A DNA stretch of 64,000 nt from Sneathiellales bacterium (GTDB taxonomy: Bacteria; Pseudomonadota; Alphaproteobacteria; JANQFL01), in the NCBI GenBank assembly GCA_028277845.1, contig JANQFL010000108.1, positions 62,001-126,000 on the forward strand. Reading direction: 5' to 3'. Below the pieces are notes generated by a model. The model searched no databases and was not told the origin of the DNA. It saw nothing but the letters and a program-made list of their open reading frames with translations. How positions within the stretch are numbered: position 1 is the first letter of the stretch; each line of letters starts with the position of its first letter. Shown piece by piece: positions 1 to 64,000 of the stretch. The translations under genes were made by a program, and so were the position numbers.

Positions 1-522
1 CCGATCCTGTTCATAACGGCGATTGCCATCAAACTCGATTCCCGCGGTCCCGTGTTCTATCGCCAGAACCGGGTGGGGTTGAACGGCGAATCGTTCGAAC
101 TGATGAAGTTCCGGTCCATGACCGTCGACGCGGAAAGGGACGGCCGTCCTCAGTGGGCCGCCATCAATGATCCCCGTGTCACGCGGATCGGGGGCTTTAT
201 CCGCACGACCCGAATCGACGAACTGCCGCAGATCTTCAACGTTCTGAAGGGCGATATGAGTTTCATCGGTCCGCGCCCCGAACGTCCGTTCTTCGTCGAG
301 GAGCTGGCCGCCAACATCCCCTATTACTCCGCCCGTCACGGCGTGAAGCCTGGGATCAGCGGGTGGGCGCAGCTGAACTATCCCTATGGCGCCTCCATTG
401 ATGACGCGCGGGAAAAGCTGCAATACGACCTTTATTACATTAAGAACTACAGCGTATTTCTGGACCTCACCGTCATGCTTCAAACGGCTCGCGTAATTCT
501 GTGGCCGCAGGGGGTCCGTTGA
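1..522 (+). CDS. Exopolysaccharide sugar transferase, C-terminal part (5' end outside window)
   Basis: The reading frame is open from base 1, so the gene starts upstream. It is the C-terminal catalytic half of a bacterial sugar transferase (WcaJ/EpsL superfamily), which moves a sugar-1-phosphate from a nucleotide sugar onto undecaprenyl phosphate to start polysaccharide repeat synthesis at the inner membrane. Family landmarks are visible: the KFRSM segment, the DELPQ motif, the GPRPERP motif and the GISGWAQ segment near the end. It lies 22 bases before prsK. In exosortase-A loci this position is taken by an EpsB-type transferase, so I infer that subtype. The missing N-terminus would carry the membrane helices. 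Confidence 0.93.
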
Positions 523-544
523 TCCGGCCCCGGGGATCGGAACC

Positions 545-2620
545 ATGGCATTCGGACTAGTCAGCCATCTGGCGGCATTCGCCGCGTATATGTTGCTGGT
601 CGCTTTGCTGATCATCAGTTGGCGCAAAGGCGGGCTGGGTGCATGGCTGCTCATCGCGTGTGGATTGACGGCCCTCTGGGCCGCCACCGTGAGTCACGCC
701 GAATGGTCGTCCCAGTCGACGCTGTGGCCATGGTTGATGGAAGGCGTGCGCACGAGCGGCTGGCTGGTGTTCATGGCCAGTGTCCTCGCGGTGCATGCCG
801 GCAGCCAGTCTGACGCGAGTTCGCCGCGTCTGCTGTTGCCGATCATCGCCGCATTTTGCGTGGTCCTAGTCGGCACCGACATTGTCCGCGCAGTGGTCGG
901 GCAATCAGTTTTGACGGCCGGTTTCGCGCTTTTCGTCCGCCTGATCGGTGCCGTGATCGGGCTGGCGCTGGTGGAGAACCTGTACCGCAACACGCCGAAC
1001 GAACGGCGTTGGTCGGTCAAATATCTGTGCTTCGCCATCGGCGGCATGTTTGCATTCGATCTGTTCATTTACGCGGATGCGATGTTGTTCCGCCGTCTGG
1101 ACGCAAACCTGCTCGACGCACGCGGTGCCACCAGTGCGCTGTTGACGCCTTTGATTGCCATCTCGGCATCGCGGAACCCGCAATGGTCCCTGGATGTGTT
1201 CGTGTCGCGCCGTGTGGTGTTTCACTCGACGACGCTGATTGCGGCGGGTTTGTATTTACTGTTGATGGCCGCGGCCGGATTTTACCTGCGCGAGTTCGGC
1301 GGCGGTTGGGGTTCGGTCCTGCAGATCACCTTCCTGTTCGCCTCGGTCATCATGCTGGCGGTCATTCTGACGTCCGGCCGGGTCCGCTCCCACCTGGCTG
1401 TCCTGTTGAACAAGCACTTCTTCCAATACAAGTATGACTACCGCGTGGAGTGGCTGCGGTTCATCGAAACAATTTCCGCATATGACCGCGTGCGCAATCT
1501 GCACGCCCGCGCCATTCAGGCAGTGGCGGATGTTGTCGACAGTCCCGAAGGGGGCCTGTGGCTGGCAAGCGAAAATGGCGACTTCCGGCTGGAACGCGAA
1601 TGGAACCGCCGCATCGATCCGCTAATTGTCGAGCGGCAGGACGGTCCGCTCGCGTCGTTCTTCAAGTTGCGGCAATGGGTGTTGAACCTGGAAGACCTTG
1701 CGCGCGGCGAACGGCCGCCGGAAGGATTGGAATTGCCGCAATGGCTCGCCCGGTTGGATTGGGCGTGGTTGGTCCTGCCGCTGATGCACCGTGGCCGGTT
1801 GCTGGGATTCATCGTTTTGTCGCGACCCCGTGCCGCCCGGTCGTTGAATTGGGAAGACTACGATTTGTTGCGCATGCTGTCGCAACAGGTGGCCAGCTAT
1901 CTGCGCGAACAGGAATCGGAAAAGGCTTTGTTGTCGGCGCGCCAGTTCGAATCGTTCAACCGGCGTTTCGCCTTTGTCGTGCACGATATCAAGAACCTGG
2001 TCAGCCAGTTGTCGTTGCTGGCGACAAATGCCGACAAGCATGCCGACAATCCCGCCTTTCAGAAGGATATGGTCGACACCGTCCGGGATTCGGTCGAAAA
2101 GATGAACAGTTTGCTGTTGCGCCTGCACAAGGGCACGGACCCCGCGACGCTGGACTCGGTCGATCTGGTGGACCTGCTGAACGAAATGCAACAACGCTAT
2201 TCTCACGCCGAGCCGCGGCCAGTTTTGGATCTACACCAGAACCATGTATTGGTAACGGCTTCTAAAGACCAACTGTTTACAGTTTTGTCGCATCTGTTGG
2301 ACAATGCGATTGCTGCGGCGGACAAAACCGGATCCGTCATACTGCGATTGACCGCCGACGACGAAACGGCGGTCATCGACGTTGAGGACGATGGCGAAGG
2401 CATGGACGCCGGTTTCGTGCGTGACCAGCTGTTTCAGCCGTTTCGTTCTACCAAGTCGGGGGGGTATGGTATCGGTGCGTATGAAAGCCGCCAGATTATT
2501 GGCGAACTTGGCGGACGTCTGGATGTCATCAGCAAGCCGGGCGAAGGGACAACCATGCGGATAAACATCCCCTTGCAACGGTCTGCGGAACAGCAGCCAT
2601 CAGTGGCTAAAGTCGTATGA
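545..2620 (+). CDS. prsK: PEP-CTERM/XrtA system sensor histidine kinase PrsK
   Basis: This 691-residue kinase has a multi-pass N-terminal membrane region (about residues 1-290), then a GAF-like segment (about 320-455). The dimerisation box follows with motif FAFVVHDIKN, whose H480 is the expected phosphorylated residue. The HATPase core has the N box LDNAIAAA, the G1 box DDGEGMD and the G2 region GGYGIGAYES. The H-D-I-K-N box is typical of PrsK. The stop codon overlaps the start of prsR as ATGA, so translation is probably coupled. It is inferred to phosphorylate PrsR and so control exopolysaccharide and PEP-CTERM genes; the signal sensed is unknown. Confidence 0.95.
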   Translation: MAFGLVSHLAAFAAYMLLVALLIISWRKGGLGAWLLIACGLTALWAATVSHAEWSSQSTLWPWLMEGVRTSGWLVFMASVLAVHAGSQSDASSPRLLLPIIAAFCVVLVGTDIVRAVVGQSVLTAGFALFVRLIGAVIGLALVENLYRNTPNERRWSVKYLCFAIGGMFAFDLFIYADAMLFRRLDANLLDARGATSALLTPLIAISASRNPQWSLDVFVSRRVVFHSTTLIAAGLYLLLMAAAGFYLREFGGGWGSVLQITFLFASVIMLAVILTSGRVRSHLAVLLNKHFFQYKYDYRVEWLRFIETISAYDRVRNLHARAIQAVADVVDSPEGGLWLASENGDFRLEREWNRRIDPLIVERQDGPLASFFKLRQWVLNLEDLARGERPPEGLELPQWLARLDWAWLVLPLMHRGRLLGFIVLSRPRAARSLNWEDYDLLRMLSQQVASYLREQESEKALLSARQFESFNRRFAFVVHDIKNLVSQLSLLATNADKHADNPAFQKDMVDTVRDSVEKMNSLLLRLHKGTDPATLDSVDLVDLLNEMQQRYSHAEPRPVLDLHQNHVLVTASKDQLFTVLSHLLDNAIAAADKTGSVILRLTADDETAVIDVEDDGEGMDAGFVRDQLFQPFRSTKSGGYGIGAYESRQIIGELGGRLDVISKPGEGTTMRINIPLQRSAEQQPSVAKVV

Positions 2621-3969
2621 GTGATAAAAGAAAACTGATGATCGTCGAGGATGATGTTGGGCTTCAACGTCAGCTTCGGTGGAACTTTGAAGACTATGAT
2701 GTGCACATCGCGTCCAACCGCGAGGAAGCGGCGCAATGCCTGGATTCGGAGAATCCGCCTGTGGTCACGGTGGACCTCGGATTGCCGCCGGACGCCGATG
2801 GTGCAACGGAAGGCTTGGCCACGGTCGAGCATATTCTGTCTGAAAAACCCAACGCCAAGGTCATTGTCGTTACCGGCAACGAAGAGCGCGAACATGCGCT
2901 GAAGGCGATTTCCCTCGGGGCCTACGATTTCTATCAGAAGCCCATCAATGCCGACATTCTCGGGCTGATTATCCAACGGGCGTTTCACCTCTACGACATG
3001 GAAGAGGAAAACCGTCGCTTGGCGAAAAGCGATCGCGGATCGGCTTTGCAAGGCATCGTGACCGCAAGCTCCGAAATGTTGCGCGTGTGCCGCATGATCG
3101 AGAAAGTGGCGCCGTCGGAGGTCAGCGTCCTGCTGCTCGGCGAGAGCGGCACGGGCAAGGAAATCCTGGCCCGGTCGCTGCACGATCTAAGCCAGCGGGC
3201 CGATGGACCGTTTATCGCCATCAATTGCGCCGCCATTCCCGAAAATCTGCTGGAAAGCGAATTGTTCGGTCATGAAAAGGGGGCCTTCACCGGGGCCGTC
3301 AAGCAGACCCTGGGCAAGATCGAACTGGCCAACAACGGGACATTGTTTCTCGACGAAATCGGCGATCTGGCTTTGCCGCTGCAGGTGAAGCTGTTGCGGT
3401 TCTTGCAGCAACGGGTTGTCGAACGGGTCGGCGGCCGGACCGAGATTCCTGTCGATGTGCGGGTCGTCTGCGCAACCCACCAGGACCTCGAAGCGCAGAT
3501 TGCCGACGGCCGATTCCGCGAGGATCTGTTTTACCGCTTGACCGAGTTGGTGATTAAAATCCCGCCGCTTCGCGAACGGCACGGCGACGCCGTGTTGCTG
3601 GCGCGCCACTTTCTGACCAAGTTCAACGAAGAACAAAATCGCAAAGTCCAGAATATCAGCGATTCGGCGCTTCGTGCGCTGGACGCCCATCAATGGCCCG
3701 GCAATGTGCGTGAACTGGAGAACAGGATGAAGCGCGCGGTCGTCATGGCCGAAAACAACCGGATCGAAATCGAAGACCTCGATCTTGAGGTCGCCGAAGG
3801 GGACTGCGAGCCGTTGAATCTGAAAAAGGTCCGCGAGATAGCGGAAATGCGTGCGCTGCAAAGGGCATTGTCGCAGGCCAACGGCAATATTTCCCAGGCC
3901 GCCAAGTTGCTCGGTGTCAGCCGTCCCACCCTCTACGATCTGCTCAAGCAGCATGAAGTGAAGGTGTAG
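2617..3969 (+). CDS. prsR: PEP-CTERM box response regulator PrsR, sigma-54 activator
   Basis: This is a 450-residue NtrC-type regulator. The receiver domain (residues 1-125) has the acidic pair E11-D12 and the phosphorylation site D53 in TVDLGLPPD. The AAA+ domain (about 145-375) has Walker A GESGTGKE and the sigma-54 contact loop GAFTGA. The C-terminus carries a Fis-type helix-turn-helix ending in SRPTLYDLLKQ. It overlaps prsK by four bases. The intact GAFTGA loop means it should drive RpoN-dependent promoters. I searched the gene starts of the locus by eye for the GG-N10-GC signature and found no convincing RpoN site. Confidence 0.95.
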   Translation: MSDKRKLMIVEDDVGLQRQLRWNFEDYDVHIASNREEAAQCLDSENPPVVTVDLGLPPDADGATEGLATVEHILSEKPNAKVIVVTGNEEREHALKAISLGAYDFYQKPINADILGLIIQRAFHLYDMEEENRRLAKSDRGSALQGIVTASSEMLRVCRMIEKVAPSEVSVLLLGESGTGKEILARSLHDLSQRADGPFIAINCAAIPENLLESELFGHEKGAFTGAVKQTLGKIELANNGTLFLDEIGDLALPLQVKLLRFLQQRVVERVGGRTEIPVDVRVVCATHQDLEAQIADGRFREDLFYRLTELVIKIPPLRERHGDAVLLARHFLTKFNEEQNRKVQNISDSALRALDAHQWPGNVRELENRMKRAVVMAENNRIEIEDLDLEVAEGDCEPLNLKKVREIAEMRALQRALSQANGNISQAAKLLGVSRPTLYDLLKQHEVKV

Positions 3970-4013
3970 TTGCGCGAACGCGCCATGTGGTTCGAAATAT
4001 GAAAGGTCCGACA

Positions 4014-6812
4014 ATGTTGGCGAAAAATCTGCGTTTCGCGTTTCTTGCCACGACCCTGGCCGTTCTTCCTCTTGCTCCGGCGCCGGCCGCCAGCACGTCG
4101 GAAGAGGATCGTGTTCAGTCGCAAACCTATGTACAGGATGCGCGTGATTATCTGACGCGCGGCGACTACAAGTCCGCCGTCATCCAATTGAAAAACGCTC
4201 TGAAGAGCAACCCCGACAATGTGGAAGCACGTTTTCTGTTGGGCGGAATCTATCTGAAGACTGGCGATGGCGCGTCGGCCGAAAAGGAGTTCCGCTCGGC
4301 CCGCAGGCGCGGCATGGACGAATCCAACATTGCGGCGCCTCTGGCGCAGGCCTATCTCCTGCAGGGCAAATATCACGAAGTCATCGAGGAACTGCAGGGC
4401 AATGCCCTGGCGCAGGATCTGCCGCCGGATCACGCGGTTCTGGTCGGCCAGGCGCAATACGGGCTTCGCCAGTTCGAGGACGCCGAGGCGACCTTCACGG
4501 CCGTCCTGAATTCCCATCCCGAACACACGCCCACGCTGCTGGGCTTGGCGCGTTTGAAAATCAGTCAAAGGGACCGCGCGGCGGGTGAAACGCACGTCGA
4601 TGCTGCGCTTGCGCTGGATCCGCGCAATGTCAACGGATTGATTCTTAAGGGAGAATTGCGCCGCTTTGCCCGCGATTTCGAAGCGTCGGCACGTTTCTTC
4701 TCGAGCGCCCTCGAGGTGCAGCCCGGCAATGCCATGGCCAAACTTGGCCGGGCTGCCGTCTACATCGATTTGCGGCGCGATGATGACGCGCAAGCCGATA
4801 TCGACGAGGTGCTCAAGACCGCGCCGCGGCATCCGCTGGCCAGCCACCTTTCGGCGGTCATGTTGGTGCGGCAACGGGAATATCAAAAGGCGCACGACCG
4901 GCTGACGGAAGCCGGGTCCGCCCTGCGCGATTTCATTCCCAGCGTGTTTCTGCTCGGTACCATCAATTACGCGCAGAATCAGTTGGAACAGGCGGAGGCC
5001 AATCTCAGCCGCGTCGTCACGGTGAGTCCGGACAACGTTCTGGCCCGGCAGTTGCTGGGTGCCACGCTGTTGCGCAAGAACGACACCGGGGAAGCCGTAC
5101 GCGTCCTCGAACCGGTTCGTGAACTGGCTCCGGACAACGCACGCGTATTGTCGCTGCTGGCCACCGCCTATCTGCGCAACAAGCAATATGCCGAAGGGAC
5201 CGAACTGTTCGAGAGGGTCGCCGAGCTTGCGCCCGACCAGGCCGGCATCCGGACGCAGTTGGCGATCGGTCGCTTGTCCCGTGGTCTGCCGGAACAAGCG
5301 GTTCGGGATCTTGAAACCGCAATCGATCTCGATCCGGACTCGCGGCAGGCGGCCATATTGCTGGTCCTTGTGCACCTGAAGAACGGTGCCTTCGACGACG
5401 CCCTGACGGCCGCGCGGACGCTCTCCGAGCAGATGCCGGACAATCCCCTTCCGTTCAATCTGGTCGGTGCCGCATTGCAGGGCAAAGGAGATCTGCCGGG
5501 TGCCAGGGCACAGTTCGAAAAGGCCCTGACGATCAAAGCGGACTATTTCCCGGCCCACCGGAACCTGGCGTCGCTGGAGATCAAGGCGGGCAACGTGGCG
5601 GCGGCCGTCCGGCGCTACGAGGCATTGCTGGAGGCGGATCCGAAAAACATACGGGCCCATATTGCCTTGTCGGATTTGTCCATCCGCAGCCGGAAGCTGG
5701 ATGAAGCGATTTCCTGGCTGGAAAAGGCGCGGGTGGCGGCGCCGAATTCTCCGGCGATCGGGCTGCGGCTCGTCAGCCTGTACGTGCGCCGCGGCGAAGC
5801 GGAAAAGTCGCTCACGCTGGCCCGGGAATTGGAGCGGGCGACGCCCGAGGATCCCCGCGCACTGGAAGCCTTGGGCCGGGCGCAATCCGCCAGCCAGGAC
5901 CTGGCGGGCGCCGTCACCACCTTCCGGCGCCTCGTCGACAAACTGCCCGACCGGCCCGAACCCCTGCTCATGCTGGCAAGGGCCCAGGCGGCATCACAGA
6001 ACTTGGGCGGCGCGCGCCGCAGCCTGCTGCGGGCCATCGATCTGCGCACCGACTACATCCCGGCGAAAATCGAACTGGTGAAGGTATCGGCGCTCGACGG
6101 ACGGATCGACGAAGCGCTGACGCTGGCCGACGAAATTACCGCGGCGCAACCGAACACCGCGCTGGGCAACATGTTGAAGGGGGATGTCCTGGTCAACGCC
6201 AACCGGCACCAGGAAGCCGCCGACGCCTACGTCGCGGCGCAAGCCAAACAGCCAAGTGCCGCGCTGGCCGTGCGGCTGTTCAACGCCCGCATGAAGACCG
6301 GCGCCAAGGACCGGGCGGTCGGCGCGTTGTCGGAGTGGCTGGAACAATCGCCCGACGATCAGGCCACGCGGCATGTTCTGGCCGGTGCCTATCTCGGCAT
6401 GAAGCGCTACGACGACGCCATCGGCCAGTACATGATCCTGAGCGACGGCAGCGGGAAGAATCCGGTCATCTTGAACAACCTGGCCTGGCTGTATCAGCAA
6501 AAAGGCGACCCCAAGGCGTTGGAATACGCCGAACAGGCCTACCAGATGGCGCCGAAGTCGGCGGCCATCGTGGACACGTTGGGTTGGATACTGGTCGACA
6601 ACGGGCAGTACGCACGGGCTTTGGAGCTGCTGCGCCAGGCCACCATCCTGGCGCCGCAGGAATCGGAGATCCGCTATCATCTGGCGGTGGCGCTGCACAA
6701 GTCCGGACGAAACGACGATGCCCGCCAGGAGCTGGAAGAGATCCTGCGCCTCGGCAAGGACTTCGGCAGCGCCGCGGCGGCGAGGGATCTGCTGCGCCAA
6801 CTGTCCAAATAA
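4014..6812 (+). CDS. prsT: PEP-CTERM/XrtA system TPR lipoprotein-like protein PrsT
   Basis: This secreted TPR protein of about 932 residues is built almost entirely of tandem 34-residue helix pairs. The start chosen is ATG 4014, because GAAAGG (4001-4006) lies seven bases upstream and translation then opens directly with a signal peptide, MLAKNLRFAFLATTLAVLPL. Upstream in-frame alternatives are GTG 3987 and ATG 3999. There is no Cys at the predicted cleavage site (PAPAAS), so it looks periplasmic rather than lipid-anchored. It follows prsR by about 44 bases and completes the prsK-prsR-prsT set of exosortase-A loci. It is inferred to be a periplasmic scaffold for export or secretion. Confidence 0.92.
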   Translation: MLAKNLRFAFLATTLAVLPLAPAPAASTSEEDRVQSQTYVQDARDYLTRGDYKSAVIQLKNALKSNPDNVEARFLLGGIYLKTGDGASAEKEFRSARRRGMDESNIAAPLAQAYLLQGKYHEVIEELQGNALAQDLPPDHAVLVGQAQYGLRQFEDAEATFTAVLNSHPEHTPTLLGLARLKISQRDRAAGETHVDAALALDPRNVNGLILKGELRRFARDFEASARFFSSALEVQPGNAMAKLGRAAVYIDLRRDDDAQADIDEVLKTAPRHPLASHLSAVMLVRQREYQKAHDRLTEAGSALRDFIPSVFLLGTINYAQNQLEQAEANLSRVVTVSPDNVLARQLLGATLLRKNDTGEAVRVLEPVRELAPDNARVLSLLATAYLRNKQYAEGTELFERVAELAPDQAGIRTQLAIGRLSRGLPEQAVRDLETAIDLDPDSRQAAILLVLVHLKNGAFDDALTAARTLSEQMPDNPLPFNLVGAALQGKGDLPGARAQFEKALTIKADYFPAHRNLASLEIKAGNVAAAVRRYEALLEADPKNIRAHIALSDLSIRSRKLDEAISWLEKARVAAPNSPAIGLRLVSLYVRRGEAEKSLTLARELERATPEDPRALEALGRAQSASQDLAGAVTTFRRLVDKLPDRPEPLLMLARAQAASQNLGGARRSLLRAIDLRTDYIPAKIELVKVSALDGRIDEALTLADEITAAQPNTALGNMLKGDVLVNANRHQEAADAYVAAQAKQPSAALAVRLFNARMKTGAKDRAVGALSEWLEQSPDDQATRHVLAGAYLGMKRYDDAIGQYMILSDGSGKNPVILNNLAWLYQQKGDPKALEYAEQAYQMAPKSAAIVDTLGWILVDNGQYARALELLRQATILAPQESEIRYHLAVALHKSGRNDDARQELEEILRLGKDFGSAAAARDLLRQLSK

Positions 6813-6843
6813 CCGGCAGGGGTCGCGCGGGCTGCACCGCGGG

Positions 6844-8577
6844 CTAGCCGCCGCCGGTTCGGAACTGGGCGAACAGGTACTCCAGCGTACAGAGGCGGTT
6901 GTACTGTTCCCGGCTCATGATCTTGTCCGTATGGAAAAACGCCGACATGTGCGGAAACGACAGATCCAGCACCCGCCCGACAAACCGGTCCGACAGAACG
7001 CCGCTCCTGTCCTTTTGCATGCGGCGATGCTGAATCCGGAAACTGTATTTACGTAGAAACGGCGGCCGCATCCGCACCGTCCAGCTCGCGATCCTGTGCC
7101 CGAGCGGCGGTGCCTGGTTCAAGGCGTTGCCGGTATCCGTCGGATATTCGGCCAGCCGTGTGTCGATATCGGCGATCAGTTCCGCTTCGAATGCGCCGTC
7201 GTTCTTATGGGCGATGGCGATCGGGGCCGCCGCGCGGACGGTGTCCACCGTGACCAAAGGCGTCATGGCGGCGCCGATCCGGTTGTTGACGCTGTTGTTG
7301 CGGCCCATCCAGTACCGGCACCGGAACAGCGGATAAACCAACTCGATATGCCTGCGCGACAGGGGTTCGGCCGGCGCACCCAGCACCGTCCGAATTTTGT
7401 CGGCGAGCCGCTCGAGATACGTGTCTTCCCGAAACGCCTCTGTCGCCGTTCCGGGGTCATAGCGATTGTAAAAGGCGTGCACCAACTGCCGCGTCGTGAA
7501 CGGGCGGTCCGGAAGGTAGAAGAAATTACGAAAGATTTCCCCGCCGCCGCCGTTGAGCATCAAGGCGCCGCCGGCGCTGCGGTCGAAGCGCGTTTCTCTG
7601 TCTGCGCCGGACTCGAAGATACCGTCGGCCGGAAGGCCGTCGAACGTCAGGTGGTTTTGCCGCACCACGGCGGCGAAGTCTTCGGCCGACGGCGAAGCGA
7701 ACGTGCTTTTGTCGATGACGTTCAAGGCCAGACCTTCGCCGGCCGCGATGGTCTTGGCTGCGGAAACGTCGGGGTCGCTTGCGCTGCCGTAGACGTGTAG
7801 CCGCGGATCAATGCCTTGTTCCCGCAACAGGGCGAAAACCAAACGCGAATCGTATCCGCCGGACAGCGCGGTATCCACGGCATTGCCGTAACACGACTTA
7901 ATGGCGGCGAACACGTCGCGTAATGCCGCGAGACAGTTCTGCTTCGACTGCACCCGGTCGATCGGATCGTCGTCATCTGCAACGGCATGGCGTACGGGGA
8001 TCACACGCACCCCGTCTTCGATCCGAACCAGGCTGTCGCCGTCCAGCATGGAAATCTCGTCGACGACGGTCGCGTCGCCGTAAAACGCACCCTGAAAAAC
8101 GAACTCGTATATCTGTTGCGCCGCCGGTGTCGCCTGCGGCGTGGCCGCCAGAACCGCGAGGAACGAACTGGAGATGACCGAGCCATCCTGGCTGAGATAG
8201 ACGCGGTACGTGCCGACCCTGTCGGTAAACAGGGTCAGGCGGTCGTGTTTGTTGATCACGGCGCAAAAACTGCCATGCAATCGCGGCCAGTCCGGTTCGC
8301 CGTCCGTCAGGTCGTCATGCAGGCTTTGCAGCGCGGACGCGCCGGTTGCGCCACGGTAGATCAGCGTTCCCGAACAGAATGAGCGGGCGGTATCGGTTTC
8401 TCCGGCGACCGTTGCGGGCTGGCCGTCCAGCGTGCCGTATACCGCGCCCGCCGTGTTGCGATGCTCGATGTGGACAGGGGATACGAAGCCCTGTTGGCTC
8501 AAGCTTCCGTGCACGAGTCCGGCAAGTCGCGTGCGTTCCGCGGGGTCGTCACACGTGACCAGAAAAAAAGCACCCAT
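6844..8577 (-). CDS. Asparagine synthase-like protein, glutaminase nucleophile absent
   Basis: This 577-residue protein has the two-domain layout of asparagine synthase B. The synthetase half has an intact PP-loop, SGGYDSR (residues 239-245), which binds and pyrophosphorylates ATP. The N-terminal half keeps the fold pattern (LHGSFCAVINK, LFTDRVGTYRVY), but the protein begins MGAFF rather than Met-Cys, so the glutamine-hydrolysing Cys is missing. It would therefore need free ammonia or perform a different adenylating reaction. It converges with prsT and is divergent from the beta-helix gene. By location it may modify a sugar or peptide substrate of the exopolysaccharide pathway (inference). 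Confidence 0.85.
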   Translation of the reverse strand: MGAFFLVTCDDPAERTRLAGLVHGSLSQQGFVSPVHIEHRNTAGAVYGTLDGQPATVAGETDTARSFCSGTLIYRGATGASALQSLHDDLTDGEPDWPRLHGSFCAVINKHDRLTLFTDRVGTYRVYLSQDGSVISSSFLAVLAATPQATPAAQQIYEFVFQGAFYGDATVVDEISMLDGDSLVRIEDGVRVIPVRHAVADDDDPIDRVQSKQNCLAALRDVFAAIKSCYGNAVDTALSGGYDSRLVFALLREQGIDPRLHVYGSASDPDVSAAKTIAAGEGLALNVIDKSTFASPSAEDFAAVVRQNHLTFDGLPADGIFESGADRETRFDRSAGGALMLNGGGGEIFRNFFYLPDRPFTTRQLVHAFYNRYDPGTATEAFREDTYLERLADKIRTVLGAPAEPLSRRHIELVYPLFRCRYWMGRNNSVNNRIGAAMTPLVTVDTVRAAAPIAIAHKNDGAFEAELIADIDTRLAEYPTDTGNALNQAPPLGHRIASWTVRMRPPFLRKYSFRIQHRRMQKDRSGVLSDRFVGRVLDLSFPHMSAFFHTDKIMSREQYNRLCTLEYLFAQFRTGGG

Positions 8578-8723
8578 ACACTCTAGATCCAGTGGGTCCG
8601 CCGGGCCATTTACCGTGCATACGGTTCACCAATATCATTGGCCCGGCCGGCATGTTATTGATCTCACCAGAGGTGGATAATAGGGTCTCGCCGGGTTTGG
8701 GCCACTAGAAAAGAGCAGCAATC

Positions 8724-10238
8724 ATGAAAACCGGGCTGTATGCCACCGCAAGGAATTCCAAGGCCTGGCGCGTCGCCGCGGCTGTCTTTCTGATGCTTCT
8801 GGTCGGCACGGGAACGGTGCTGGCGGACATGACCATCATTCTGAAGGATGGGCGCAAGTTCGTTCTGCCCGTCAAGCCGGGCGAAATCGAATCCATCGAA
8901 TTCGATGCTGCCGGCAAATCCGGTTCCGCGGCACAGCCGAAGGGCAACGGCAACAGCACGTCGCTGGCGGAACGGGCGGCCCGCAAGGAAGGCCGCGTGA
9001 CCGGCAAGGTTCAGGGTTCGATCCGCGCCCCGGCGGGAACGCCCGCGCAGCGGCTGGCGGGCGGCCGGGTGCTGCGTGTCGGGCCCGGGCGGACGTTCAC
9101 TATACCGAGCCAGGCGGCCAAGGCCGTACGCGACAACGATGTGGTGGAAATCGACGCCGGGACCTACCGTGCCGACGTGGCGGTGTGGCGGGCCAACAAC
9201 CTCGTTCTCAAGGCGGTCGGTGGCCGCGTGCATCTGGATGCCGCCGGCCGTTCGGCGGAGGGCAAGGCGACGTGGGTGATCAAGGGGCGCAACACGACCG
9301 TCGACGGGGTCGAGTTTTCCGGATCGCGTGTACGCGATCTCAACGGTGCCGGGATTCGCTTGGAAGGCTCGGGCTTGACGGTGCGGAACAGTTATTTTCA
9401 CGACAACGAAATGGGCCTTCTGACCGGCAGCAACGCCGAGAGCGACATCGTCATCGAGTATTCCGAGTTTGCCCGCAATACGGTCGACTATCACAAGACC
9501 GGCCGCCTCGGCCACAACATCTATATCGGTAACGTCCGGTCCTTCACGCTGCGCCACAGCTACATTCACGACGCGACGATCGGTCACAATGTGAAAAGCC
9601 GGGCCCAAACCAACAAGATCCTCTACAACCGCATCATGGACGGCCCGACCGGCGGCTCGAGCTACCTGGTGGATCTGTCAAACGGCGGCCGGTCGTATCT
9701 GGTGGGCAATGTGTTTCATCAAAGCCCGAAGAACGACAATGCCAGCCTGATCAATTTCTCGGCGGAGGGGGCGACCAATGTCGATCAGCGCCTGTTCATC
9801 ATCAACAACACCTTCGTCAACGATGACGTGAAGGGCACGTTCGTGCAAAACCGCGGACCCGAGTCGGCGACGATCAAAAACAATATTCTCGTCGGTCCCG
9901 GCATGGTGGTGACCGGCGCGGCGGAAATCTCCAACAATCTGTTGGCCCGCAGTAATGCAGGCGGGGACGTGGAAGCCCATCTGTACGGCGACGATGTCGC
10001 CAAGGCGTACGGCAAGGCCAGCGGCAACCGCTTGGTCCGGGACGCCGGGCTGGTCGACCGGCAGGGCTTCGATTACAGGCTCAAGAAATCATCGCCGGCC
10101 ATCAACACGGCGGGCACGCCGGGCATCATCGACGGTTTCGCACTGACGCCGACCCATGTGTATGTATCGCCGGGCAAGACGGCCGAACGCAAGACCGTCG
10201 GGTCGTTGGATATCGGCGCTTACGAATTCGGCGGCTGA
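8724..10238 (+). CDS. Secreted right-handed parallel beta-helix protein
   Basis: The 504-residue product begins with a signal peptide (about residues 1-34, hydrophobic stretch VAAAVFLMLLVGTG, cleavage near VLA). A low-complexity linker follows, then from about residue 115 a right-handed beta-helix with repeated coils. The coils are rich in N-containing turns such as TVRNSYFHDNEMGL, TLRHSYIHDATIGH and FIINNTFVNDDV. This fold is used by polysaccharide lyases and epimerases, but I cannot see a defined catalytic signature. No PEP-CTERM sorting tail is present (it ends YEFGG). It sits in the exopolysaccharide locus, so a role in matrix trimming or binding is plausible. Confidence 0.85.
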   Translation: MKTGLYATARNSKAWRVAAAVFLMLLVGTGTVLADMTIILKDGRKFVLPVKPGEIESIEFDAAGKSGSAAQPKGNGNSTSLAERAARKEGRVTGKVQGSIRAPAGTPAQRLAGGRVLRVGPGRTFTIPSQAAKAVRDNDVVEIDAGTYRADVAVWRANNLVLKAVGGRVHLDAAGRSAEGKATWVIKGRNTTVDGVEFSGSRVRDLNGAGIRLEGSGLTVRNSYFHDNEMGLLTGSNAESDIVIEYSEFARNTVDYHKTGRLGHNIYIGNVRSFTLRHSYIHDATIGHNVKSRAQTNKILYNRIMDGPTGGSSYLVDLSNGGRSYLVGNVFHQSPKNDNASLINFSAEGATNVDQRLFIINNTFVNDDVKGTFVQNRGPESATIKNNILVGPGMVVTGAAEISNNLLARSNAGGDVEAHLYGDDVAKAYGKASGNRLVRDAGLVDRQGFDYRLKKSSPAINTAGTPGIIDGFALTPTHVYVSPGKTAERKTVGSLDIGAYEFGG

Positions 10239-10254
10239 GGAGCGCGGACGGGAC

Positions 10255-12093
10255 TCAGAGCTTCGGCAGTTTCCGCGCGCTGTCTTCCGCCGATTCACGC
10301 AATTGCCGCAAGGCCTTGGAAAGCTTGCCGTCGGACGGCGCGTCCGCCGGCGCGGGCGCTTGCGGTGACGGCATCGGGGCGGCCGGCGCGGCTTGTGTCT
10401 GTTGCGGCAAGGCACCACCGGCCGTTCGGCTTTCGCTCAGCTTTTCGGCCAGCACGATGAAGCGCTCCACCGTTTCCCGGCTCGCACGGGCGGCCGCGCT
10501 CATGTCGCTGGCGGATCGGGCGATCACCTTGCTGCCCGCCTGATCGTCTTCCAATGCGCTGATCAGTCTGTTCTGCGTGTCGACCACCTGGTTGACGACC
10601 GGCGTCAGCGAGAGAACAAGGCTTTCCACCATTTCGCGCAGATGGCCGAAGCTCTCCGCCGTGCGGGCCAGATCCGCGGCGCTGGTGGCCACGGCCGATT
10701 CGGTCAGGTACTCGATACGGTCGAGCATGGTGTTCAGCAGCGACTGAAACGCCTGGCTGTGCCCCTTGACTTCGTCGGACATGCTGTGGGCGAAGCGCTC
10801 CATGTCGGTGGTCAGCGCCTTGCGCGCTTCCGTCTCCGCCTTCTCCGCCTCCGCGACCCCCTTGCGGATCTCCTCGACCATGGCCTGGGATTGCTGGTTG
10901 GACATATCCGTCAGCGTCTGCGCCGCCTTGGCGAAGGTGCTTTCCAAATTGGCGGCCATGGCGGTGGACGACTGCAGCAGAACGTTCACTTCCTTCAACT
11001 GGTTGCCGAAACTCTTTTCCAGTTCGGCGACGAACGCCGACAATGTGGTGCTGAGAACGGCTTCGGTCCGTTCGCTTTGATCCTGCGACTGCTGTCCGGC
11101 GATTTCGGCCAATCGGCCGAGCGGCTCCGACAAGGCCTGTTGCACCGAGGCCGCCAGCCGTTCCGATGCCGCCGCGGTATCCCGCTGAAACGTTTCGGTC
11201 AGCTGCTTGGACTGGTTTTCCAACCGCTCGGTCATGTCCAGCAGGCCCTGGCGCACGGCCTGTTCCAGGCTCACCGATGACGATTTGTTGGCGCGGGCCA
11301 GATCGCGCAGATAGTCGGTTTCCATGGGACCGAGGAACTGCAGGTCAATGGCGCGGCAGACCCGGTCATGCTGCTGATACCGCAGCACCAGAATGACCCG
11401 GTACAGCAGGCCCATCAATACGGCCGACACGGCGGCCATGGAGAGGATCAGAATGCCCGCCTGGGCGCTGGACGCCAGTGCCGGTGTCAGTGCGTCGCCG
11501 GCGTCGGCCGGTGCGGCGCCGAAGCCGACGAACAGGGCCAGGGCGAGACCGATCAAACCCAGATTGATCACGGCGACGGGCAGGTAGCGGAACACCGGCG
11601 CGATCAAGGCCCGGTCGACGAGCAGTTCACGGCGGAAAATCTGTTTGGCCGGGATCGACGCGATCAGGCGGCGCGGCGCCAGGCCGAACTCGTCACCCGA
11701 CTTTTCCGACCGGTGCAGTTGCGTCCCGTATTCCGACGCCAGCCGGGCCAGTTCGTCGTCGTTGCGGAACGCCTGATAGAAATTGCGCAGATCCGCGTCG
11801 CCGTCATTGCCCGGTGCCGGGCGCAGGGCTTCGAGACGCCCGGCCAAGCCTTGAAACCGGTAAAAATCGACGGCGGCGAGGCCGATGTAGATCAGCAGAA
11901 ACGCCATGGTCGCGGCGATGACGACCGCGGCGCAAATCGTCAAGGCGACATTGCCGGCAATGCCGTCGGGCGGAACCGAACCGGTGACGAACGTGAAGAT
12001 CGCGTTGATCACGACCGGTGCGTTGCCGAACCAAAGTGCGCCGGCGAAGGCGGAGGCGGCCAGGGCCACGATGATCCAAATCAGTCTCAGCAC
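10255..12093 (-). CDS. Membrane protein with MotA/ZorA-like N-terminus and long coiled coil
   Basis: This 612-residue protein has about four transmembrane segments: near residues 3-24 and 47-70, then a pair near 170-192 and 207-232. A helical cytoplasmic tail of about 300 residues, rich in Glu, Gln and Ala, follows (about 250-560), and the end is Pro/Ala-rich. The pair of late helices before a long coiled coil resembles MotA/TolQ/ExbB-type stator subunits and ZorA of Zorya defence. However, the conserved GTF-x-GL helix is degenerate here (INLGLIGLALALFVGF). No MotB/ZorB partner is adjacent. The function is unknown; alternatives are a chemoreceptor-like scaffold or an envelope protein of the exopolysaccharide machinery. 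Confidence 0.75.
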   Translation of the reverse strand: MLRLIWIIVALAASAFAGALWFGNAPVVINAIFTFVTGSVPPDGIAGNVALTICAAVVIAATMAFLLIYIGLAAVDFYRFQGLAGRLEALRPAPGNDGDADLRNFYQAFRNDDELARLASEYGTQLHRSEKSGDEFGLAPRRLIASIPAKQIFRRELLVDRALIAPVFRYLPVAVINLGLIGLALALFVGFGAAPADAGDALTPALASSAQAGILILSMAAVSAVLMGLLYRVILVLRYQQHDRVCRAIDLQFLGPMETDYLRDLARANKSSSVSLEQAVRQGLLDMTERLENQSKQLTETFQRDTAAASERLAASVQQALSEPLGRLAEIAGQQSQDQSERTEAVLSTTLSAFVAELEKSFGNQLKEVNVLLQSSTAMAANLESTFAKAAQTLTDMSNQQSQAMVEEIRKGVAEAEKAETEARKALTTDMERFAHSMSDEVKGHSQAFQSLLNTMLDRIEYLTESAVATSAADLARTAESFGHLREMVESLVLSLTPVVNQVVDTQNRLISALEDDQAGSKVIARSASDMSAAARASRETVERFIVLAEKLSESRTAGGALPQQTQAAPAAPMPSPQAPAPADAPSDGKLSKALRQLRESAEDSARKLPKL

Positions 12094-12243
12094 GGTTTCG
12101 ATCCTTGTCGGTCTTGGGTTTCTAAGTGCAATCCCGGTGCGGTCGGTTCATGGACCTGGCAAAATGGTACATCGGTCGCATCAATCAGTGAAAGTCTGTT
12201 TCTTCATGACGGAAAAGCCTGAAAATTCAATGAATAAAGACGC

Positions 12244-13257
12244 TTAGGCCCGGTCCGGCGGCCGCGTCAGTTCGAGGACTTCGATCGGGGTCGCGGCGCG
12301 GCCGCCCAATTCGCCGAAGAAATAGTCGAAGTAACGGCGGAACCGGTCGAGAAAGTCCTCGAGGTCTTTCTCCGACTGAACGTAAGGCGTATGACCGCTG
12401 GCCAGGGACGGGCTGTGATAGGCGTAATTGAACACCCGGTGGCCGCGCGCCAGCATGATGTCGGTCAGGCGCATGTGCTCCTCGGCGTCGACGCCTTCGG
12501 GGGACAGGCGCAGCCGTTCGAACAAGCCGAGGCGCCCGAAGATACCGGGCAGGCGCAGGCGCTCCGCTATCGGTGATTTGATGTGCCCGCTCAGCCGCCG
12601 CCCGAGCGCTGGCGCCATGCCGGCATAACAGACCGACAGCGGGATCTCCAACAATCCGTCACCGGGCCCGAAAAAATAGGGGTGGGCCGGGCACCCACGG
12701 AAGTCGGGGCCGTTGTCCGTATCCCGCAGATCGCTTTCCGCCACGACCGACACGTCGACCCTGTATCCCAGTTGACTAAGCGTTTCCGCCGTGCCGGGCC
12801 CGACGCCGTAACGCCCCGCCTTGTAGATCACCGGACGGGTTCCGAATGTACCGGCAATGGTATCGGTCAGCGCCGCCAGTTTGCGGCGTTCCAGATCGGC
12901 CGGCAGGTTGCCGGGATAGGAATTGACCGACGACACGGTTTCCTCGTGGGGCGGGCTGACCCATGGATGCAGGTGGGCGCCGATCTCACACACACCGTCG
13001 CGATAGAGCGCCTTGAGCGGTTCATATCCGTCCGGCTGACTGGCCACCGGATAATCCATGACGTAGGTCGGCCGGATACCGTACGTCTCGAACACCCTGT
13101 GCGCCCGGTCCTGGTACTGCATCGCCGTCACCGACGTCGCATTTCGGTCGAAGGGCTTGGACCAGTCGAATTCCTCCTCGGTGTCGACAACCACCACCAG
13201 CAATGGCGGTGTGTCCTCTGGCAGGACAGCGCGGGAAGTGCTGGTCGGGTTCCGCAT
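12244..13257 (-). CDS. Polysaccharide deacetylase family protein (WalW-like)
   Basis: The 337-residue protein has the NodB-homology pattern. The acidic site is VVVDTEEEFDW near residues 22-32, the metal-binding His motif is GAHLHPW (about residues 92-98), and YKAGRYGVG lies near residues 145-153. It matches WalW-like deacetylases of exopolysaccharide clusters, which remove N- or O-acetyl groups from glycans in a metal-dependent reaction. Its ATG overlaps the TGA of the upstream glycosyltransferase (TGATG at 13255-13259 on the minus strand), so the two are translationally coupled. Confidence 0.88.
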   Translation of the reverse strand: MRNPTSTSRAVLPEDTPPLLVVVVDTEEEFDWSKPFDRNATSVTAMQYQDRAHRVFETYGIRPTYVMDYPVASQPDGYEPLKALYRDGVCEIGAHLHPWVSPPHEETVSSVNSYPGNLPADLERRKLAALTDTIAGTFGTRPVIYKAGRYGVGPGTAETLSQLGYRVDVSVVAESDLRDTDNGPDFRGCPAHPYFFGPGDGLLEIPLSVCYAGMAPALGRRLSGHIKSPIAERLRLPGIFGRLGLFERLRLSPEGVDAEEHMRLTDIMLARGHRVFNYAYHSPSLASGHTPYVQSEKDLEDFLDRFRRYFDYFFGELGGRAATPIEVLELTRPPDRA

Positions 13258-14606
13258 CAGCCACGCTGTCCGGCAAAGTGTTCGGACAGAAACATCTCAA
13301 GTTGGGCGAACTGGTCGGCCCGGGACATGCCTTCCCGCACCTGCATCGGCAACGGTGCAATGGTCCCCGCGGACGCCTTTTGTGCAATCCATTTTTCGAG
13401 TTGCGCGGCGATGACATCGGGTTCGCGGGTGACAATGCCGGCGCCGCGGTCGCGGATCATGTCGGCCACGACACCCTCTTCGCAACCCACCGAGAGAATG
13501 GGCCGCCTGGCGCCGAAATACTCGAACAGTTTCCCGGCGATCACGGTGCGTTCACCCGGATTGTCCCAGCGCAGCAAAAGCAGGATATCGGCCCGGCGCT
13601 GGACCATGACCGCCTGGTCGTAGGGAATGGGCGCGTTGAGCTCCACATTCCCTTGCAGTCCGTAGCGGTCGGCCAGCGCCTGTGCGTATGCCAGGTCGGG
13701 GCCGTAGAACCGGACCTTGACCGCCTTGCTTGTCTCGCCCATGCGGGCCATGGCGGCGAACAGCGGTTCCGGGTCGCGCTTTTCCTCGTAAAGGGCGCCG
13801 GTGTAGACGATGGACAATGTCTCCGGGCCATCCGTCTGTTCCGCCTGCTCGGCCGGGAAATCTTTCGGATCAAAGCCGTTCATGATCAGGGCGGTCGGTT
13901 TGCCGTACGTGTCGCGCAGTTGTCGGTACCACGGTTCGGTCACGGTGACGATGGCGTCGGCGCCGGACATGACGCGCCTGTCGTGGCGTTTTTCCAGCCA
14001 GCGTCTCCATGGCGGTGCGGCGTAGTAGGGATGCCCCGTCCACAGATCGCGCATTTCGGCGGCCCAGGGCACGCCCGTCTTGCGCGACAGCCTCCGCGCC
14101 AGCAGCAACGACGAATGGGGCGGTGCACTGGCGTAAATGACATCGGGCCGATTCCGGGCGATCAATTCGAGCCCGGCCCTGGTGCCCGCCGGCAGCCAGC
14201 CGATTTGCGAGTCCGGCCACGTCACCAGATCGAGGTACAAATCGCGCAACGGGCGCAGGAGTTTCTTCACCGCCGCCTTGGCGCCGCCCGTCGCGGCCGG
14301 GGTATCCGCCGGCACCACGGCTCCGGCGTCGCCCGGCGTACCGCTTTCCGGACTCTTCGCCGAACCCTTGCCCATCAAAGGCGCCAAAACGCGGTCGGGC
14401 AGGTTTTTGACGTCGATATAGTCCGTATAGGTGATATGGGATTCGGGGATCTCGGGCGGCAGGATCGCGGGAAACGGCAGGCCGCGAATGGACAGAACGC
14501 GGACAGTATGACCTTGATCCAGCAGATAGCGGCTCAGCTTGTTGACCCGTGTCGCGGCGCTGGGCGCGTTTGGCGGATAATAGCCCGCGACGATCAAGAT
14601 ATTCAC
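13257..14606 (-). CDS. Glycosyltransferase family 4 (WcaI/Cps4F-like)
   Basis: This 449-residue GT-B fold glycosyltransferase has an N-terminal acceptor domain beginning MNILIVAGYYPPNAPSAATR. The C-terminal donor domain shows SIVYTGALYEEKR and the GKLFEYFGARRPIL segment with the E of the E-x7-E motif. Length and layout fit GT4 enzymes that transfer sugars from nucleotide donors during exopolysaccharide assembly on the cytoplasmic face. It is the first gene of a two-gene minus-strand unit with the deacetylase. The region around residues 90-115 (KGSAKSPESGTPG) is an unusual low-complexity insertion. Confidence 0.9.
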   Translation of the reverse strand: MNILIVAGYYPPNAPSAATRVNKLSRYLLDQGHTVRVLSIRGLPFPAILPPEIPESHITYTDYIDVKNLPDRVLAPLMGKGSAKSPESGTPGDAGAVVPADTPAATGGAKAAVKKLLRPLRDLYLDLVTWPDSQIGWLPAGTRAGLELIARNRPDVIYASAPPHSSLLLARRLSRKTGVPWAAEMRDLWTGHPYYAAPPWRRWLEKRHDRRVMSGADAIVTVTEPWYRQLRDTYGKPTALIMNGFDPKDFPAEQAEQTDGPETLSIVYTGALYEEKRDPEPLFAAMARMGETSKAVKVRFYGPDLAYAQALADRYGLQGNVELNAPIPYDQAVMVQRRADILLLLRWDNPGERTVIAGKLFEYFGARRPILSVGCEEGVVADMIRDRGAGIVTREPDVIAAQLEKWIAQKASAGTIAPLPMQVREGMSRADQFAQLEMFLSEHFAGQRG

Positions 14607-14919
14607 GTTGGAACCCCCGGCCCAATTGGCGCAAGTCGGCAGATTTTCGCGCCCGGTTGCTCCGGGCGGCGAAATTCGACCCGTTTTAGTCCTTGAATGC
14701 GGTTCTGGAAAGGATTGCTGCCCATTCCCCCTTCACAAACCTAGCTCCGGCCCCTTAAAAGCTGATTAAGCTGTCCGGGTGCGACCGGGGAGCCCTGCTT
14801 CCCACACGCCGGGCCGTGCCGCCATGAAGATTTAACCGTTAAGTGTTTAGTTTTCTTTCAAAATTTCTCGTCACAATGCACTACAAAATGCACACCGCCG
14901 CCAAGGAACCGATCGACCG
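14607..14919 (+). other. Divergent intergenic region before wecB
   Basis: This 313-base gap separates the start of the minus-strand glycosyltransferase from wecB. The right half (about 14830-14880) is AT-rich, unlike the surroundings, and is the likely promoter region for wecB. I see no ORF, no convincing sigma-54 site and no terminator. Confidence 0.5.
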
Positions 14920-16029
14920 ATGAGCAAACTGCGCGTCCATCTCATTGCCGCCGCCCGCCCCAATTTCATGAAGGTCGCGCCGCTCTATCACGCCCTGGCG
15001 GCGACCGACTGGTGTGCGCCCATCCTGGTGCACACCGGCCAGCACTACGACGTCAACATGTCGGATGCGTTCTTCACCGACCTGCGCCTGCCCGAGCCGC
15101 ACCATCATCTCGGTGTCGGCAGCGGCAGCCATGCGGAACAGACCGCGGGTGTCATGGTCGCCTACGAGAAGATCTGCATGGACGAAAGGCCCGACTGGAC
15201 CATCGTCGTCGGCGATGTCAATTCGACCATCGCCTGTGCCATGGCTGCGGCCAAGCTGTGGATCCCCATCGCCCATCTCGAGGCCGGCCTGCGCAGCCGC
15301 GACCGCCGCATGCCCGAGGAAATCAACCGGGTGCTGACCGATTCCATCGCCGACGTGTTGTGGACGCCGTCACCCGACGGCGACGACAACCTCAAGGAGG
15401 AGGGCGTACCGGCGGAGAAGATTTCTTTCGTCGGCAACATCATGATCGACTCCTACGAACTGATGCGCGAAGCCATCGAAGCCGCCGGCACCCGTTCACG
15501 CTTCGGCCTCGACCCGCAAGGCTATGCCGTGCTGACACTGCACCGTCCCAGCAATGTGGACACGGCCGACATGCTGGGCCCGCTCGTCGAAGGCGTTTGC
15601 CAGGTTTCGGAACGCCTGCCGCTGGTGTTTGCCGTGCATCCGCGCACGCGGCAGCGCCTGTCCCAGTTTGGTCTCGATGGCCGGCTGGATGCGGCGCCGG
15701 ATGTCCACCTGACCGAGCCGATGGGTTATGTCGAGTTCATGGGGCTTGTCCGCGAGGCCCGATTCGTGGTGACCGATTCCGGCGGTCTGCAGGAGGAGAC
15801 CACCTATCTGGACATCCCCTGCCTGACCCTGCGCGACAACACCGAACGCCCGGTGACCGTCGACCAGGGCACCAACCGGCTGATCAAGGCGGATACGTTG
15901 GTGTCGTCGGTCGACGAGATCATGGCCGGCAACTGGCCCAGCGGCCGCTGTCCGACTTTGTGGGACGGTCAGACCGCCGGCCGCGTGGCCGCCGATCTGA
16001 AAGCCCGGTCCAAGGACAAACTATCCTGA
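14920..16029 (+). CDS. wecB: UDP-N-acetylglucosamine 2-epimerase (non-hydrolysing)
   Basis: The 369-residue enzyme interconverts UDP-GlcNAc and UDP-ManNAc in the cytoplasm, supplying ManNAc-derived sugars for surface polysaccharide. Signature segments are RPNFMKVAPL near the N-terminus, HTGQHYDVNMSD, GDVNSTIACA, HLEAGLRSRDRRMPEEINR with the catalytic acidic residues, and TDSGGLQEE near the C-terminus. The length is normal for the family. It converges with the XrtA-type glycosyltransferase, leaving only four bases between the genes. It is a standard member of exosortase-A exopolysaccharide clusters. Confidence 0.95.
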   Translation: MSKLRVHLIAAARPNFMKVAPLYHALAATDWCAPILVHTGQHYDVNMSDAFFTDLRLPEPHHHLGVGSGSHAEQTAGVMVAYEKICMDERPDWTIVVGDVNSTIACAMAAAKLWIPIAHLEAGLRSRDRRMPEEINRVLTDSIADVLWTPSPDGDDNLKEEGVPAEKISFVGNIMIDSYELMREAIEAAGTRSRFGLDPQGYAVLTLHRPSNVDTADMLGPLVEGVCQVSERLPLVFAVHPRTRQRLSQFGLDGRLDAAPDVHLTEPMGYVEFMGLVREARFVVTDSGGLQEETTYLDIPCLTLRDNTERPVTVDQGTNRLIKADTLVSSVDEIMAGNWPSGRCPTLWDGQTAGRVAADLKARSKDKLS

Positions 16030-16033
16030 AAAT

Positions 16034-17236
16034 TCAGCGTGTCAGGCGCTGATAGACCGCCTTGTAGCGGTCCACGCTGGCGGCCCAGTTGCGTTCGGTT
16101 TCGACGTACCGGCGCGCCCGTTCCCGCTGTGCCGGCCAGCCGCCGCGTGCGTTCATCACTTTCAATGCCGTCGCCGCCAGGTCGTTCGGGTCGTCGGCCC
16201 GGAACAGGGTGCCGGTATCGCCGTCGCGGATCAGTTCGCGGTGGCCGCCGATATCGGACGCGACGACAATCTTTTCCTGCGCCATCGCCTCGAGCGGTTT
16301 CAGCGGCGTGACCAGATCGGTGAGACGGATATTGACCCGGGGATAGACGAACAGGTCGACCAGGTCGTAATAACGCTGGACTTGGTCGTGCGGCACGCGG
16401 CCGGTGAAGACGATGCGTCCGTCCTGTCCGAGTGCGTCGGCCTGAGAGCGCAGGCGTGCGTCCTCGGGTCCGCCGCCCACCAGCAGCAAACAGGTCTCGG
16501 GCGCCGCGGCCCAGATCCTGGGCATGGCCTCGATCAACAGGTGCAGGCCTTCGTAGCCGTAAAACGAACCGATAAATCCGATGACCGTCTTGCCGTCGAG
16601 ACCGAGTTCGCTCGCGAGTGCCTGGTCCGCATCCCCACCGCCGGAGAAAACATCCGTATCGACGGCGTTGGGGATGACCGTCACCCGCTCGGCCGGAATG
16701 CCGCGGGCGATGATGTCGCCGCGCAGGCCTTCGCAAATCGTGGTCACCGCATCGGCCCGTTTCAGGGCGTAGGACTCGAGCCAACGGGTCGCGGCGTAAC
16801 GCGGCCCGCCCTCGCTGCCGTTGCCGTGGCTGACCGCCGCGTCCTCCCAGAACGCCCGCACTTCGTAGACCACCGGCAGTCCGAAACGGCGGCCGGCGCG
16901 CAAGGCCGGGATGGCGTTCAGCACCGGTGAATGGGCATGCAGAATGTCCGGTTTGATGTCCGGAATGATGTCCGCCAGGCGCCGGGTGGTCGCTCGAATC
17001 AGCGCGATCTCGCCCAGTCCGGGAATGGCGTCCAGCCACTTGGCCGGCGCCGGCGTACGGTGAAACTCCAGCCCGTCCACGGTTTCCTTGGACGGACCGT
17101 TCAGGGTATGGCGTGGCGAGGTCAGGTGGGCGGTTTCCCAGCCCAGCGCGCGCTGGTGGCGCAGGATCGACCGGGACCGGAAGGTGTAGCCGCTGTGCAG
17201 CGGAATGGAATGATCGAAGACGTGAAGAATACGCAT
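16034..17236 (-). CDS. PEP-CTERM/XrtA system GT4 glycosyltransferase (TIGR04063-like)
   Basis: This 400-residue GT-B glycosyltransferase opens with MRILHVFDHSIPLHSGYTFR, and the HSGYTFR segment is characteristic of the exosortase-A-associated subfamily. Other landmarks are HAHSPVLNAIPAL, YEVRAFWEDAAV, the donor-domain start IGFIGSFYGYEGL and the segment KPLEAMAQEKIVVASDIGG with its E-x7-E type acid pair. It should add a sugar to the lipid-linked repeat in the cytoplasm. It marks the right end of the exopolysaccharide genes in this window. Confidence 0.92.
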   Translation of the reverse strand: MRILHVFDHSIPLHSGYTFRSRSILRHQRALGWETAHLTSPRHTLNGPSKETVDGLEFHRTPAPAKWLDAIPGLGEIALIRATTRRLADIIPDIKPDILHAHSPVLNAIPALRAGRRFGLPVVYEVRAFWEDAAVSHGNGSEGGPRYAATRWLESYALKRADAVTTICEGLRGDIIARGIPAERVTVIPNAVDTDVFSGGGDADQALASELGLDGKTVIGFIGSFYGYEGLHLLIEAMPRIWAAAPETCLLLVGGGPEDARLRSQADALGQDGRIVFTGRVPHDQVQRYYDLVDLFVYPRVNIRLTDLVTPLKPLEAMAQEKIVVASDIGGHRELIRDGDTGTLFRADDPNDLAATALKVMNARGGWPAQRERARRYVETERNWAASVDRYKAVYQRLTR

Positions 17237-17323
17237 CGCCGGGCGGCCTGTTGAAATCCCTGACGCCGGGTTTTACCCGTGCGCCGCTGCTTTGCAAACT
17301 GTCTTGCTGGCGCCGCCGGACCG

Positions 17324-19498
17324 TCAGGGGTCGAGACGCAGGTAAACGTGATAACTCATATAGCCGCCGATGGCGGAGGCCGCGGCGATGACGCCGACCA
17401 GGACGGCGACGATCCAGGTCATGCGCTTGCTGCGCCGCTCATCGTCTTCGGACTGCTGGCGCCGCCGCTCGGCCGATGCGGCGATCGAGGCCTCGACATA
17501 TTCGATGGCGTCCTCGTCGAGATATTCGCGGCCTTCCTCGGGCAGGATTTCATGCTCGGCCAAAGTCTGCCATTCCGAAATGAGAAAGTCGGGATGGCGC
17601 TTCCGTTGCTGCCAGTACCGTGCCGAGTTGGTCAGCGTCGCCCGGGCGCTCAGGAAGCGGCGGTCTTCCTCCATCCAGTCGCGCACCCGCTGCCAGCGGC
17701 GCAAGACGCCCGAACAGGCGATGCGCACGACGGGTCTGTCCTGGTCGTCCAGGTCGGCGACCACCAGCCTTGCGTTGATCAGGGCTTCCAGCAGTTGCGT
17801 GCGCTGGGGCGTGACGCAGATGTCCGACTTCAATGCGGTGCGGGCCCGCGGTTCACTATCGTCGTCGACCGACACCGTGACCAGGGCACGCAACAAAGCG
17901 GGCAACGTCGCCTGCAATGACGGGTCCATGGACGTGAATATCGATTCGAACCGTTCCGTCACCAGGCCCTCGTAGCCGCCCAGCCGGTTGTAGGCGTTGA
18001 AGGTCAACAGCCGGTCGCCCATCCGGATCCGTTTGTGCAGTTCCTGCATGACGAACTCAAGCAGCGGCAGGCTGCCGTCATCGGCGATGGCGGCCTGGTG
18101 CAACATGTCGTCCAACCGTTCGCCGGTTTCCGGGTCGGTTTCGAACTGGAGGCCGGCGGCCCGAACCGGACCACGGATGATCTGGCCCAGTTCGGCGAAC
18201 GTGGGCGGTGTCAGGTGATATTCGCCGCCGTCGTTGATGAGGCCGGCGATTTCCGGCATGTCGGCGCAATTGGGGCGGTAGTCGCTCCTCAGTGTGGCGA
18301 CAATCCAGACCTGTCCGGAACTGGCCATGGCGTACAGTGCGGCGGAAAACCGGCGGCGTTCCTCGGCGCTGATACCGGGCGATGTGAACAGTTCCTCCAA
18401 CTGATCGATGACCAAGACCAGCCTGGCGGCCAGCCTGTTGTCCCTACCATGCGGGCCCTGGCCGTTTCCGGCCCGGCCCAGGGCCATGCGCAGGGGGATA
18501 TCGGCGCGGCGCGGCGCCTCACGCAGCAGGTCGGCCAGTTCCTCGACGGTGACCCCGCCCTCCGCCATTTCCGGCAGGCCCTTGCGGTCCAGCAACGTGG
18601 CCGCCAGGCCGGCGAAAAGATCGCCTTCCGCCACCGAGGGACGGAAGCGGCACCAGCGCCACACATCGATGCCGGAAACCGCGCCCGGCTCGGTGATGGC
18701 CGGTATGATGCCGGCGTCGACCAGCGAGGTTTTGCCGCAACCGCTCATGCCGGAAATCATCATCAGCGGGCAACCGTCGGCGGCTCGGTCGAGCAGCAGT
18801 TTGGTGGCGTCGGCGATGGCCCGGCGCCGGCCGAAAAAGACATCGGCATGGCTCGGGCCGAACGACTCCAGTCCGGCGAAGGGCGAGCCGTTGGTCCACG
18901 TGGCCAAGCCGGTGGCTTCGTCCCGTTCGCTGCGGTTGCCGCCGAGGGACTTGGAGATGATCCGCGTCAGGTCCGCCCGCAGCATGCGTTCCAGTTCGTC
19001 GGTGGTGTCGTAGGCGCGGAATGCGGCGTCGAACGCGTCCGATGCGCCGCCGAACCAGTCGTCCATGAATTCGTTGAACGCCTTCTTGTGTTTCAGGCTG
19101 GCGCTGACTTCGCTGCGAATGGCGATCCCGTTGCCGGCCCTGCGGTAAACCAGCAGATGCGGCGTCCCCTGATCGGCGTGCGCGACGGTGCGGGCGGCGG
19201 CCTGCACGACGGCTTCCGCATCCTGGGACTCGGCGCCGTTTTCCGGGTGGCGTGGCCGCGACGGACCAAGACGGGACGACAGGAGTGAGATGACGATGTC
19301 GGGCAGGTCGCCGTCACGGCTCGCCCGTCGGGCGTCGGCCAGGGCATCCAACGACATGCCGTCGGTCAGCACGAGCTGAATCGAGACCTGCCCGCTGAAA
19401 TCGCCCTTCAAGGCGTTGACGACGGTGGCCGCGTTGTCCCGCTCGTGGCGGACAGCCTCTTCGGCGCTGACAAAAATTCTGAGCGTCGGCGCAATCAT
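17324..19498 (-). CDS. nSTAND1-type STAND ATPase with TIR/DUF4062-like N-terminus and C-terminal membrane helix
   Basis: Starting from ATG 19498 (MIAPTLRIFVSAEEA), which has GAG upstream, the protein has 724 residues; an upstream in-frame start at 19573 is less convincing. Residues about 1-125 form a TIR/DUF4062-like domain (LRIFVSAEEAVRHERD, then PDIVISLLSSRLG, then HLLVYRR). From about residue 205 there is the nSTAND1 lead-in ESFGPSHADVFFGRRRA, then Walker A GMSGCGKTS (about 250-258) and Walker B LVLVIDQLEELF. The C-terminus has one transmembrane helix (MTWIVAVLVGVIAAASAIGG) and no WD40 or TPR sensor. Such proteins are often conflict or cell-death switches. Its anchoring and lack of repeats are unusual. 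Confidence 0.85.
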   Translation of the reverse strand: MIAPTLRIFVSAEEAVRHERDNAATVVNALKGDFSGQVSIQLVLTDGMSLDALADARRASRDGDLPDIVISLLSSRLGPSRPRHPENGAESQDAEAVVQAAARTVAHADQGTPHLLVYRRAGNGIAIRSEVSASLKHKKAFNEFMDDWFGGASDAFDAAFRAYDTTDELERMLRADLTRIISKSLGGNRSERDEATGLATWTNGSPFAGLESFGPSHADVFFGRRRAIADATKLLLDRAADGCPLMMISGMSGCGKTSLVDAGIIPAITEPGAVSGIDVWRWCRFRPSVAEGDLFAGLAATLLDRKGLPEMAEGGVTVEELADLLREAPRRADIPLRMALGRAGNGQGPHGRDNRLAARLVLVIDQLEELFTSPGISAEERRRFSAALYAMASSGQVWIVATLRSDYRPNCADMPEIAGLINDGGEYHLTPPTFAELGQIIRGPVRAAGLQFETDPETGERLDDMLHQAAIADDGSLPLLEFVMQELHKRIRMGDRLLTFNAYNRLGGYEGLVTERFESIFTSMDPSLQATLPALLRALVTVSVDDDSEPRARTALKSDICVTPQRTQLLEALINARLVVADLDDQDRPVVRIACSGVLRRWQRVRDWMEEDRRFLSARATLTNSARYWQQRKRHPDFLISEWQTLAEHEILPEEGREYLDEDAIEYVEASIAASAERRRQQSEDDERRSKRMTWIVAVLVGVIAAASAIGGYMSYHVYLRLDP

Positions 19499-19692
19499 CC
19501 CATCTCGACCGTTCTGGCAAGAATCCCCTGATGGACCGGCGTTCCCGGCACGAGTACACCCCGTTCGGGTCACTGTCCCAATCCGGCTGTTATAACACCT
19601 TGGCGCCGTTAAGATTCAGTGTATGAGCGTTAACGCAAATTCACCATTTGGTGTGCGTTCGGGGATAACCGTTCCCGCGGAAAAGTTCGATA

Positions 19693-20709
19693 TCAAGCCG
19701 CCCCGGCCGCATCCTCGGTGCCGGCGATGGCGATGGCCTGTTTCAAGGCCTGCGCCAGCAGTTCCGGCGCGTCGTCGCCCTCCAGCAGGGCCGCCAGCAA
19801 TGCATGGCCGTGCAGGCGCAGGATCTCGAACTGGCGGATATTGGTATCCGGTCCCGTCCCGATACCGTCCATGACCTTGCGCAGGGAAGTGACCAGATCC
19901 CGCACATGTTTGAGGTCGTGAGCCTGGACATATTCGGATATCTCTTCGACCAGCATGGACAATTTGGCGATATCGTCCTGATCCGGACGCAAGTATCCTT
20001 CGCTGCGCTCCAGATCCTGCTCGATTATCGTCGCGATACGCGCCAGTTCACCGGTCATGCGCTGGAGCCGCTGCAGGCCGACACTGAGACGCGCTTTTTT
20101 TAACGATTCCCGGTCGCAGCGGGCGGATTTGTCGCCCGTTGCCTTGTAGCGCAGGTTGTTGGGCACGACGATGGGTTCCGGATCGCCGGTGTTCTGACGT
20201 TCGCCGGTACGGCGGTCGGGTCCGACATAATCCGCCGTCGCGACGAATTTTTTGCGTGCGCGGACGAGATTCTCAATGCGGTCCGCGATCAGCTTGACCG
20301 ACAGGGGCTTGGCGATCAGGTCGTCGGCCCCGGCGTTCAATGTGTTCCAAATGCGCGACTCGTCGCGCTCCCAGGTCAGGACGATGATGACGGCAAAAGG
20401 ATTGGTGCCCAAACGGCCGCCGCGGATATCGCGGACGACCCGGTTGACGGATTCGTCACCGGCTTCGCTGTCCAGGATGAGCAAATCCGGGTCCCGCACC
20501 GTCACCATGTCGGCGGCTTCCTCGATGCTCTTGCATTCGCGCATGTTCAGAATGCCCAGGGCGCGCAAAATGTCGCGTACGACACGGGCGTGCGCCGTCG
20601 GCTCGAGCAATATCACTTCGATATTTGCGAAATCCAGTCTGGAATTCAGTCCGCTCATGGAATACTCGATACACCGGTCCTGTTGCGGAGGGGCCTGCTG
20701 ACGGGCCAT
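19693..20709 (-). CDS. Response regulator receiver protein with helical C-terminal domain
   Basis: The 338-residue protein has a receiver domain (about residues 30-150) with phosphoacceptor D80 in LLILDSE and the conserved Lys in LIAKPLS. The usual N-terminal acidic pair is reduced to one Glu (LLEPT). A linker with VGPDRR, common in alphaproteobacterial signalling proteins, precedes a helical C-terminal domain (about 205-330) with no DNA-binding motif. An in-frame ATG at 20658 (MSGLNSRL) is an alternative start. The output is therefore probably protein-protein interaction. It is divergent from the thioesterase gene, and no cognate kinase is adjacent. Confidence 0.85.
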   Translation of the reverse strand: MARQQAPPQQDRCIEYSMSGLNSRLDFANIEVILLEPTAHARVVRDILRALGILNMRECKSIEEAADMVTVRDPDLLILDSEAGDESVNRVVRDIRGGRLGTNPFAVIIVLTWERDESRIWNTLNAGADDLIAKPLSVKLIADRIENLVRARKKFVATADYVGPDRRTGERQNTGDPEPIVVPNNLRYKATGDKSARCDRESLKKARLSVGLQRLQRMTGELARIATIIEQDLERSEGYLRPDQDDIAKLSMLVEEISEYVQAHDLKHVRDLVTSLRKVMDGIGTGPDTNIRQFEILRLHGHALLAALLEGDDAPELLAQALKQAIAIAGTEDAAGAA

Positions 20710-20826
20710 TTGAGTGCCACACCCTTTAAGAATACGTTACCATTTCATATTCTCAACATTAGGTTGAATTGTAACAAAAAGGCCTACGCCAACCGCGTTA
20801 GCCGATGCACAGCCGAGGATGACCGC

Positions 20827-21255
20827 GTGAAAAAGTCCGATTTCGTCTTCTTTTTTCCTTTCCGAGTGCGTTACTCGGAAATCGACGGGCAGGGTGTCAT
20901 GTACAATGCCCACTACCTGACCTACTACGATACGGCGATCACCGAGTTCATGCGGTCCATCGGATACGACTACATGGGACAGGTTAAGCGCACCGGCGAG
21001 GATTTCCACCTGGTCAAGTCGCTGGTGGAATACAAGGCACCAATCCGATTCGACGATGACGTCGAGGTCCATGTCCGCGTCGGCCGCATCGGCCGTACCA
21101 GCCTGACCTTCGAACTGGCGGTCTTTCCCAAAGGCGGCGACCGGTTGATGGCGACCGGCGAAATCGTCTGGGTCAACACCAATCAGGCCACCCACCAGAC
21201 AACGCCCGTTCCCGCCGACCTGATCACGCTGCTCGACGCGGCGGCGGCGCAGTGA
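20827..21255 (+). CDS. Acyl-CoA thioesterase, 4-hydroxybenzoyl-CoA/YbgC hotdog family
   Basis: The start chosen is GTG 20827, because GAGGA (20815-20819) is seven bases upstream and the frame then opens KKSDFVFFFPFRVRYSEID; the open frame reaches further upstream but without a family match. The 142-residue product is a single hotdog domain. Its catalytic segment RYSEIDGQGVMYNAHYLTYYD carries the Asp of the 4-HBT/YbgC family. These enzymes hydrolyse acyl-CoA thioesters in the cytoplasm. The stop overlaps the GTG start of the next gene (GTGA), so the membrane protein is translationally coupled. Confidence 0.9.
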   Translation: MKKSDFVFFFPFRVRYSEIDGQGVMYNAHYLTYYDTAITEFMRSIGYDYMGQVKRTGEDFHLVKSLVEYKAPIRFDDDVEVHVRVGRIGRTSLTFELAVFPKGGDRLMATGEIVWVNTNQATHQTTPVPADLITLLDAAAAQ

Positions 21256-22178
21256 CGGAGAGTGAAGAGACGGCGATCGCCGGCCGGCGGGTGTTCGGCA
21301 TCGGCGCCGTGGTGTCCAAGACCGGTGCCGTTTACGCGCGCAATTTCGTGTTTCTCGCCACGCTGTACCTTGTGCTGGCGATCGTCATCTACATCGCCAG
21401 CGCCTATCTGCCCGCCCTGCTGATTTATGCCACCGCCGAGCTCGGCCTGGCGATGCAATGGTTCGATGAAACCTCCCTGCGCCACACCATGCAGCCGGTC
21501 GCCATTCTGACCAGGGTGGGCGTCGAACATTTCCTGACCATTCTGTGGTTTGCCTTCGCCATTTCCTTCGCCGCGCAGTGTGTGGCCGATGACGTGACCC
21601 AACGCGAAGTGTCTGTCCGCCGCAGTTTGGCCGCCGGATTCAAGTCGATGCCGGCCGTGACGGCGCTGGCGGCCTTGATCTGGGTGTTCAGCGTGCTGGC
21701 GTTGTTCGGCCCGCGCTTGATCGGAGAAGCCATGGTGGCCTCGGCGGCGGACCGGGGCGCGTTTGGCTTGACGTCCGGCTCGGCCATGGCGAACCCCTTT
21801 GTGGCTGTGATCGGGCTCGTGGGCCTGCTGTCGATGGTGCTGATCGCCGTTCTGTATTGGTTGTCCGTGCCGGCGGTCGTGTTCGAACGCAAGGGGCCGT
21901 TGTCGGCACTGTGGCGGGTGGTCGGGCTGAGCCGCGGGGCGCGCTGGCGGATCATCGGCCTGCTGTTGCTCGTCGTCGTCCTGGCCGTCGCGGCGGTGTT
22001 CTTCGTGTCCTTCGTCGTCGGCATGGTGGCCGACCTGACCGGACTGCAAGCCGTCAATTTCGCGGCCTATGTCTTCGGTGTGCTCGTCGTGGGCTGGGCC
22101 GCCACGGCCGCGCCCGTCGCCTACGCGTTGCTCCGGTCGGTCGAGGACGGCAAGGGCGACTTTGCCGCCTTCGGCTGA
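21252..22178 (+). CDS. Multi-pass membrane protein of unknown function
   Basis: The 308-residue protein starts with GTG at 21252 overlapping the thioesterase stop. It has about five or six hydrophobic segments, near residues 34-62, 93-115, 134-160, 182-212, 235-260 and 268-290, and no soluble domain. The paired-helix arrangement and the motif ALWRVVGLSRGARWRIIGLLLL resemble the membrane domain found in some glycerophosphodiester phosphodiesterase-associated proteins, but this is weak. Co-translation with a thioesterase may hint at lipid metabolism. I do not recognise it with confidence. Confidence 0.8.
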   Translation: MTESEETAIAGRRVFGIGAVVSKTGAVYARNFVFLATLYLVLAIVIYIASAYLPALLIYATAELGLAMQWFDETSLRHTMQPVAILTRVGVEHFLTILWFAFAISFAAQCVADDVTQREVSVRRSLAAGFKSMPAVTALAALIWVFSVLALFGPRLIGEAMVASAADRGAFGLTSGSAMANPFVAVIGLVGLLSMVLIAVLYWLSVPAVVFERKGPLSALWRVVGLSRGARWRIIGLLLLVVVLAVAAVFFVSFVVGMVADLTGLQAVNFAAYVFGVLVVGWAATAAPVAYALLRSVEDGKGDFAAFG

Positions 22179-22210
22179 ATAGATTCATTGAACGTACGGG
22201 GATCCATAAG

Positions 22211-22675
22211 ATGACCGGTTCACAGGTTCCACCCGACCGCATGCCTCATGGCGGTTGGGCGCCGCTGATGTTGGAACTCGCCGTTACGGACTTGGAAGTC
22301 AGTTTGGGTTTCTGGTCCGAGGTGCTGGGATTCACGGTTGCCTACCGCCGTGACGAGGAAGGCTTTGTGTTTTTGGAAAGAGATGGCGCCCAGGTCATGT
22401 TGTGCCGCCGGAACGGCCGTTACGAGACCGGGCCGATGAACTCACCGTTCGGGCAGGGCGTGATGCTGCAGATCGCGGTGGGAGATTTGCAAGCTGTTTT
22501 GTCCGCCATGGCGGAACACGCGTGGCCGCTCTACGAGCCGCCGAGACAAGCCTGGTACCGGGTCGGTGATCAAGAGGGCGGCAACTATCAGGTCCTGGTT
22601 CAGGACCCCGACGGATATCTGCTGATGCTGGCTGAAGATATCGGCCTGCGCCCCCATTTACCCGCGCCCGTCTGA
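22211..22675 (+). CDS. VOC superfamily (glyoxalase/bleomycin resistance-like) protein
   Basis: The start at ATG 22211 gives 154 residues. The sequence has the beta-alpha-beta-beta-beta pattern of VOC proteins: LMLELAVTDLEVSLGFWSEV, then GFVFLERDGAQVMLCRR, then VMLQIAVGDLQAVLSAM, then VLVQDPDGYLLML. The last Asp-Pro-Asp-Gly stretch is characteristic of bleomycin-resistance-like members. The substrate cannot be told. It lies 32 bases after the membrane protein gene and may share its transcript. Confidence 0.85.
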   Translation: MTGSQVPPDRMPHGGWAPLMLELAVTDLEVSLGFWSEVLGFTVAYRRDEEGFVFLERDGAQVMLCRRNGRYETGPMNSPFGQGVMLQIAVGDLQAVLSAMAEHAWPLYEPPRQAWYRVGDQEGGNYQVLVQDPDGYLLMLAEDIGLRPHLPAPV

Positions 22676-22771
22676 CGTTTCATTGACGTTACGCCAGGGT
22701 ACGGCCCGTAAGTCCAGATTTACAAACGATAAATTATCGGCCGGCGCGTCTGTTGGAGTCGGCGGTGGGCG

Positions 22772-23344
22772 TCACAAACCGGCATGCCCGAAGCCCTTGG
22801 CCGTCCGGTCGAGGGGATCGGGATCAAGACCGAGATAGGTCTTGCGGAACTTGTCCCACATGGCCAGGCGCGACCAGTCCGGCGTCTTGAGGATCTTGTC
22901 CGCGTTCGTCAGGTAGGGATTGGGAAAGAACACCGTCATCATCTGTTCGTCTTCGCCGTTGTGCAGCCGCAATGCCCAACTGCGCGGCGCGCCATCGTGG
23001 CCCAGAATGCGGTAAAGCTCCGCCCGTCCGCATTGCCGGTGGGCGGCGACGTCCGCGGGTGTCGGCTCCCGGGCCGGGCCCTTGTGCGGGCCGATGCAGA
23101 GGTGAATATGCCAGTCGCCGAAATCGACCGTGAGGTACCCGTCCATGACACCGATGCGGGCCGGAGCGCTACGAGGGCGAATTTCGAACACGGCGCCCTG
23201 TACCATCGGTCCGAACACGATCTCGTGCCAATGGTTCTCGAACATGTCGGTCAGCAGGGGCTGCAGGACATCGAGCGCCGGTTCGAGCGGGAACACTTCG
23301 AGCCGGCCGATGCCGGGTTCGTCTATGATATGGGATGACGCCAT
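22772..23344 (-). CDS. Conserved protein of unknown function
   Basis: The 190-residue protein has no signal peptide or membrane segment. Notable features are a His/Trp-rich region (FGDWHIHLCIGPHKGP) and the segments HRQCGRAELYRILG, SWALRLHNGEDEQMMTVFFPNP and LAMWDKFRKTYLGLDPDPLDR. The composition looks like a genuine conserved cytosolic protein, possibly one of the DUF families seen in Proteobacteria, but I cannot name it safely. It lies next to the GntR regulator on the same strand with a 48-base gap. Confidence 0.75.
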   Translation of the reverse strand: MASSHIIDEPGIGRLEVFPLEPALDVLQPLLTDMFENHWHEIVFGPMVQGAVFEIRPRSAPARIGVMDGYLTVDFGDWHIHLCIGPHKGPAREPTPADVAAHRQCGRAELYRILGHDGAPRSWALRLHNGEDEQMMTVFFPNPYLTNADKILKTPDWSRLAMWDKFRKTYLGLDPDPLDRTAKGFGHAGL

Positions 23345-23392
23345 GCGTTCAGTGTCGCGGCCGGGCCGCCTGAAGTAAAGCGGGCCGCGCGC

Positions 23393-24043
23393 TCAGTCGT
23401 CGCTGAGATGCAGGGCGAGACCGTCCTTGACGTGCTGGATCATGGCGGTCTGGGCTTTCTCGGGGTTGCCCGCGGCGATGATGTCGTAAAGCTCCAGATG
23501 GGCGTCGGGGTCGGGTGTCACGGCGCCGGCGCGGGTGGCGGCGAAAAGCCAAAGCGACAGGCCCCGGTTCCACAGATTGTCGAACATGTCGATCAGGATG
23601 GGATTGCCGGTCTGGGCGACGATCAGCCGGTGAATGTCGCGGTTGGCGTTGAACTCTTCCTCCAGCGTGGGGTCTTTCATCGCCCGCTCGGTGTCCACCG
23701 CCTTTTTCAGGCGGGTCAGGCTCTCGGGCGTCCCGTTGGCGGCCAGGCTGTAGGCGGCGTGGCCTTCGATGGCTTCCCGCGCGCCGTAAAGCGCCCGCAC
23801 TTCGTCGTCGGAAATCTCACGGATGGAAAACCCCTTGCGGCCGGTCTGTTCCAGGATACCTTCCTGCTCCAGGCGCAACAGGGCCTCGCGCACCGGTGTG
23901 CGGCTGACGTTGATCTCCGCCGCGATCTGTTCCTGGATCAAACGGTCGCCCGGCGCAATCCGCCCGTTAACGATTGCGTGAAGTATTTGGTCGTATATAT
24001 CAACCGCCAGTCGTGGTCTCGCGGTTGGCGCCTGTCTAAACAT
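23393..24043 (-). CDS. GntR family transcriptional regulator, FCD subfamily
   Basis: Starting at ATG 24043, which has AAAGGG nine bases upstream, the protein has 216 residues; the open frame continues upstream to 24148 through the operator and is not expected to be translated there. The winged HTH (about residues 10-75) contains IYDQILHAIVNGRIAPGDRL and VSRTPVREALLRLEQEGIL. The FCD ligand-binding domain (about 85-212) has metal-site residues in EEFNANRDIHRLIV and IIAAGNPEKAQTAMIQHV. A 17-bp palindrome lies 26 bases upstream, suggesting autoregulation. The same palindrome recurs before three other promoters, so this is the likely local regulator. Confidence 0.93.
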   Translation of the reverse strand: MFRQAPTARPRLAVDIYDQILHAIVNGRIAPGDRLIQEQIAAEINVSRTPVREALLRLEQEGILEQTGRKGFSIREISDDEVRALYGAREAIEGHAAYSLAANGTPESLTRLKKAVDTERAMKDPTLEEEFNANRDIHRLIVAQTGNPILIDMFDNLWNRGLSLWLFAATRAGAVTPDPDAHLELYDIIAAGNPEKAQTAMIQHVKDGLALHLSDD

Positions 24044-24068
24044 CACACTTTGCCCTTTAACAGAATCA

Positions 24069-24085
24069 TTGTATACAGGATACAT
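24069..24085. promoter_or_regulatory. Operator site A, gntR/ridA divergence
   Basis: The sequence TTGTATACAGGATACAT is an imperfect palindrome with eight-base arms around a central A, matching the form of FCD-type GntR operators. It lies between the divergent gntR and ridA genes. Its last bases overlap the proposed ATG of ridA at 24084. Confidence 0.72.
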
Positions 24086-24494
24086 GGTAGTCTTGTCAGC
24101 ATCTGGTCGTGGCCGATTCGAAAAAATTGGCTCGTATTCGCGAGCCAAGCGCGTCGGGCCATTCGTATACGTCGCCGGGACAACATCGATGCAACAAAAC
24201 GGTACGGTATACGCACCGTTTGATATTTACGAGCAATCGGTCTTCATTTTCAAACAAATTGAGAAGGCCCTCGGCGCCGTTGGAGCGGAAATGCGGCATG
24301 TGGTCAAAACCAAGGCCTATGTGACCGATATGCGCGACGCCGGCGGCTTCATCAAGGCCCACGGCGAGGTTTTCAAGGACATCGAACCCGTGCTCACCGG
24401 CGTCCAGGCCGGTTTGACCACGCCGGGCATGATGGTCGAGGTGGAAGTCGACGCCGTCATCCATACGCCGGACGGCAAGATCGAGTTCGACTGA
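24084..24494 (+). CDS. RidA family protein
   Basis: The 136-residue RidA/YjgF-YER057c-family protein has the segment RVGPFVYVAGTTS, the central KTKAYVTDM and C-terminal VEVEVDAVIH. RidA proteins deaminate reactive enamine/imine intermediates from amino-acid or amine metabolism; members in catabolic clusters often act on pathway imines. The start is uncertain: ATG 24084 has only CAGGA three bases upstream and lies inside operator A, while TTG 24096 is an alternative. The catalytic Arg near the C-terminal part of canonical RidA is not obvious to me. It is divergent from gntR, which ties it to the amine regulon. Confidence 0.88.
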   Translation: MVVLSASGRGRFEKIGSYSRAKRVGPFVYVAGTTSMQQNGTVYAPFDIYEQSVFIFKQIEKALGAVGAEMRHVVKTKAYVTDMRDAGGFIKAHGEVFKDIEPVLTGVQAGLTTPGMMVEVEVDAVIHTPDGKIEFD

Positions 24495-24739
24495 CCCGCA
24501 CGCCGCGTTCGGCCACAAAGTTTCCTGAAATTGTCTGCCGCGCCGTGCGTGGACGCGCCGTCCTGCGCGCCATTCACCGAAGATCCGGGTGCTTGGCCAT
24601 CCTTATGTGAGCCCGAAACCACTTGCCTTGAATGCGGTCCTGAATTGCAATTGCCGCCGGGGACAAGTGGTGCTATCCTCTATTGAATACAGTATTCAAA
24701 AAATGAAATACTGACCGACATAGCTGGGAGGGGCCTCAT
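24495..24739 (+). other. Intergenic region before the Liv-type transporter operon
   Basis: The left two-thirds shows no gene or clear structure. The right end carries the promoter (24651-24679) and operator B described separately, then an unusually strong ribosome-binding sequence GGGAGGGG before ATG 24740. Confidence 0.5.
24651..24699 (+). promoter_or_regulatory. Promoter and operator site B of the Liv-type transporter operon
   Basis: A plausible sigma-70 promoter is TTGCCG (24651-24656), a 17-base spacer, then TATCCT (24674-24679). The perfect 17-bp palindrome TTGAATACAGTATTCAA follows at 24683-24699, covering the expected transcription start near 24686. That position fits repression by the GntR regulator. 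The palindrome is seen directly; its use as an operator is inferred from its recurrence at three other promoters. Confidence 0.72.
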
Positions 24740-24850
24740 ATGACGTTGAGGCACACATACGGAAACGCGGCGCGACGCCCGTGCGCCGGTAGGCAGGCCG
24801 ACACCCGTTCGTCCGCGCCCGTGGTTCCGCGAGCGGTCGGGGCGGCCTGA
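24740..24850 (+). CDS. Possible 36-residue leader ORF upstream of livM-livG
   Basis: An ATG at 24740 is preceded six bases upstream by GGGAGGGG, the best ribosome-binding sequence in the leader. It opens a 36-codon frame (MTLRHTYGNAARR...) ending TGA at 24848-24850, two bases before the ATG of the permease gene. The permease ATG has no good ribosome-binding site of its own. The peptide is Arg/Ala-rich and resembles no family, so translation for coupling is a more likely role than a functional peptide. Chance occurrence is possible. Confidence 0.35.
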   Translation: MTLRHTYGNAARRPCAGRQADTRSSAPVVPRAVGAA

Positions 24851-24852
24851 GC

Positions 24853-26751
24853 ATGTCGGCCGGACTGACCGACACGGCGGCGATCACGCCCGGGCGCATC
24901 GATCAGCGCACCCGCGAATGCCTGTGGTCGTTCGGCCTGTTGTTGCCGGCCGTTCTCATCATCATCGGATTGGCGTCTCTCAGCGGCGTGGTACAGCGCG
25001 AGCTGCTGCTGCTCGGTTGCGTCAACATCATCGCCGCCACGGGGCTCGGACTGTTTTCCGGGACCAGCGGCATCCTCTCGCTGGGGCATGTCGCCTTTTT
25101 CGGCGTCGGCGCCTACGTCTCCGCCTGGTTTACCCTGCCGGCGGGCATGAAGTCGTTCCTGCTGGCCGATATGCCGTTGTTCATCCAGGAAGCCGAATGG
25201 TCGCTGGTGGCGTCCCTGCCGATGGCCGTGCTGGCCGCCATGGTGGTGGGTGCCGTCTCCGGCGTGATCATCATGCGCCTGCGCGACACCTCCGCCGTGA
25301 TCGCCAGCTTCGGCCTGGTCGTCATCGCCTATCTGATTTTCACCGGCGCCAAGGCCCTGACCAACGGCAAGCAATCGCTTTACGGCCTGCCGACCGAGCA
25401 GGCCACCTGGCCGGTGTTCATCGGCGCCCTGGCGGCCGCGCTGGCTGCGGCCTATTACCTGAAAAGCACCCGCTTCGCCCGCAACATGGAAGCGACGCGG
25501 GACGAGGAACAGGCGTCCCGGTCCATCGGCATCGAACCCCAGTTCCACATCTTCCTGTTCTGGACCGCCAGCGCGGGTATCGTCGGCCTGGCCGGCGCGT
25601 TGTTCGGCCACGTCACCGGCGTCATCTCGCCCAACGGCTTCTATCTGGAAAAAACCTTCGCCCTGGTGGTGATGATCATCCTGGGCGGCTACCGTTCGGT
25701 CAGCGGCTGCGTCATCGGCGCGGTGGTCATCACCGTCGCCGAAGAAATTTTCCGCAAGACCGAGGAATATCTCGGCACCTTCGCCGGTACGGAACTCGCC
25801 TTCGGTTTCGAGTTCCCGCTGGTTTTCGGCCTCACCGCGATTTCGTTCTCGATCATGATCCTGATCATCCTCTACAAGCGGCCGGAAGGCGTATTGGGGT
25901 ACCGGGAAATTGCCGCCGTGCTCGGCGGCCGGTTCGGCCTCGGCGGTGGTTCAACCGACGAAGGCGCGTCCGACTACCGGCTGCCGACCTATGCGGTGCC
26001 GCGCGACAGCGTGCTGGAAACCACGGCGCTGTCCAAATCCTATACCGGCCTCAAGGCCCTCGACGACGTGAGCGTGCGGGTCGAGGCCGGCGAGATCGTC
26101 GGACTGATCGGCCCCAACGGCGCCGGCAAGACCACGTTCATCAACGTGCTGACCGGCTCGTTGTACGCCTCAAGCGGTACCATCAGGTTCAATCATGAAG
26201 ACGGCACCGAATGGAGCGCCGTCAAACTGGCCCGCAGCGGCCTGGGGCGGACGTTTCAGAACATTCGCCTGTTTTCCTCGCTCACGGTCCTGGAGAACGT
26301 CATCTCCGCCGTCACCGTGCGCACGCCGGGCCTGAGCCGGCCGGAGGCGCAGGTGCGGGCCATGAGCTGGCTGAGTTTCCTCGGCTTGGAGGACAAGGCC
26401 AATATCCTGTCCCGCAATCTGGCCTACGGCGATCAGCGCCGGCTCGAAATCGCCCGGGCCCTGGCCCTGGAACCGGCCTTTCTGCTGCTCGACGAGCCGG
26501 TGGCGGGCATGAACGCCGCGGAAACCGAAGCACTGAAGGAGCCGCTTCGGCAAATCGTTTCGGAATTCGGCATCGGTATCCTGCTCGTCGAACATGATCT
26601 CAAAATGGTCATGCAGCTCTGCGACCGGATCTACGTGCTGAACAAGGGCCAACTCATCGCGGAGGGCTCGCCCACGGACGTCGCCAGCAACGCGCAAGTC
26701 GTTGAGGCATACGTAGGAGAAGAAACCGATCACCTGACAACGCATGCATAA
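24853..26751 (+). CDS. Liv-type ABC transporter, LivM permease fused to LivG ATPase
   Basis: This 632-residue protein is a fusion. Residues about 20-350 are a LivM-type permease with multiple transmembrane helices and the family segment VVMIILGGYRSVSGCVIGA. Residues about 385-630 are a LivG-type ATPase with Walker A GPNGAGKT, signature LAYGDQRRLEIARAL and Walker B FLLLDEPVAGM. It imports a hydrophobic or amino-acid-like substrate with the products of the next three genes. The order fusion, binding protein, livF, livH is unlike the standard livKHMGF. Operator B upstream places the operon under the GntR regulator. The substrate is not known; an amine or amino acid is inferred from the neighbours. 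Confidence 0.93.
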   Translation: MSAGLTDTAAITPGRIDQRTRECLWSFGLLLPAVLIIIGLASLSGVVQRELLLLGCVNIIAATGLGLFSGTSGILSLGHVAFFGVGAYVSAWFTLPAGMKSFLLADMPLFIQEAEWSLVASLPMAVLAAMVVGAVSGVIIMRLRDTSAVIASFGLVVIAYLIFTGAKALTNGKQSLYGLPTEQATWPVFIGALAAALAAAYYLKSTRFARNMEATRDEEQASRSIGIEPQFHIFLFWTASAGIVGLAGALFGHVTGVISPNGFYLEKTFALVVMIILGGYRSVSGCVIGAVVITVAEEIFRKTEEYLGTFAGTELAFGFEFPLVFGLTAISFSIMILIILYKRPEGVLGYREIAAVLGGRFGLGGGSTDEGASDYRLPTYAVPRDSVLETTALSKSYTGLKALDDVSVRVEAGEIVGLIGPNGAGKTTFINVLTGSLYASSGTIRFNHEDGTEWSAVKLARSGLGRTFQNIRLFSSLTVLENVISAVTVRTPGLSRPEAQVRAMSWLSFLGLEDKANILSRNLAYGDQRRLEIARALALEPAFLLLDEPVAGMNAAETEALKEPLRQIVSEFGIGILLVEHDLKMVMQLCDRIYVLNKGQLIAEGSPTDVASNAQVVEAYVGEETDHLTTHA

Positions 26752-26778
26752 AAAGTGAGCAAACAGAGAGGAAATGCC

Positions 26779-27954
26779 ATGTCTATGAAAAAACTACTGG
26801 CCGCCGGTTTGACCGCCACCGCCCTCGCGGGCGTCTGGGGCACGCCGGCTCTTGCGGAGGATTTCGTCATCGGCGCCGTCAGCGCCCGGACCGGATTCAT
26901 GGCCGCCTACGACGCGCCGTTCATGCAGGGCGTTTCCATGTATGTGGAGGAAGCCAACAAGTCCGGCGGGCTGAACGGCAAGTATCCCATCAAGCTGATC
27001 GAGCGCGACGATACCTCCGACCCGCAAAAGGCGGCGATTTCGGTGGCCGAGCTTCTGAAGAACGATAACCCCAACGTGTTCATTTCCAGTGCGATCTCTC
27101 CGGCCGCCATCGCCGCCGGCACCATGGTCAAGAAAAAGAACCTGCTGATCATGCACACCATCGCCTCGCAGCCGACCATTCCGGCCCGCGCCGGTGGCGG
27201 CAGCTATCTGGTCATGATGTCGGATGCCCACATGGGCGGCGTCTACGCCAAGTTCGCCCGCGAGGATCTGAAAGCCAAGACGGCGTACATCATCACGTCC
27301 GATTTCGATCCCTACACCGAGTTCCTGCCGCTCTACTTCAAGGACCTGTTCGAGAAAATGGGCGGCAAGGTCGTCGGCCAGTCCAGCTTCACCTACGACC
27401 AACAGGAATTCTCCAAGGTGGTCGCCGACATCAAGAAGATGCCGCAGGAGCCCGATGTCATCGTCGCCATGCCGTTCGACAACGATTTCCCGATCTTCAT
27501 CAACCAGCTGCGGGCCGGTGGCGTCAAGTCGACCTACCTCGGACCCGACGTGCTTGACCAGCCGTCCGTCAAGGGCCTGGGCAAGGTTGTCGAGGGCGTG
27601 CACTACGTGACCATGGCGGCGCCGTCCGCCAGCGCTTCGGCCGGAGCCTTCGTCAAGGCTTACGAAGCCAAGTTCGGCAACGCGGACAGCTTCTATCCGG
27701 CCATGGTCGGCTACAGTGCCATGCGCATGGTCGCCGCTGCGGTCAAGGCGGCCGGCAGTGTCGATCCCAAGGCGATCCGCGATGCCTTCGGTCAGCTCGA
27801 AAACGTCGAAACCGAAATCGGTTCGGTCACCTTCAAGGGCGTGGGCAAGGCCCCGAACCTGCCGGTGCACGTCATGCGCATCGAAGGCGGCAAGGGCAAG
27901 TACCTGAAGTCGATCAAGCTCGACCCATCGGAAATCCCGACCGCCCGCAAGTAA
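26779..27954 (+). CDS. ABC transporter substrate-binding protein (Peripla_BP_6 family)
   Basis: The start chosen is ATG 26779, since GAGAGG lies about seven bases upstream and MSMKKLLAAGLTATALAG forms a signal peptide cut near PALA-ED; the GTG at 26755 has no such support. The mature protein (about 365 residues) has the type I binding fold of Liv/amide-binding proteins: DFVIGAVSARTGFMAAYD at the start, ERDDTSDPQKAAISVAEL, and later ITSDFDPYTEF. It captures the substrate in the periplasm for the LivM-LivG/LivH/LivF transporter. Ligand identity cannot be read from the sequence. Confidence 0.93.
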   Translation: MSMKKLLAAGLTATALAGVWGTPALAEDFVIGAVSARTGFMAAYDAPFMQGVSMYVEEANKSGGLNGKYPIKLIERDDTSDPQKAAISVAELLKNDNPNVFISSAISPAAIAAGTMVKKKNLLIMHTIASQPTIPARAGGGSYLVMMSDAHMGGVYAKFAREDLKAKTAYIITSDFDPYTEFLPLYFKDLFEKMGGKVVGQSSFTYDQQEFSKVVADIKKMPQEPDVIVAMPFDNDFPIFINQLRAGGVKSTYLGPDVLDQPSVKGLGKVVEGVHYVTMAAPSASASAGAFVKAYEAKFGNADSFYPAMVGYSAMRMVAAAVKAAGSVDPKAIRDAFGQLENVETEIGSVTFKGVGKAPNLPVHVMRIEGGKGKYLKSIKLDPSEIPTARK

Positions 27955-28041
27955 CCGCCACATGCCGTCGGATGGTCCGGTTCCCTGTACCGGGCCATCC
28001 GCGGCCGGTGGTTTTCGGCGTCCATCAGACAAGGGCCGGCC

Positions 28042-28749
28042 ATGCTGAAAGTTCAGGACCTGGATGTGCGTTACGGCGCCGTCGCGGCGGTGAAGGGCAT
28101 CTCCTTCGAGGTCGCGAAAGGCGAACTGGTGACCGTCATCGGCGCCAACGGCGCGGGCAAGTCGACCACGCTCAACGCGGTCATGGGCCTGGTGCCCTTG
28201 TCCGGCGGCGAGATTTCCCTCAACGGCAAGTCCCTGGCCAGGGTGCCGGTGGAAAACCGTATCGGCATGGGCATGTCCTATTCGCCCGAGGGCCGGCGCG
28301 TGTTCAAGACCCTGTCGGTCCTGGAAAACCTCAAGGCCGGTGGCAGCACCCTGGCCAAGTCGAAAACCGAGGCGCGCATCGCCACGGTGATGGACCGTTT
28401 TCCGACATTGCGCGAACGGCGCAATCAGGACGCCGGCACATTGTCGGGCGGCGAACAGCAGATGCTGGCCATCGCCCGGGCATTGATGACCGATCCAGAG
28501 TTTCTCATTCTCGACGAACCGTCGCTCGGCCTCGCGCCCAAGATCGTCTCCCAGGTATTCGACATCATCGCCGAACTGCGCGAGGCGGGCGTGACGATTT
28601 TACTGGTCGAGCAGAACGTCAAGAAAAGCCTGGCCGTGGCCGACCGGGCCTACGTCATGGAACTGGGTTTGATCGTCAAATCGGGGCCGGCCCACGAAAT
28701 GTCCGACGACCCCGACATCCACGACAGTTATCTCGGCGCCGCCGCGTAA
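28042..28749 (+). CDS. ABC transporter ATP-binding protein, LivF type
   Basis: The 235-residue ATPase has Walker A GANGAGKST, the Q-loop region SYSPEGRRVFKTLSVLENL typical of LivF, signature LSGGEQQMLAIARAL, and Walker B FLILDEPSLGLAP with the catalytic Glu. It should pair with the LivG half of the fusion protein at the inner membrane. It lies 87 bases after the binding-protein gene, with AAGGG just before the ATG. Confidence 0.95.
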   Translation: MLKVQDLDVRYGAVAAVKGISFEVAKGELVTVIGANGAGKSTTLNAVMGLVPLSGGEISLNGKSLARVPVENRIGMGMSYSPEGRRVFKTLSVLENLKAGGSTLAKSKTEARIATVMDRFPTLRERRNQDAGTLSGGEQQMLAIARALMTDPEFLILDEPSLGLAPKIVSQVFDIIAELREAGVTILLVEQNVKKSLAVADRAYVMELGLIVKSGPAHEMSDDPDIHDSYLGAAA

Positions 28750-28772
28750 GACCGGCATTTACAGGACCCAGC

Positions 28773-29660
28773 ATGGAAGCGTTCGCCCAATATCTCATCG
28801 CCGTTCTCAATCTCGGCAGCATCTATGCCCTGTTGGCGCTCGGCCTCGTCGTGGTGTTCGGCCTGCTCGGTTTCCTCAATTTCGCCCACGGCGACCTGAT
28901 GGCCCTGTTCGGCTATTGCCTGCTGTTCCAGACCTTGTGGGGCGTGCCGTTCTGGATCGCGGTGCCCATCGCCATCGTTTTCGCCGGGCTCTGCGCCGTG
29001 GCCATGGAACGGATCGCCTTCCGGCCGTTGCGCGGGCACAGTCCGATGACTTTGCTGATCACCTCGTTCGCCATTTCCGGCGCGCTGCACGTGATCTTCC
29101 AGATCACCATCAGTCCGCGCTCGAAACCGATCCCGATCCCGGAAATCCTGTCCGGCTACATCACCTTCGGCGACGTGTTCATCGGCCGGGCGCAGATCTT
29201 CACCATCATCGTCGCCGTCGGTTCGTTGCTGGCGCTGCGCTACTTCCTGGCCAACTCCCGGCTCGGCGTGGCGCTGCGCGCGTCGGCCGCCGACTTCGAC
29301 GTGGCCCGCGCCATGGGTATCCGCGCCAACCGGGTCATCGCGCTGGCGTTTTTCCTCTCGGGCGTGCTGGCCGGTGTCGCCGCGCTGTTGTGGATCTCGC
29401 AGCGCGGTGCGGTGTTCCCGACCCTCGGCCTGACGCCGATGATCAAGGCCTTGATCGCCGCCATCATCGGCGGGCTGTCGAACCCCAAGGGCGCGTTGTA
29501 CGGCGGGTTTTTCCTCGGCGCGCTGGAGGCGACACTGCTCAATGTGTTGTCCGACGACCTGGTGGTGTTCCGGGACGCGGCGGTCTTGTTGATCCTGGTG
29601 TTTTTCCTGGTGTTCCGGCCCAACGGCATCATCGCCACCAACCCGGAGCCTATGCGGTGA
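28773..29660 (+). CDS. ABC transporter permease, LivH type
   Basis: The start ATG 28773 has AGGA seven bases upstream and gives 295 residues; the frame is open for 800 bases further upstream only as antisense-like overlap with livF. The protein has about eight transmembrane helices and LivH hallmarks: GLLGFLNFAHGDLMALFGY, ALRASAADFDVARAMGI (the EAA-like coupling segment) and GGLSNPKGALYGGFFLGALE. It forms the second membrane subunit with the LivM half of the fusion. It is the last gene of the transporter operon, before a new promoter/operator at about 29.8 kb. Confidence 0.95.
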   Translation: MEAFAQYLIAVLNLGSIYALLALGLVVVFGLLGFLNFAHGDLMALFGYCLLFQTLWGVPFWIAVPIAIVFAGLCAVAMERIAFRPLRGHSPMTLLITSFAISGALHVIFQITISPRSKPIPIPEILSGYITFGDVFIGRAQIFTIIVAVGSLLALRYFLANSRLGVALRASAADFDVARAMGIRANRVIALAFFLSGVLAGVAALLWISQRGAVFPTLGLTPMIKALIAAIIGGLSNPKGALYGGFFLGALEATLLNVLSDDLVVFRDAAVLLILVFFLVFRPNGIIATNPEPMR

Positions 29661-29779
29661 GGGCCCGGCTCAACAGGAACGGGCGCAATAGCAATGGGCG
29701 CGGCCATCCGGGCGGTGCCCGGTGGCCGGTGCCGGCGGAAATTTTTCCGGTTTTTCGCCGGCCGGACTGAAAGAACAGC

Positions 29780-29839
29780 TTGTGCAAAGGCCGGAAAAGG
29801 CGTAAAAAAGATCATCTGTATTCTGTATACAGTATACAT
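29780..29839 (+). promoter_or_regulatory. Promoter and operator site C before the mgs/glx-like operon
   Basis: The palindrome CTGTATACAGTATACAT at 29823-29839 (perfect over the central 15 bases) matches the other regulon sites. It lies 16 bases before the ATG of the amidotransferase gene. A possible promoter is TTGTGC (29780-29785), 17 bases, then TAAAAA (29803-29808), placing the start just upstream of the operator. The palindrome is clear; the promoter boxes are weaker. Confidence 0.68.
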
Positions 29840-29855
29840 ACAAAAGGCAGTCATC

Positions 29856-30800
29856 ATGTGTGGAATCGCGGGAAGAATTCTCAATGCCTCGGGCAAGGTC
29901 GGGGCGGATCTGGTGAGCCTCATGGAAGCGCAGCGCCACCGCGGCGCCGACTCCACGGGCTTCGCCCTCTATGGCCGGCCGCTGGACAGCGGTTACATCG
30001 TGCGCGCCATGTCGCCGAACCGGGAGGCTTTGTCGGTGGACTTGTCCACGTTCGAGGACATTCTGCGCCAGCACGGGTCCGACTTCGTATCCGATCCGAC
30101 GTGGGACGACAGCACCACCGCCCACGTCTCGGTGCGCATGATCATCAAGGACCCGAAGGATTTCGCCGCCTGGTCGCACGAAGCCGACAGCATCAGCGAG
30201 CGCATCGAAATCCAGTCGGTCGGCCGCTCGCTGGAGATCGTCAAGGACGTCGGCGGCGCCGAGGAAGTGGCCGAAAAACACGGCGTGCGGGATTTCATCG
30301 GTACCCATGGTCTCGGCCATGCCCGCCTGGCCACGGAATCGTCGGTCTCGCCGACGGCCAGCCACCCGTTCTGGGCCCGGCCGTTTCCCGATATCGCCAT
30401 CGTGCACAACGGCCAGATCACCGATTACTACACCTGGCGCGAAGTGCTGGAGCAGCGCGGCTACCGCTTCATGACCTACAACGACAGCGAACTGATCGCC
30501 GTGTGGATTTCCGACCAGATGTCCAAGGGTCTGACCCAGGCCCAGGCGCTGGAGAAATCCATTTCCGAGATCGACGGCGTGTTCACCTATCTGATCTCCA
30601 ACACCGAAACCATGGGCTTCGCCAAGGACCGCTGGGCCATCAAGCCGCTCGTCGCCATCGAGGAGCACGGCGAGATGGCGGTCGCGACCGAGGAGCAGGC
30701 GGTGCGCATGATCTACACCGGCGAACACGACATCATCAATTACGACGGCCCCAGCATGACCAAGACCTGGCGCATTGATTCATTGAGGGAAGCGGCATGA
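29856..30800 (+). CDS. Class II glutamine amidotransferase, GlxB/MgsA-like
   Basis: The 314-residue product begins Met-Cys-Gly (MCGIAGRILN), so Cys2 is the N-terminal nucleophile of a class II (GATase2) domain. Further landmarks are QRHRGADSTGFALYG, THGLGHARLATESSVS and DIAIVHNGQITDY with the oxyanion Asn-Gly. In glutamate-synthase-like three-subunit enzymes this part supplies or channels the amino or amine group. The stop overlaps the next start (ATGA at 30797). The set amidotransferase, GXGXG and FMN subunit matches GlxBCD of rhizobia and MgsABC, N-methylglutamate synthase. Which reaction applies here is inferred only. Confidence 0.9.
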   Translation: MCGIAGRILNASGKVGADLVSLMEAQRHRGADSTGFALYGRPLDSGYIVRAMSPNREALSVDLSTFEDILRQHGSDFVSDPTWDDSTTAHVSVRMIIKDPKDFAAWSHEADSISERIEIQSVGRSLEIVKDVGGAEEVAEKHGVRDFIGTHGLGHARLATESSVSPTASHPFWARPFPDIAIVHNGQITDYYTWREVLEQRGYRFMTYNDSELIAVWISDQMSKGLTQAQALEKSISEIDGVFTYLISNTETMGFAKDRWAIKPLVAIEEHGEMAVATEEQAVRMIYTGEHDIINYDGPSMTKTWRIDSLREAA

Positions 30801-31489
30801 GCGAAGCGATCGTCACCGTGGGTGACCGCCCGATCCGGGAGGTCAACAAGGAAATCAAGGCGGCACTGGCTGAAGGCAATACCGTCACCGTGCGCGACAC
30901 CCGCTCGCGCCACAATCTGGGCGTCGGTCTGCCGGAAGGATCGCACCTGAAATTCGAAGGCAGCGTCGGCTATTACTGCGGCGGTTTGAACAACGGCGCC
31001 CACATCGAGGTCGAGCGCAATGTCGGCTGGTCGGTGGGCGAGGCCATGGCGTCGGGTGAAATCCTGGTCAACGGCTATGCCGGCATGTCCGCCGGCGCCG
31101 CCATGCTCGGCGGACTGCTGCATATCAGAGGCGATGCCGGGCCGCGCTGCGGCGTCGCCATGAAGGGTGGCGACATTCTGGTCGAAGGCAAGATCGGTTA
31201 CCTCTCGGGCTTCATGGCCCATGCCGGGCGCATCATCGCCCTCGGCGGTGCCGCCGGTGCCTGTGCCGACAGCCTGTGGGGTGGAGAGGTCTGGGTTGCC
31301 GGGCCGATCGAATCCCTGGGTGTCGACAGTAAGGTGGTCGAGCCGGAACCCGAGGAAATCGCCTCGGTCGAGGAGTTGCTGGCCGGCCGTGGCCTCGCCG
31401 ACGGCAGCCGCGACTGGCAAAAAATCGTGTCCGCACAGCGGCTTTGGCATTTTGAAAGTAGGGACGCAAGCGCATGGCTGATGATCTGA
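30797..31489 (+). CDS. Glutamate-synthase GXGXG-domain subunit, GlxC/MgsB-like
   Basis: The 230-residue protein is a single right-handed helix domain equivalent to the C-terminal GXGXG domain of GltB, with repeats such as EGSVGYYCGGLNNGAHIEVE, VNGYAGMSAGAAMLGG and EGKIGYLSGFMAHAG. It is a structural partner that lies between the amidotransferase and FMN subunits. It overlaps the upstream gene by four bases and the downstream gene by 16 bases, so the three are expressed in fixed ratio. Confidence 0.92.
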   Translation: MSEAIVTVGDRPIREVNKEIKAALAEGNTVTVRDTRSRHNLGVGLPEGSHLKFEGSVGYYCGGLNNGAHIEVERNVGWSVGEAMASGEILVNGYAGMSAGAAMLGGLLHIRGDAGPRCGVAMKGGDILVEGKIGYLSGFMAHAGRIIALGGAAGACADSLWGGEVWVAGPIESLGVDSKVVEPEPEEIASVEELLAGRGLADGSRDWQKIVSAQRLWHFESRDASAWLMI

Positions 31490-32895
31490 AAACCCCGTAC
31501 GAATACCCGTTCCCTGCGCCGTCGGAAGATGCCGTCGCCATGGTCGACGGCGGCGTGCCCGACCGGCCGGCCGGCGTGCCGTCGTCCTACGACCGCGGCG
31601 ACTCGGTCAGTTGGACGCCGGAATCGATTTCGGAAATTCACGCCTTGTCGCGGCTCGGCCGCTATCAGATCCGTGGCTTCAATTCGTTCAATCACCGCCT
31701 GCCCACGTTCGACGATCTGACCTTCGTGCCGGCGACCATGACGCGCCTGCCGCTGGAAGGGTACCGCGAAAGCTGCGACACCAAGACCGTCCTGGGCGGC
31801 GGCTCGGGCATGGTGGAGAAGCCGCTGGAACTCGACATTCCGATCTATATCGCGTCCATGTCGTTCGGCGCGCTGTCGGCCAGTGCCAAGGCGGCGCTGG
31901 GATACGGCGCGTCCAAGGTCGGTACGCTGACCTGTACCGGCGAGGGCGGCATGCTGACCGACGAACGCCGGGCCTCGAAAACCCTGGTCTATCAGATGAC
32001 CCCATCGCGCTACATGCTCGACCTGGAACACCTGCGCATGGCCGATGCCATCGAACTGGTGGTCGGGCAGGGCGCCAAGCCCGGCACCGGTGGCCTGCTG
32101 CTGGGCATGAAGGTGTCCGAGCGGGTGGCCGGTATGCGCTCGCTGCCCCTGGGTGTCGATCAGCGCTCCACCGTGCGTCACCCCGACTTCCTCGGCGCCG
32201 ACGACATGCAGGTCAAGATCGAGGAACTGCGCGAGGCGACCGATTACCAGGTGCCGATCTTCCTCAAGATGGGTGCGACGCGGCCGCGCTATGACGTGGC
32301 CATTGCCGCCAAGGCGGGCGTCGACGTCATCGTCGTCGATGGCGCCGAGGGCGGCACCGGTGCCTCGCCCGAACTGCTGCTCAACCACACCGGCATTCCG
32401 ACCATCTCGGCGATCCGCGCGGCGCGCGAGGCGCTCGACGATTGCGGCATGTCGGGCAAGGTCTCGCTGGTCGCGGCCGGTGGCATCCGCACCGGCACCG
32501 ACGCGGCCAAGTGCCTGGCCCTTGGCGCCGACGCGGTGATGATCGGTACGGCGTCGATGATCGCGCTGGGCTGCAACTCGCCGCGCTATTTCGACGACTA
32601 TGCGGCCCTCGGCACCTCGCCCGGCAAGTGCCACCACTGTCACACGGGCCTGTGCCCGGTCGGCGTGGCGACCCAGGAACCGGAACTGGAAGAGCGTGTC
32701 GACGTGGCGGCGGCGTCCGAGCGGGTGGCCCGGTATCTCACCGCCATGACCATGGAAATCACGCTGCTGGCCAAGGCCTGCGGCAAGTCGTCGGTGCACA
32801 ACCTGGAGGTCGAGGATCTTCGGGCGCTGTCGATGCAGGCGTCGGCGTTTACCGGCGTCAAGATGGCCGGCATCGACAAGGTCTATTCCTGGTAG
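31474..32895 (+). CDS. FMN-binding glutamate synthase family protein, GlxD/MgsC-like
   Basis: The 473-residue protein corresponds to the FMN and iron-sulfur core of GltB. It shows IYIASMSFGALSASAK, GEGGM, the FMN-barrel segments VDVIVVDGAEGGTGASP and VAAGGIRTGTDAAKCLALGA, and a C-terminal cluster motif CHHCHTGLC for a 3Fe-4S centre. In glutamate synthases this subunit makes glutamate from 2-oxoglutarate; in MgsC it forms N-methylglutamate. It completes the three-subunit enzyme started at 29856. The presence next to a gamma-glutamyl-amide-type GS favours an amine pathway rather than nitrogen assimilation (inference). Confidence 0.93.
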   Translation: MADDLKTPYEYPFPAPSEDAVAMVDGGVPDRPAGVPSSYDRGDSVSWTPESISEIHALSRLGRYQIRGFNSFNHRLPTFDDLTFVPATMTRLPLEGYRESCDTKTVLGGGSGMVEKPLELDIPIYIASMSFGALSASAKAALGYGASKVGTLTCTGEGGMLTDERRASKTLVYQMTPSRYMLDLEHLRMADAIELVVGQGAKPGTGGLLLGMKVSERVAGMRSLPLGVDQRSTVRHPDFLGADDMQVKIEELREATDYQVPIFLKMGATRPRYDVAIAAKAGVDVIVVDGAEGGTGASPELLLNHTGIPTISAIRAAREALDDCGMSGKVSLVAAGGIRTGTDAAKCLALGADAVMIGTASMIALGCNSPRYFDDYAALGTSPGKCHHCHTGLCPVGVATQEPELEERVDVAAASERVARYLTAMTMEITLLAKACGKSSVHNLEVEDLRALSMQASAFTGVKMAGIDKVYSW

Positions 32896-33059
32896 CTGCA
32901 CCCCGGGAGGGCGTACGGACCATTTGAGTAGGAGTAGGAGGCAAGACCGCGGACGGGGGCCTTGGCGGCCGCAATAACAACCCGCCGCGCACATACGGGA
33001 AGGCAACCACACAACACGGCGGCAACACCCGCCGGACAACTGCTTAAGGGAGGGCAGCC

Positions 33060-34355
33060 ATGAGTGGAACCGTTGTCGAACTGCCTGCGGGTACGCACAC
33101 GGTCGTACTGGGCGCGGGCGACACGAACGGCATTATGCGGGGCAAACGGGTGCCGGCCAGTCACTGGCCGACAGTGTGCGAAAACGGCATGGCACTGTCC
33201 ATCGCCACCCTCGCCATCGACATGACCTGCGATGTCTGGGACACGCCTTACGTCAATTTCGGCAACGGCTATCCCGACATGCATATGTTTCCCGTCGGCC
33301 CGGCTTACGCCGTGCCTTGGGAGGAAGGCGTCGCCTTCTGCTTCGGCCGCTTCGAAGGCATGGACCATCAGCCGGTACCCATCGATCCGCGCAACGCGCT
33401 GATCCGGGTGCTCAAGCGGGCCGAGGACATGGGCTATGAGGTGCAGATCGGCGCCGAGCTGGAATTCTATCTGCTCGATCCCGAAACCCTGCAGCCGCGG
33501 GACAGCGGCATCCAGGTGTACGGCCTGGCGCGGGCCGCCGAACTGGAACACGTGCTGGGGCCGATCCGCCGCCATATCAACGAGGTCGGCATCCCCATCG
33601 AACAGTCCAACCCGGAATACGCGGCGGGGCAGGTCGAGGTCAACATCCGCTATTCCGAAGCCTTGGCCGCGGCCGACCGTGTGGTGGCGTTCCGCAGCCT
33701 GGTCAAGGAACTGGCCGTGTCGCAGAACTATACCGCCACGTTCATGTCCAAGCCTTTCGCCGCCGAATCGGGCAACGGGTTCCACACCCATCATTCGCTG
33801 TGGCAGGGCGGCAAGAACGTGTTCTCCGACGGCGGCAAGCTGTCGCAACTGGGCATTCAGTATCTCGCCGGCATGCAGAGCCGCATGGCCGAGATGTCGC
33901 TGGTCTCGGCCACCACGCCCAACGCCTACCGCCGGCGCCAGCCCTATACCTTCTGCCCCATCAACACCGCCTGGAGCGTCGACAACCGCACCGTCGGCTT
34001 GCGCGTGATCGAGGGCAAGGACAGCGCCGTGCGGGTCGAGAAGCGCGACGGCTCGGCCGATTGCAATCCCTACTATCTGATGGCCTGTGAAATCGCCGCC
34101 GGTCTCGACGGCATCGAACAGGGCATGACCCCGACGGCGCACACCCCTGGCAACGCCTACGAATCGGAGGATGCCCAGCCGATCCCCACCGACTTGGCGA
34201 CGGCGGTCGAACTTGCCAAGGGATCCGAATTCATGACCGGCATCCTCGGCGAGGACGGCCTCGGCATTCTGCTCGGCCAGGCTGAACGGGAATTGGAGTT
34301 CTTTGCCAATCAGGTCACGCCCGTCGAGATGGAACGGTATCTGACCAACATGTAG
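33060..34355 (+). CDS. Glutamine synthetase family protein, probable gamma-glutamyl-amine ligase
   Basis: The 431-residue enzyme has the GS fold: beta-grasp start with GIMRGKRVPASHW, the metal ligand segment IGAELEFYLLD, EQSNPEYAAGQVEVN, and the catalytic loop NGFHTHHSLW. It is shorter than assimilatory GS (about 470) and I see no adenylylation-site Tyr loop. The pattern suits GlnT/GmaS/PuuA-type ligases, which join glutamate to an amine with ATP. AAGGGAGGG precedes the ATG. It follows the glutamate-synthase-like trio after a 164-base gap, and ends before a bidirectional terminator. The amine substrate is unknown. Confidence 0.88.
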   Translation: MSGTVVELPAGTHTVVLGAGDTNGIMRGKRVPASHWPTVCENGMALSIATLAIDMTCDVWDTPYVNFGNGYPDMHMFPVGPAYAVPWEEGVAFCFGRFEGMDHQPVPIDPRNALIRVLKRAEDMGYEVQIGAELEFYLLDPETLQPRDSGIQVYGLARAAELEHVLGPIRRHINEVGIPIEQSNPEYAAGQVEVNIRYSEALAAADRVVAFRSLVKELAVSQNYTATFMSKPFAAESGNGFHTHHSLWQGGKNVFSDGGKLSQLGIQYLAGMQSRMAEMSLVSATTPNAYRRRQPYTFCPINTAWSVDNRTVGLRVIEGKDSAVRVEKRDGSADCNPYYLMACEIAAGLDGIEQGMTPTAHTPGNAYESEDAQPIPTDLATAVELAKGSEFMTGILGEDGLGILLGQAERELEFFANQVTPVEMERYLTNM

Positions 34356-34397
34356 GTGAGTGCAGCGTCCCTCCTCGTGTGGGACGTCTCCCGTGGG

Positions 34398-34427
34398 AAA
34401 GGACCGGTTGCCGTACCGGTCCTTTTC
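34398..34427. terminator. Bidirectional intrinsic terminator
   Basis: A perfect ten-base stem AAAGGACCGG / CCGGTCCTTT (34398-34407 with 34416-34425) encloses an eight-base loop. The flanking A and T tracts are part of the stem, giving U-rich tails in both directions. It lies exactly between the convergent GS-like and FAD-oxidase genes. Confidence 0.82.
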
Positions 34428-35722
34428 TACTTGCCGTGCTTCAGATTTTCTTTGACGTCGATACCGCGGTAAAGCGCGTGCACGAACGGCAGGAACCACG
34501 GCGTGCCGCGGTACCACGACCGGGTTTCCAGCGTGGTCTTGGTGAACGACGTTTCCTTGCCCTGCAGGCCGAGCATATTCAGCGCCGCCTTGTGGCCGAG
34601 ATAGGGCGCCATGCCGTTGCCGCTGCCGGAAAAGCCCATGGCGTGCCACACCCCGTCCTGCTGGCCGAGATGGGGCAGGAAGGAGAACGTGAAGCCGGTG
34701 TTGCCGCGCCAGCTGTGGGTGATGCGGGCCGATTTCAGTTGCGGGAAAATCTGCACCATCAGCTTGCGCAGCACCGCCGTGGCCTTGGCCTGCGACACCT
34801 CCGACAGGGCGGCGCGGCCGCCCAGCACGAAGCGTTTGTGGTCCGGCGACAGGCGGTAGTAGCAATGCCGGCTGCGGGTCTCCACCACCATGCGGCGGCC
34901 GGGCATGATGCTGTCGATGGTGCCGGGGTCCAGTTCCTCGGTGGCGATGACGAAGCTGGTCACGGGGATGATGCGCCGTTTGAGCCAGCCGAATGCCGGC
35001 CGGGTGTAGCCGTTGGTCGCCATCAGCACGGCGCCGGCCCGCACCGGCCCGCGGTCGGCCTCGACCGTGAAACCCGAACCCGCCGGTGTTACACCGTTCA
35101 CACGGGTGTGGCCGCCGACTGTTGCGCCGGCCCGCTTCGCCGCCGTGACAAGGCCCGACAGATACTTGCCCGGGTGCAGGCCGCCATGGTCGTGCAGCAA
35201 CAGACCGCCGGTGTAGAAGTCGGTACCGACTTCGTCGCGCTGGCGTTGCTTCGGCACCATCTCCACGTTGAGCGGCGCGATGGCGCGCAGCTCGTCCAGC
35301 GACCGCGCGGTGGCGTCGTACTCGGCCTGGTTCCATTGGCCGCGGAAGCGCCCGTGGGTATGGAAGTCGCAATCGATGTTTTCCTCGGCGATCAGTTTCT
35401 TGGCGAAGCCCAGCGGCTCCACGTAGATCTCGCGCAGCAGCGCCTTGGCGGTGTCCATGCCGTAACGCGCCGCCATCTGATCCAGCGGAACCCGGTGGCC
35501 CTCTCCGACCATGCCGCCGTTGCGGGTGCTGGCGCCGAAGCCCGGTTGTTCCGCATCGAGCAACAGCACCGAAGCGCCGTTCTGGGCCAGCGTCCGGGCC
35601 GCCGACGATCCGGTCAGGCCCGCGCCCACCACCACGGCATCGTATTCCGACGCCAGGTCCGGCGGCGTGTCCGGGCTGCGGTCGATGGCCTCCCACCAGT
35701 ACGGCATATCGTTGGGATTCAT
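34427..35722 (-). CDS. FAD-dependent DAO-family oxidoreductase, PuuB-like
   Basis: The 431-residue flavoprotein has a Rossmann FAD motif YDAVVVGAGLTGSSAARTLA (about residues 27-46), the family segment GFGASTRNGGMVGEGH, and a C-terminal substrate region with GFSGSGNGMAPYLG. It matches the glycine/D-amino-acid-oxidase family, which includes gamma-glutamylputrescine oxidase PuuB. It would oxidise a C-N bond to an imine that hydrolyses to an aldehyde, which suits the aldehyde dehydrogenase encoded divergently. Operator D lies 70 bases upstream of its ATG. Substrate identity is inferred only. Confidence 0.92.
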   Translation of the reverse strand: MNPNDMPYWWEAIDRSPDTPPDLASEYDAVVVGAGLTGSSAARTLAQNGASVLLLDAEQPGFGASTRNGGMVGEGHRVPLDQMAARYGMDTAKALLREIYVEPLGFAKKLIAEENIDCDFHTHGRFRGQWNQAEYDATARSLDELRAIAPLNVEMVPKQRQRDEVGTDFYTGGLLLHDHGGLHPGKYLSGLVTAAKRAGATVGGHTRVNGVTPAGSGFTVEADRGPVRAGAVLMATNGYTRPAFGWLKRRIIPVTSFVIATEELDPGTIDSIMPGRRMVVETRSRHCYYRLSPDHKRFVLGGRAALSEVSQAKATAVLRKLMVQIFPQLKSARITHSWRGNTGFTFSFLPHLGQQDGVWHAMGFSGSGNGMAPYLGHKAALNMLGLQGKETSFTKTTLETRSWYRGTPWFLPFVHALYRGIDVKENLKHGK

Positions 35723-35791
35723 GGGAAATCCTTATGTATTGGCGCTTCGTGCGGCGCTGTTGCGATCGCGCCGCTTGCAAATCCTGCAGTA

Positions 35792-35808
35792 TTGAATACA
35801 GTATACAA
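35792..35808. promoter_or_regulatory. Operator site D, oxidase/dehydrogenase divergence
   Basis: TTGAATACAGTATACAA is a near-perfect palindrome around a central A, with one mismatched pair between the arms. It lies between the divergent FAD oxidase and aldehyde dehydrogenase genes and matches sites A, B and C. Confidence 0.72.
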
Positions 35809-35862
35809 CAAGATAACAACAGCCACAACGACGGCCGGTGCGACCGGCCAGAGGGGGAGGCC

Positions 35863-37278
35863 ATGGCCACGAAACGATATCCGCTTTTCATCAACGGCTT
35901 CGCGACCAAGACGTCCGAGACCTTCAAGGTGCGCAACCCGTCGACGGGCAAGACCGTGGGCCTGGCGCCCAAGGCCACCATGGCCCAGCTCGATGCCGCC
36001 GTTGAGGCGGCCGGCGAGGCCTTCAAAAGTTGGAGCCAGACCTCCGACAAGGAACGCGCCGACGCCTGCCACGCCATCGCCGCGTCGATCGAGGAAAACG
36101 CCGAGGAAATCGCCCGCCTGCTGACCCGCGAACAGGGCAAGCCGCTCAATGGCCTCGGCTCGCGCTTCGAACTGGGCGGTGCATCGGCCTGGGCTCACTA
36201 CACCGCCGATCTGGAACTGCCGGTCGAGGTGCTGCAGGACAACAACGAGGGCAAGGTGGAGATGCACCGCAAGCCGATCGGTGTCGTCGGCTCGATCACG
36301 CCGTGGAACTGGCCGGTGATGATCGCCGTCTGGCACATCATTCCCGCCATCCGCGCCGGCAACACGGTGGTCATCAAACCATCGCCCTACACGCCGCTCT
36401 CGACCATCCGTCTGGTCGAGCTTATGAACAATGTCCTGCCCGACGGCGTGGTCAACCTGGTGGCCGGCGACGACGCCCTGGGCGCCGCCATGTCGTCCCA
36501 CGAAGGCATCGGCAAGATCATCTTCACCGGCTCCTGCGCCACCGGCAAGAAGGTCATGGCCAATGCCGCCGAGACCTTGAAGCGCCTGACCCTGGAACTG
36601 GGCGGCAACGACGCCGGCATCGTGCTGCCCGACGCCGATCCCAAGCAGATCGCCGAGGGTCTGTTCTGGGGCGCCTTCATCAACGGCGGCCAGACCTGCG
36701 CCGCGCTCAAGCGCCTTTATGTCCACGACGACATCTACAAGGACGTCTGCAAGCACCTGACCCGCTTCGCCAAGAAGATGAAGATGGGCGACGGCCTCAA
36801 GGAAACCAACGTGCTCGGCCCGATCCAGAACAAGATGCAGTACGACAAGGTCCGCAAACTGGTGAAGGACGCCAAGAAGCGCGGCGGCAAGATCCTCATG
36901 GGCGGCGAACCCATGAACAACGGCAAGGGCTATTACTACCCCGTCACCCTGGTCGCCAATGTCGACCATGGCGTGCCGCTGGTCGACGAGGAACAGTTCG
37001 GTCCGGCCCTGCCGATCATCCGCTATTCCGATGTGGACGAAGTCGTGGCCCGGGCCAACGACAATCCCAACGGCCTCGGCGGTTCGGTCTGGTCCCGCGA
37101 CTTGGAGGCCGCCAAGGAGATCGCCCTCAAGCTGGAATGCGGCACCGTGTGGATCAACAAACACGGCATGATCCAGCCCAATGCGCCGTTCGGCGGCGTC
37201 AAGGGTTCGGGCATCGGCGTCGAGTTCGGCAAGGAAGGCCTGGAGGAATACACCAACATCCAGGTGGTCATGAGCTGA
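35863..37278 (+). CDS. NAD(P)-dependent aldehyde dehydrogenase
   Basis: The start ATG 35863 has a strong AGAGGGGGAGG upstream and gives 471 residues; the longer open frame is unsupported. The sequence has the ALDH signatures GSITPWNWPVMI (cofactor site), LELGGNDAGIVLPDAD with the general-base Glu, and NGGQTCAALKRLYV with the catalytic Cys. The C-terminal part carries EEQFGPALPII and WINKHGMIQPNAPFGGVK. It should oxidise an aldehyde, presumably the one made by the divergent FAD oxidase, to a carboxylate. Substrate preference is not readable. Confidence 0.95.
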   Translation: MATKRYPLFINGFATKTSETFKVRNPSTGKTVGLAPKATMAQLDAAVEAAGEAFKSWSQTSDKERADACHAIAASIEENAEEIARLLTREQGKPLNGLGSRFELGGASAWAHYTADLELPVEVLQDNNEGKVEMHRKPIGVVGSITPWNWPVMIAVWHIIPAIRAGNTVVIKPSPYTPLSTIRLVELMNNVLPDGVVNLVAGDDALGAAMSSHEGIGKIIFTGSCATGKKVMANAAETLKRLTLELGGNDAGIVLPDADPKQIAEGLFWGAFINGGQTCAALKRLYVHDDIYKDVCKHLTRFAKKMKMGDGLKETNVLGPIQNKMQYDKVRKLVKDAKKRGGKILMGGEPMNNGKGYYYPVTLVANVDHGVPLVDEEQFGPALPIIRYSDVDEVVARANDNPNGLGGSVWSRDLEAAKEIALKLECGTVWINKHGMIQPNAPFGGVKGSGIGVEFGKEGLEEYTNIQVVMS

Positions 37279-37569
37279 CCGGTACGCGGATGGGACAGGC
37301 GCCCGGCTATTGACAGGGCGCCCGAGTCGCGCGAGATGTATGGCGTGCAGGTGATCCGGACGATCGATCCGGCCGGAGCCTTGACGTTTGCCTGACGGCG
37401 CGGGCGTTCGGCCCGTCCGTCGCTTCCATCGCGAAAGGCTTCGGTCCCGTGTTCCTGGTCATCGCCCAGTGTCTATCCAACAGCGTTCGCGGCGCGTCCT
37501 GCTCGCCGCCCCGGGTATTCGGTTCGTTCTGAATTCCCCAACAAACACAACGCACAAAGGATAAGCATC

Positions 37570-38643
37570 ATGGCTGACCTGTTCGAAAACCCCATGGGTT
37601 TGGCGGGTTTTGAATTCGTCGAATTCGCGGCGCCGGCCGCAGGCACGCTGGAACCCATCTTCGACATGCTGGGCTTCGCCAAGGTGGCGACCCACCGCTC
37701 CAAGGACGTCGTCCTCTACCGCCAGGGCGGTATCAACTTCATCCTCAACAACGAACCCAAAAGCCTGGCCGCCTATTTCGCCGAGGAACACGGCCCGTCG
37801 GCCTGCGGCCTGGCCTTCCGGGTTAAGGACGCCCACCAGGCCTACAACCGCGCCCTCGAGCTCGGCGCCCAGCCCATCGACATCCCGACCGGCCCGATGG
37901 AGCTCCGGTTGCCGGCCATCAAGGGCATCGGTGGCGCGCCGATCTATCTGATCGACCGCTACGAGGACGGCTCGTCGATCTACGACATCGACTTCAAGTT
38001 CATCGACGGCGTCGACCGCAATCCCGAAGGCTGCGGTTTCTATGAAATCGATCACCTGACCCACAACGTCTACCGCGGCCGCATGGACTTCTGGGCCGGC
38101 TATTACGAGACGCTCTTCAATTTCCGCGAGCTGCGCTACTTCGACATCAAGGGCGAATACACCGGTCTGACGTCGCGGGCCATGACGGCGCCGGACGGCA
38201 AGATCCGTATTCCGTTGAACGAGGAGGCCTCGGGCGGCACCGGCCAGATCGAGGAATTCCTCATGCAGTACAACGGCGAGGGTATCCAGCACATCGCCCT
38301 CAAATGCGACGACCTGCTCGGTTGCTGGGACCGCCTGAAGGAAAAGGGCCTGCCCTTCATGACGGCGCCGCCCGAGACGTATTACGAAATGCTCGAGGAA
38401 CGCCTGCCCGGCCACGGCGAGCCGGTCGACGCGCTCAAGGCCCGCGGCATCCTGCTCGACGGCTCGACCGAGGACGGCGACCCGCGGCTCTTGCTGCAGA
38501 TCTTCTCCGAAACCCTGCTCGGCCCGGTGTTCTTCGAGTTCATCGAACGCAAGAAGGACGACGGCTTCGGCGAAGGCAACTTCAAGGCCCTGTTCGAATC
38601 CATGGAACGGGACCAGATCCGCCGCGGCGTGATCGAGACCTGA
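37570..38643 (+). CDS. hppD: 4-hydroxyphenylpyruvate dioxygenase
   Basis: This 357-residue Fe(II) dioxygenase converts 4-hydroxyphenylpyruvate to homogentisate in tyrosine degradation. The two VOC-type halves are visible. The C-terminal half supplies the iron ligands in [23 protein letters not shown] and VFFEFIERK, and the active-site loop [15 protein letters not shown] closes the protein. AAAGGA lies upstream of the ATG. No homogentisate dioxygenase or other tyrosine genes are adjacent, and no regulon palindrome precedes it. Confidence 0.97.
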
Positions 38644-38682
38644 TCGTCATTGTTATCCGGTGGCCGCCATGGGGTGGCTGCA

Positions 38683-39951
38683 TCAAATGCGCACGACCAG
38701 CCCGTCGGCCAGCGCCTGCCGGCAGGCGCGCCAGGCCGGAAACGTGCCGGACACGATTCCGGCCGTTACCATCAGTCCCAGGGTGAACAGGTCACGCCGG
38801 TTCGGCAATGTGATCTCGATATACAAGCCGAACTGCGCATCGAGGATCGGCTGCGCGATGGCGAGAACACCGTAAAGCAATGCCAATCCCAGGATGGCGC
38901 CCAGAATGCTCAGGCTGGCCGCCTCGGACACGAGCAGGGCGAACAGATGGCGGGGGTGCGCCCCGACCGAGCGCAGGATCGCCAGCTCGCGCCGCCGTTC
39001 GTTGAGGCCGGCAAGCAGCATGGTCACCATGCCCAGCAGGCCGGCCACGATCACGAACACGGAGATGACGCTCAAGGCCACCTCCGCCGTGCCCATGAGA
39101 TCCCACAGTTCCTGAAGGGCCACGCCGGGCAGGATGGCCAGCAGGGGCTCCCCACGGTAATCGTTGATCGACCGCATCAAACCGAAGGCGCCGAACCGGG
39201 TCTCCGTGCCCACGAGAACCGCGGTCACCGTCCGCGGCGTCAGATCCATTTGACGCACCTGGTCGGCGCTGACCGCCATGCCGGGCACGCGGGCGCCGCT
39301 CTTCCAATCGACATGGATCGCCTCGATGGCTTCCAGGCTGACGTGTACCGTACGGTCGACGGCGGTGCCGGTCTTCGCCAGGATGCCTGACACGCGGAAC
39401 GGCTTGTCCTTGTGGGTTTGGAACCCCTGCCGTCCCAGGCCGTGCGCCACCACCAGCGGATCGCCCTCTTTGTAACCCAGGGCCTGCGCCACATCCCAGC
39501 CGACCACGGCGTCGAAAAGATCGTCGAACGGCTGACCGGACGCGAAGGCGAGATTGCGTTTCTTGCCGTAGCGGTAGTGGCGGAAGTAGTCGCCGGTGGT
39601 GCCGAGCACCTTGTACCCGCGATGGGAATCGCCGAGCGACAGCGGCACGGTCCACGCGACCCCGGGACGGCGGGCGATGTTCTGATAGCCGTTCCAGGAA
39701 ATGTTGTTGGTGGCGTTGCCGATGCGGAACACGGAATAAAGCAGCAGCTGGACCGAGCCGCTACGTGCGCCGACGATCAGGTCGGTGCCGGAAATGGTAT
39801 TGGCAAAACTGGCTTTTGCTTCGTTCCGGACCTTCTCGACCCCAAGCACCAGCATCATGCTGACGGCCAGGGCGAACAACGTCAGTCCGGCCGTCAGCCG
39901 CCGGTTGATCAGGCTTCCGACCGCCAGCGCGATGATCGGAAAACGGTTCAT
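38683..39951 (-). CDS. ABC transporter permease, MacB/LolC-like
   Basis: The 422-residue protein has the FtsX/MacB layout. It has one N-terminal transmembrane helix (about residues 8-30, IIALAVGSLINRRLTAGLTL), a large periplasmic domain (about 35-275), and three C-terminal helices near 290-315, 340-360 and 385-405. Its start overlaps the stop of the ATPase gene (ATGA), so they are coupled. It is the last gene of the ZrgA-like operon and probably moves a metal complex or lipoprotein-like substrate across or out of the inner membrane. Confidence 0.92.
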   Translation of the reverse strand: MNRFPIIALAVGSLINRRLTAGLTLFALAVSMMLVLGVEKVRNEAKASFANTISGTDLIVGARSGSVQLLLYSVFRIGNATNNISWNGYQNIARRPGVAWTVPLSLGDSHRGYKVLGTTGDYFRHYRYGKKRNLAFASGQPFDDLFDAVVGWDVAQALGYKEGDPLVVAHGLGRQGFQTHKDKPFRVSGILAKTGTAVDRTVHVSLEAIEAIHVDWKSGARVPGMAVSADQVRQMDLTPRTVTAVLVGTETRFGAFGLMRSINDYRGEPLLAILPGVALQELWDLMGTAEVALSVISVFVIVAGLLGMVTMLLAGLNERRRELAILRSVGAHPRHLFALLVSEAASLSILGAILGLALLYGVLAIAQPILDAQFGLYIEITLPNRRDLFTLGLMVTAGIVSGTFPAWRACRQALADGLVVRI

Positions 39952-40673
39952 GCCGGCACACCGTCTACACTGTCACCGGCGATGCGGTTGATGTCCGCGA
40001 GCGCGACCGATCTGTCAAACCGGTCTTGCAGGCGCTCGTCGTGACTGACGAACAACAGTGCCGAACCGGTTTGCGCGACTTCGGCGAACAGGCGTTGAAG
40101 AAACAATTCCTGCGTGTCGGTATCCAGCGAAGACGTGGGTTCATCGGCGACGATCACTTCCGGTCCGCCGATCAATGCCCGTGCGGCGGCGACCCGCTGC
40201 TGCTGGCCCACGCTGAGTTCCGACACCGAGCGCTTATGAACGCGGGGATCATCCAGGCCCATGTCGCGGAGCAACTCGTATGCGGCCGTGTCGAGGTCCC
40301 CGGCCTCCGACAGCACCCGGCTGCGGCGCCGCGGCGAGAACCGGCACGGCAGCAGGACGTTGTCGACCAGCGACAGGTAGGGCACCAGATTGAACATCTG
40401 AAAAATCAGACCGATATGATCGGCGCGGAAGGCGTCCCGCCGCGCGTTGGATAGCGCTGCGATGTCCTGGTCCAGCACCTTGACGGTTCCGCATTCGGGC
40501 GTGGAGACGCCGGCCAGCAGGTTCAACAGCGTGGTCTTGCCGCTGCCGCTCGGACCATGGATGAACAGCCGTTCCTTGGCCGCGACCTGGAACGCGGGAA
40601 TATCCAGCGTCGCGCGGTCCTGCCCGCGCCATCGAAACCGGACGCCGGACAGCTGTATGGCGGATGACGACAT
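39948..40673 (-). CDS. ABC transporter ATP-binding protein, LolD/MacB-like
   Basis: This 241-residue ATPase has Walker A GPSGSGKTTL, signature LSVGQQQRVAAARAL, and Walker B VIVADEPTSSLD. The D-loop Ser-Ser-Leu-Asp and the length fit the LolD/MacB group, which works with FtsX-type permeases such as the coupled downstream gene. The upstream ZrgA-like and DUF3299 genes suggest a metal-linked function. Confidence 0.94.
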   Translation of the reverse strand: MSSSAIQLSGVRFRWRGQDRATLDIPAFQVAAKERLFIHGPSGSGKTTLLNLLAGVSTPECGTVKVLDQDIAALSNARRDAFRADHIGLIFQMFNLVPYLSLVDNVLLPCRFSPRRRSRVLSEAGDLDTAAYELLRDMGLDDPRVHKRSVSELSVGQQQRVAAARALIGGPEVIVADEPTSSLDTDTQELFLQRLFAEVAQTGSALLFVSHDERLQDRFDRSVALADINRIAGDSVDGVPA

Positions 40674-40706
40674 GTCGAACGGGTGCGCGCGGTGGTGGCG
40701 GTCTGG

Positions 40707-41297
40707 CTAGAAAGCCAGGCGCGGCGCGGCCGGCGTTAATTCCGCCGCGCCTTGCCCCCGGGACGTGATGATCCGCGCGTCCAGTTCCTCCGCCCGGGAA
40801 AACGTGGCGAAGTAGCGCACATCGACGGAGTCCAGCGCCGCCGGGGCCGAACAGCGGAACCGGTAGTGGGCATGGAACTCGGCATGGCCCTCTTCCGAAT
40901 GCTCATCTGAATGTTTATCCGCATGCTCATGCGCGTGCTCTTCCGAATGCTCATCGCCGTGGCCGTCGCCGTCCATCAGCTCGGACTCGACCTCCGCCTC
41001 CTCCAGCCGGCATCCCGCGGCCTTGGGAAAGGCGAATATCCTTTCGCCGTCCTCGAGTTTGCCGGCCGCGGCGGCCACGGCGGCGCGGTCGGCGTCGGTC
41101 TCCGGCGCATGCTCGAAACCGACGATGTCCGATCCCGGCGCGATCAGTTCGATGATCACGGTGTCGCCTTCGACCGCCACATTCAGTTCCCCTTGGCCAT
41201 GGACGTGCGGGCCGTGCTGCGCCGGCGCCGTCGATGCGGCCGCCAGCAGTACCGTTCCCGCCAAAACGCCAAATCCGCGCACGCGCTTTCTCCTCAA
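40707..41297 (-). CDS. ZrgA-like (DUF2796) periplasmic zinc-binding protein
   Basis: The 196-residue protein begins with a signal peptide (GFGVLAGTVLLAAASTAPA) followed by the DUF2796 start HGPHVHGQGELNVAVEGD. A central His/Asp/Glu-rich stretch (HGDEHSEEHAHEHADKHSDE) is a likely metal-binding loop, and ends with HAEFHAHYRFRC. This layout is that of ZrgA, the periplasmic protein of the ZrgABCDE zinc-uptake system described in Vibrio. It lies in a minus-strand unit with a DUF3299 gene upstream and an ABC pair downstream, as in that system. I see no Zur box upstream. Confidence 0.9.
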   Translation of the reverse strand: MRRKRVRGFGVLAGTVLLAAASTAPAQHGPHVHGQGELNVAVEGDTVIIELIAPGSDIVGFEHAPETDADRAAVAAAAGKLEDGERIFAFPKAAGCRLEEAEVESELMDGDGHGDEHSEEHAHEHADKHSDEHSEEGHAEFHAHYRFRCSAPAALDSVDVRYFATFSRAEELDARIITSRGQGAAELTPAAPRLAF

Positions 41298-41321
41298 GTG
41301 GGTTTGGCCGGGATTGTCCGA

Positions 41322-41984
41322 TTATTCCCTGTAGGGTTCAACCCGGATGCCGTCCATCACATACCCCGCGCTGACGTCGATCCTGCCGTCGATGACCTGC
41401 AGCGATTTTTTCACGCCGGCGGTTTTCATGCGGCCGGTGATCCAGACCGCTTCGAACTGATCCCCCAGCGCATAGGACTGGTTGAGCCGCACGAACACCA
41501 TCTGGTTCCTGGGCGGCGCCGGCACGTGGATACACGCGCCCACATACGGGACCAGCAGAAACTCCTCGATGGCCGTGCCGTCGAACTCCAGCGGCAGCAC
41601 ATAGCCCGGCATGCGGACCAATTCACCGTCCAGCGCCTCGACCACCTTGCTGTTTTGCCGCCTGATCTCGACCTGCATCCGGATATAGCGCTGCAGCAGC
41701 GCCTCGACGTCCAGCCCCTGTTTCCTGAGCTTGTCCTCGAGCTCGACGCCCCATTCCGCTTCCTCGTGGGTGTCGTCGATGATGCCGAGCTTGCGTTTCG
41801 CCCGCACCGACGCGATCAGCCCCAGCTTGACGCCCTGCTCGTAGGTCAGGCCCTGCGTCGGGTCGTCGATCGGGGTCGCGGGCGGAACCAGATGCTCCCA
41901 GCTCAATTCCCGCGCGGCTTCCGCAAGCGCCGACGCCTGGAAAAGACACCCGAACACGATGGTGACCGCCAAGACATGTTTCAT
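41322..41984 (-). CDS. DUF3299 family secreted protein, Zrg operon member
   Basis: Starting at ATG 41984 (GGGAG seven bases upstream), the 220-residue protein opens with a signal peptide MKHVLAVTIVFGCLFQASALA. A central helical region of about 80 residues precedes the DUF3299 core: MPGYVLPLEF, FLLVPYVGACIHVPAPPRNQ, and the Cys/His in VGACIHVP. Upstream ATG 42032 is less likely because it would hide the signal peptide. DUF3299 proteins accompany ZrgA-type operons; a metal-handling periplasmic role is inferred. Confidence 0.88.
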   Translation of the reverse strand: MKHVLAVTIVFGCLFQASALAEAARELSWEHLVPPATPIDDPTQGLTYEQGVKLGLIASVRAKRKLGIIDDTHEEAEWGVELEDKLRKQGLDVEALLQRYIRMQVEIRRQNSKVVEALDGELVRMPGYVLPLEFDGTAIEEFLLVPYVGACIHVPAPPRNQMVFVRLNQSYALGDQFEAVWITGRMKTAGVKKSLQVIDGRIDVSAGYVMDGIRVEPYRE

Positions 41985-42128
41985 GGCAAAACTCCCGAGC
42001 CGCCCAACCGGATTGTTACCCGAATACGGCATTGAGAGGAACCTGACTCTCCACCGAACCTTATCAAATTCCGTTGAGGGCCGGGACCGTACGGCAGGAT
42101 GGAGCTATTTCGCGGAACGGCTGGAAAG

Positions 42129-42205
<77 letters not shown>

Positions 42206-42276
42206 GTCGTGGCGCGGACCATACGCGAAACGCGGTTACGGCGCAATTGCTCTGATTCTCTGTTCGTTGTTCCGTA

Positions 42277-42349
42277 GCCGGCCCACGCCCCCGTCCCAAC
42301 CACCCCTAGGGTACACTGACGGGTGGTTGGGACGGGGGCGTGGGCCGGC
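42277..42349. repeat. Palindromic repeat, copy 1 (REP/BIME-like)
   Basis: Two perfect 29-base inverted arms (42277-42305 and 42321-42349, arm core GTCCCAACCACCC / GGGTGGTTGGGAC) enclose a 15-base loop. The loop with its flanks (CACCCCTAGGGTACACT) recurs at copy 2. It sits between the tRNA-Arg and the ABC ATPase, both minus strand. No T tract follows, so it is not a normal terminator. It has the look of an intergenic palindromic repeat. Confidence 0.85.
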
Positions 42350-42379
42350 CTGGCCGCTTTCGCGGATGTGAACCTCCCC

Positions 42380-43459
42380 TCACCCCCGGTCCTGCCGCAC
42401 CAGGGCCAGGAACGCGTCTTCCAGGTCGGATTCGTGGGTGGTCAGGTCGTGGATGGTCAGGCCCGCGGCCTGGACGGCGGCGAGCACCTCGCCGATCGTC
42501 GTTTGGCTCGGCGGGTAGTGCAGGGTCAGGCGGCGGTAGGGGTGCAGTTGGGCGTTCCAGCGCGCCAGTTCGGCCGGCACCTCGGCGATGTCTTCCTCGA
42601 CGACGAGGGTCAGGTCCTTGCGGTCGAGCCGGGCCAGCAGGGCCTCGGTGGTGTCGCAGGCGGCCACCTCGCCGTGGTTGATGACGGCGATGCGGTCGCA
42701 CAGTTCCTCGGCTTCCTCCAGGTAATGGGTGGTGAGCAGGATGGTGACGCCGGCCGTGTTCAGGGCCTTGATGGTGGTCCACAGCTGGTGGCGCAGCTCG
42801 ATGTCGACGCCGGCGGTGGGTTCGTCCAGCACCAGCACCGGCGGCCGGTGCACCAATGCCTTGGCCACCAGCAGCCGCCGCCGCATGCCGCCGGACAGCG
42901 ACCGGGCGTAGGCGTCCGCCTTGTCGCCCAGGTGCACGGCGTCGAGTATGGCCTCGGTCAGGCGCTCGCCCCTGGGCACCCCGAACAGGCCGGCCTGGAA
43001 CTCCACCGCCTCCCGCGGCGTGAAGAACGCGTCGATGTTGAGCTCCTGCGGCACCACCCCGATGGAGGCGCGGGCGTTGCGCGGATTACGGTCGATGTCC
43101 CAGCCCCAGATCTTGGCTTCGCCCGCCGTCTTGTTCACCAGGCCGGCCAGGATGTTGATGAAGGTGGACTTGCCGGCCCCGTTGGGGCCCAGAAGGCCGA
43201 AAAACGAGCCGGCCGGAATATCGATATCGACCCCTTTCAGGGCCTGCTTGGCCGGCGCCGGGCCGATGGCGGCGTAGGTCTTGCTCAACCCCCGGGTGCG
43301 GATGGCCCAGTCCGGCTGCTCCGTGGTGGTCAGCTCGGGGGCCAGCAGATGGCTGACGGCGGCGGGGTCGAAGCTCAAGGCGGCGGTCTCGTTGGCTTGG
43401 GGCGTGGGCAAGACACTTTGCCGCGTACGGCGACAAGGCCGTTGATTGCGGCGCGGCAA
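42380..43459 (-). CDS. ABC transporter ATP-binding protein (ABC-2 exporter type)
   Basis: The 359-residue ATPase has Walker A GPNGAGKST, signature SLSGGMRRRLLVAKAL, and Walker B PVLVLDEPTAGVD. The C-terminal 60 residues (about 300-359) form the extra domain of ABC-2/NodI-type export ATPases, with DLTTHESDLEDAFLALV. The open frame starts at TTG 43459, but the true start is unclear and TTG 43411 (LPTPQANE) is an option; the first 45 residues are not conserved-looking. No permease lies next to it, which is unusual for this type. Confidence 0.88.
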   Translation of the reverse strand: MPRRNQRPCRRTRQSVLPTPQANETAALSFDPAAVSHLLAPELTTTEQPDWAIRTRGLSKTYAAIGPAPAKQALKGVDIDIPAGSFFGLLGPNGAGKSTFINILAGLVNKTAGEAKIWGWDIDRNPRNARASIGVVPQELNIDAFFTPREAVEFQAGLFGVPRGERLTEAILDAVHLGDKADAYARSLSGGMRRRLLVAKALVHRPPVLVLDEPTAGVDIELRHQLWTTIKALNTAGVTILLTTHYLEEAEELCDRIAVINHGEVAACDTTEALLARLDRKDLTLVVEEDIAEVPAELARWNAQLHPYRRLTLHYPPSQTTIGEVLAAVQAAGLTIHDLTTHESDLEDAFLALVRQDRG

Positions 43460-43527
43460 TGGGTATCATCCGCCCGGCGCCGCGGTCAATCGGCGACGCG
43501 CCGAAGCGACGAGAAGGAACGTATACG

Positions 43528-43713
43528 ATGCAGCCGCTGGAAACCGTCGAAGTCGAGGACATCAAGGTCGTCTGTGACGGCGATACCGTTGACAGCGGCC
43601 ATCCCCGGGTCTTCCTCAACATGGGCGACGAAGACTACGTCGATTGCCCCTACTGCGGCTGCCGTTTCATGCTCAGGCCGGGCGCCCGCGCGCATCTGGC
43701 CGGCGGCCACTGA
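43528..43713 (+). CDS. Small zinc-finger protein (zf-CHCC family)
   Basis: The 61-residue protein from ATG 43528 (AAGGA upstream) contains HPRVFLNMG and DCPYCGCRFML, so the metal ligands are Cys-x2-Cys with an earlier His and a late His. This is the zf-CHCC fold, homologous to the mitochondrial complex I subunit NDUFS6 and common as a short protein in Alphaproteobacteria. Its likely role is in complex I assembly or stability (family knowledge). It lies divergent from the ABC ATPase and ends about 200 bases before polA. Confidence 0.88.
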   Translation: MQPLETVEVEDIKVVCDGDTVDSGHPRVFLNMGDEDYVDCPYCGCRFMLRPGARAHLAGGH

Positions 43714-43768
43714 GTCGTTTTTCCGCAAAAGCGGCCAGGCCGGCCCTCTCCCCCATTTGCTGATTATT

Positions 43769-43836
43769 GGCCGACCACCCCCAGGGTACACTCACGGGTG
43801 GTTGGGCCATGGCGTTCTTGCGGCGTGGGCCGGCCT
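43769..43836. repeat. Palindromic repeat, copy 2
   Basis: This region repeats the core of copy 1 almost exactly (CCACCCCCAGGGTACACTCA, then GGGTGGTTGGG) and later the segment GGCGTGGGCCGGCCT, with a changed stretch of about 14 bases in between. The inverted arms are shorter and imperfect here (GACCACCC / GGGTGGTT). It lies between the zinc-finger gene and polA. Confidence 0.72.
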
Positions 43837-43913
43837 CGGTCACGTATGCGTGGCACACGTCAGAGAACGATTCCCGTCTTGGGCGCCGCGCCGCGTGATG
43901 GCATAGTGGCGCC

Positions 43914-46709
43914 ATGTCAGACAACGCATCGCCCCATCGCATTTATCTGGTCGACGGTTCGGCCTACATCTTCCGTGCCTATCACGCCCTGCCGCCGTTG
44001 AGCCGCGACGACGGCACGCCGGTCAACGCCGTGCTCGGCTTTTCCAACATGCTGCACAAGCTGCTGGAAGACGCCCGCGACGACGGCGCCGTCAGCCACC
44101 TGGCGGTGATCTTCGACACGGCGCGCAAGACGTTCCGCAACGATATCTACCCCGAATACAAGGCCCATCGGCCGCCGCCGCCCGAGGACCTGATCCCCCA
44201 GTTCGCCCTGATCCGCGAGGCGACCCAGGCGTTCAACGTACCGAGCATCGAGATGCAGGGCTTCGAGGCCGACGACATCATCGCCACCTATGCCCAACAG
44301 GCCAAGGACAGCGGCTCTGAAGTGGTCATCGTCTCCTCCGACAAGGATCTGATGCAACTGGTCGGCGACGGCGTCATCATGATGGACCCGATGAAGAACC
44401 GGATCATCGACGTCGACCAGGTGCATGAAAAATTCGGCGTCGGTCCCGACAAGGTGATCGACGTGCAGGCCCTGGCCGGGGACAGTTCCGACAACGTGCC
44501 CGGCGTGCCCGGCATCGGCGTCAAGACGGCGGCCCAGTTGATCAACGAATACGGCGACCTGGACGCGCTCCTGGAGCGGGCCGGGGAAATCAAGCAGCCC
44601 AAACGGCGCCAGAACCTGATCGACAACGCCGAGCTTGCCCGCATCAGCCGCGACCTGGTCACCCTGCGGGCCGACGTGCCGCTCGACGAAGGTCTGGACG
44701 ACCTGGTCATCCGCGACCCGGACGGCGACATTCTGATGGCGTTCCTCAGGGAAAACGGCTTCAAGAACCTGGCGACGCGCATCACCTCGCGCACCGGCGA
44801 CGGCGGGGTTGCCGCCGAGGCGGCCGAGGCCGACACCATGGCGCCGCCGAAGGAGGCTGAATACGAGCTGGTGCAGGACGAGGCGGCGCTGGAAGCCTGG
44901 ATCGCCGCCGCCGCCCAAGAGGGCGTGGTCACCATGGACACGGAGACCACGTCGCTGGACGCCCTGCAAGCGGATCTCGTCGGTCTCTCATTGTCGGTCG
45001 TACCGGGCAAGGCCTGCTACATCCCCGTCGGCCATACGGCGCCGGCGGCCCAGGGCGCCCTCGATCTCGGCGACGGCAATGATGGCGGCACCGAGGATGC
45101 GCCGCCGCAGATCCCGTTGGACACCGCGCTGGCCATGCTCAAGCCGCTGTTCGAGGATCCGGGCGTGCTCAAGGTCGGCCAGAACATCAAGTACGACATG
45201 GCCGTGCTGCGCCGTTACGGCATCGACATGGCGCCGGTCGACGACACCATGCTGCTCTCGTTCGTGCTGGACGCCGGCCTGCACGGTCACGGCATGGACG
45301 AGCTGAGCCGCTTGCATTTCGACCACAGCCCGATCCCCTACAAGGAAGTCGCCGGCACGGGCCGCAACCAAGTCACCTTCGACAAGGTGCCGCTCGAAAA
45401 GGCTTGCGACTACGCCGCCGAGGACGCCGACATTACCGGCCGCCTGCACCGCGTCCTCAAACCGCGGCTGGTGCAGGACCGCCTGGTCACGGTGTACGAG
45501 ACGATCGAACGGCCGCTGATCCCCGTGCTCGTCGACATGGAGGCCGCCGGCATCCGCGTCGACCGGGACGAACTGGCGCGCCTGTCCGATGATTTCGCCG
45601 GCCGCATGGTTGACCTGGAAGCCGAAGTTCACAAACTGGCCGGCCGCGACTTCAATGTCGGCTCGCCCAAGCAGTTGGGCGAGGTGCTGTTCGAGGACAT
45701 GGGCCTGCCCGGCGGCAAGAAGACCAAGACCGGCGCCTACGGCACCGGCGCCGACGTGCTCGAGGACCTGGCCGCCAAGGGCCACGATCTGCCGGCCCGG
45801 GTGCTGGACTGGCGCCAACTCTCGAAATTGAAAAGCACCTACACCGACGCCCTGCAAACCCAAATCAATCCCGGAACCGGCCGGGTGCACACCTCCTACG
45901 CCATGGCCGCCGCGACCACGGGGCGGCTCGCCTCGACCGACCCCAACCTGCAGAACATCCCGGTGCGCACCGAGGAAGGCCGCAAGATCCGCCGCGCCTT
46001 CGTACCGGAGGACGGCAACGTTCTGCTGTCGGCGGACTACAGTCAGATCGAACTGCGCCTGCTGGCCCACGTGGCCGGCATCGACGCGTTGAAACAGGCC
46101 TTCAGGGACGGCGTCGACATCCACGCCCTGACGGCGTCCCAGGTGTTCGACGTGCCGGTCGAAGGCATGGACCCGATCACCCGCCGCTCGGCCAAGGCCA
46201 TCAACTTCGGCATCATCTACGGCATTTCGCCGTTCGGCCTGGCCCGCCAGTTGGGCATCGCACAGGGCGAGGCGCGGGCCTACATCGAGGCCTATTTCGA
46301 ACGCTATCCCGGCATCCGCAACTACATGGACACCACCAAGGAGTTCTGCCGCACCCATGGCTATGTGCACACAGTGTTCGGCCGCCGCGCCCATATGCCG
46401 GGCATCAAGGACAAGAACCCGGCGCGGCGCAACTTCATGGAACGGGCCGCCATCAACGCCCCCCTGCAGGGCTCGGCCGCCGACATCATCAAGCGCGCCA
46501 TGATCCGCATTCCCGACGCACTGTCGGCGGCCAAACTGGGTGCCCGCATGCTGCTGCAGGTGCACGACGAATTGATCTTCGAGGTGCCGCAAGACCAGAC
46601 CGGGGAGACGGCGGCGGTGGTCAAGCGTGTGATGGAAGGCGCCGCCCATCTGTCGGTGCCGCTGACCGTCGACACCGGCACTGGCGCCAACTGGGACGAG
46701 GCCCATTAG
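43914..46709 (+). CDS. polA: DNA polymerase I
   Basis: The 931-residue enzyme has three domains. The N-terminal 5'-nuclease (about 1-295) includes HRIYLVDGSAYIFRAYHALP and the metal-site Asp residues in GFEADDIIATYAQQ and SDKDLMQL. The 3'-5' exonuclease domain (about 320-520) keeps its catalytic set: TMDTETTSL, VGQNIKYDMAVL and YAAEDADIT, so it should proofread. The polymerase domain has RRAFVPEDGNVLLSADYSQI and the palm motif QVHDELIFEVP. It functions in Okazaki-fragment processing and repair. It converges with the cyclase gene. Confidence 0.98.
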   Translation: MSDNASPHRIYLVDGSAYIFRAYHALPPLSRDDGTPVNAVLGFSNMLHKLLEDARDDGAVSHLAVIFDTARKTFRNDIYPEYKAHRPPPPEDLIPQFALIREATQAFNVPSIEMQGFEADDIIATYAQQAKDSGSEVVIVSSDKDLMQLVGDGVIMMDPMKNRIIDVDQVHEKFGVGPDKVIDVQALAGDSSDNVPGVPGIGVKTAAQLINEYGDLDALLERAGEIKQPKRRQNLIDNAELARISRDLVTLRADVPLDEGLDDLVIRDPDGDILMAFLRENGFKNLATRITSRTGDGGVAAEAAEADTMAPPKEAEYELVQDEAALEAWIAAAAQEGVVTMDTETTSLDALQADLVGLSLSVVPGKACYIPVGHTAPAAQGALDLGDGNDGGTEDAPPQIPLDTALAMLKPLFEDPGVLKVGQNIKYDMAVLRRYGIDMAPVDDTMLLSFVLDAGLHGHGMDELSRLHFDHSPIPYKEVAGTGRNQVTFDKVPLEKACDYAAEDADITGRLHRVLKPRLVQDRLVTVYETIERPLIPVLVDMEAAGIRVDRDELARLSDDFAGRMVDLEAEVHKLAGRDFNVGSPKQLGEVLFEDMGLPGGKKTKTGAYGTGADVLEDLAAKGHDLPARVLDWRQLSKLKSTYTDALQTQINPGTGRVHTSYAMAAATTGRLASTDPNLQNIPVRTEEGRKIRRAFVPEDGNVLLSADYSQIELRLLAHVAGIDALKQAFRDGVDIHALTASQVFDVPVEGMDPITRRSAKAINFGIIYGISPFGLARQLGIAQGEARAYIEAYFERYPGIRNYMDTTKEFCRTHGYVHTVFGRRAHMPGIKDKNPARRNFMERAAINAPLQGSAADIIKRAMIRIPDALSAAKLGARMLLQVHDELIFEVPQDQTGETAAVVKRVMEGAAHLSVPLTVDTGTGANWDEAH

Positions 46710-46727
46710 AAAGGACGGTGATGCCGG

Positions 46728-48476
46728 TTATTCCGGCACGCCGGCGGCGGTGAGGCCGGACAATATCGTGTCGAGATCGCCCTGGTTCTGAAAGGGGAAA
46801 CTCAGGATGTATTCCCGGCAGGAATAGTCGGGCCGCTCGGCGATTATGTTGGCCAGCTCGGCCCGGGCCTCCTCGGTTCGACCCAACAGCCCGAGAACGG
46901 ACACCAGCGGGGCGCGTGAATTGGCATGGGTGTTCGGATGACGGGCCGATCGCTGGGCCTCGATCAGGGCCGCCTCCAGATCGTCGGTGAGGATCAGGGC
47001 ATGGGCCCGCACGGCGCAGATGGCAAACTGCAGGGGATCGTGCGGGCTCAACCGTTCGGCCGTGTCCAGATAGGACAGGCTTTCGGCGGAGCGGCCGGCC
47101 AGCACCAGGGACCAGCCCAGATTGTAATGGGCGTGGGCGTAGTTGGGATTGAGCTCGATGGCGGTTTCAAACTCGGCGATGGCCTGGTTTTGTTGGGCGC
47201 CGATCATGTAGGCCCGGCCGAGCGCCCAGCGGGCCGTTTCGTCCCGGTCGTCGAGCGCCACGGCCCGTTGCGCCGCCTCGAGGGCTAAGGTCCGGAACCG
47301 GTCGCGGTCGCCTTCGTAACCCAGATAGGCGTTGGAGAAATATGCCAGGGACAGTCCGGCGAAAGCCGGGGCGAAGTTCGGATCGGCGGCGGTGGCCCGT
47401 TCGAACAGCGAACGGGCTTCGGCATTGTCGGACGCGGTGAATCGGTAGGCATGCCACAGCCCGCGCTGGTAGAGGCCCCAGGCGTCCAGGCTGTCGGGTG
47501 GGGTCCGCCGCGCCCTGTCCCGTTCGGCGCTGCTCATTTCCGGTTCCAGCGCGGCGACGATGGTGCGGGTGATTTCGTCCTGCAGCGCGAAAAGGTCCTC
47601 GAGCTCGCGGTCGTAGCGTTCGGCCCAGACATGGGCACGGCTCGGCGCGTCGATCAATTGGGCGGTGACGCGGATGCGGTTGCCACCCTTACGTACACTG
47701 CCTTCCAGGATATAACGCACGCCCAGCTCGGCGGCGATGCGCTGTACGTCGGTGGCCTGGCCCTTGTAGGTGAAGCTGGAATTGCGGGCGATGACGAACA
47801 GGCTGCGGAAGCGCGACAGCTCGGTGATGATGTCTTCCGAGATACCGTCCGCCAGATAGGCCTGCTCGGGGTCGCCCGACATGTTGTCGAACGGCAGTAC
47901 GGCGATGGACGGCTTGTCGGGCAGGGCCAGGACGGCCTGGCCGGCGGCGCCTTGCGCGGTCCAGCGCCAGACCCGAACCGGGCCGGTGACGTTCTTCAGG
48001 TTGACCGTGCCGCCGTCGTCGAACGCGGCGCCGGTCTTGCCGCGCACCTGCCGGTGGGCGTCGTCGGAGAGGCAGATGCCGTCCTCGTCGGCAATCTCCT
48101 GCAGCCGGGCGGCCACGTTGACGCCGTCGCCGAACAGGTCGTCGCCGTCGACGATGACGTCGCCCAGATTGATGCCGATACGGTAGACGATGCGTTGGTC
48201 GGGCGGCGTCTCGGCGTTGCGCCGGGCGTTGCCGGTCTGCACGTCGACCGCCCATTCGACCGCATTGACCACGCTGGGAAATTCCGCCAGCAGTCCGTCA
48301 CCCATCAGCTTGACGATGCGCCCGCCGTGCCCGTCGGTGGACGGCGCCACCAAGTCCCGGTACCGCTTCTGCAGCCGCGCGTGGGTGCCGGCTTCATTGG
48401 CCTGCATCATGCGGGTGTAACCGGCCACGTCGGCCGACACGATCGCCGCCAGTTTTCTCTGAACGCCCTCGGACAT
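46728..48476 (-). CDS. Class III adenylate/guanylate cyclase with TPR repeats
   Basis: The 582-residue protein has a class III cyclase domain (about residues 1-170). It has metal-binding Asp residues in IVSADVAGYTRMM and KLMGDGLLAEF, and the transition-state Asn and Arg in GDGVNVAARLQ, so it is potentially active. A middle domain like the TolB/adenylyl-cyclase-associated fold begins KPSIAVLPFDNMSGDPEQAYLADG, with GVRYILEGSVRK. TPR repeats follow from about residue 340 (NYAHAHYNLGWSLVLAGRSAE). No transmembrane segment is visible. Such multidomain cyclases are common in Rhizobiales and Rhodospirillales; the signal is unknown. Confidence 0.93.
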   Translation of the reverse strand: MSEGVQRKLAAIVSADVAGYTRMMQANEAGTHARLQKRYRDLVAPSTDGHGGRIVKLMGDGLLAEFPSVVNAVEWAVDVQTGNARRNAETPPDQRIVYRIGINLGDVIVDGDDLFGDGVNVAARLQEIADEDGICLSDDAHRQVRGKTGAAFDDGGTVNLKNVTGPVRVWRWTAQGAAGQAVLALPDKPSIAVLPFDNMSGDPEQAYLADGISEDIITELSRFRSLFVIARNSSFTYKGQATDVQRIAAELGVRYILEGSVRKGGNRIRVTAQLIDAPSRAHVWAERYDRELEDLFALQDEITRTIVAALEPEMSSAERDRARRTPPDSLDAWGLYQRGLWHAYRFTASDNAEARSLFERATAADPNFAPAFAGLSLAYFSNAYLGYEGDRDRFRTLALEAAQRAVALDDRDETARWALGRAYMIGAQQNQAIAEFETAIELNPNYAHAHYNLGWSLVLAGRSAESLSYLDTAERLSPHDPLQFAICAVRAHALILTDDLEAALIEAQRSARHPNTHANSRAPLVSVLGLLGRTEEARAELANIIAERPDYSCREYILSFPFQNQGDLDTILSGLTAAGVPE

Positions 48477-48999
48477 GGCCGCACCCTAACCGAGTGACGT
48501 GGACGGGTGAAACGTTTTCGTGACGACGATGCGCCGACCGAAAGTTTCCTTGAAGCCGTTCCGCCCGGCCACTTTCGCAAAGCTTGTGCAGGCGCCGCCG
48601 AAATATTCTTGTGAATTTGACAGCAAAGAAAAACACGCCTTGCGTGCAACGACGCCTTCCGGCACTGTCCCGGTCCGCGCCGATGACGGCGGGGATATCA
48701 GGAGCAAACGCATGGCCCTCATACGGTCAGAAACGATCAAAGGAAACCAACCCGGCCCGGCCGGGACGTAACGCGGCGTTTGCGTCCGTGTTTGTCCCGG
48801 CGGCCGGATCGCACAAGGACAAACACGATGAAAAATCCGAATTCCATATAGCCGACCCCCGGCACCCATTTATTCGTTAGGTATTTTGGACTGCGTTCTT
48901 TGGCGCGGGTTCCGTATGCCCGGCCGGCGCGCCCGGATCGATGTAATGATCCCCGCGTGTGCCGAACGCCCCGGTTCCTCATCGAATCGAATACCCCCA
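48477..48999 (+). other. Long intergenic region before the tRNA-like pair
   Basis: In these 523 bases I see no supported gene. There are short open frames on both strands, but none has a ribosome-binding site or recognisable product. The stretch about 48590-48640 is locally AT-richer than its surroundings and may hold a promoter. Confidence 0.4.
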
Positions 49000-49074
49000 G
49001 CTTTTGTAGCTCAGTGGGAGAGCACCGGACCAAAAATCCGGGAGTCGCGGGTTCGATTCCCGCCTTAAGCGCCA
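49000..49074 (+). tRNA. tRNA-like sequence 1, possibly pseudo-tRNA (anticodon position AAA)
   Basis: The 75-base segment folds as a cloverleaf. It has D arm GCTC/GAGC, anticodon stem CCGGA/TCCGG, T arm GCGGG/CCCGC with loop TTCGATT, and encoded GCCA end. Two defects are seen. The seven-base loop is CCAAAAA, so position 33 is C instead of U and the nominal anticodon is AAA. In the acceptor, GCTTTTG faces CTTAAGC with two T-T mismatches. The core bases (G18, G19, A21, TTC) are intact. It may be a degenerate tRNA-Phe-like copy or a special tRNA. Confidence 0.6.
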
Positions 49075-49145
49075 GATCAGTAGCTCAATTGGGAGAGCGC
49101 TAGGCTTAGGACCTAGAGGTTGAGGGTTCGAGTCCCTCTTTCCGA
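49075..49145 (+). tRNA. tRNA-like sequence 2, no pairing acceptor stem (anticodon UAG)
   Basis: Immediately after the first, the D arm (GCTC/GAGC), anticodon stem CTAGG/CCTAG with loop CTTAGGA, a five-base variable loop AGGTT and T arm GAGGG/CCCTC with TTCGAGT form a perfect three-arm core. The nominal anticodon is UAG (Leu), yet the variable arm is short, whereas true tRNA-Leu has a long one. The seven bases on each side (AGATCAG and TTTCCGA) barely pair, so a normal acceptor is absent and no CCA follows. Confidence 0.5.
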
Positions 49146-49498
49146 TACTGCCTTTTACGCAGAAGTCTTTGGGAAAACGGGTGCCGGGAGGGTTCCAGGC
49201 GACGGTGGCGATCGGCGGCTTCGGCCGGGGGTTGCGGCCCGAGCCAGGCGCTGGACGCGCTTCGCGCGCCGCCAGCCCGTGGACCCGTACCCCTGCGGCA
49301 GATCAACCGGCACGCCGGTGCGGCCCTTGACGGTATTTTGCGTCATGCCGGCCGGACCCCCGGTTCGTCTCCCGCACGGGTGCCGTTCGCGGCGGCGGCG
49401 TCCGCCCGCCCGGCGCCGGGGCCCTTCCGGTCATCCGGCAATTGATTGGTTTGGAACTTTTTCCGTTCCGCAACACGAACTGAGAAAGGAGACGAGAC
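49146..49498 (+). other. Intergenic region before the slipin gene
   Basis: I see no supported gene in these 353 bases. The right end is AT-richer and ends in GAAAGGAGA, the ribosome-binding site of the slipin gene. TTGACG near 49327 could be a -35 element but no matching -10 was found. Confidence 0.4.
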
Positions 49499-50635
49499 AT
49501 GTACTGGAAGACATTTCTCATCGCGGATCACGAGCTCGGTCTCCTGTACCGCGATCGGACCTTCGTGCGCATCCTCGAAGCGGGCAAGCACAAGGTCTAC
49601 GGCCGACGGAGCAAGATCGACGTCAAGACGATCGACCTGCGCCAGATGCCGATCCGCGAGGGCGCGCTGAAGACGTTGTACGCCTTGGGCGTGTCGGGCT
49701 TCGCCGACCACTTCGCCGTCGCCGACATGGGCGACACCGAGGTCGGTCTGGTGTTCGCCGACGGCAAGTTGGCCGACGTGGTCGGTCCGGGCCAGACGGC
49801 GTTCTACGGCGCCGCGTTCCGTGACGTGCGCATCGACACCATCGATGTGGCCGAACGGATCGAGGTGCCGGCCGCCTTGATCGCACCGCTGATCCGGGTC
49901 AAGTCCGCCAAGTTGGTCACCTTCGCCCGGGTGCCGAGCGACCATGTCGGCTTGCTCTACGTCGACGGTGTCCTGCAGCGTACGTTGGAGGCGGGCCTGT
50001 TCGGCTTCTTCACCGCGGTGCGCATCGTCAAGGTGGTGGTGCTCGACCGGCGTTTGACCACGCTGGAAGTGACCGGCCAGGAGCTGTTGACCCGCGACCG
50101 GGTCGGCGTCCGGGCCAACGTCACCGCCGTCTACCGGATCACCGATCCGGTTCAGGCGGTCACGGTCATCGCCGATGTGCGCGACTTCCTCTACAAGGCG
50201 CTGCAGTTCGCGCTGCGTGAGGTGATCGGCACGCGGACACTGGAAGAGGTGCTCGGCGACAAGCAGGGCATCAACGCCGCGCTCACCGAGCGGTTGCTGC
50301 CGCAGCTCGAGGGCACCGGATTGTCTGTGTCGTCTATCGGCGTGAAGGATGTGATCCTTCCCGGCGACGTGCGCGACCTGATGAACCGGGTCATCGAGGC
50401 GGAAAAGACCGCCCAGGCGAACGTCATCAAGCGGCGCGAGGAAACCGCGGCGACGCGGTCCTTGCTCAACACCGCCAAGCTGATGGAGGACAACCCGATC
50501 CTCCTGCGTTTGAAGGAGTTGGAGGCGCTTGAGAAGGTGTCCGAAAAGGTTGGCAGCGTCATTGTCGGCAACGGTATGGACGGGGTTCTCGACGACCTGG
50601 TCCGTATCAAGCCGAAGGCGAAGCCGGCAAATTAG
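49499..50635 (+). CDS. Slipin family (SPFH/band 7) protein
   Basis: The 378-residue protein contains an SPFH/band 7 domain (about residues 150-320; VLDRRLTTLEVTGQELLTRD, then RDFLYKALQFALREVIGTRT) followed by a helical region (NRVIEAEKTAQANVIKRREE). The segment before the SPFH domain occurs twice: LGLLYRDRTFVRILEAGKHK near residue 14 and VGLLYVDGVLQRTLEAGLFG near residue 149. No membrane anchor is visible. Slipins form oligomers on membranes. The TAG stop (50633-50635) lies at the edge of a MITE-like insertion, so the original C-terminus may have been longer. Confidence 0.92.
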   Translation: MYWKTFLIADHELGLLYRDRTFVRILEAGKHKVYGRRSKIDVKTIDLRQMPIREGALKTLYALGVSGFADHFAVADMGDTEVGLVFADGKLADVVGPGQTAFYGAAFRDVRIDTIDVAERIEVPAALIAPLIRVKSAKLVTFARVPSDHVGLLYVDGVLQRTLEAGLFGFFTAVRIVKVVVLDRRLTTLEVTGQELLTRDRVGVRANVTAVYRITDPVQAVTVIADVRDFLYKALQFALREVIGTRTLEEVLGDKQGINAALTERLLPQLEGTGLSVSSIGVKDVILPGDVRDLMNRVIEAEKTAQANVIKRREETAATRSLLNTAKLMEDNPILLRLKELEALEKVSEKVGSVIVGNGMDGVLDDLVRIKPKAKPAN

Positions 50636-50904
50636 AGCATGTCGTGCCTAACTGGAGCCATTCTGTTTCTCGAGCGGTCTGTCCATCCACCAGGAAGACG
50701 GGGCAGCGCGATGCGGTGCATCGCGAAAGCCGTCTGACGCCGTGGGGGGCGGCCGCTCGGAAACCCGAAGGGACGGGCGTCTTGGCGCCAAATCCGGCGG
50801 CTGCCGTCTCGGCCATACCACCGGGTATGGCCTTCACCGCCAGCCTTGGCCTTAGCGCCAATGCGCTCCGTCAGAATGGTTCCAGTTAGGCGCGGCATGC
50901 TCTA
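50633..50904. mobile_element. MITE-like element with 34-bp inverted repeats, IS630-like TA target
   Basis: Terminal inverted repeats lie at 50632-50665 and 50872-50905, matching at 31 of 34 positions; each arm contains GCCTAACTGGA. The element is flanked by TA on both sides, as in IS630/mariner-type insertion. The interior of about 206 bases has no transposase ORF, so it is non-autonomous or a deleted copy. It overlaps the slipin stop codon. No other gene is disrupted. Confidence 0.8.
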
Positions 50905-51012
50905 AGCCGAGGGGCCGGGGGACAAACGTCGCCCGGTCCCCGGTCGCCGCTCAACTCCTCCGCCCAATCCGTTCCACCATTTCACCGTTTACATTTTCCG
51001 CCATCATGCCAT

Positions 51013-51504
51013 ATGTGCGCCATGGCCCTGCATCGCCTTCCGCCCGCCATTGTCGCCCTTGCCCTCTGCGTCTCGGCAGGGTTGCTGGTCGCCGGCGTGA
51101 CGCTGCCGTTCCTGTCGGTCAAGCGCTTCTTCCTGTTCACCGACCAGTTTTCCGTCATCGACGCGGTGTCCATCCTGGCCGACGAAGGGGAATGGCTGCT
51201 GGCCGTGGTCATCGCCGGTTTCTCCATTGCCTTTCCCGCCTTCAAGATCGCCGCCGCCGCCGGTCTGTGGCGGGCCGCCGCCGGCACGGGACAGGTGCAT
51301 TTGCGGGCGGTCAAATGGCTGCATACCCTGGGCCGCTGGTCCATGCTGGATGTGCTGGTGGCGGCCCTGGTGGTGTTCACCGCCAAGGCCAGCGACGTCG
51401 CCGATGCCTCGGCCGAACCGGGGCTGTATTGCTTCGTGGCCGCATCGGTGATCCTGGCGCTGGTGACCGTGTGGCTCGAGAAATCGGCGGATTCGACGGA
51501 ATAG
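51013..51504 (+). CDS. PqiA-like membrane protein
   Basis: The 163-residue protein (ATG 51013; ATG 51022 is equally possible) has four transmembrane segments near residues 12-36, 61-88, 112-128 and 138-155. It resembles one half of paraquat-inducible protein A: TLPFLSVKRFFLF, then ILADEGEWLLAVVIAGFSIAFPAFKI, then LGRWSMLDVLVAALVVFTAK. PqiA proteins work with MCE-domain lipid transporters; none is adjacent. There is no clear ribosome-binding site. Confidence 0.85.
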   Translation: MCAMALHRLPPAIVALALCVSAGLLVAGVTLPFLSVKRFFLFTDQFSVIDAVSILADEGEWLLAVVIAGFSIAFPAFKIAAAAGLWRAAAGTGQVHLRAVKWLHTLGRWSMLDVLVAALVVFTAKASDVADASAEPGLYCFVAASVILALVTVWLEKSADSTE

Positions 51505-51606
51505 GTTGAAATCAGCGGAAAATAGCCGGTTTCGCCGGGCCGTTATGTTCCGGTTAACGTTTGCCGCCGTACATTTGGGGTCCGTCCCAACAGCGTCCCG
51601 AGTGTC

Positions 51607-51954
51607 ATGGCCCTGTTCGCTTGGCTGCCCCGCGTGGCGGCCCAAAACCGTCAAAGCCCGCGTCTGAAAAAGGCGGCCCACGTGGTCGCCGGCATCCTGT
51701 TTGCCCTGGCGCTGATGGATGTCTTTTCGACCAATCTCGGCCTGGCCAACGGCGCCGTCGAAGCCAACAAGCTGATCGGCTGGCTGCAGGGCACGTTCGG
51801 CATGTGGTGGTTCATCCCCAAGCTGATGCTGGCGATGATTCCCGTGGCCATGATCCTGTGGTACCCGCACCGGCGCGTGCTGCTGATCGTCTCGCCGGTC
51901 ATCCCCCTGACGGCCTTCGTCGTTTGGAACAACTTCCAGATCGCCTTCAGCTAG
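51607..51954 (+). CDS. Small membrane protein of unknown function
   Basis: The 115-residue protein has three hydrophobic segments near residues 24-42, 67-84 and 90-112. The region MDVFSTNLGLANGAVEANKL resembles small DUF5658-like membrane proteins, in which a similar polar stretch lies between two helices, but I would not assign it. It lies between the PqiA-like gene and the convergent histidine kinase. Confidence 0.72.
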   Translation: MALFAWLPRVAAQNRQSPRLKKAAHVVAGILFALALMDVFSTNLGLANGAVEANKLIGWLQGTFGMWWFIPKLMLAMIPVAMILWYPHRRVLLIVSPVIPLTAFVVWNNFQIAFS

Positions 51955-51988
51955 TTTTTTCGTTGAGAGTTGCCTTAGCCGGGCCGCA

Positions 51989-53740
51989 TCAAACAGACAA
52001 CCGTTCCGCCGGTAGAGTCATCGTCACGGTGGTGCCGTTGCCTTTTTGGCTTTCAACCGTCAAATCCCCGCCGTGCAATTCGCACAAGGATTTGGCAAGC
52101 GGCAGGCCCAGGCCCGTGCCCTCGGCCTTGCGCGTGGCGGCCGATGCGGCCTGGCCGAACGGTTCCAGGGCCCGGGGGATTTCCTCTTCCGACATGCCGA
52201 TGCCGGTATCGCGGACCACCACCACCAGATCGCCCGACCGGTCGATTTGGCCGGAGACGGTTATCTCGCCGCCCGACGGCGTGAACTTGACCGCGTTGGA
52301 CAGCAGATTGATCAGCACCTGTTTCAGCTTGCGCTGATCGCCGAACAACTCGGGCATGTCCGACGGCGTGTCGATAATGACCCGCACGCCGGCCACGTCG
52401 GCCCGGTTGCTGATCAGGCGCACGCAACTCTCGATGACCGAGAAGACGTCGAACCGCTCCTCCTCCAGCTTCATCTGGCCCGATTCGATGACCGACAGAT
52501 CGAGAATGTCGTTGATGATCTGCAGCAGGTGCGATCCGCTTTCGTGAATGTTGGTGACGTAGTCCACATAGCGTTCGCTGCCGACGGCGCCGAACATCTG
52601 CTCCTTGATCACCTCGGAGAAACCGATGATGGCGTTCAGGGGCGTGCGCAGTTCGTGACTCATGTTGGCGAGGAATTCCGACTTGGCCCGGTTGGCGAAC
52701 TCGGCCTGTTCCTTGGCCTGGCGCAGGCCCGCCTCCGCCCGCTGGCGGTCGCGGGTTTCCAGGGTCAGGGCCACCAGATGGGCGATGGTGGTGGCGAAGT
52801 TGACTTCCTCCAACGTCCATTGCCGTGGGCCGCCGACATGTTCGAGACACAGAATGCCCGCCAGCTTGCCGCGCGCCCGGATGGGCGCGTCGAGCATGGC
52901 ATGCACGCCGTGGGGTTCGAACAGGATTTGCCTGAATTCATGGGTCCGCGGGTCGTTGACGGCATCGCCCGCGTCGATGACCAGCCCTTGCGACAAGGCC
53001 GAGAAGTACTCCGGGAAATCCTCGGCCGAGATCTGCGTGCCGGCGTGATGCCGCGCGCTCTCCCGGATATAGAGATTTTCGCAGGCCAGAACGCTCTGAT
53101 CGTCGTTGAAGAACCACACGCCGGCGCGCGCCACGTCGAAGGCGACGGCGGCGGCTTCGGTCACTTCGTGCATGGCCGCGGTGATGTCGCCCGACAGCAT
53201 GGCGTCGCTGGATGCCAGATTGACCAGGGTTTCCGATTGGGCCCGCAGGCGCTGTTCGCTGGCGCGGATGGCTTCCTCTGCGTTGGTCCGCTCGGTGATG
53301 TCGGTATAGGTGGTGACGAACCCGCCTTCCGGCAGCGGATTGCCGCGCACTTCGATGACGGTGCCGTCCGGGCGCCGGCGCACCAGGGTGTGGGGCTGAA
53401 ACTGCCTGGCCAGGTCGACGCGGACCCGCACCAGTTCCTCCAGATCGCCGTCGCCGTATTCGCCCCGTTCGGCGTTGAAGCGGATGACATCCTCGAACGT
53501 GGATACGCCCGGCTCGAAACGCCCGTCCGGCAGTTCGAGCAGGTCGAGGAACAGGGCGTTGAAGGCGACGATGTTCAAGTCGGCGTCGACCACGCTGACG
53601 CCCATGGGCATGTTGTCGATGGCCGTCTGCAGTGTCACGCCATCGGCGGTCTTCAGGGCGGTTACGTCGCCGCGATCGGTCGGGTTCGGGCCGGTTGCCG
53701 GACGGGGACGTGTCATGGTTTCGTCTTTGGCCGCAGTCAT
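51989..53740 (-). CDS. PAS-GAF sensor histidine kinase
   Basis: I prefer ATG 53740 (MTAAKDETMTRPRP), giving 583 residues; the open frame runs to 54019 but those residues are not conserved in character. The PAS-type domain is at about 30-150 (NMPMGVSVVDADLNIVAFN) and the GAF domain at about 170-325. The kinase core has the H box FLANMSHELRTPLNAIIGFS, N box INLLSNAVKFTP, G1 DTGIGMSEEEI and G2 GTGLGLPLAKSL. There is no transmembrane segment, so it is cytoplasmic. No partner response regulator is adjacent. It is divergent from the gamma-glutamyltransferase gene. Confidence 0.92.
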   Translation of the reverse strand: MTAAKDETMTRPRPATGPNPTDRGDVTALKTADGVTLQTAIDNMPMGVSVVDADLNIVAFNALFLDLLELPDGRFEPGVSTFEDVIRFNAERGEYGDGDLEELVRVRVDLARQFQPHTLVRRRPDGTVIEVRGNPLPEGGFVTTYTDITERTNAEEAIRASEQRLRAQSETLVNLASSDAMLSGDITAAMHEVTEAAAVAFDVARAGVWFFNDDQSVLACENLYIRESARHHAGTQISAEDFPEYFSALSQGLVIDAGDAVNDPRTHEFRQILFEPHGVHAMLDAPIRARGKLAGILCLEHVGGPRQWTLEEVNFATTIAHLVALTLETRDRQRAEAGLRQAKEQAEFANRAKSEFLANMSHELRTPLNAIIGFSEVIKEQMFGAVGSERYVDYVTNIHESGSHLLQIINDILDLSVIESGQMKLEEERFDVFSVIESCVRLISNRADVAGVRVIIDTPSDMPELFGDQRKLKQVLINLLSNAVKFTPSGGEITVSGQIDRSGDLVVVVRDTGIGMSEEEIPRALEPFGQAASAATRKAEGTGLGLPLAKSLCELHGGDLTVESQKGNGTTVTMTLPAERLSV

Positions 53741-54004
53741 GGTCTTATGCCGAATAACCGCAATGTTAGGCCGGCGCCTATTCGATAGTCTAAGATTGCG
53801 ATTGGCTCTGACCCCGATTATCAATCGGAAGTTATACGAATTGGTAAACCTTACGGGGAAATGCGGGCGTTTGCCGTCATCCGCCGGTAGCAGGTCCGAA
53901 CCGGCTAATTCTTTGGAATACAAGGCTTTCACCGATTTTCGTGGACAAATACCGTTGTGGCGGCCCAAATCACGGGTCAACAAAATCCGGGGAGTCGGAA
54001 TAAA

Positions 54005-55564
54005 GTGAGGCGCATTCAAACCTGGCAGGCGGTCAAGCCGGCCGTTTCCATTTCAACCGGCGCGGTGGCGTCGCAAAGCCTCGAGGCGGCCACGCTCGGC
54101 GCCGAAATCCTCGCCGCCGGCGGCAACGCGGTCGATGCCGCCGTGGTCACCGGTCTGGCCATGAACGCCGCCGAGCCGTGGATGAGCGGCATCGGCGGCG
54201 GCGGTTACATGGTGGTCTACAGTGCCGCCGCCAAGGCGGTGCGGGTCGTCGATTTCTCCATGGTGTCGCCGGCGGGCCTGCGGGCCGCGGACTACCCCAT
54301 CGTCGGCGCGCCCGAGGCGGACGGCCTGTTTCCCTGGCCGGCGGTCAGGGACAACCGCAACAACACCGGCTACCTGTCCATGGCCGTGCCGGGCAATGTG
54401 GACGGCTTGGGCCTGGCGCTCGAAACCTTCGGCACGCTCTCGTGGTCCGACGCGCTGCAGCCGGCCATCGGCCTGGCGCGGAAGGGACTGCCGCTCGATT
54501 GGTGGTCGACCCTCAACATCGCCTCCACGGCGGCCGAGCTGCGCCTGTTCGACACCAGCGCGCGGATTTACCTGCCGGACGGCCTGCCGCCGTTGCCGTC
54601 CGCCGAAGGCGCCGACACACGGCTGCCGCTCGGCGGCCTGGCCGAGACCCTGGGCCATCTCGCGGCGCACGGCCGGCGCGCGTTCTACGACGGCGACCTG
54701 GCACGCTCCATCGTGTCCGACGTGGCGGCGGGCGGCGGGCGGCTGTCCGCCGACGACCTCGCCGGCTACCGGGCGCGCATCGTCGATCCCCTGGTGCACG
54801 ATTATGGCCGGGCGGCGCTGCACCTGGTGCCGGGCCTCAGCGGCGGACCGACCATGGCGCGGGCGCTGACCGCTATGCAGGCGGCGGGATTGACGGAAGA
54901 GCGCCCCGGCGCCCGGGCGTTCGCCACCTACTACCGGGCGCTGCGCGACGCCTACACCGAGCGCCTCGGCACCATGGGGCATGGCGGCGACGGCGGCCGG
55001 TCGTGTACCACCCATATCTCGGCCGTCGACCGCGACGGCAACATGGTCGCCCTGACCCAGACCCTGCTGGCGCGCTTCGGCTCCAAGGTGGTGCTGCCCG
55101 GTTCCAACATCCTGATGAACAACGGCATCGCCTGGTTCAATCCCGAACCGGGTCACCCGAACGCGCTGGCCCCGGCGGTGCGGCCGCTCTCCAACATGTC
55201 GCCCGTGGTGGCCTTGCGGGACGGCGATCCCTGGTTCACCGTCGGCGCCTCGGGCGGGCGCAAGATCGTGCCCGCCGTGACCCAGCTCACGTCTTTCATG
55301 GCCGATTTCGACATGGACCCCGACGCGGCCTGGCACCAGCCGCGCATCGACGTCAGCGATCCCGCCCAGGCGATCTACGATCCGCGCCTGGACGACGACG
55401 TCGTGGCGGCGCTGGCGGACGTCGGGCCGGCGGTGCCGGGCGAGCTGTGCGCCTTTCCCGCCCTCTATGCCTGCGCCAACGGCATGAAGCGCGGCGCGGA
55501 CGGCACCTGGTTCGGCGCCACGGACATCATGACCCCGTGGTCGGGCGTCGCCACGGCCGGCTGA
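54005..55564 (+). CDS. Gamma-glutamyltransferase family protein
   Basis: The start at GTG 54005 has GGGAG about ten bases upstream and gives 519 residues. The sequence has the Ntn-hydrolase features of gamma-glutamyltransferases: AAGGNAVDAAVVTGLAMN, SGIGGGGYMVVY, and the autocleavage/nucleophile Thr in SCTTHISAVDRDGNMVALTQ. GGRKIVPAVTQ follows near the C-terminus. There is no signal peptide, so it looks cytoplasmic. Its natural substrate could be glutathione-like or another gamma-glutamyl amide; a link to the glutamylation pathway 17 kb upstream is only a guess. Confidence 0.9.
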   Translation: MRRIQTWQAVKPAVSISTGAVASQSLEAATLGAEILAAGGNAVDAAVVTGLAMNAAEPWMSGIGGGGYMVVYSAAAKAVRVVDFSMVSPAGLRAADYPIVGAPEADGLFPWPAVRDNRNNTGYLSMAVPGNVDGLGLALETFGTLSWSDALQPAIGLARKGLPLDWWSTLNIASTAAELRLFDTSARIYLPDGLPPLPSAEGADTRLPLGGLAETLGHLAAHGRRAFYDGDLARSIVSDVAAGGGRLSADDLAGYRARIVDPLVHDYGRAALHLVPGLSGGPTMARALTAMQAAGLTEERPGARAFATYYRALRDAYTERLGTMGHGGDGGRSCTTHISAVDRDGNMVALTQTLLARFGSKVVLPGSNILMNNGIAWFNPEPGHPNALAPAVRPLSNMSPVVALRDGDPWFTVGASGGRKIVPAVTQLTSFMADFDMDPDAAWHQPRIDVSDPAQAIYDPRLDDDVVAALADVGPAVPGELCAFPALYACANGMKRGADGTWFGATDIMTPWSGVATAG

Positions 55565-55627
55565 GGACCGTTTGACCTTCCCTGTCCTGGAAGCCTCACC
55601 GTGACGGCTGAAGGGGAGTGTGTGTGC

Positions 55628-56035
55628 ATGGGCGCGGCAAAACAGACGGTTCTGATCGGCGTGGCGCTGGCGGTGGCCGCCGGCTTGGCCATCAAGTGGT
55701 GGTCCGGCAAGGAGAGCACCGGGCCGCATGTGGCCGTGACCGTGCCGGACCTCAGTGCCCTGGCGCGGCACGGCGCCCGGGCATTCGCCCGCAACTGCAC
55801 GGCCTGCCATGGCGACAACGCGGCCGGGTCGGACCAGGGACCGCCGCTGATCCATAAGATCTACGAACCCGGCCACCACGGCGACGGCGCCATCGTGCGC
55901 GCCATCACCCAGGGCGTGCGCGGGCATCACTGGCCGTTCGGCAACATGCCGCGTCAGCCCCAGGTCACCCGGGACGAAACCCGGGCCATCATCGCCTATC
56001 TGCGCGAGGTGCAGCGGGCCAACGGCATTCATTGA
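55628..56035 (+). CDS. Membrane-anchored monohaem cytochrome c
   Basis: From ATG 55628 (AAGGGGAG upstream) the protein has 135 residues: an uncleaved N-terminal membrane helix (TVLIGVALAVAAGLAIKWW), then a cytochrome c domain with haem motif CTACH and a later Met ligand in GNMPRQPQV. It would carry electrons in the periplasm while tethered to the membrane. The open frame can start at GTG/ATG as far up as 55601. It lies 63 bases after the gamma-glutamyltransferase gene and 75 bases before the MDR gene. Confidence 0.9.
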   Translation: MGAAKQTVLIGVALAVAAGLAIKWWSGKESTGPHVAVTVPDLSALARHGARAFARNCTACHGDNAAGSDQGPPLIHKIYEPGHHGDGAIVRAITQGVRGHHWPFGNMPRQPQVTRDETRAIIAYLREVQRANGIH

Positions 56036-56110
56036 GGGCATGGCTCCGGCTTGACCGGCTGTCGGCGGCGATGCACTCTGCCTCGCCGCCACCGTAACGA
56101 GTGAGATGCC

Positions 56111-57127
56111 ATGAAAGCCGTCGAAATCCGCGACACCTGGAGCCTGGACAGCCTGACCATGACCGAGCGGCCCGATCCCGAGCCGGGTCCGGGCGAGCTG
56201 ATCCTGGCCATGCGCGCGGCCACCCTGAACTACCGCGATGCGCTGATGGTGCAGGGCGGCTACGGTTCGGTCGGCGGCGACCTGCCGTTGATCCCGCTGT
56301 CCGACGGCGTCGGCGAGGTGATCGCCGTCGGCGACGGCGTGCGGGACTTCTCGGTCGGCGACCGGGCGTCACCCACCTTCTTCGCCGGCTGGACCGGCGG
56401 CCGACCGACGGCGGCCAAGTTCGCGACCTCGTTGGGCGGCCCGCTGGACGGCGTCATGGCCGAGCGTATGGCCGTGCCGGCGGAGAGCGCGGTCAAGGTG
56501 GCCGGTCATCTGACCGATATCGAAGCCGCCGCCTACACCTGCGCCGGCGTGACGGCCTGGAGCGCCGTGCTCGGCCATGGCGGCGTCGGACCGGGCGACA
56601 CGGTCCTGGTCCAGGGCACCGGCGGCGTTTCGCTGTTCGCCCTGCAGTTCGCCAAATTCGCCGGCGCCCGCATCATCGCCACGTCGTCCAGCGACGAAAA
56701 ACTCGAGCGGGTCCGGGCCATGGGCGCGGATGAGGTCATCAATTACAAGACCACCGACAAGTGGGGCAAGCTGGCGGCGGAAATGGCCGGCGGCGACGGC
56801 GTCGACCTGGTCGTCGAAGTGGGCGGCGCCGGCACCCTGGCGCAGTCCGTGCGGGCGGTGAAGGTCGGCGGCCAGATCGGCCTGATCGGCGTGCTCGGCG
56901 GCGCCCGCAGCGAGCTGAATCTGCCCCTCATCGTCATGCGCGACATCCGCCTGCAGGGCGTCACCGTGGGCTCGCGCGAACGCTTTCAGGATCTCATGCG
57001 CGCCGTCGCCCAGCACCGGTCCCGCCCGGTGATGGACAAGACCTTCGCCTTCGATGAATTGAAACCGGCGCTCGAATACCTCATGGCCGGCCGCCATTTC
57101 GGCAAGGTCGCCGTCGGCATCGGCTGA
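56111..57127 (+). CDS. NAD(P)-dependent MDR-superfamily alcohol dehydrogenase/quinone reductase
   Basis: This 338-residue protein has the MDR fold. The GroES-like domain contains TLNYRDALMVQGGYG and PLIPLSDGVGEVIAVGDGV. The nucleotide-binding domain contains VLVQGTGGVSLFALQFAKFA and IATSSSDEKLERVRAMGADEVINY. The catalytic Zn ligands of alcohol dehydrogenase are not evident, so a zinc-free reductase is likely. It precedes an SDR gene by 42 bases and probably shares its transcript. The substrate is unknown. Confidence 0.92.
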   Translation: MKAVEIRDTWSLDSLTMTERPDPEPGPGELILAMRAATLNYRDALMVQGGYGSVGGDLPLIPLSDGVGEVIAVGDGVRDFSVGDRASPTFFAGWTGGRPTAAKFATSLGGPLDGVMAERMAVPAESAVKVAGHLTDIEAAAYTCAGVTAWSAVLGHGGVGPGDTVLVQGTGGVSLFALQFAKFAGARIIATSSSDEKLERVRAMGADEVINYKTTDKWGKLAAEMAGGDGVDLVVEVGGAGTLAQSVRAVKVGGQIGLIGVLGGARSELNLPLIVMRDIRLQGVTVGSRERFQDLMRAVAQHRSRPVMDKTFAFDELKPALEYLMAGRHFGKVAVGIG

Positions 57128-57169
57128 CGTCCACACCACACACGACACGCGTCACAAGGGAGTGAACCA

Positions 57170-57997
57170 ATGAGCAAACTGGACGGCAAAGTCGCCCTGG
57201 TCAGCGGCTCGGGCCGCGGCATCGGCCGGGCCATCGCCATGAAGCTGGCTTCGGAAGGCGCCCGAATCGTGGTCAACGATCTCGACCGCGCGCCGGCGGA
57301 GGACACCACCGCCGCCCTCAAGGCGACGGGCGTCGACGCCGTCGCCTGCGTCGGCGACGTCACGGCGCCCGACTTCGGCGAGCGCTTCGTCGCCACCGCT
57401 GTCGACAGCTTCGGCGCCGTCGACATCATCGTCAACAACGCCGGCTATACCTGGGACAATGTCATCCAGAAGATGGAAGACGAGCAGTGGTACGCCATGA
57501 TGGACGTGCACGTCACCGCGCCGTTCCGCATTCTGCGTGCCGCCTCCGAGTTCATCCGCGCCAGGGCCAAGGAGGAAAAGGCGGCGGGGCAATCCGTTTA
57601 CAGAAAAGTGGTCAACATCTCCTCCATCGCCGGGCTTTACGGCAATGCCGGCCAGATGGGCTATGCGGCGGGCAAGTCGGCCATGGTCGGCATCACCCGC
57701 ACGCTCTGCAAGGAATGGGGCCGTTACAACGTCAACGTCAATTGCGTCGCCTTCGGCCTGATCGAAACCCGCCTGACCCAGCCCCTCGCCGACGGCCAGG
57801 CGACCATCCAGATGGGCAACAAGGAGATCAACGTCGGCATCCAGCCCCACATGCTGGCGATGATGAACCAGGTCATCCCATTGGGCCGCGGCGGAACGGC
57901 GGAGGAGGCGGCCGACGCCGTCTATCTGTTCTGCTCGCCCGAATCCAACTACATCAGCGGCCAGGTGCTGGTGGCGGGCGGCGGCTTGCTGATGTGA
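57170..57997 (+). CDS. SDR family NAD(P)-dependent oxidoreductase
   Basis: The 275-residue SDR has the cofactor motif SGSGRGIGRAIA (the TGxxxGxG motif starts SG here), NNAG in DIIVNNAGY, and the catalytic Ser (NISSIAG), Tyr and Lys in GYAAGKSAMVG. Length and motifs fit a classical 3-ketoacyl reductase-like SDR. Its terminator may be the one at 58167. Together with the MDR gene and the FAH-family hydratase it suggests degradation of a carbonyl compound, but the pathway is not clear. Confidence 0.93.
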   Translation: MSKLDGKVALVSGSGRGIGRAIAMKLASEGARIVVNDLDRAPAEDTTAALKATGVDAVACVGDVTAPDFGERFVATAVDSFGAVDIIVNNAGYTWDNVIQKMEDEQWYAMMDVHVTAPFRILRAASEFIRARAKEEKAAGQSVYRKVVNISSIAGLYGNAGQMGYAAGKSAMVGITRTLCKEWGRYNVNVNCVAFGLIETRLTQPLADGQATIQMGNKEINVGIQPHMLAMMNQVIPLGRGGTAEEAADAVYLFCSPESNYISGQVLVAGGGLLM

Positions 57998-58039
57998 TTT
58001 GGCCATCCGGCCACCTAAACGGACCCAAAACGGACATTG

Positions 58040-58082
58040 TGTGACGGACGTCACAGTCCGCCATGGCCGGTCCGCCTATAGT
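58040..58082 (+). promoter_or_regulatory. CRP-type site with class II spacing and -10 element
   Basis: TGTGACGGACGTCACA (58040-58055) is a perfect CRP-family palindrome, TGTGA-N6-TCACA. A -10 element TATAGT is at 58077-58082, so transcription would start near 58089. The palindrome centre is then 41.5 bases upstream, the canonical class II activator position. The motif is seen; activity is inferred. Confidence 0.68.
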
Positions 58083-58088
58083 GACTAT

Positions 58089-58199
58089 GGAAACGAATTT
58101 GGCGCGTGGAAGATGGATTTAGCCAAAGCTCCGTTTTCACTACCTCTCACTCCGAATACTCAATACGGCCCCGGTCTCTCCCCGGGGCCTCTTTTTTTG
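58089..58199 (+). ncRNA. Candidate small RNA, about 110 nt, with intrinsic terminator
   Basis: Between the SDR and hydratase genes there is a CRP-type promoter (58040-58082) and, about 80 bases downstream, an intrinsic terminator at 58167-58199. A transcript starting near 58089 would be about 110 nt. It has no supported ORF: an ATG at 58111 has only a weak GGAAG directly before it. The region CTACCTCTCACTCC (about 58139-58153) is unpaired-looking and C/U-rich, like the anti-Shine-Dalgarno segments of many alphaproteobacterial sRNAs. It could instead be the 5' leader of the hydratase gene, but the terminator argues against that. Confidence 0.5.
58167..58199 (+). terminator. Rho-independent terminator
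   Basis: The stem GGCCCCGG / CCGGGGCC (58167-58174 with 58182-58189) with a seven-base loop TCTCTCC is followed by TCTTTTTTT. It is the clearest intrinsic terminator in the window. It ends the candidate small RNA and can also stop readthrough from the SDR gene. Confidence 0.9.
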
Positions 58200-58240
58200 C
58201 GATCAGTGTATGCTGACGACCGGATATTTTGGGAGCCGCC

Positions 58241-59032
58241 ATGAACACGATCGTCGATGAATTGGTTGCCGCCCGGTTGCACGGCGCGCCGTTGACCGAT
58301 ATGGACCGGTCGATCATGCCGGTGTCGTTGGAGCAGGGTTACGCCGTCCAGGATGCCTTGCACCGGCGGCTGGGCGAGACCGTCTTGGGCCGGCGCTGCG
58401 GCTGGAAGATCGGCTGCACCACGCAGGTCATGCAGCAGTATATGCAGATCGACAGTCCGTGCGCCGGCGGCGTATTCGCCTCGACGGTGCTGGTCTCGCC
58501 GGTCGATGTGCCCTATGCGGCCTATGTGCGGCCGGGGGTGGAATGCGAGATCGCGGTGCGCCTGGGTGACGACCTGCCGGCCGCTGGGGCGCCCTATGAC
58601 CGGGCCGCCGTGGCCGCCGCCGTGGCCCATGTGCATGCCGCCATCGAAATCGTCGATGAGCGCTTCACCAATTGGCGCGACCAGGAAACCCCGGTGCTGG
58701 TGGCCGACGATTTCTTCCAGGCCGGCGCCGTCATCGGTCCGCCGGTGGATTTCACACCCGGCATGGACCTGGCGGCCGTGGCGGGGGACATGTCCGTCAA
58801 CGGCCGGTTGATCGGGCAGGGCATGGGCGCCGACGTGCTCGGCCATCCCCTCGATGCCCTGGCGTGGCTGGCCAACCTGCTGGCCGGGCGCGGTCTTGGT
58901 CTCGAACAGGGCGATCTGGTGCTGACCGGTTCGGTGGTGCAGACCCGCTGGGTCGACGCCGGCGACACGGTCGTCTTGCGCATCGCCGGGCTGGGCGATG
59001 CACGGGTGACGTTTACCGAATACGCGGAATGA
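58241..59032 (+). CDS. 2-keto-4-pentenoate hydratase / FAH-family protein
   Basis: From ATG 58241 (GGGAG five bases upstream) the protein has 263 residues. It has family features of MhpD/DmpE-type hydratases: GWKIGCTTQVMQQYMQID, RPGVECEIAVRLGDDLP with the acidic metal ligands, and EIVDERFTNWRDQETPVLVADD. The C-terminal segment GLGLEQGDLVLTGSV closes the FAH fold. These enzymes hydrate 2-oxopent-4-enoates or decarboxylate related oxo-acids in aromatic-ring cleavage. No ring-cleavage genes are adjacent, so the substrate is open. It converges with pckA. Confidence 0.92.
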   Translation: MNTIVDELVAARLHGAPLTDMDRSIMPVSLEQGYAVQDALHRRLGETVLGRRCGWKIGCTTQVMQQYMQIDSPCAGGVFASTVLVSPVDVPYAAYVRPGVECEIAVRLGDDLPAAGAPYDRAAVAAAVAHVHAAIEIVDERFTNWRDQETPVLVADDFFQAGAVIGPPVDFTPGMDLAAVAGDMSVNGRLIGQGMGADVLGHPLDALAWLANLLAGRGLGLEQGDLVLTGSVVQTRWVDAGDTVVLRIAGLGDARVTFTEYAE

Positions 59033-59041
59033 ACGTGCGGA

Positions 59042-60649
59042 TCAGGCCGCGTGCGGCGCGGCGGCCTTGATGTCCTGGGTGACGTGCTCCTCGAACTGGA
59101 CGAAGTTGTCGTTGAACCGTCCGGCCAGGTCGCGGGCCTTGTCGTCGTAGGCCGTCTTGTCGGCCCAGGTGTTGCGCGGCGACAGCACGTCGTCGGGCAC
59201 GCCCGGGCAGTGCTGCGGCACCAGCAGGCCGAAATTGGGGTCGGTGTCCACCGGCACGTCGGCCAGGGTGCCGTCCAGTGCGGCGTTGAGCAGGGCGCGG
59301 GTATGGCCGATCGGCATGCGGTGGCCGGTGCCGTAGGCGCCGCCGGTCCAGCCGGTGTTGACCAGCCAGCAGTTGGCGCCGGTTTCGGCGATCTTCCTGC
59401 CCAGCAGCTCGGCGTAGACCGACGGATGGCGCGGCATGAACGGCGCGCCGAAGCAGGTCGAGAACGTGGCCTGCGGTTCCTTGCCCAGGCCCTTCTCGGT
59501 GCCGGCCACCTTTGCCGTATAGCCCGACAGGAAGTGGTACATGGCCTGGTCCGCCGTCAGCTTGGAAATCGGCGGCAGTACGCCGAAGGCGTCGGCGGTC
59601 AGCATGACCACGTTCTTGGGCTGGCCGGCGATGCCGGTCTCGGACGCGTTGGGGATGAAATCGATGGGGTAGGAGGCGCGGGTGTTTTCGGTCAGCGAGG
59701 CGTCGTCCAGGTCGAGCACGCGGGTGTCGCTGTCGATCATGACGTTCTCCAGCACGGTGCCGAAGCGGTTGGTGGTGGCGTGGATCTCCGGCTCGGCCTC
59801 GGCCGACAAACGGATCACCTTGGCGTAGCAGCCGCCCTCGAAATTGAACACGCCCGTATCGCCCCAGCCATGCTCGTCGTCGCCCACCAGGGTGCGCCGG
59901 GCGTCGGCCGACAGGGTGGTCTTGCCGGTGCCCGACAGGCCGAAGAACACCGCCGGGTCGTCGTTCGGGCCGACATTGACCGAACAGTGCATGGGCAGCA
60001 CGCCCTTTTCCGGCAGCAGGTAGTTGAGGATCGAGAACACCGACTTCTTGATTTCGCCGGCGTACGACGTGCCGCCGATCAGCACCAGACGCTGGCCGAA
60101 GTCGATCAGCACGCAGACGTTGGAGCGGGTGCCGTCGGTTTCCGGGTCGGCATGGAAGCCGGGCGCCTGGATGACCGTGAACTCGGGCGCGAAGCCGGCC
60201 AGTTCGTCGGGCAGCGGCTGCAGGAACATGTTGCGGGCGAACAGGTTGTGCCAGGCCGATTCGGTGATCACCCGGACGGCGAGGCGGTGGTCCTTGTGGG
60301 CGCCGGCCCAGCAGTCCTGGACGAACAGGTCGCGGCCCTGCAGGTAGCTGAGCATACGGTCGCGGATGCCGTCGAATTTCGCGCGCTCGAGCGGCTTGTT
60401 GACGGCGCCCCACCAGATGTTGCCTTCGCTGGATGGCTCGCGGCTGATGAACTTGTCGTTGGCCGAACGGCCCGTGTGCTCGCCCGTGCGCACCACCATG
60501 GCACCGCCTTGCGACAGCATGCCTTCCGAACGGCGCAGGGCCTCCTCGTACAGCGCCTCGGTCGAGAAATTCCAATGGGCCGTGTTGACGTTGCTGATGC
60601 CGTGTATGTCCAGCCCGTTACGGCTGATGAATGGTCCAGTTTGCTGCAC
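59042..60649 (-). CDS. pckA: Phosphoenolpyruvate carboxykinase (ATP)
   Basis: The 535-residue enzyme converts oxaloacetate to PEP with ATP, the first gluconeogenic step. The start is GTG 60649 with GGGGG seven bases upstream. Signatures are RSANDKFI near the N-terminus, [12 protein letters not shown] (kinase-1a P-loop), [21 protein letters not shown] (kinase-2 and metal site), and [15 protein letters not shown]. The length is standard. Together with chvI-chvG it forms an arrangement characteristic of Alphaproteobacteria, here interrupted by the HugZ-like gene. Confidence 0.98.
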
Positions 60650-60964
60650 CGAATTACCCCCGGTTGATACACACCGTCTTCGCCGGTTGCTGTGAAACCC
60701 GATCTTGATGGCCGGTGCGCTTCATCTCCCAGACATCCAGTGATAGACCCGGTCTGGATGGCTGGGAGAAGAAGCGGATGGACCTGTGTTTGGGCAAGGT
60801 GATCGGAAGGTGTTTCCGCGCGCGGCGCGACGGCCTTTCGGTGATTGTTCAAACGCGGCCAGGCCGCAGGTTCCAGTCGCCACGCCAAAAGGCGTGGAGG
60901 GCGGCCAGCATAATAAGCTCCCTGACGACTCGCAACCGTTACCAGGGTTAACGGGCGGATCCCC
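60650..60964. other. Intergenic region upstream of pckA
   Basis: This 315-base gap holds the pckA promoter region, a 57-base palindrome (60719-60775, separate entry) and a short hairpin CCACGCC-aaaa-GGCGTGG at 60880-60897. I see no gene and no T-tract terminator for the upstream HugZ-like gene. Confidence 0.5.
60719..60775. repeat. Long palindrome / stem-loop upstream of pckA
   Basis: Arms of 22 bases (60719-60740 and 60754-60775; inner parts CTCCCAGACATCCAG and CTGGATGGCTGGGAG) pair at 20 of 22 positions around a 13-base spacer. No T tract follows on either strand. It may be a regulatory stem-loop in the pckA leader region or a dispersed palindromic repeat. Confidence 0.7.
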
Positions 60965-61696
60965 TTATTCGGCCATTTTTCGGGCGGTTTGCGCCAATTC
61001 CACAAGTATTGTACGGACGTCTCCTGTGGTTCGGGCGATTTCCGGGAACGGCAGACGGAAATATGCGCCCTGCCTGTGCAGATCGGCGCCGTCGGGATCG
61101 CAGCCGGTCATGCGCCAGCCGCCGCCGTCCAGGCCGCCCAGGCCTCGGGCGTAGGCATCCATGGCGTCGCCGTGATGGTCGTTCATATGGTCGACGATGT
61201 CCGCTTCCGCCTCGGCGATCTCGCGGCAGCCGCTTTCCGGCAGCACGATGTCCCCGCCTTCGACATCATGGATGCGGCCGAAACCCGCCACCAGGTGGGC
61301 CGACCGGATATGGACGCGGTAGAAGGAAAAATCACCGAAGTCGGCGTAGTCTTCGGCCGATGGATGGCGCGCCAGATAGCGGGCGCGCAGGCGCGGATCG
61401 TCGGTTGCTTCGATGGTGCCCATAACGGTGGCCCTGGCGCCGGTCAGCGGATCGGGCAGGCCGGCGGTGCCGTCGTACAGCAATGACACGGCGGGCGCTT
61501 TCAGCAAATTGTCCGTATGGCGGGCCAGTGTGGACAGCAGCAGGACCGGGCTGCCGTCCTGGTCGCAGGCGGCCAGAACCAGCGAACAATAGGGCACCGG
61601 ACCATCCGGGCCGGTATACAGGGTGCCCAGGGTCGCCGTGCCGGCGCCGCGGATCAAGCCGCGGATCTCCTGGCCGAGGGCGGCGGTGTCGGTCAT
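60965..61696 (-). CDS. HugZ-like pyridoxamine 5'-phosphate oxidase family protein
   Basis: The 243-residue protein has an N-terminal split-barrel FMN-binding-like domain (about 5-150; GTATLGTLYTGPDGPVPYCS, LLLSTLARHTDNLLKAPAVSLLYDG) and a C-terminal DUF2470 domain starting near IVDHMNDHHGDAMDAYARG. This is the layout of HugZ/HutZ-type haem-utilisation proteins. The His-rich HMNDHHGD stretch is the DUF2470 hallmark. AAGGAGA precedes the ATG. It sits between pckA and chvI, where it is not usual. Confidence 0.93.
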   Translation of the reverse strand: MTDTAALGQEIRGLIRGAGTATLGTLYTGPDGPVPYCSLVLAACDQDGSPVLLLSTLARHTDNLLKAPAVSLLYDGTAGLPDPLTGARATVMGTIEATDDPRLRARYLARHPSAEDYADFGDFSFYRVHIRSAHLVAGFGRIHDVEGGDIVLPESGCREIAEAEADIVDHMNDHHGDAMDAYARGLGGLDGGGWRMTGCDPDGADLHRQGAYFRLPFPEIARTTGDVRTILVELAQTARKMAE

Positions 61697-61900
61697 GGCC
61701 GGGTCTCCTTCCCTGACAAGGCTGTTGTGAGAAACCGTCGCAGAAACAATGCATGGCGGTGTCGAGGAATGCTACCATGGGGCAATACTCCGCCCAATTC
61801 TGACGCGATTTCGCCTTAATTGCGCCGCAACCGGCGGAATAAGCTGAGAATGCGCCGGTCCGCAAGGGCCGGCGGGTTCAAGTGTTGAGGGGTAAAGGGG

Positions 61901-62593
61901 ATGCCAACCATCGCGTTGGTCGATGACGACCGTAATATTCTGACATCGGTGTCCATGGCCTTCGAGGCCGAGGGCTTCAAAGTGCGAACCTACAACGACG
62001 GGGCCGAAGCCTTGCGCGGCGTATCCGCCAGTCCCGTCGACCTGGTGGTGCTGGATATCAAGATGCCGCGGCTGGACGGCATGGAGACCCTGAACCGCCT
62101 GCGCCGGTCCAGCGACGTGCCGGTCATCTTCCTGACCTCCAAGGACGACGAGATCGACGAAGTGCTCGGCCTCAAAATGGGCGCCGACGACTATATCCGC
62201 AAGCCGTTCTCGCAGCGCCTGCTGATCGAACGGGTGCGCGCTCTGCTGCGCCGCTCCGAGGTCAACCGCGGCCAGGGCGAGGAGGCGGAGAAAGCGCTGG
62301 TGCGCGGCGAACTGACCATGGACCCGGCGCGTCACCTCAGCACCTGGAAGTCGCAACCCGTGTCGCTGACGGTCACGGAATTTCTCATCCTGTTGGCCCT
62401 GGCCCGCCGTCCCGGCCACGTCAAAAGCCGCGACCAGTTGATGGATGCGGCCTACAGCGACAACACCTATGTCGACGACCGCACCCTCGACAGCCACATC
62501 AAGCGGCTGCGCAAGAAGTTCCGGGTGGTCGACAAGGAATTCGACAATATCGAGACCCTTTACGGGGTGGGTTACCGTTACAGGGAAGAATAA
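61901..62593 (+). CDS. chvI: ChvI-type OmpR-family response regulator
   Basis: The 230-residue regulator has a receiver domain with acidic pair VDDDRNI near residues 6-12, phosphorylation-site D51 in [14 protein letters not shown], and Lys in [12 protein letters not shown] winged-helix OmpR output domain follows (about 130-228; [47 protein letters not shown]). Its position beside pckA and directly before an ExoS/ChvG-like kinase gene supports ChvI, the acid/envelope regulator. GAGGGG lies eight bases upstream of the ATG. Confidence 0.96.
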
Positions 62594-62596
62594 GCC

Positions 62597-64000
62597 TTGG
62601 CCCGTGGGCCTCTCATAGTCGATCCGATGGATCGGCCGGGTTTCGTTGCCGCACATCCCGAGGACGGGACGGATGGCCCCCAACCGGCCGAACCGGCGAA
62701 ACGTACTGCGCCGGCACCGGTGCGCCGGCGCCGCCGGCGGCGGTTTTCCGCGCTGACCCGCCGTATTCTGGCGATCAATATTCTCGCGCTGGCGTTTCTG
62801 CTGGGCGGTCTGCTGTACCTGGATACCTATCGGGATGGATTGGTCGAGGCCAAACTGGAATCGCTCCGGGTCCAGGGCGAACTCATTGCCGGCGCGTTGG
62901 GCGAAAGCGCCTTCCGCGGCGATCCGGAAAACCGGGCATTGGATCCGGACACGGCCGGGCAGATCATTCGGCGCTTGAGCGAAACCGCCCGCGCCCGCGC
63001 CCGTTTGTTTGACGTGTCCGGCGCCCTGATGGCCGACAGCCGCCTGCTCCTGGGGGCCGGCCGGCAGGTCATATTGCGCCGGTTGCCGTCCGACGATGCC
63101 AGTTCCGCGTTCATGGCGCTCCTCGAGGGATTGTACGACTGGGTGACTTCCTGGTTGCCGCTGGGTTCCGAATTCCCGCCCTATCTGGAACGGGCCGACC
63201 AAAGGGCCGAGGACTACAGCGAGGCCGCCGAAGCCCTGCTGGGCCGCAACGGCTGGGGCCGGCGCGATGCGGGCGGTGACGGACAGGTTCTGTCGGTTGC
63301 CGTGCCGATCCAGGCCTTCAAGCAGGTCCACGGCGCGTTGCTGCTGTCGGTGTTCGACGGGGAAATCGAAGAATCCGTGCGTTCTGCCCGTTTGGCCATC
63401 CTGCAGGTCTTCGCCCTGGCGCTGGGGGTGACGGTGTTGTTGTCGGTGTTTCTGGCCAGCACCATCGCCCGGCCGGTGCGCAAGCTGGCCGATGCCGCCG
63501 ATCACGTGCGCCGGTCGGTCGGCGGCCGGGCCGAAATTCCCGACTTCACCAGCCGGCAGGACGAAATCGGGGAATTGTCCGAGGCGCTCCGGGACATGAC
63601 GGATGCGTTGTATGCCCGCCTCGATGCCATCGAATCCTTTGCCGCCGACGTGTCCCACGAAATCAAGAACCCGCTCAGCAGTCTCCGCAGCGCCATCGAA
63701 ACCCTGGGCCGGGTGTCGGACCCGGATCAACAGGCCCGTCTCAAGCAGGTCATCGAATCCGACATCGTGCGCCTCGACCGGCTGATCAGCGACATCTCGG
63801 ATGCCTCGCGGATCGATGCCGAGCTGTCCCGGGCCGAAATGCATCCGGTCAATCTGCGCCACCTGATGACGACGCTGGCCGACGTCTACGGCTCGGCGGA
63901 CAACGGCCTCTCGGTCGTGCTGGATTTGGATCAATCGGCCGATTTGATGGTGTCCGGGGTCGAGGACCGGTTGGGACGGGTCTTCCGCAACCTCATCGAC
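62597..64000 (+). CDS. chvG: ChvG-type sensor histidine kinase, N-terminal part (3' end outside window)
   Basis: The frame from TTG 62597 (or ATG 62627) stays open to base 64000. Residues, counted from the TTG, include a basic N-terminus (VRRRRRRRF), a first transmembrane helix (ILAINILALAFLLGGLLYL), a periplasmic sensor of about 180 residues, and a second helix (AILQVFALALGVTVLLSVFLA). A HAMP domain follows, then the H box FAADVSHEIKNPLSSLRSA. The ATPase domain is cut off by the window end. Position right after chvI and the large periplasmic domain fit ChvG/ExoS. The ORF has no stop in the window. Confidence 0.94.
   Translation, partial: MARGPLIVDPMDRPGFVAAHPEDGTDGPQPAEPAKRTAPAPVRRRRRRRFSALTRRILAINILALAFLLGGLLYLDTYRDGLVEAKLESLRVQGELIAGALGESAFRGDPENRALDPDTAGQIIRRLSETARARARLFDVSGALMADSRLLLGAGRQVILRRLPSDDASSAFMALLEGLYDWVTSWLPLGSEFPPYLERADQRAEDYSEAAEALLGRNGWGRRDAGGDGQVLSVAVPIQAFKQVHGALLLSVFDGEIEESVRSARLAILQVFALALGVTVLLSVFLASTIARPVRKLADAADHVRRSVGGRAEIPDFTSRQDEIGELSEALRDMTDALYARLDAIESFAADVSHEIKNPLSSLRSAIETLGRVSDPDQQARLKQVIESDIVRLDRLISDISDASRIDAELSRAEMHPVNLRHLMTTLADVYGSADNGLSVVLDLDQSADLMVSGVEDRLGRVFRNLID

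Follow-up and report, generated by a model that had tools for sequence, protein, structure and literature searches.

Small RNAs under CRP control and RNAs of the αR8 family

Small RNAs (sRNAs) controlled by CRP are well studied in enterobacteria, and CyaR and Spot 42 are known examples of sRNAs regulated by CRP proteins. CyaR is an enterobacterial, CRP-activated, short terminated RNA which represses mRNAs by pairing near the Shine-Dalgarno (SD) sequence. In the literature, where CyaR is cited as a CRP-dependent riboregulator, few studies report small-RNA regulation by a CRP, and one alphaproteobacterial case has been described (PMC10127613). The sRNA SMelC181 of Sinorhizobium meliloti is activated by Clr-cNMP (PMC10127613).

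The αR8 RNAs (MmgR; SisA-D of Caulobacter) are built from three parts: (i) a weak hairpin; (ii) the single-stranded segment UUUCCUCCCU; and (iii) a terminator (PMC12559287). Among them, SisA represses mRNAs by pairing its UUUCCUCCCU segment near start codons (PMC12559287).

The predicted RNA described here lies in a window of 64,000 nt from Sneathiellales bacterium (Alphaproteobacteria; JANQFL01), namely positions 62,001-126,000 of the forward strand of contig JANQFL010000108.1 (GCA_028277845.1); all coordinates below are those of the window unless a contig or locus is named. Like CyaR, it is a short terminated RNA behind a CRP-dependent promoter, the latter being predicted in the window; but the two have no sequence relation, they come from different classes of bacteria and the window RNA has no match in Rfam at gathering score. 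The first-pass annotation had described it as not recognised. With SMelC181 it has in common that a CRP-like protein governs an sRNA of an alphaproteobacterium (again, predicted in the window), whereas the Clr consensus is GTNNCNNNNGNNAC.

The likeness to αR8 RNAs would be one of layout: a weak hairpin, a single-stranded anti-SD segment and a Rho-independent terminator. In the window, the terminator is clear, while the 5' hairpin is no better than those of shuffled sequences. The best-scoring relaxed match to suhB/αR8 (RF00519) reached 17.7 bits against a cut-off of 41 (E 0.18), a value within the background range of the genome. Membership in αR8/suhB/MmgR was ruled out by this score and by the missing 10-mer UUUCCUCCCU, the window having CACUACCUCUCACUCC instead. 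Two clear suhB/αR8 RNAs are encoded elsewhere in the same genome (C34:25976-26053, 69.2 bits; C31:3490-3570, 46.8 bits). The window RNA probably has the layout of this family and would work alike, its C/U segment pairing with SD regions in the Hfq-type manner.

Architecture of the locus

The operator TGTGACGGACGTCACA (TGTGAC-N4-GTCACA), read directly from the sequence and assigned to no strand, occupies 58040-58055. Its half-sites form an inverted repeat that is perfect at all six outer positions, with the centre at 58047.5. On the plus strand, a -10 element, TATAGT (58077-58082; 5/6 match to TATAAT), begins 22 bases after the operator, and the start predicted from it (~58089) places the operator centre at -41.5, as is typical of CRP-activated class II promoters (TGTGA-N6-TCACA centred near -41.5). 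A promoter scan of the locus found no match to a -35 element, which class II activator promoters commonly lack.

From the geometry of promoter and terminator, together with the absence of a coding signal, an sRNA of ~110 nt is predicted at 58089-58198 (plus strand). Three parts can be distinguished, all on the plus strand: (i) a tentatively predicted 5' hairpin, GAAGAUGGA...UCCGUUUUC (58109-58138), the fold of the RNA without its terminator being no better than shuffles (z -0.3); (ii) a C/U-rich, largely single-stranded segment of anti-SD character (58139-58166); and (iii) an intrinsic terminator of eight G-C pairs and U7 (58167-58198), recognized by stem-loop scan and folding energy. The stem of the latter, GGCCCCGG-7-CCGGGGCC, encloses a loop of 7 nt, extends over 58167-58189 and has a folding energy of -18.7 kcal/mol; T7 follows at 58192-58198, and such a long U-tail is a feature of Hfq-type sRNAs. 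On the minus strand there is no T-run after the stem, and the terminator thus acts on plus-strand transcripts only. Both the palindrome centred 41.5 bases upstream of the TATAGT-derived start and the strong terminator about 110 nt further on had been put forward in the first-pass annotation, and direct reading, stem-loop scan and folding energy confirm them.

The interval is flanked by two plus-strand genes: a short-chain dehydrogenase/reductase (SDR) gene at 57170-57997 (Pfam PF00106) and, downstream, a 2-keto-4-pentenoate hydratase-like gene of the FAA_hydrolase family at 58241-59032 (Pfam PF01557; NCBIfam match below cut-off). At 59042-60649, one gene away from the sRNA and convergent to the hydratase gene, is pckA, which encodes PEP carboxykinase and is a classic gene of carbon control.

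CRP sites in the genome and probable identity of the regulator

The genome of 5.39 Mb contains nine perfect TGTGA-N6-TCACA sites versus ~1.9 expected from base composition, and one in a reversed-pattern control; that at 58040-58055 is the only one in the window. Perfect sites followed by T6 at 81-141 nt number two in the genome and none in the control. On contig C12, a site (locus L005) lies between a gene for a cNMP-binding/HTH_Crp protein and a second terminated RNA, of 70-80 nt, divergent from crp, whose promoter carries TACAAC at +22, the spacing that TATAGT has in the window. The C12 protein has the recognition helix STTRETVAR, its RETVAR being close to the RETVGR of the E. coli CRP helix. 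A third site, TGTGACGGCCGTCACA, also perfect, is located a short way upstream of a gene for a class III adenylate/guanylate cyclase (L008 1501-1516; C76:13177). As for the C12 RNA itself (L005 1501-1625; C12:46619-46743), it has a hairpin at its 5' end and a terminator, together with a CC/CCCC segment that is single-stranded.

Given that these sites are found beside a crp gene and a cyclase gene, a cAMP-type CRP would be the natural reader of the site, and the protein that reads 58040-58055 is most likely the RETVAR-helix protein of contig C12. The genome has 14 HTH_Crp_2 matches (six above cut-off), and control of the RNA by another protein of the CRP/FNR family, instead of by cAMP-CRP, is an alternative to be weighed. 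It appears unlikely, although it is the best placed of the alternatives considered here: FNR/FixK proteins prefer TTGAT half-sites, and in this very genome TGTGA sites stand beside genes for a cNMP-binding CRP and for a cyclase.

Similar RNAs beside crp genes in other Alphaproteobacteria

A class-wide search of 385 alphaproteobacterial genomes for an operator followed by a T-run found this pattern in 44 of them. Four of the loci adjoin crp genes, adjacency to crp having played no part in the selection: one divergently (G229) and three directly downstream, in tandem (G183, G042 and G266). When 60 regions downstream of other crp homologs were then examined, seven turned out to hold an operator-like site with a score of 8-10 of 10, followed by a short C/U-rich RNA that ends in a terminator. 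In total, the crp-downstream type is present in ten genomes from about nine families, and the divergent type, with four further cases, in five genomes besides that of the window. In the four CRP proteins checked, the gene adjoining such an RNA encodes the helix STTRETVAR or STSRETVAR.

The crp-linked RNAs resemble the window RNA in their operator, their C/U segment, their GC-rich terminator with U-tail and, at G183, the spacing of the -10 element. But while those of G183 and its like are directly downstream of crp, the window RNA is not next to a crp gene and instead lies between the SDR and hydratase genes. Against the suhB/αR8 model, most of the crp-linked RNAs reach 23-30 bits, under the 41-bit cut-off.

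Two other observations were made in the course of the search. In G347 (C1:2802077-2802199), a suhB-like RNA (35.9 bits, just under the cut-off) follows a perfect CRP-like site and a TATAGT at the same +22 spacing; it is possibly a CRP-controlled relative of αR8. In G174 and G270, two species of one genus, a perfect CRP-like site precedes a conserved, terminated transcript of ~115 nt with no obvious relation to the window RNA.

Sequence relationship of the window RNA to crp-linked RNAs

The genomes compared include no relative of the window's genome below class level, and blastn of the locus against 58 genomes and then against 385 alphaproteobacterial genomes found no homolog. Among the compared loci, R1, a single-sequence RNA model of the window RNA, picks out G183 (26.8 bits, E 6.5e-5 in 408 kb); since R1 gives ordinary terminators in other genomes 27-30 bits, this match rests on motif and locus and not on the bit score. 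With regard to the locus, G183 has a perfect operator, a TATAGT at +22 and an RNA directly downstream of crp. With regard to the motif, both RNAs carry, just before the terminator, ACCUCUC (3-nt gap) ACUCCG (1-nt gap) AUACUCAA; compared with the window motif (58142-58163, inside the C/U-rich segment), G183 shares 21 of 22 positions, two gaps being allowed. Shuffling the window motif 3000 times reached the score of this alignment once, and 3000 shufflings of the G183 region never did; in the ~1.9 Mb compared, a single unrelated stretch of 120 nt came within four points of it. The 5' half of the predicted sRNA is not conserved.

A further model, R3, was made from ten crp-downstream RNAs with the window left out. 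In the 64-kb window R3 has a single match, at 58138-58197 and in register, with 23.6 bits and an E of 0.004 for the 147 kb searched; the sequences searched outside the window had themselves been chosen as sRNA or CRP-site loci. Its other matches are the two suhB copies of the genome, the C12 RNA and CRP-site RNAs. Over whole genomes, by contrast, R1 and R2 mostly return ordinary GC-rich terminators, so that bit scores alone are no proof of homology and such matches were not counted as homologs.

Readings based on the neighbouring genes

The promoter could, in principle, serve the hydratase gene, with 58089-58198 as its 5' leader and the hairpin as an attenuator that lets some transcripts pass. 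The gene is on the same strand, starts 42 nt after the U-tract and has a good SD, and no other promoter is obvious for it. We nonetheless regard this reading as rather improbable, a little more so than control by another CRP/FNR-family protein. The terminator is strong (-18.7 kcal/mol, U7) and the fold contains no competing antiterminator; the 3' module is found again downstream of crp genes, in unrelated surroundings; and in the 400 bp upstream of 23 hydratase relatives no CRP-like site scores above 8/10, from which it follows that the operator is not tied to the hydratase.

Less probable again is that the hairpin is a plain terminator of the SDR operon, the palindrome and TATAGT being coincidental or regulating something else. 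In its favour, operons need terminators, the end of the SDR gene is 170 nt upstream, and about two perfect sites are expected in the genome by chance. Such a coincidence nevertheless fails to explain the exact -41.5 geometry and the match of R3, a model from which the window had been left out; nine sites versus one in the control and the same layout at the crp locus also speak against it.

That the transcript codes for a small protein or is a dual-function RNA is very improbable. An open frame does span the interval (57999-58244), its last bases, ATGA, lying at the hydratase start, but it takes in the terminator stem, lacks an SD and has a GC3 of 0.52 versus 0.85-0.89 in the flanking genes. 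On this difference the frame was judged non-coding and the coding reading was rejected, which bears out the earlier statement that no supported ORF lies between promoter and terminator.

The C/U-rich segment and candidate targets

According to the first-pass annotation, the C/U-rich stretch near 58139-58153 could pair with SD sequences. The segment is indeed there, and 58139-58147 is mostly unpaired in the fold ensemble; on the other hand, 58152-58157 tends to pair, and on average shuffled C/U-rich segments pair with ribosome-binding sites just as well. Any C/U-rich RNA would therefore do, and the anti-SD role, though plausible, is generic.

A seed search with the segment in the window's genome, with two mismatches allowed, gave eight other matches, fewer than the control; three of the eight overlap ribosome-binding sites. 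The best duplex is formed with the dapB site GGGAGUGAGAGGCAUG, at -26.0 kcal/mol versus -20.5 for the best of 244 background sites. The ribosome-binding site at the dapB start (C116:5660-5673) is thus unusually complementary to the window RNA; after allowing for ~5000 genes, dapB as a target is suggestive only.

Proposed mechanism and significance

We hold it likely that 58089-58198 is a stand-alone sRNA gene which a cAMP-type CRP, most likely that of C12, activates and whose C/U segment pairs with SD regions, thereby blocking translation. The earlier proposal of a complete, CRP-controlled sRNA gene, itself a prediction, gains support at the level of sequence from (i) the same promoter layout at a crp locus; (ii) the crp-linked RNAs in other families; and (iii) the R3 match. 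The proposed mechanism would comprise three steps: (i) a cAMP-type CRP (that of C12, with the RETVAR helix) would bind 58040-58055 and, as a class II activator, switch on transcription from the TATAGT promoter in a cAMP-dependent manner; (ii) the RNA would end at its own terminator, and its U-tail would load Hfq; and (iii) the segment 58139-58166 would pair with the SD regions of mRNAs, perhaps including dapB, and their translation would be blocked. The window RNA, then, probably acts as a regulator under cAMP control, by blocking ribosome-binding sites.

A broader reading, on which we are almost evenly divided and lean slightly against, is that crp genes of the STTRETVAR subfamily carry their own CRP-switched anti-SD sRNA, downstream or divergent. 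This arrangement would represent a built-in cAMP-CRP-sRNA circuit, unrecognised and widespread in Alphaproteobacteria, of which the window RNA would be an unlinked second copy.

CRP-activated sRNAs are already known (CyaR; SMelC181); what is new is this candidate member and the recurrent linkage to crp. Of the two, the repeated association of such RNAs with crp in Alphaproteobacteria is the more interesting result. If true, the reading proposed here would provide (i) a concrete, testable link between cAMP and post-transcriptional control in Alphaproteobacteria; and (ii) a recurring arrangement, in which crp has its own sRNA as a neighbour and for which tests in cultured relatives are possible.
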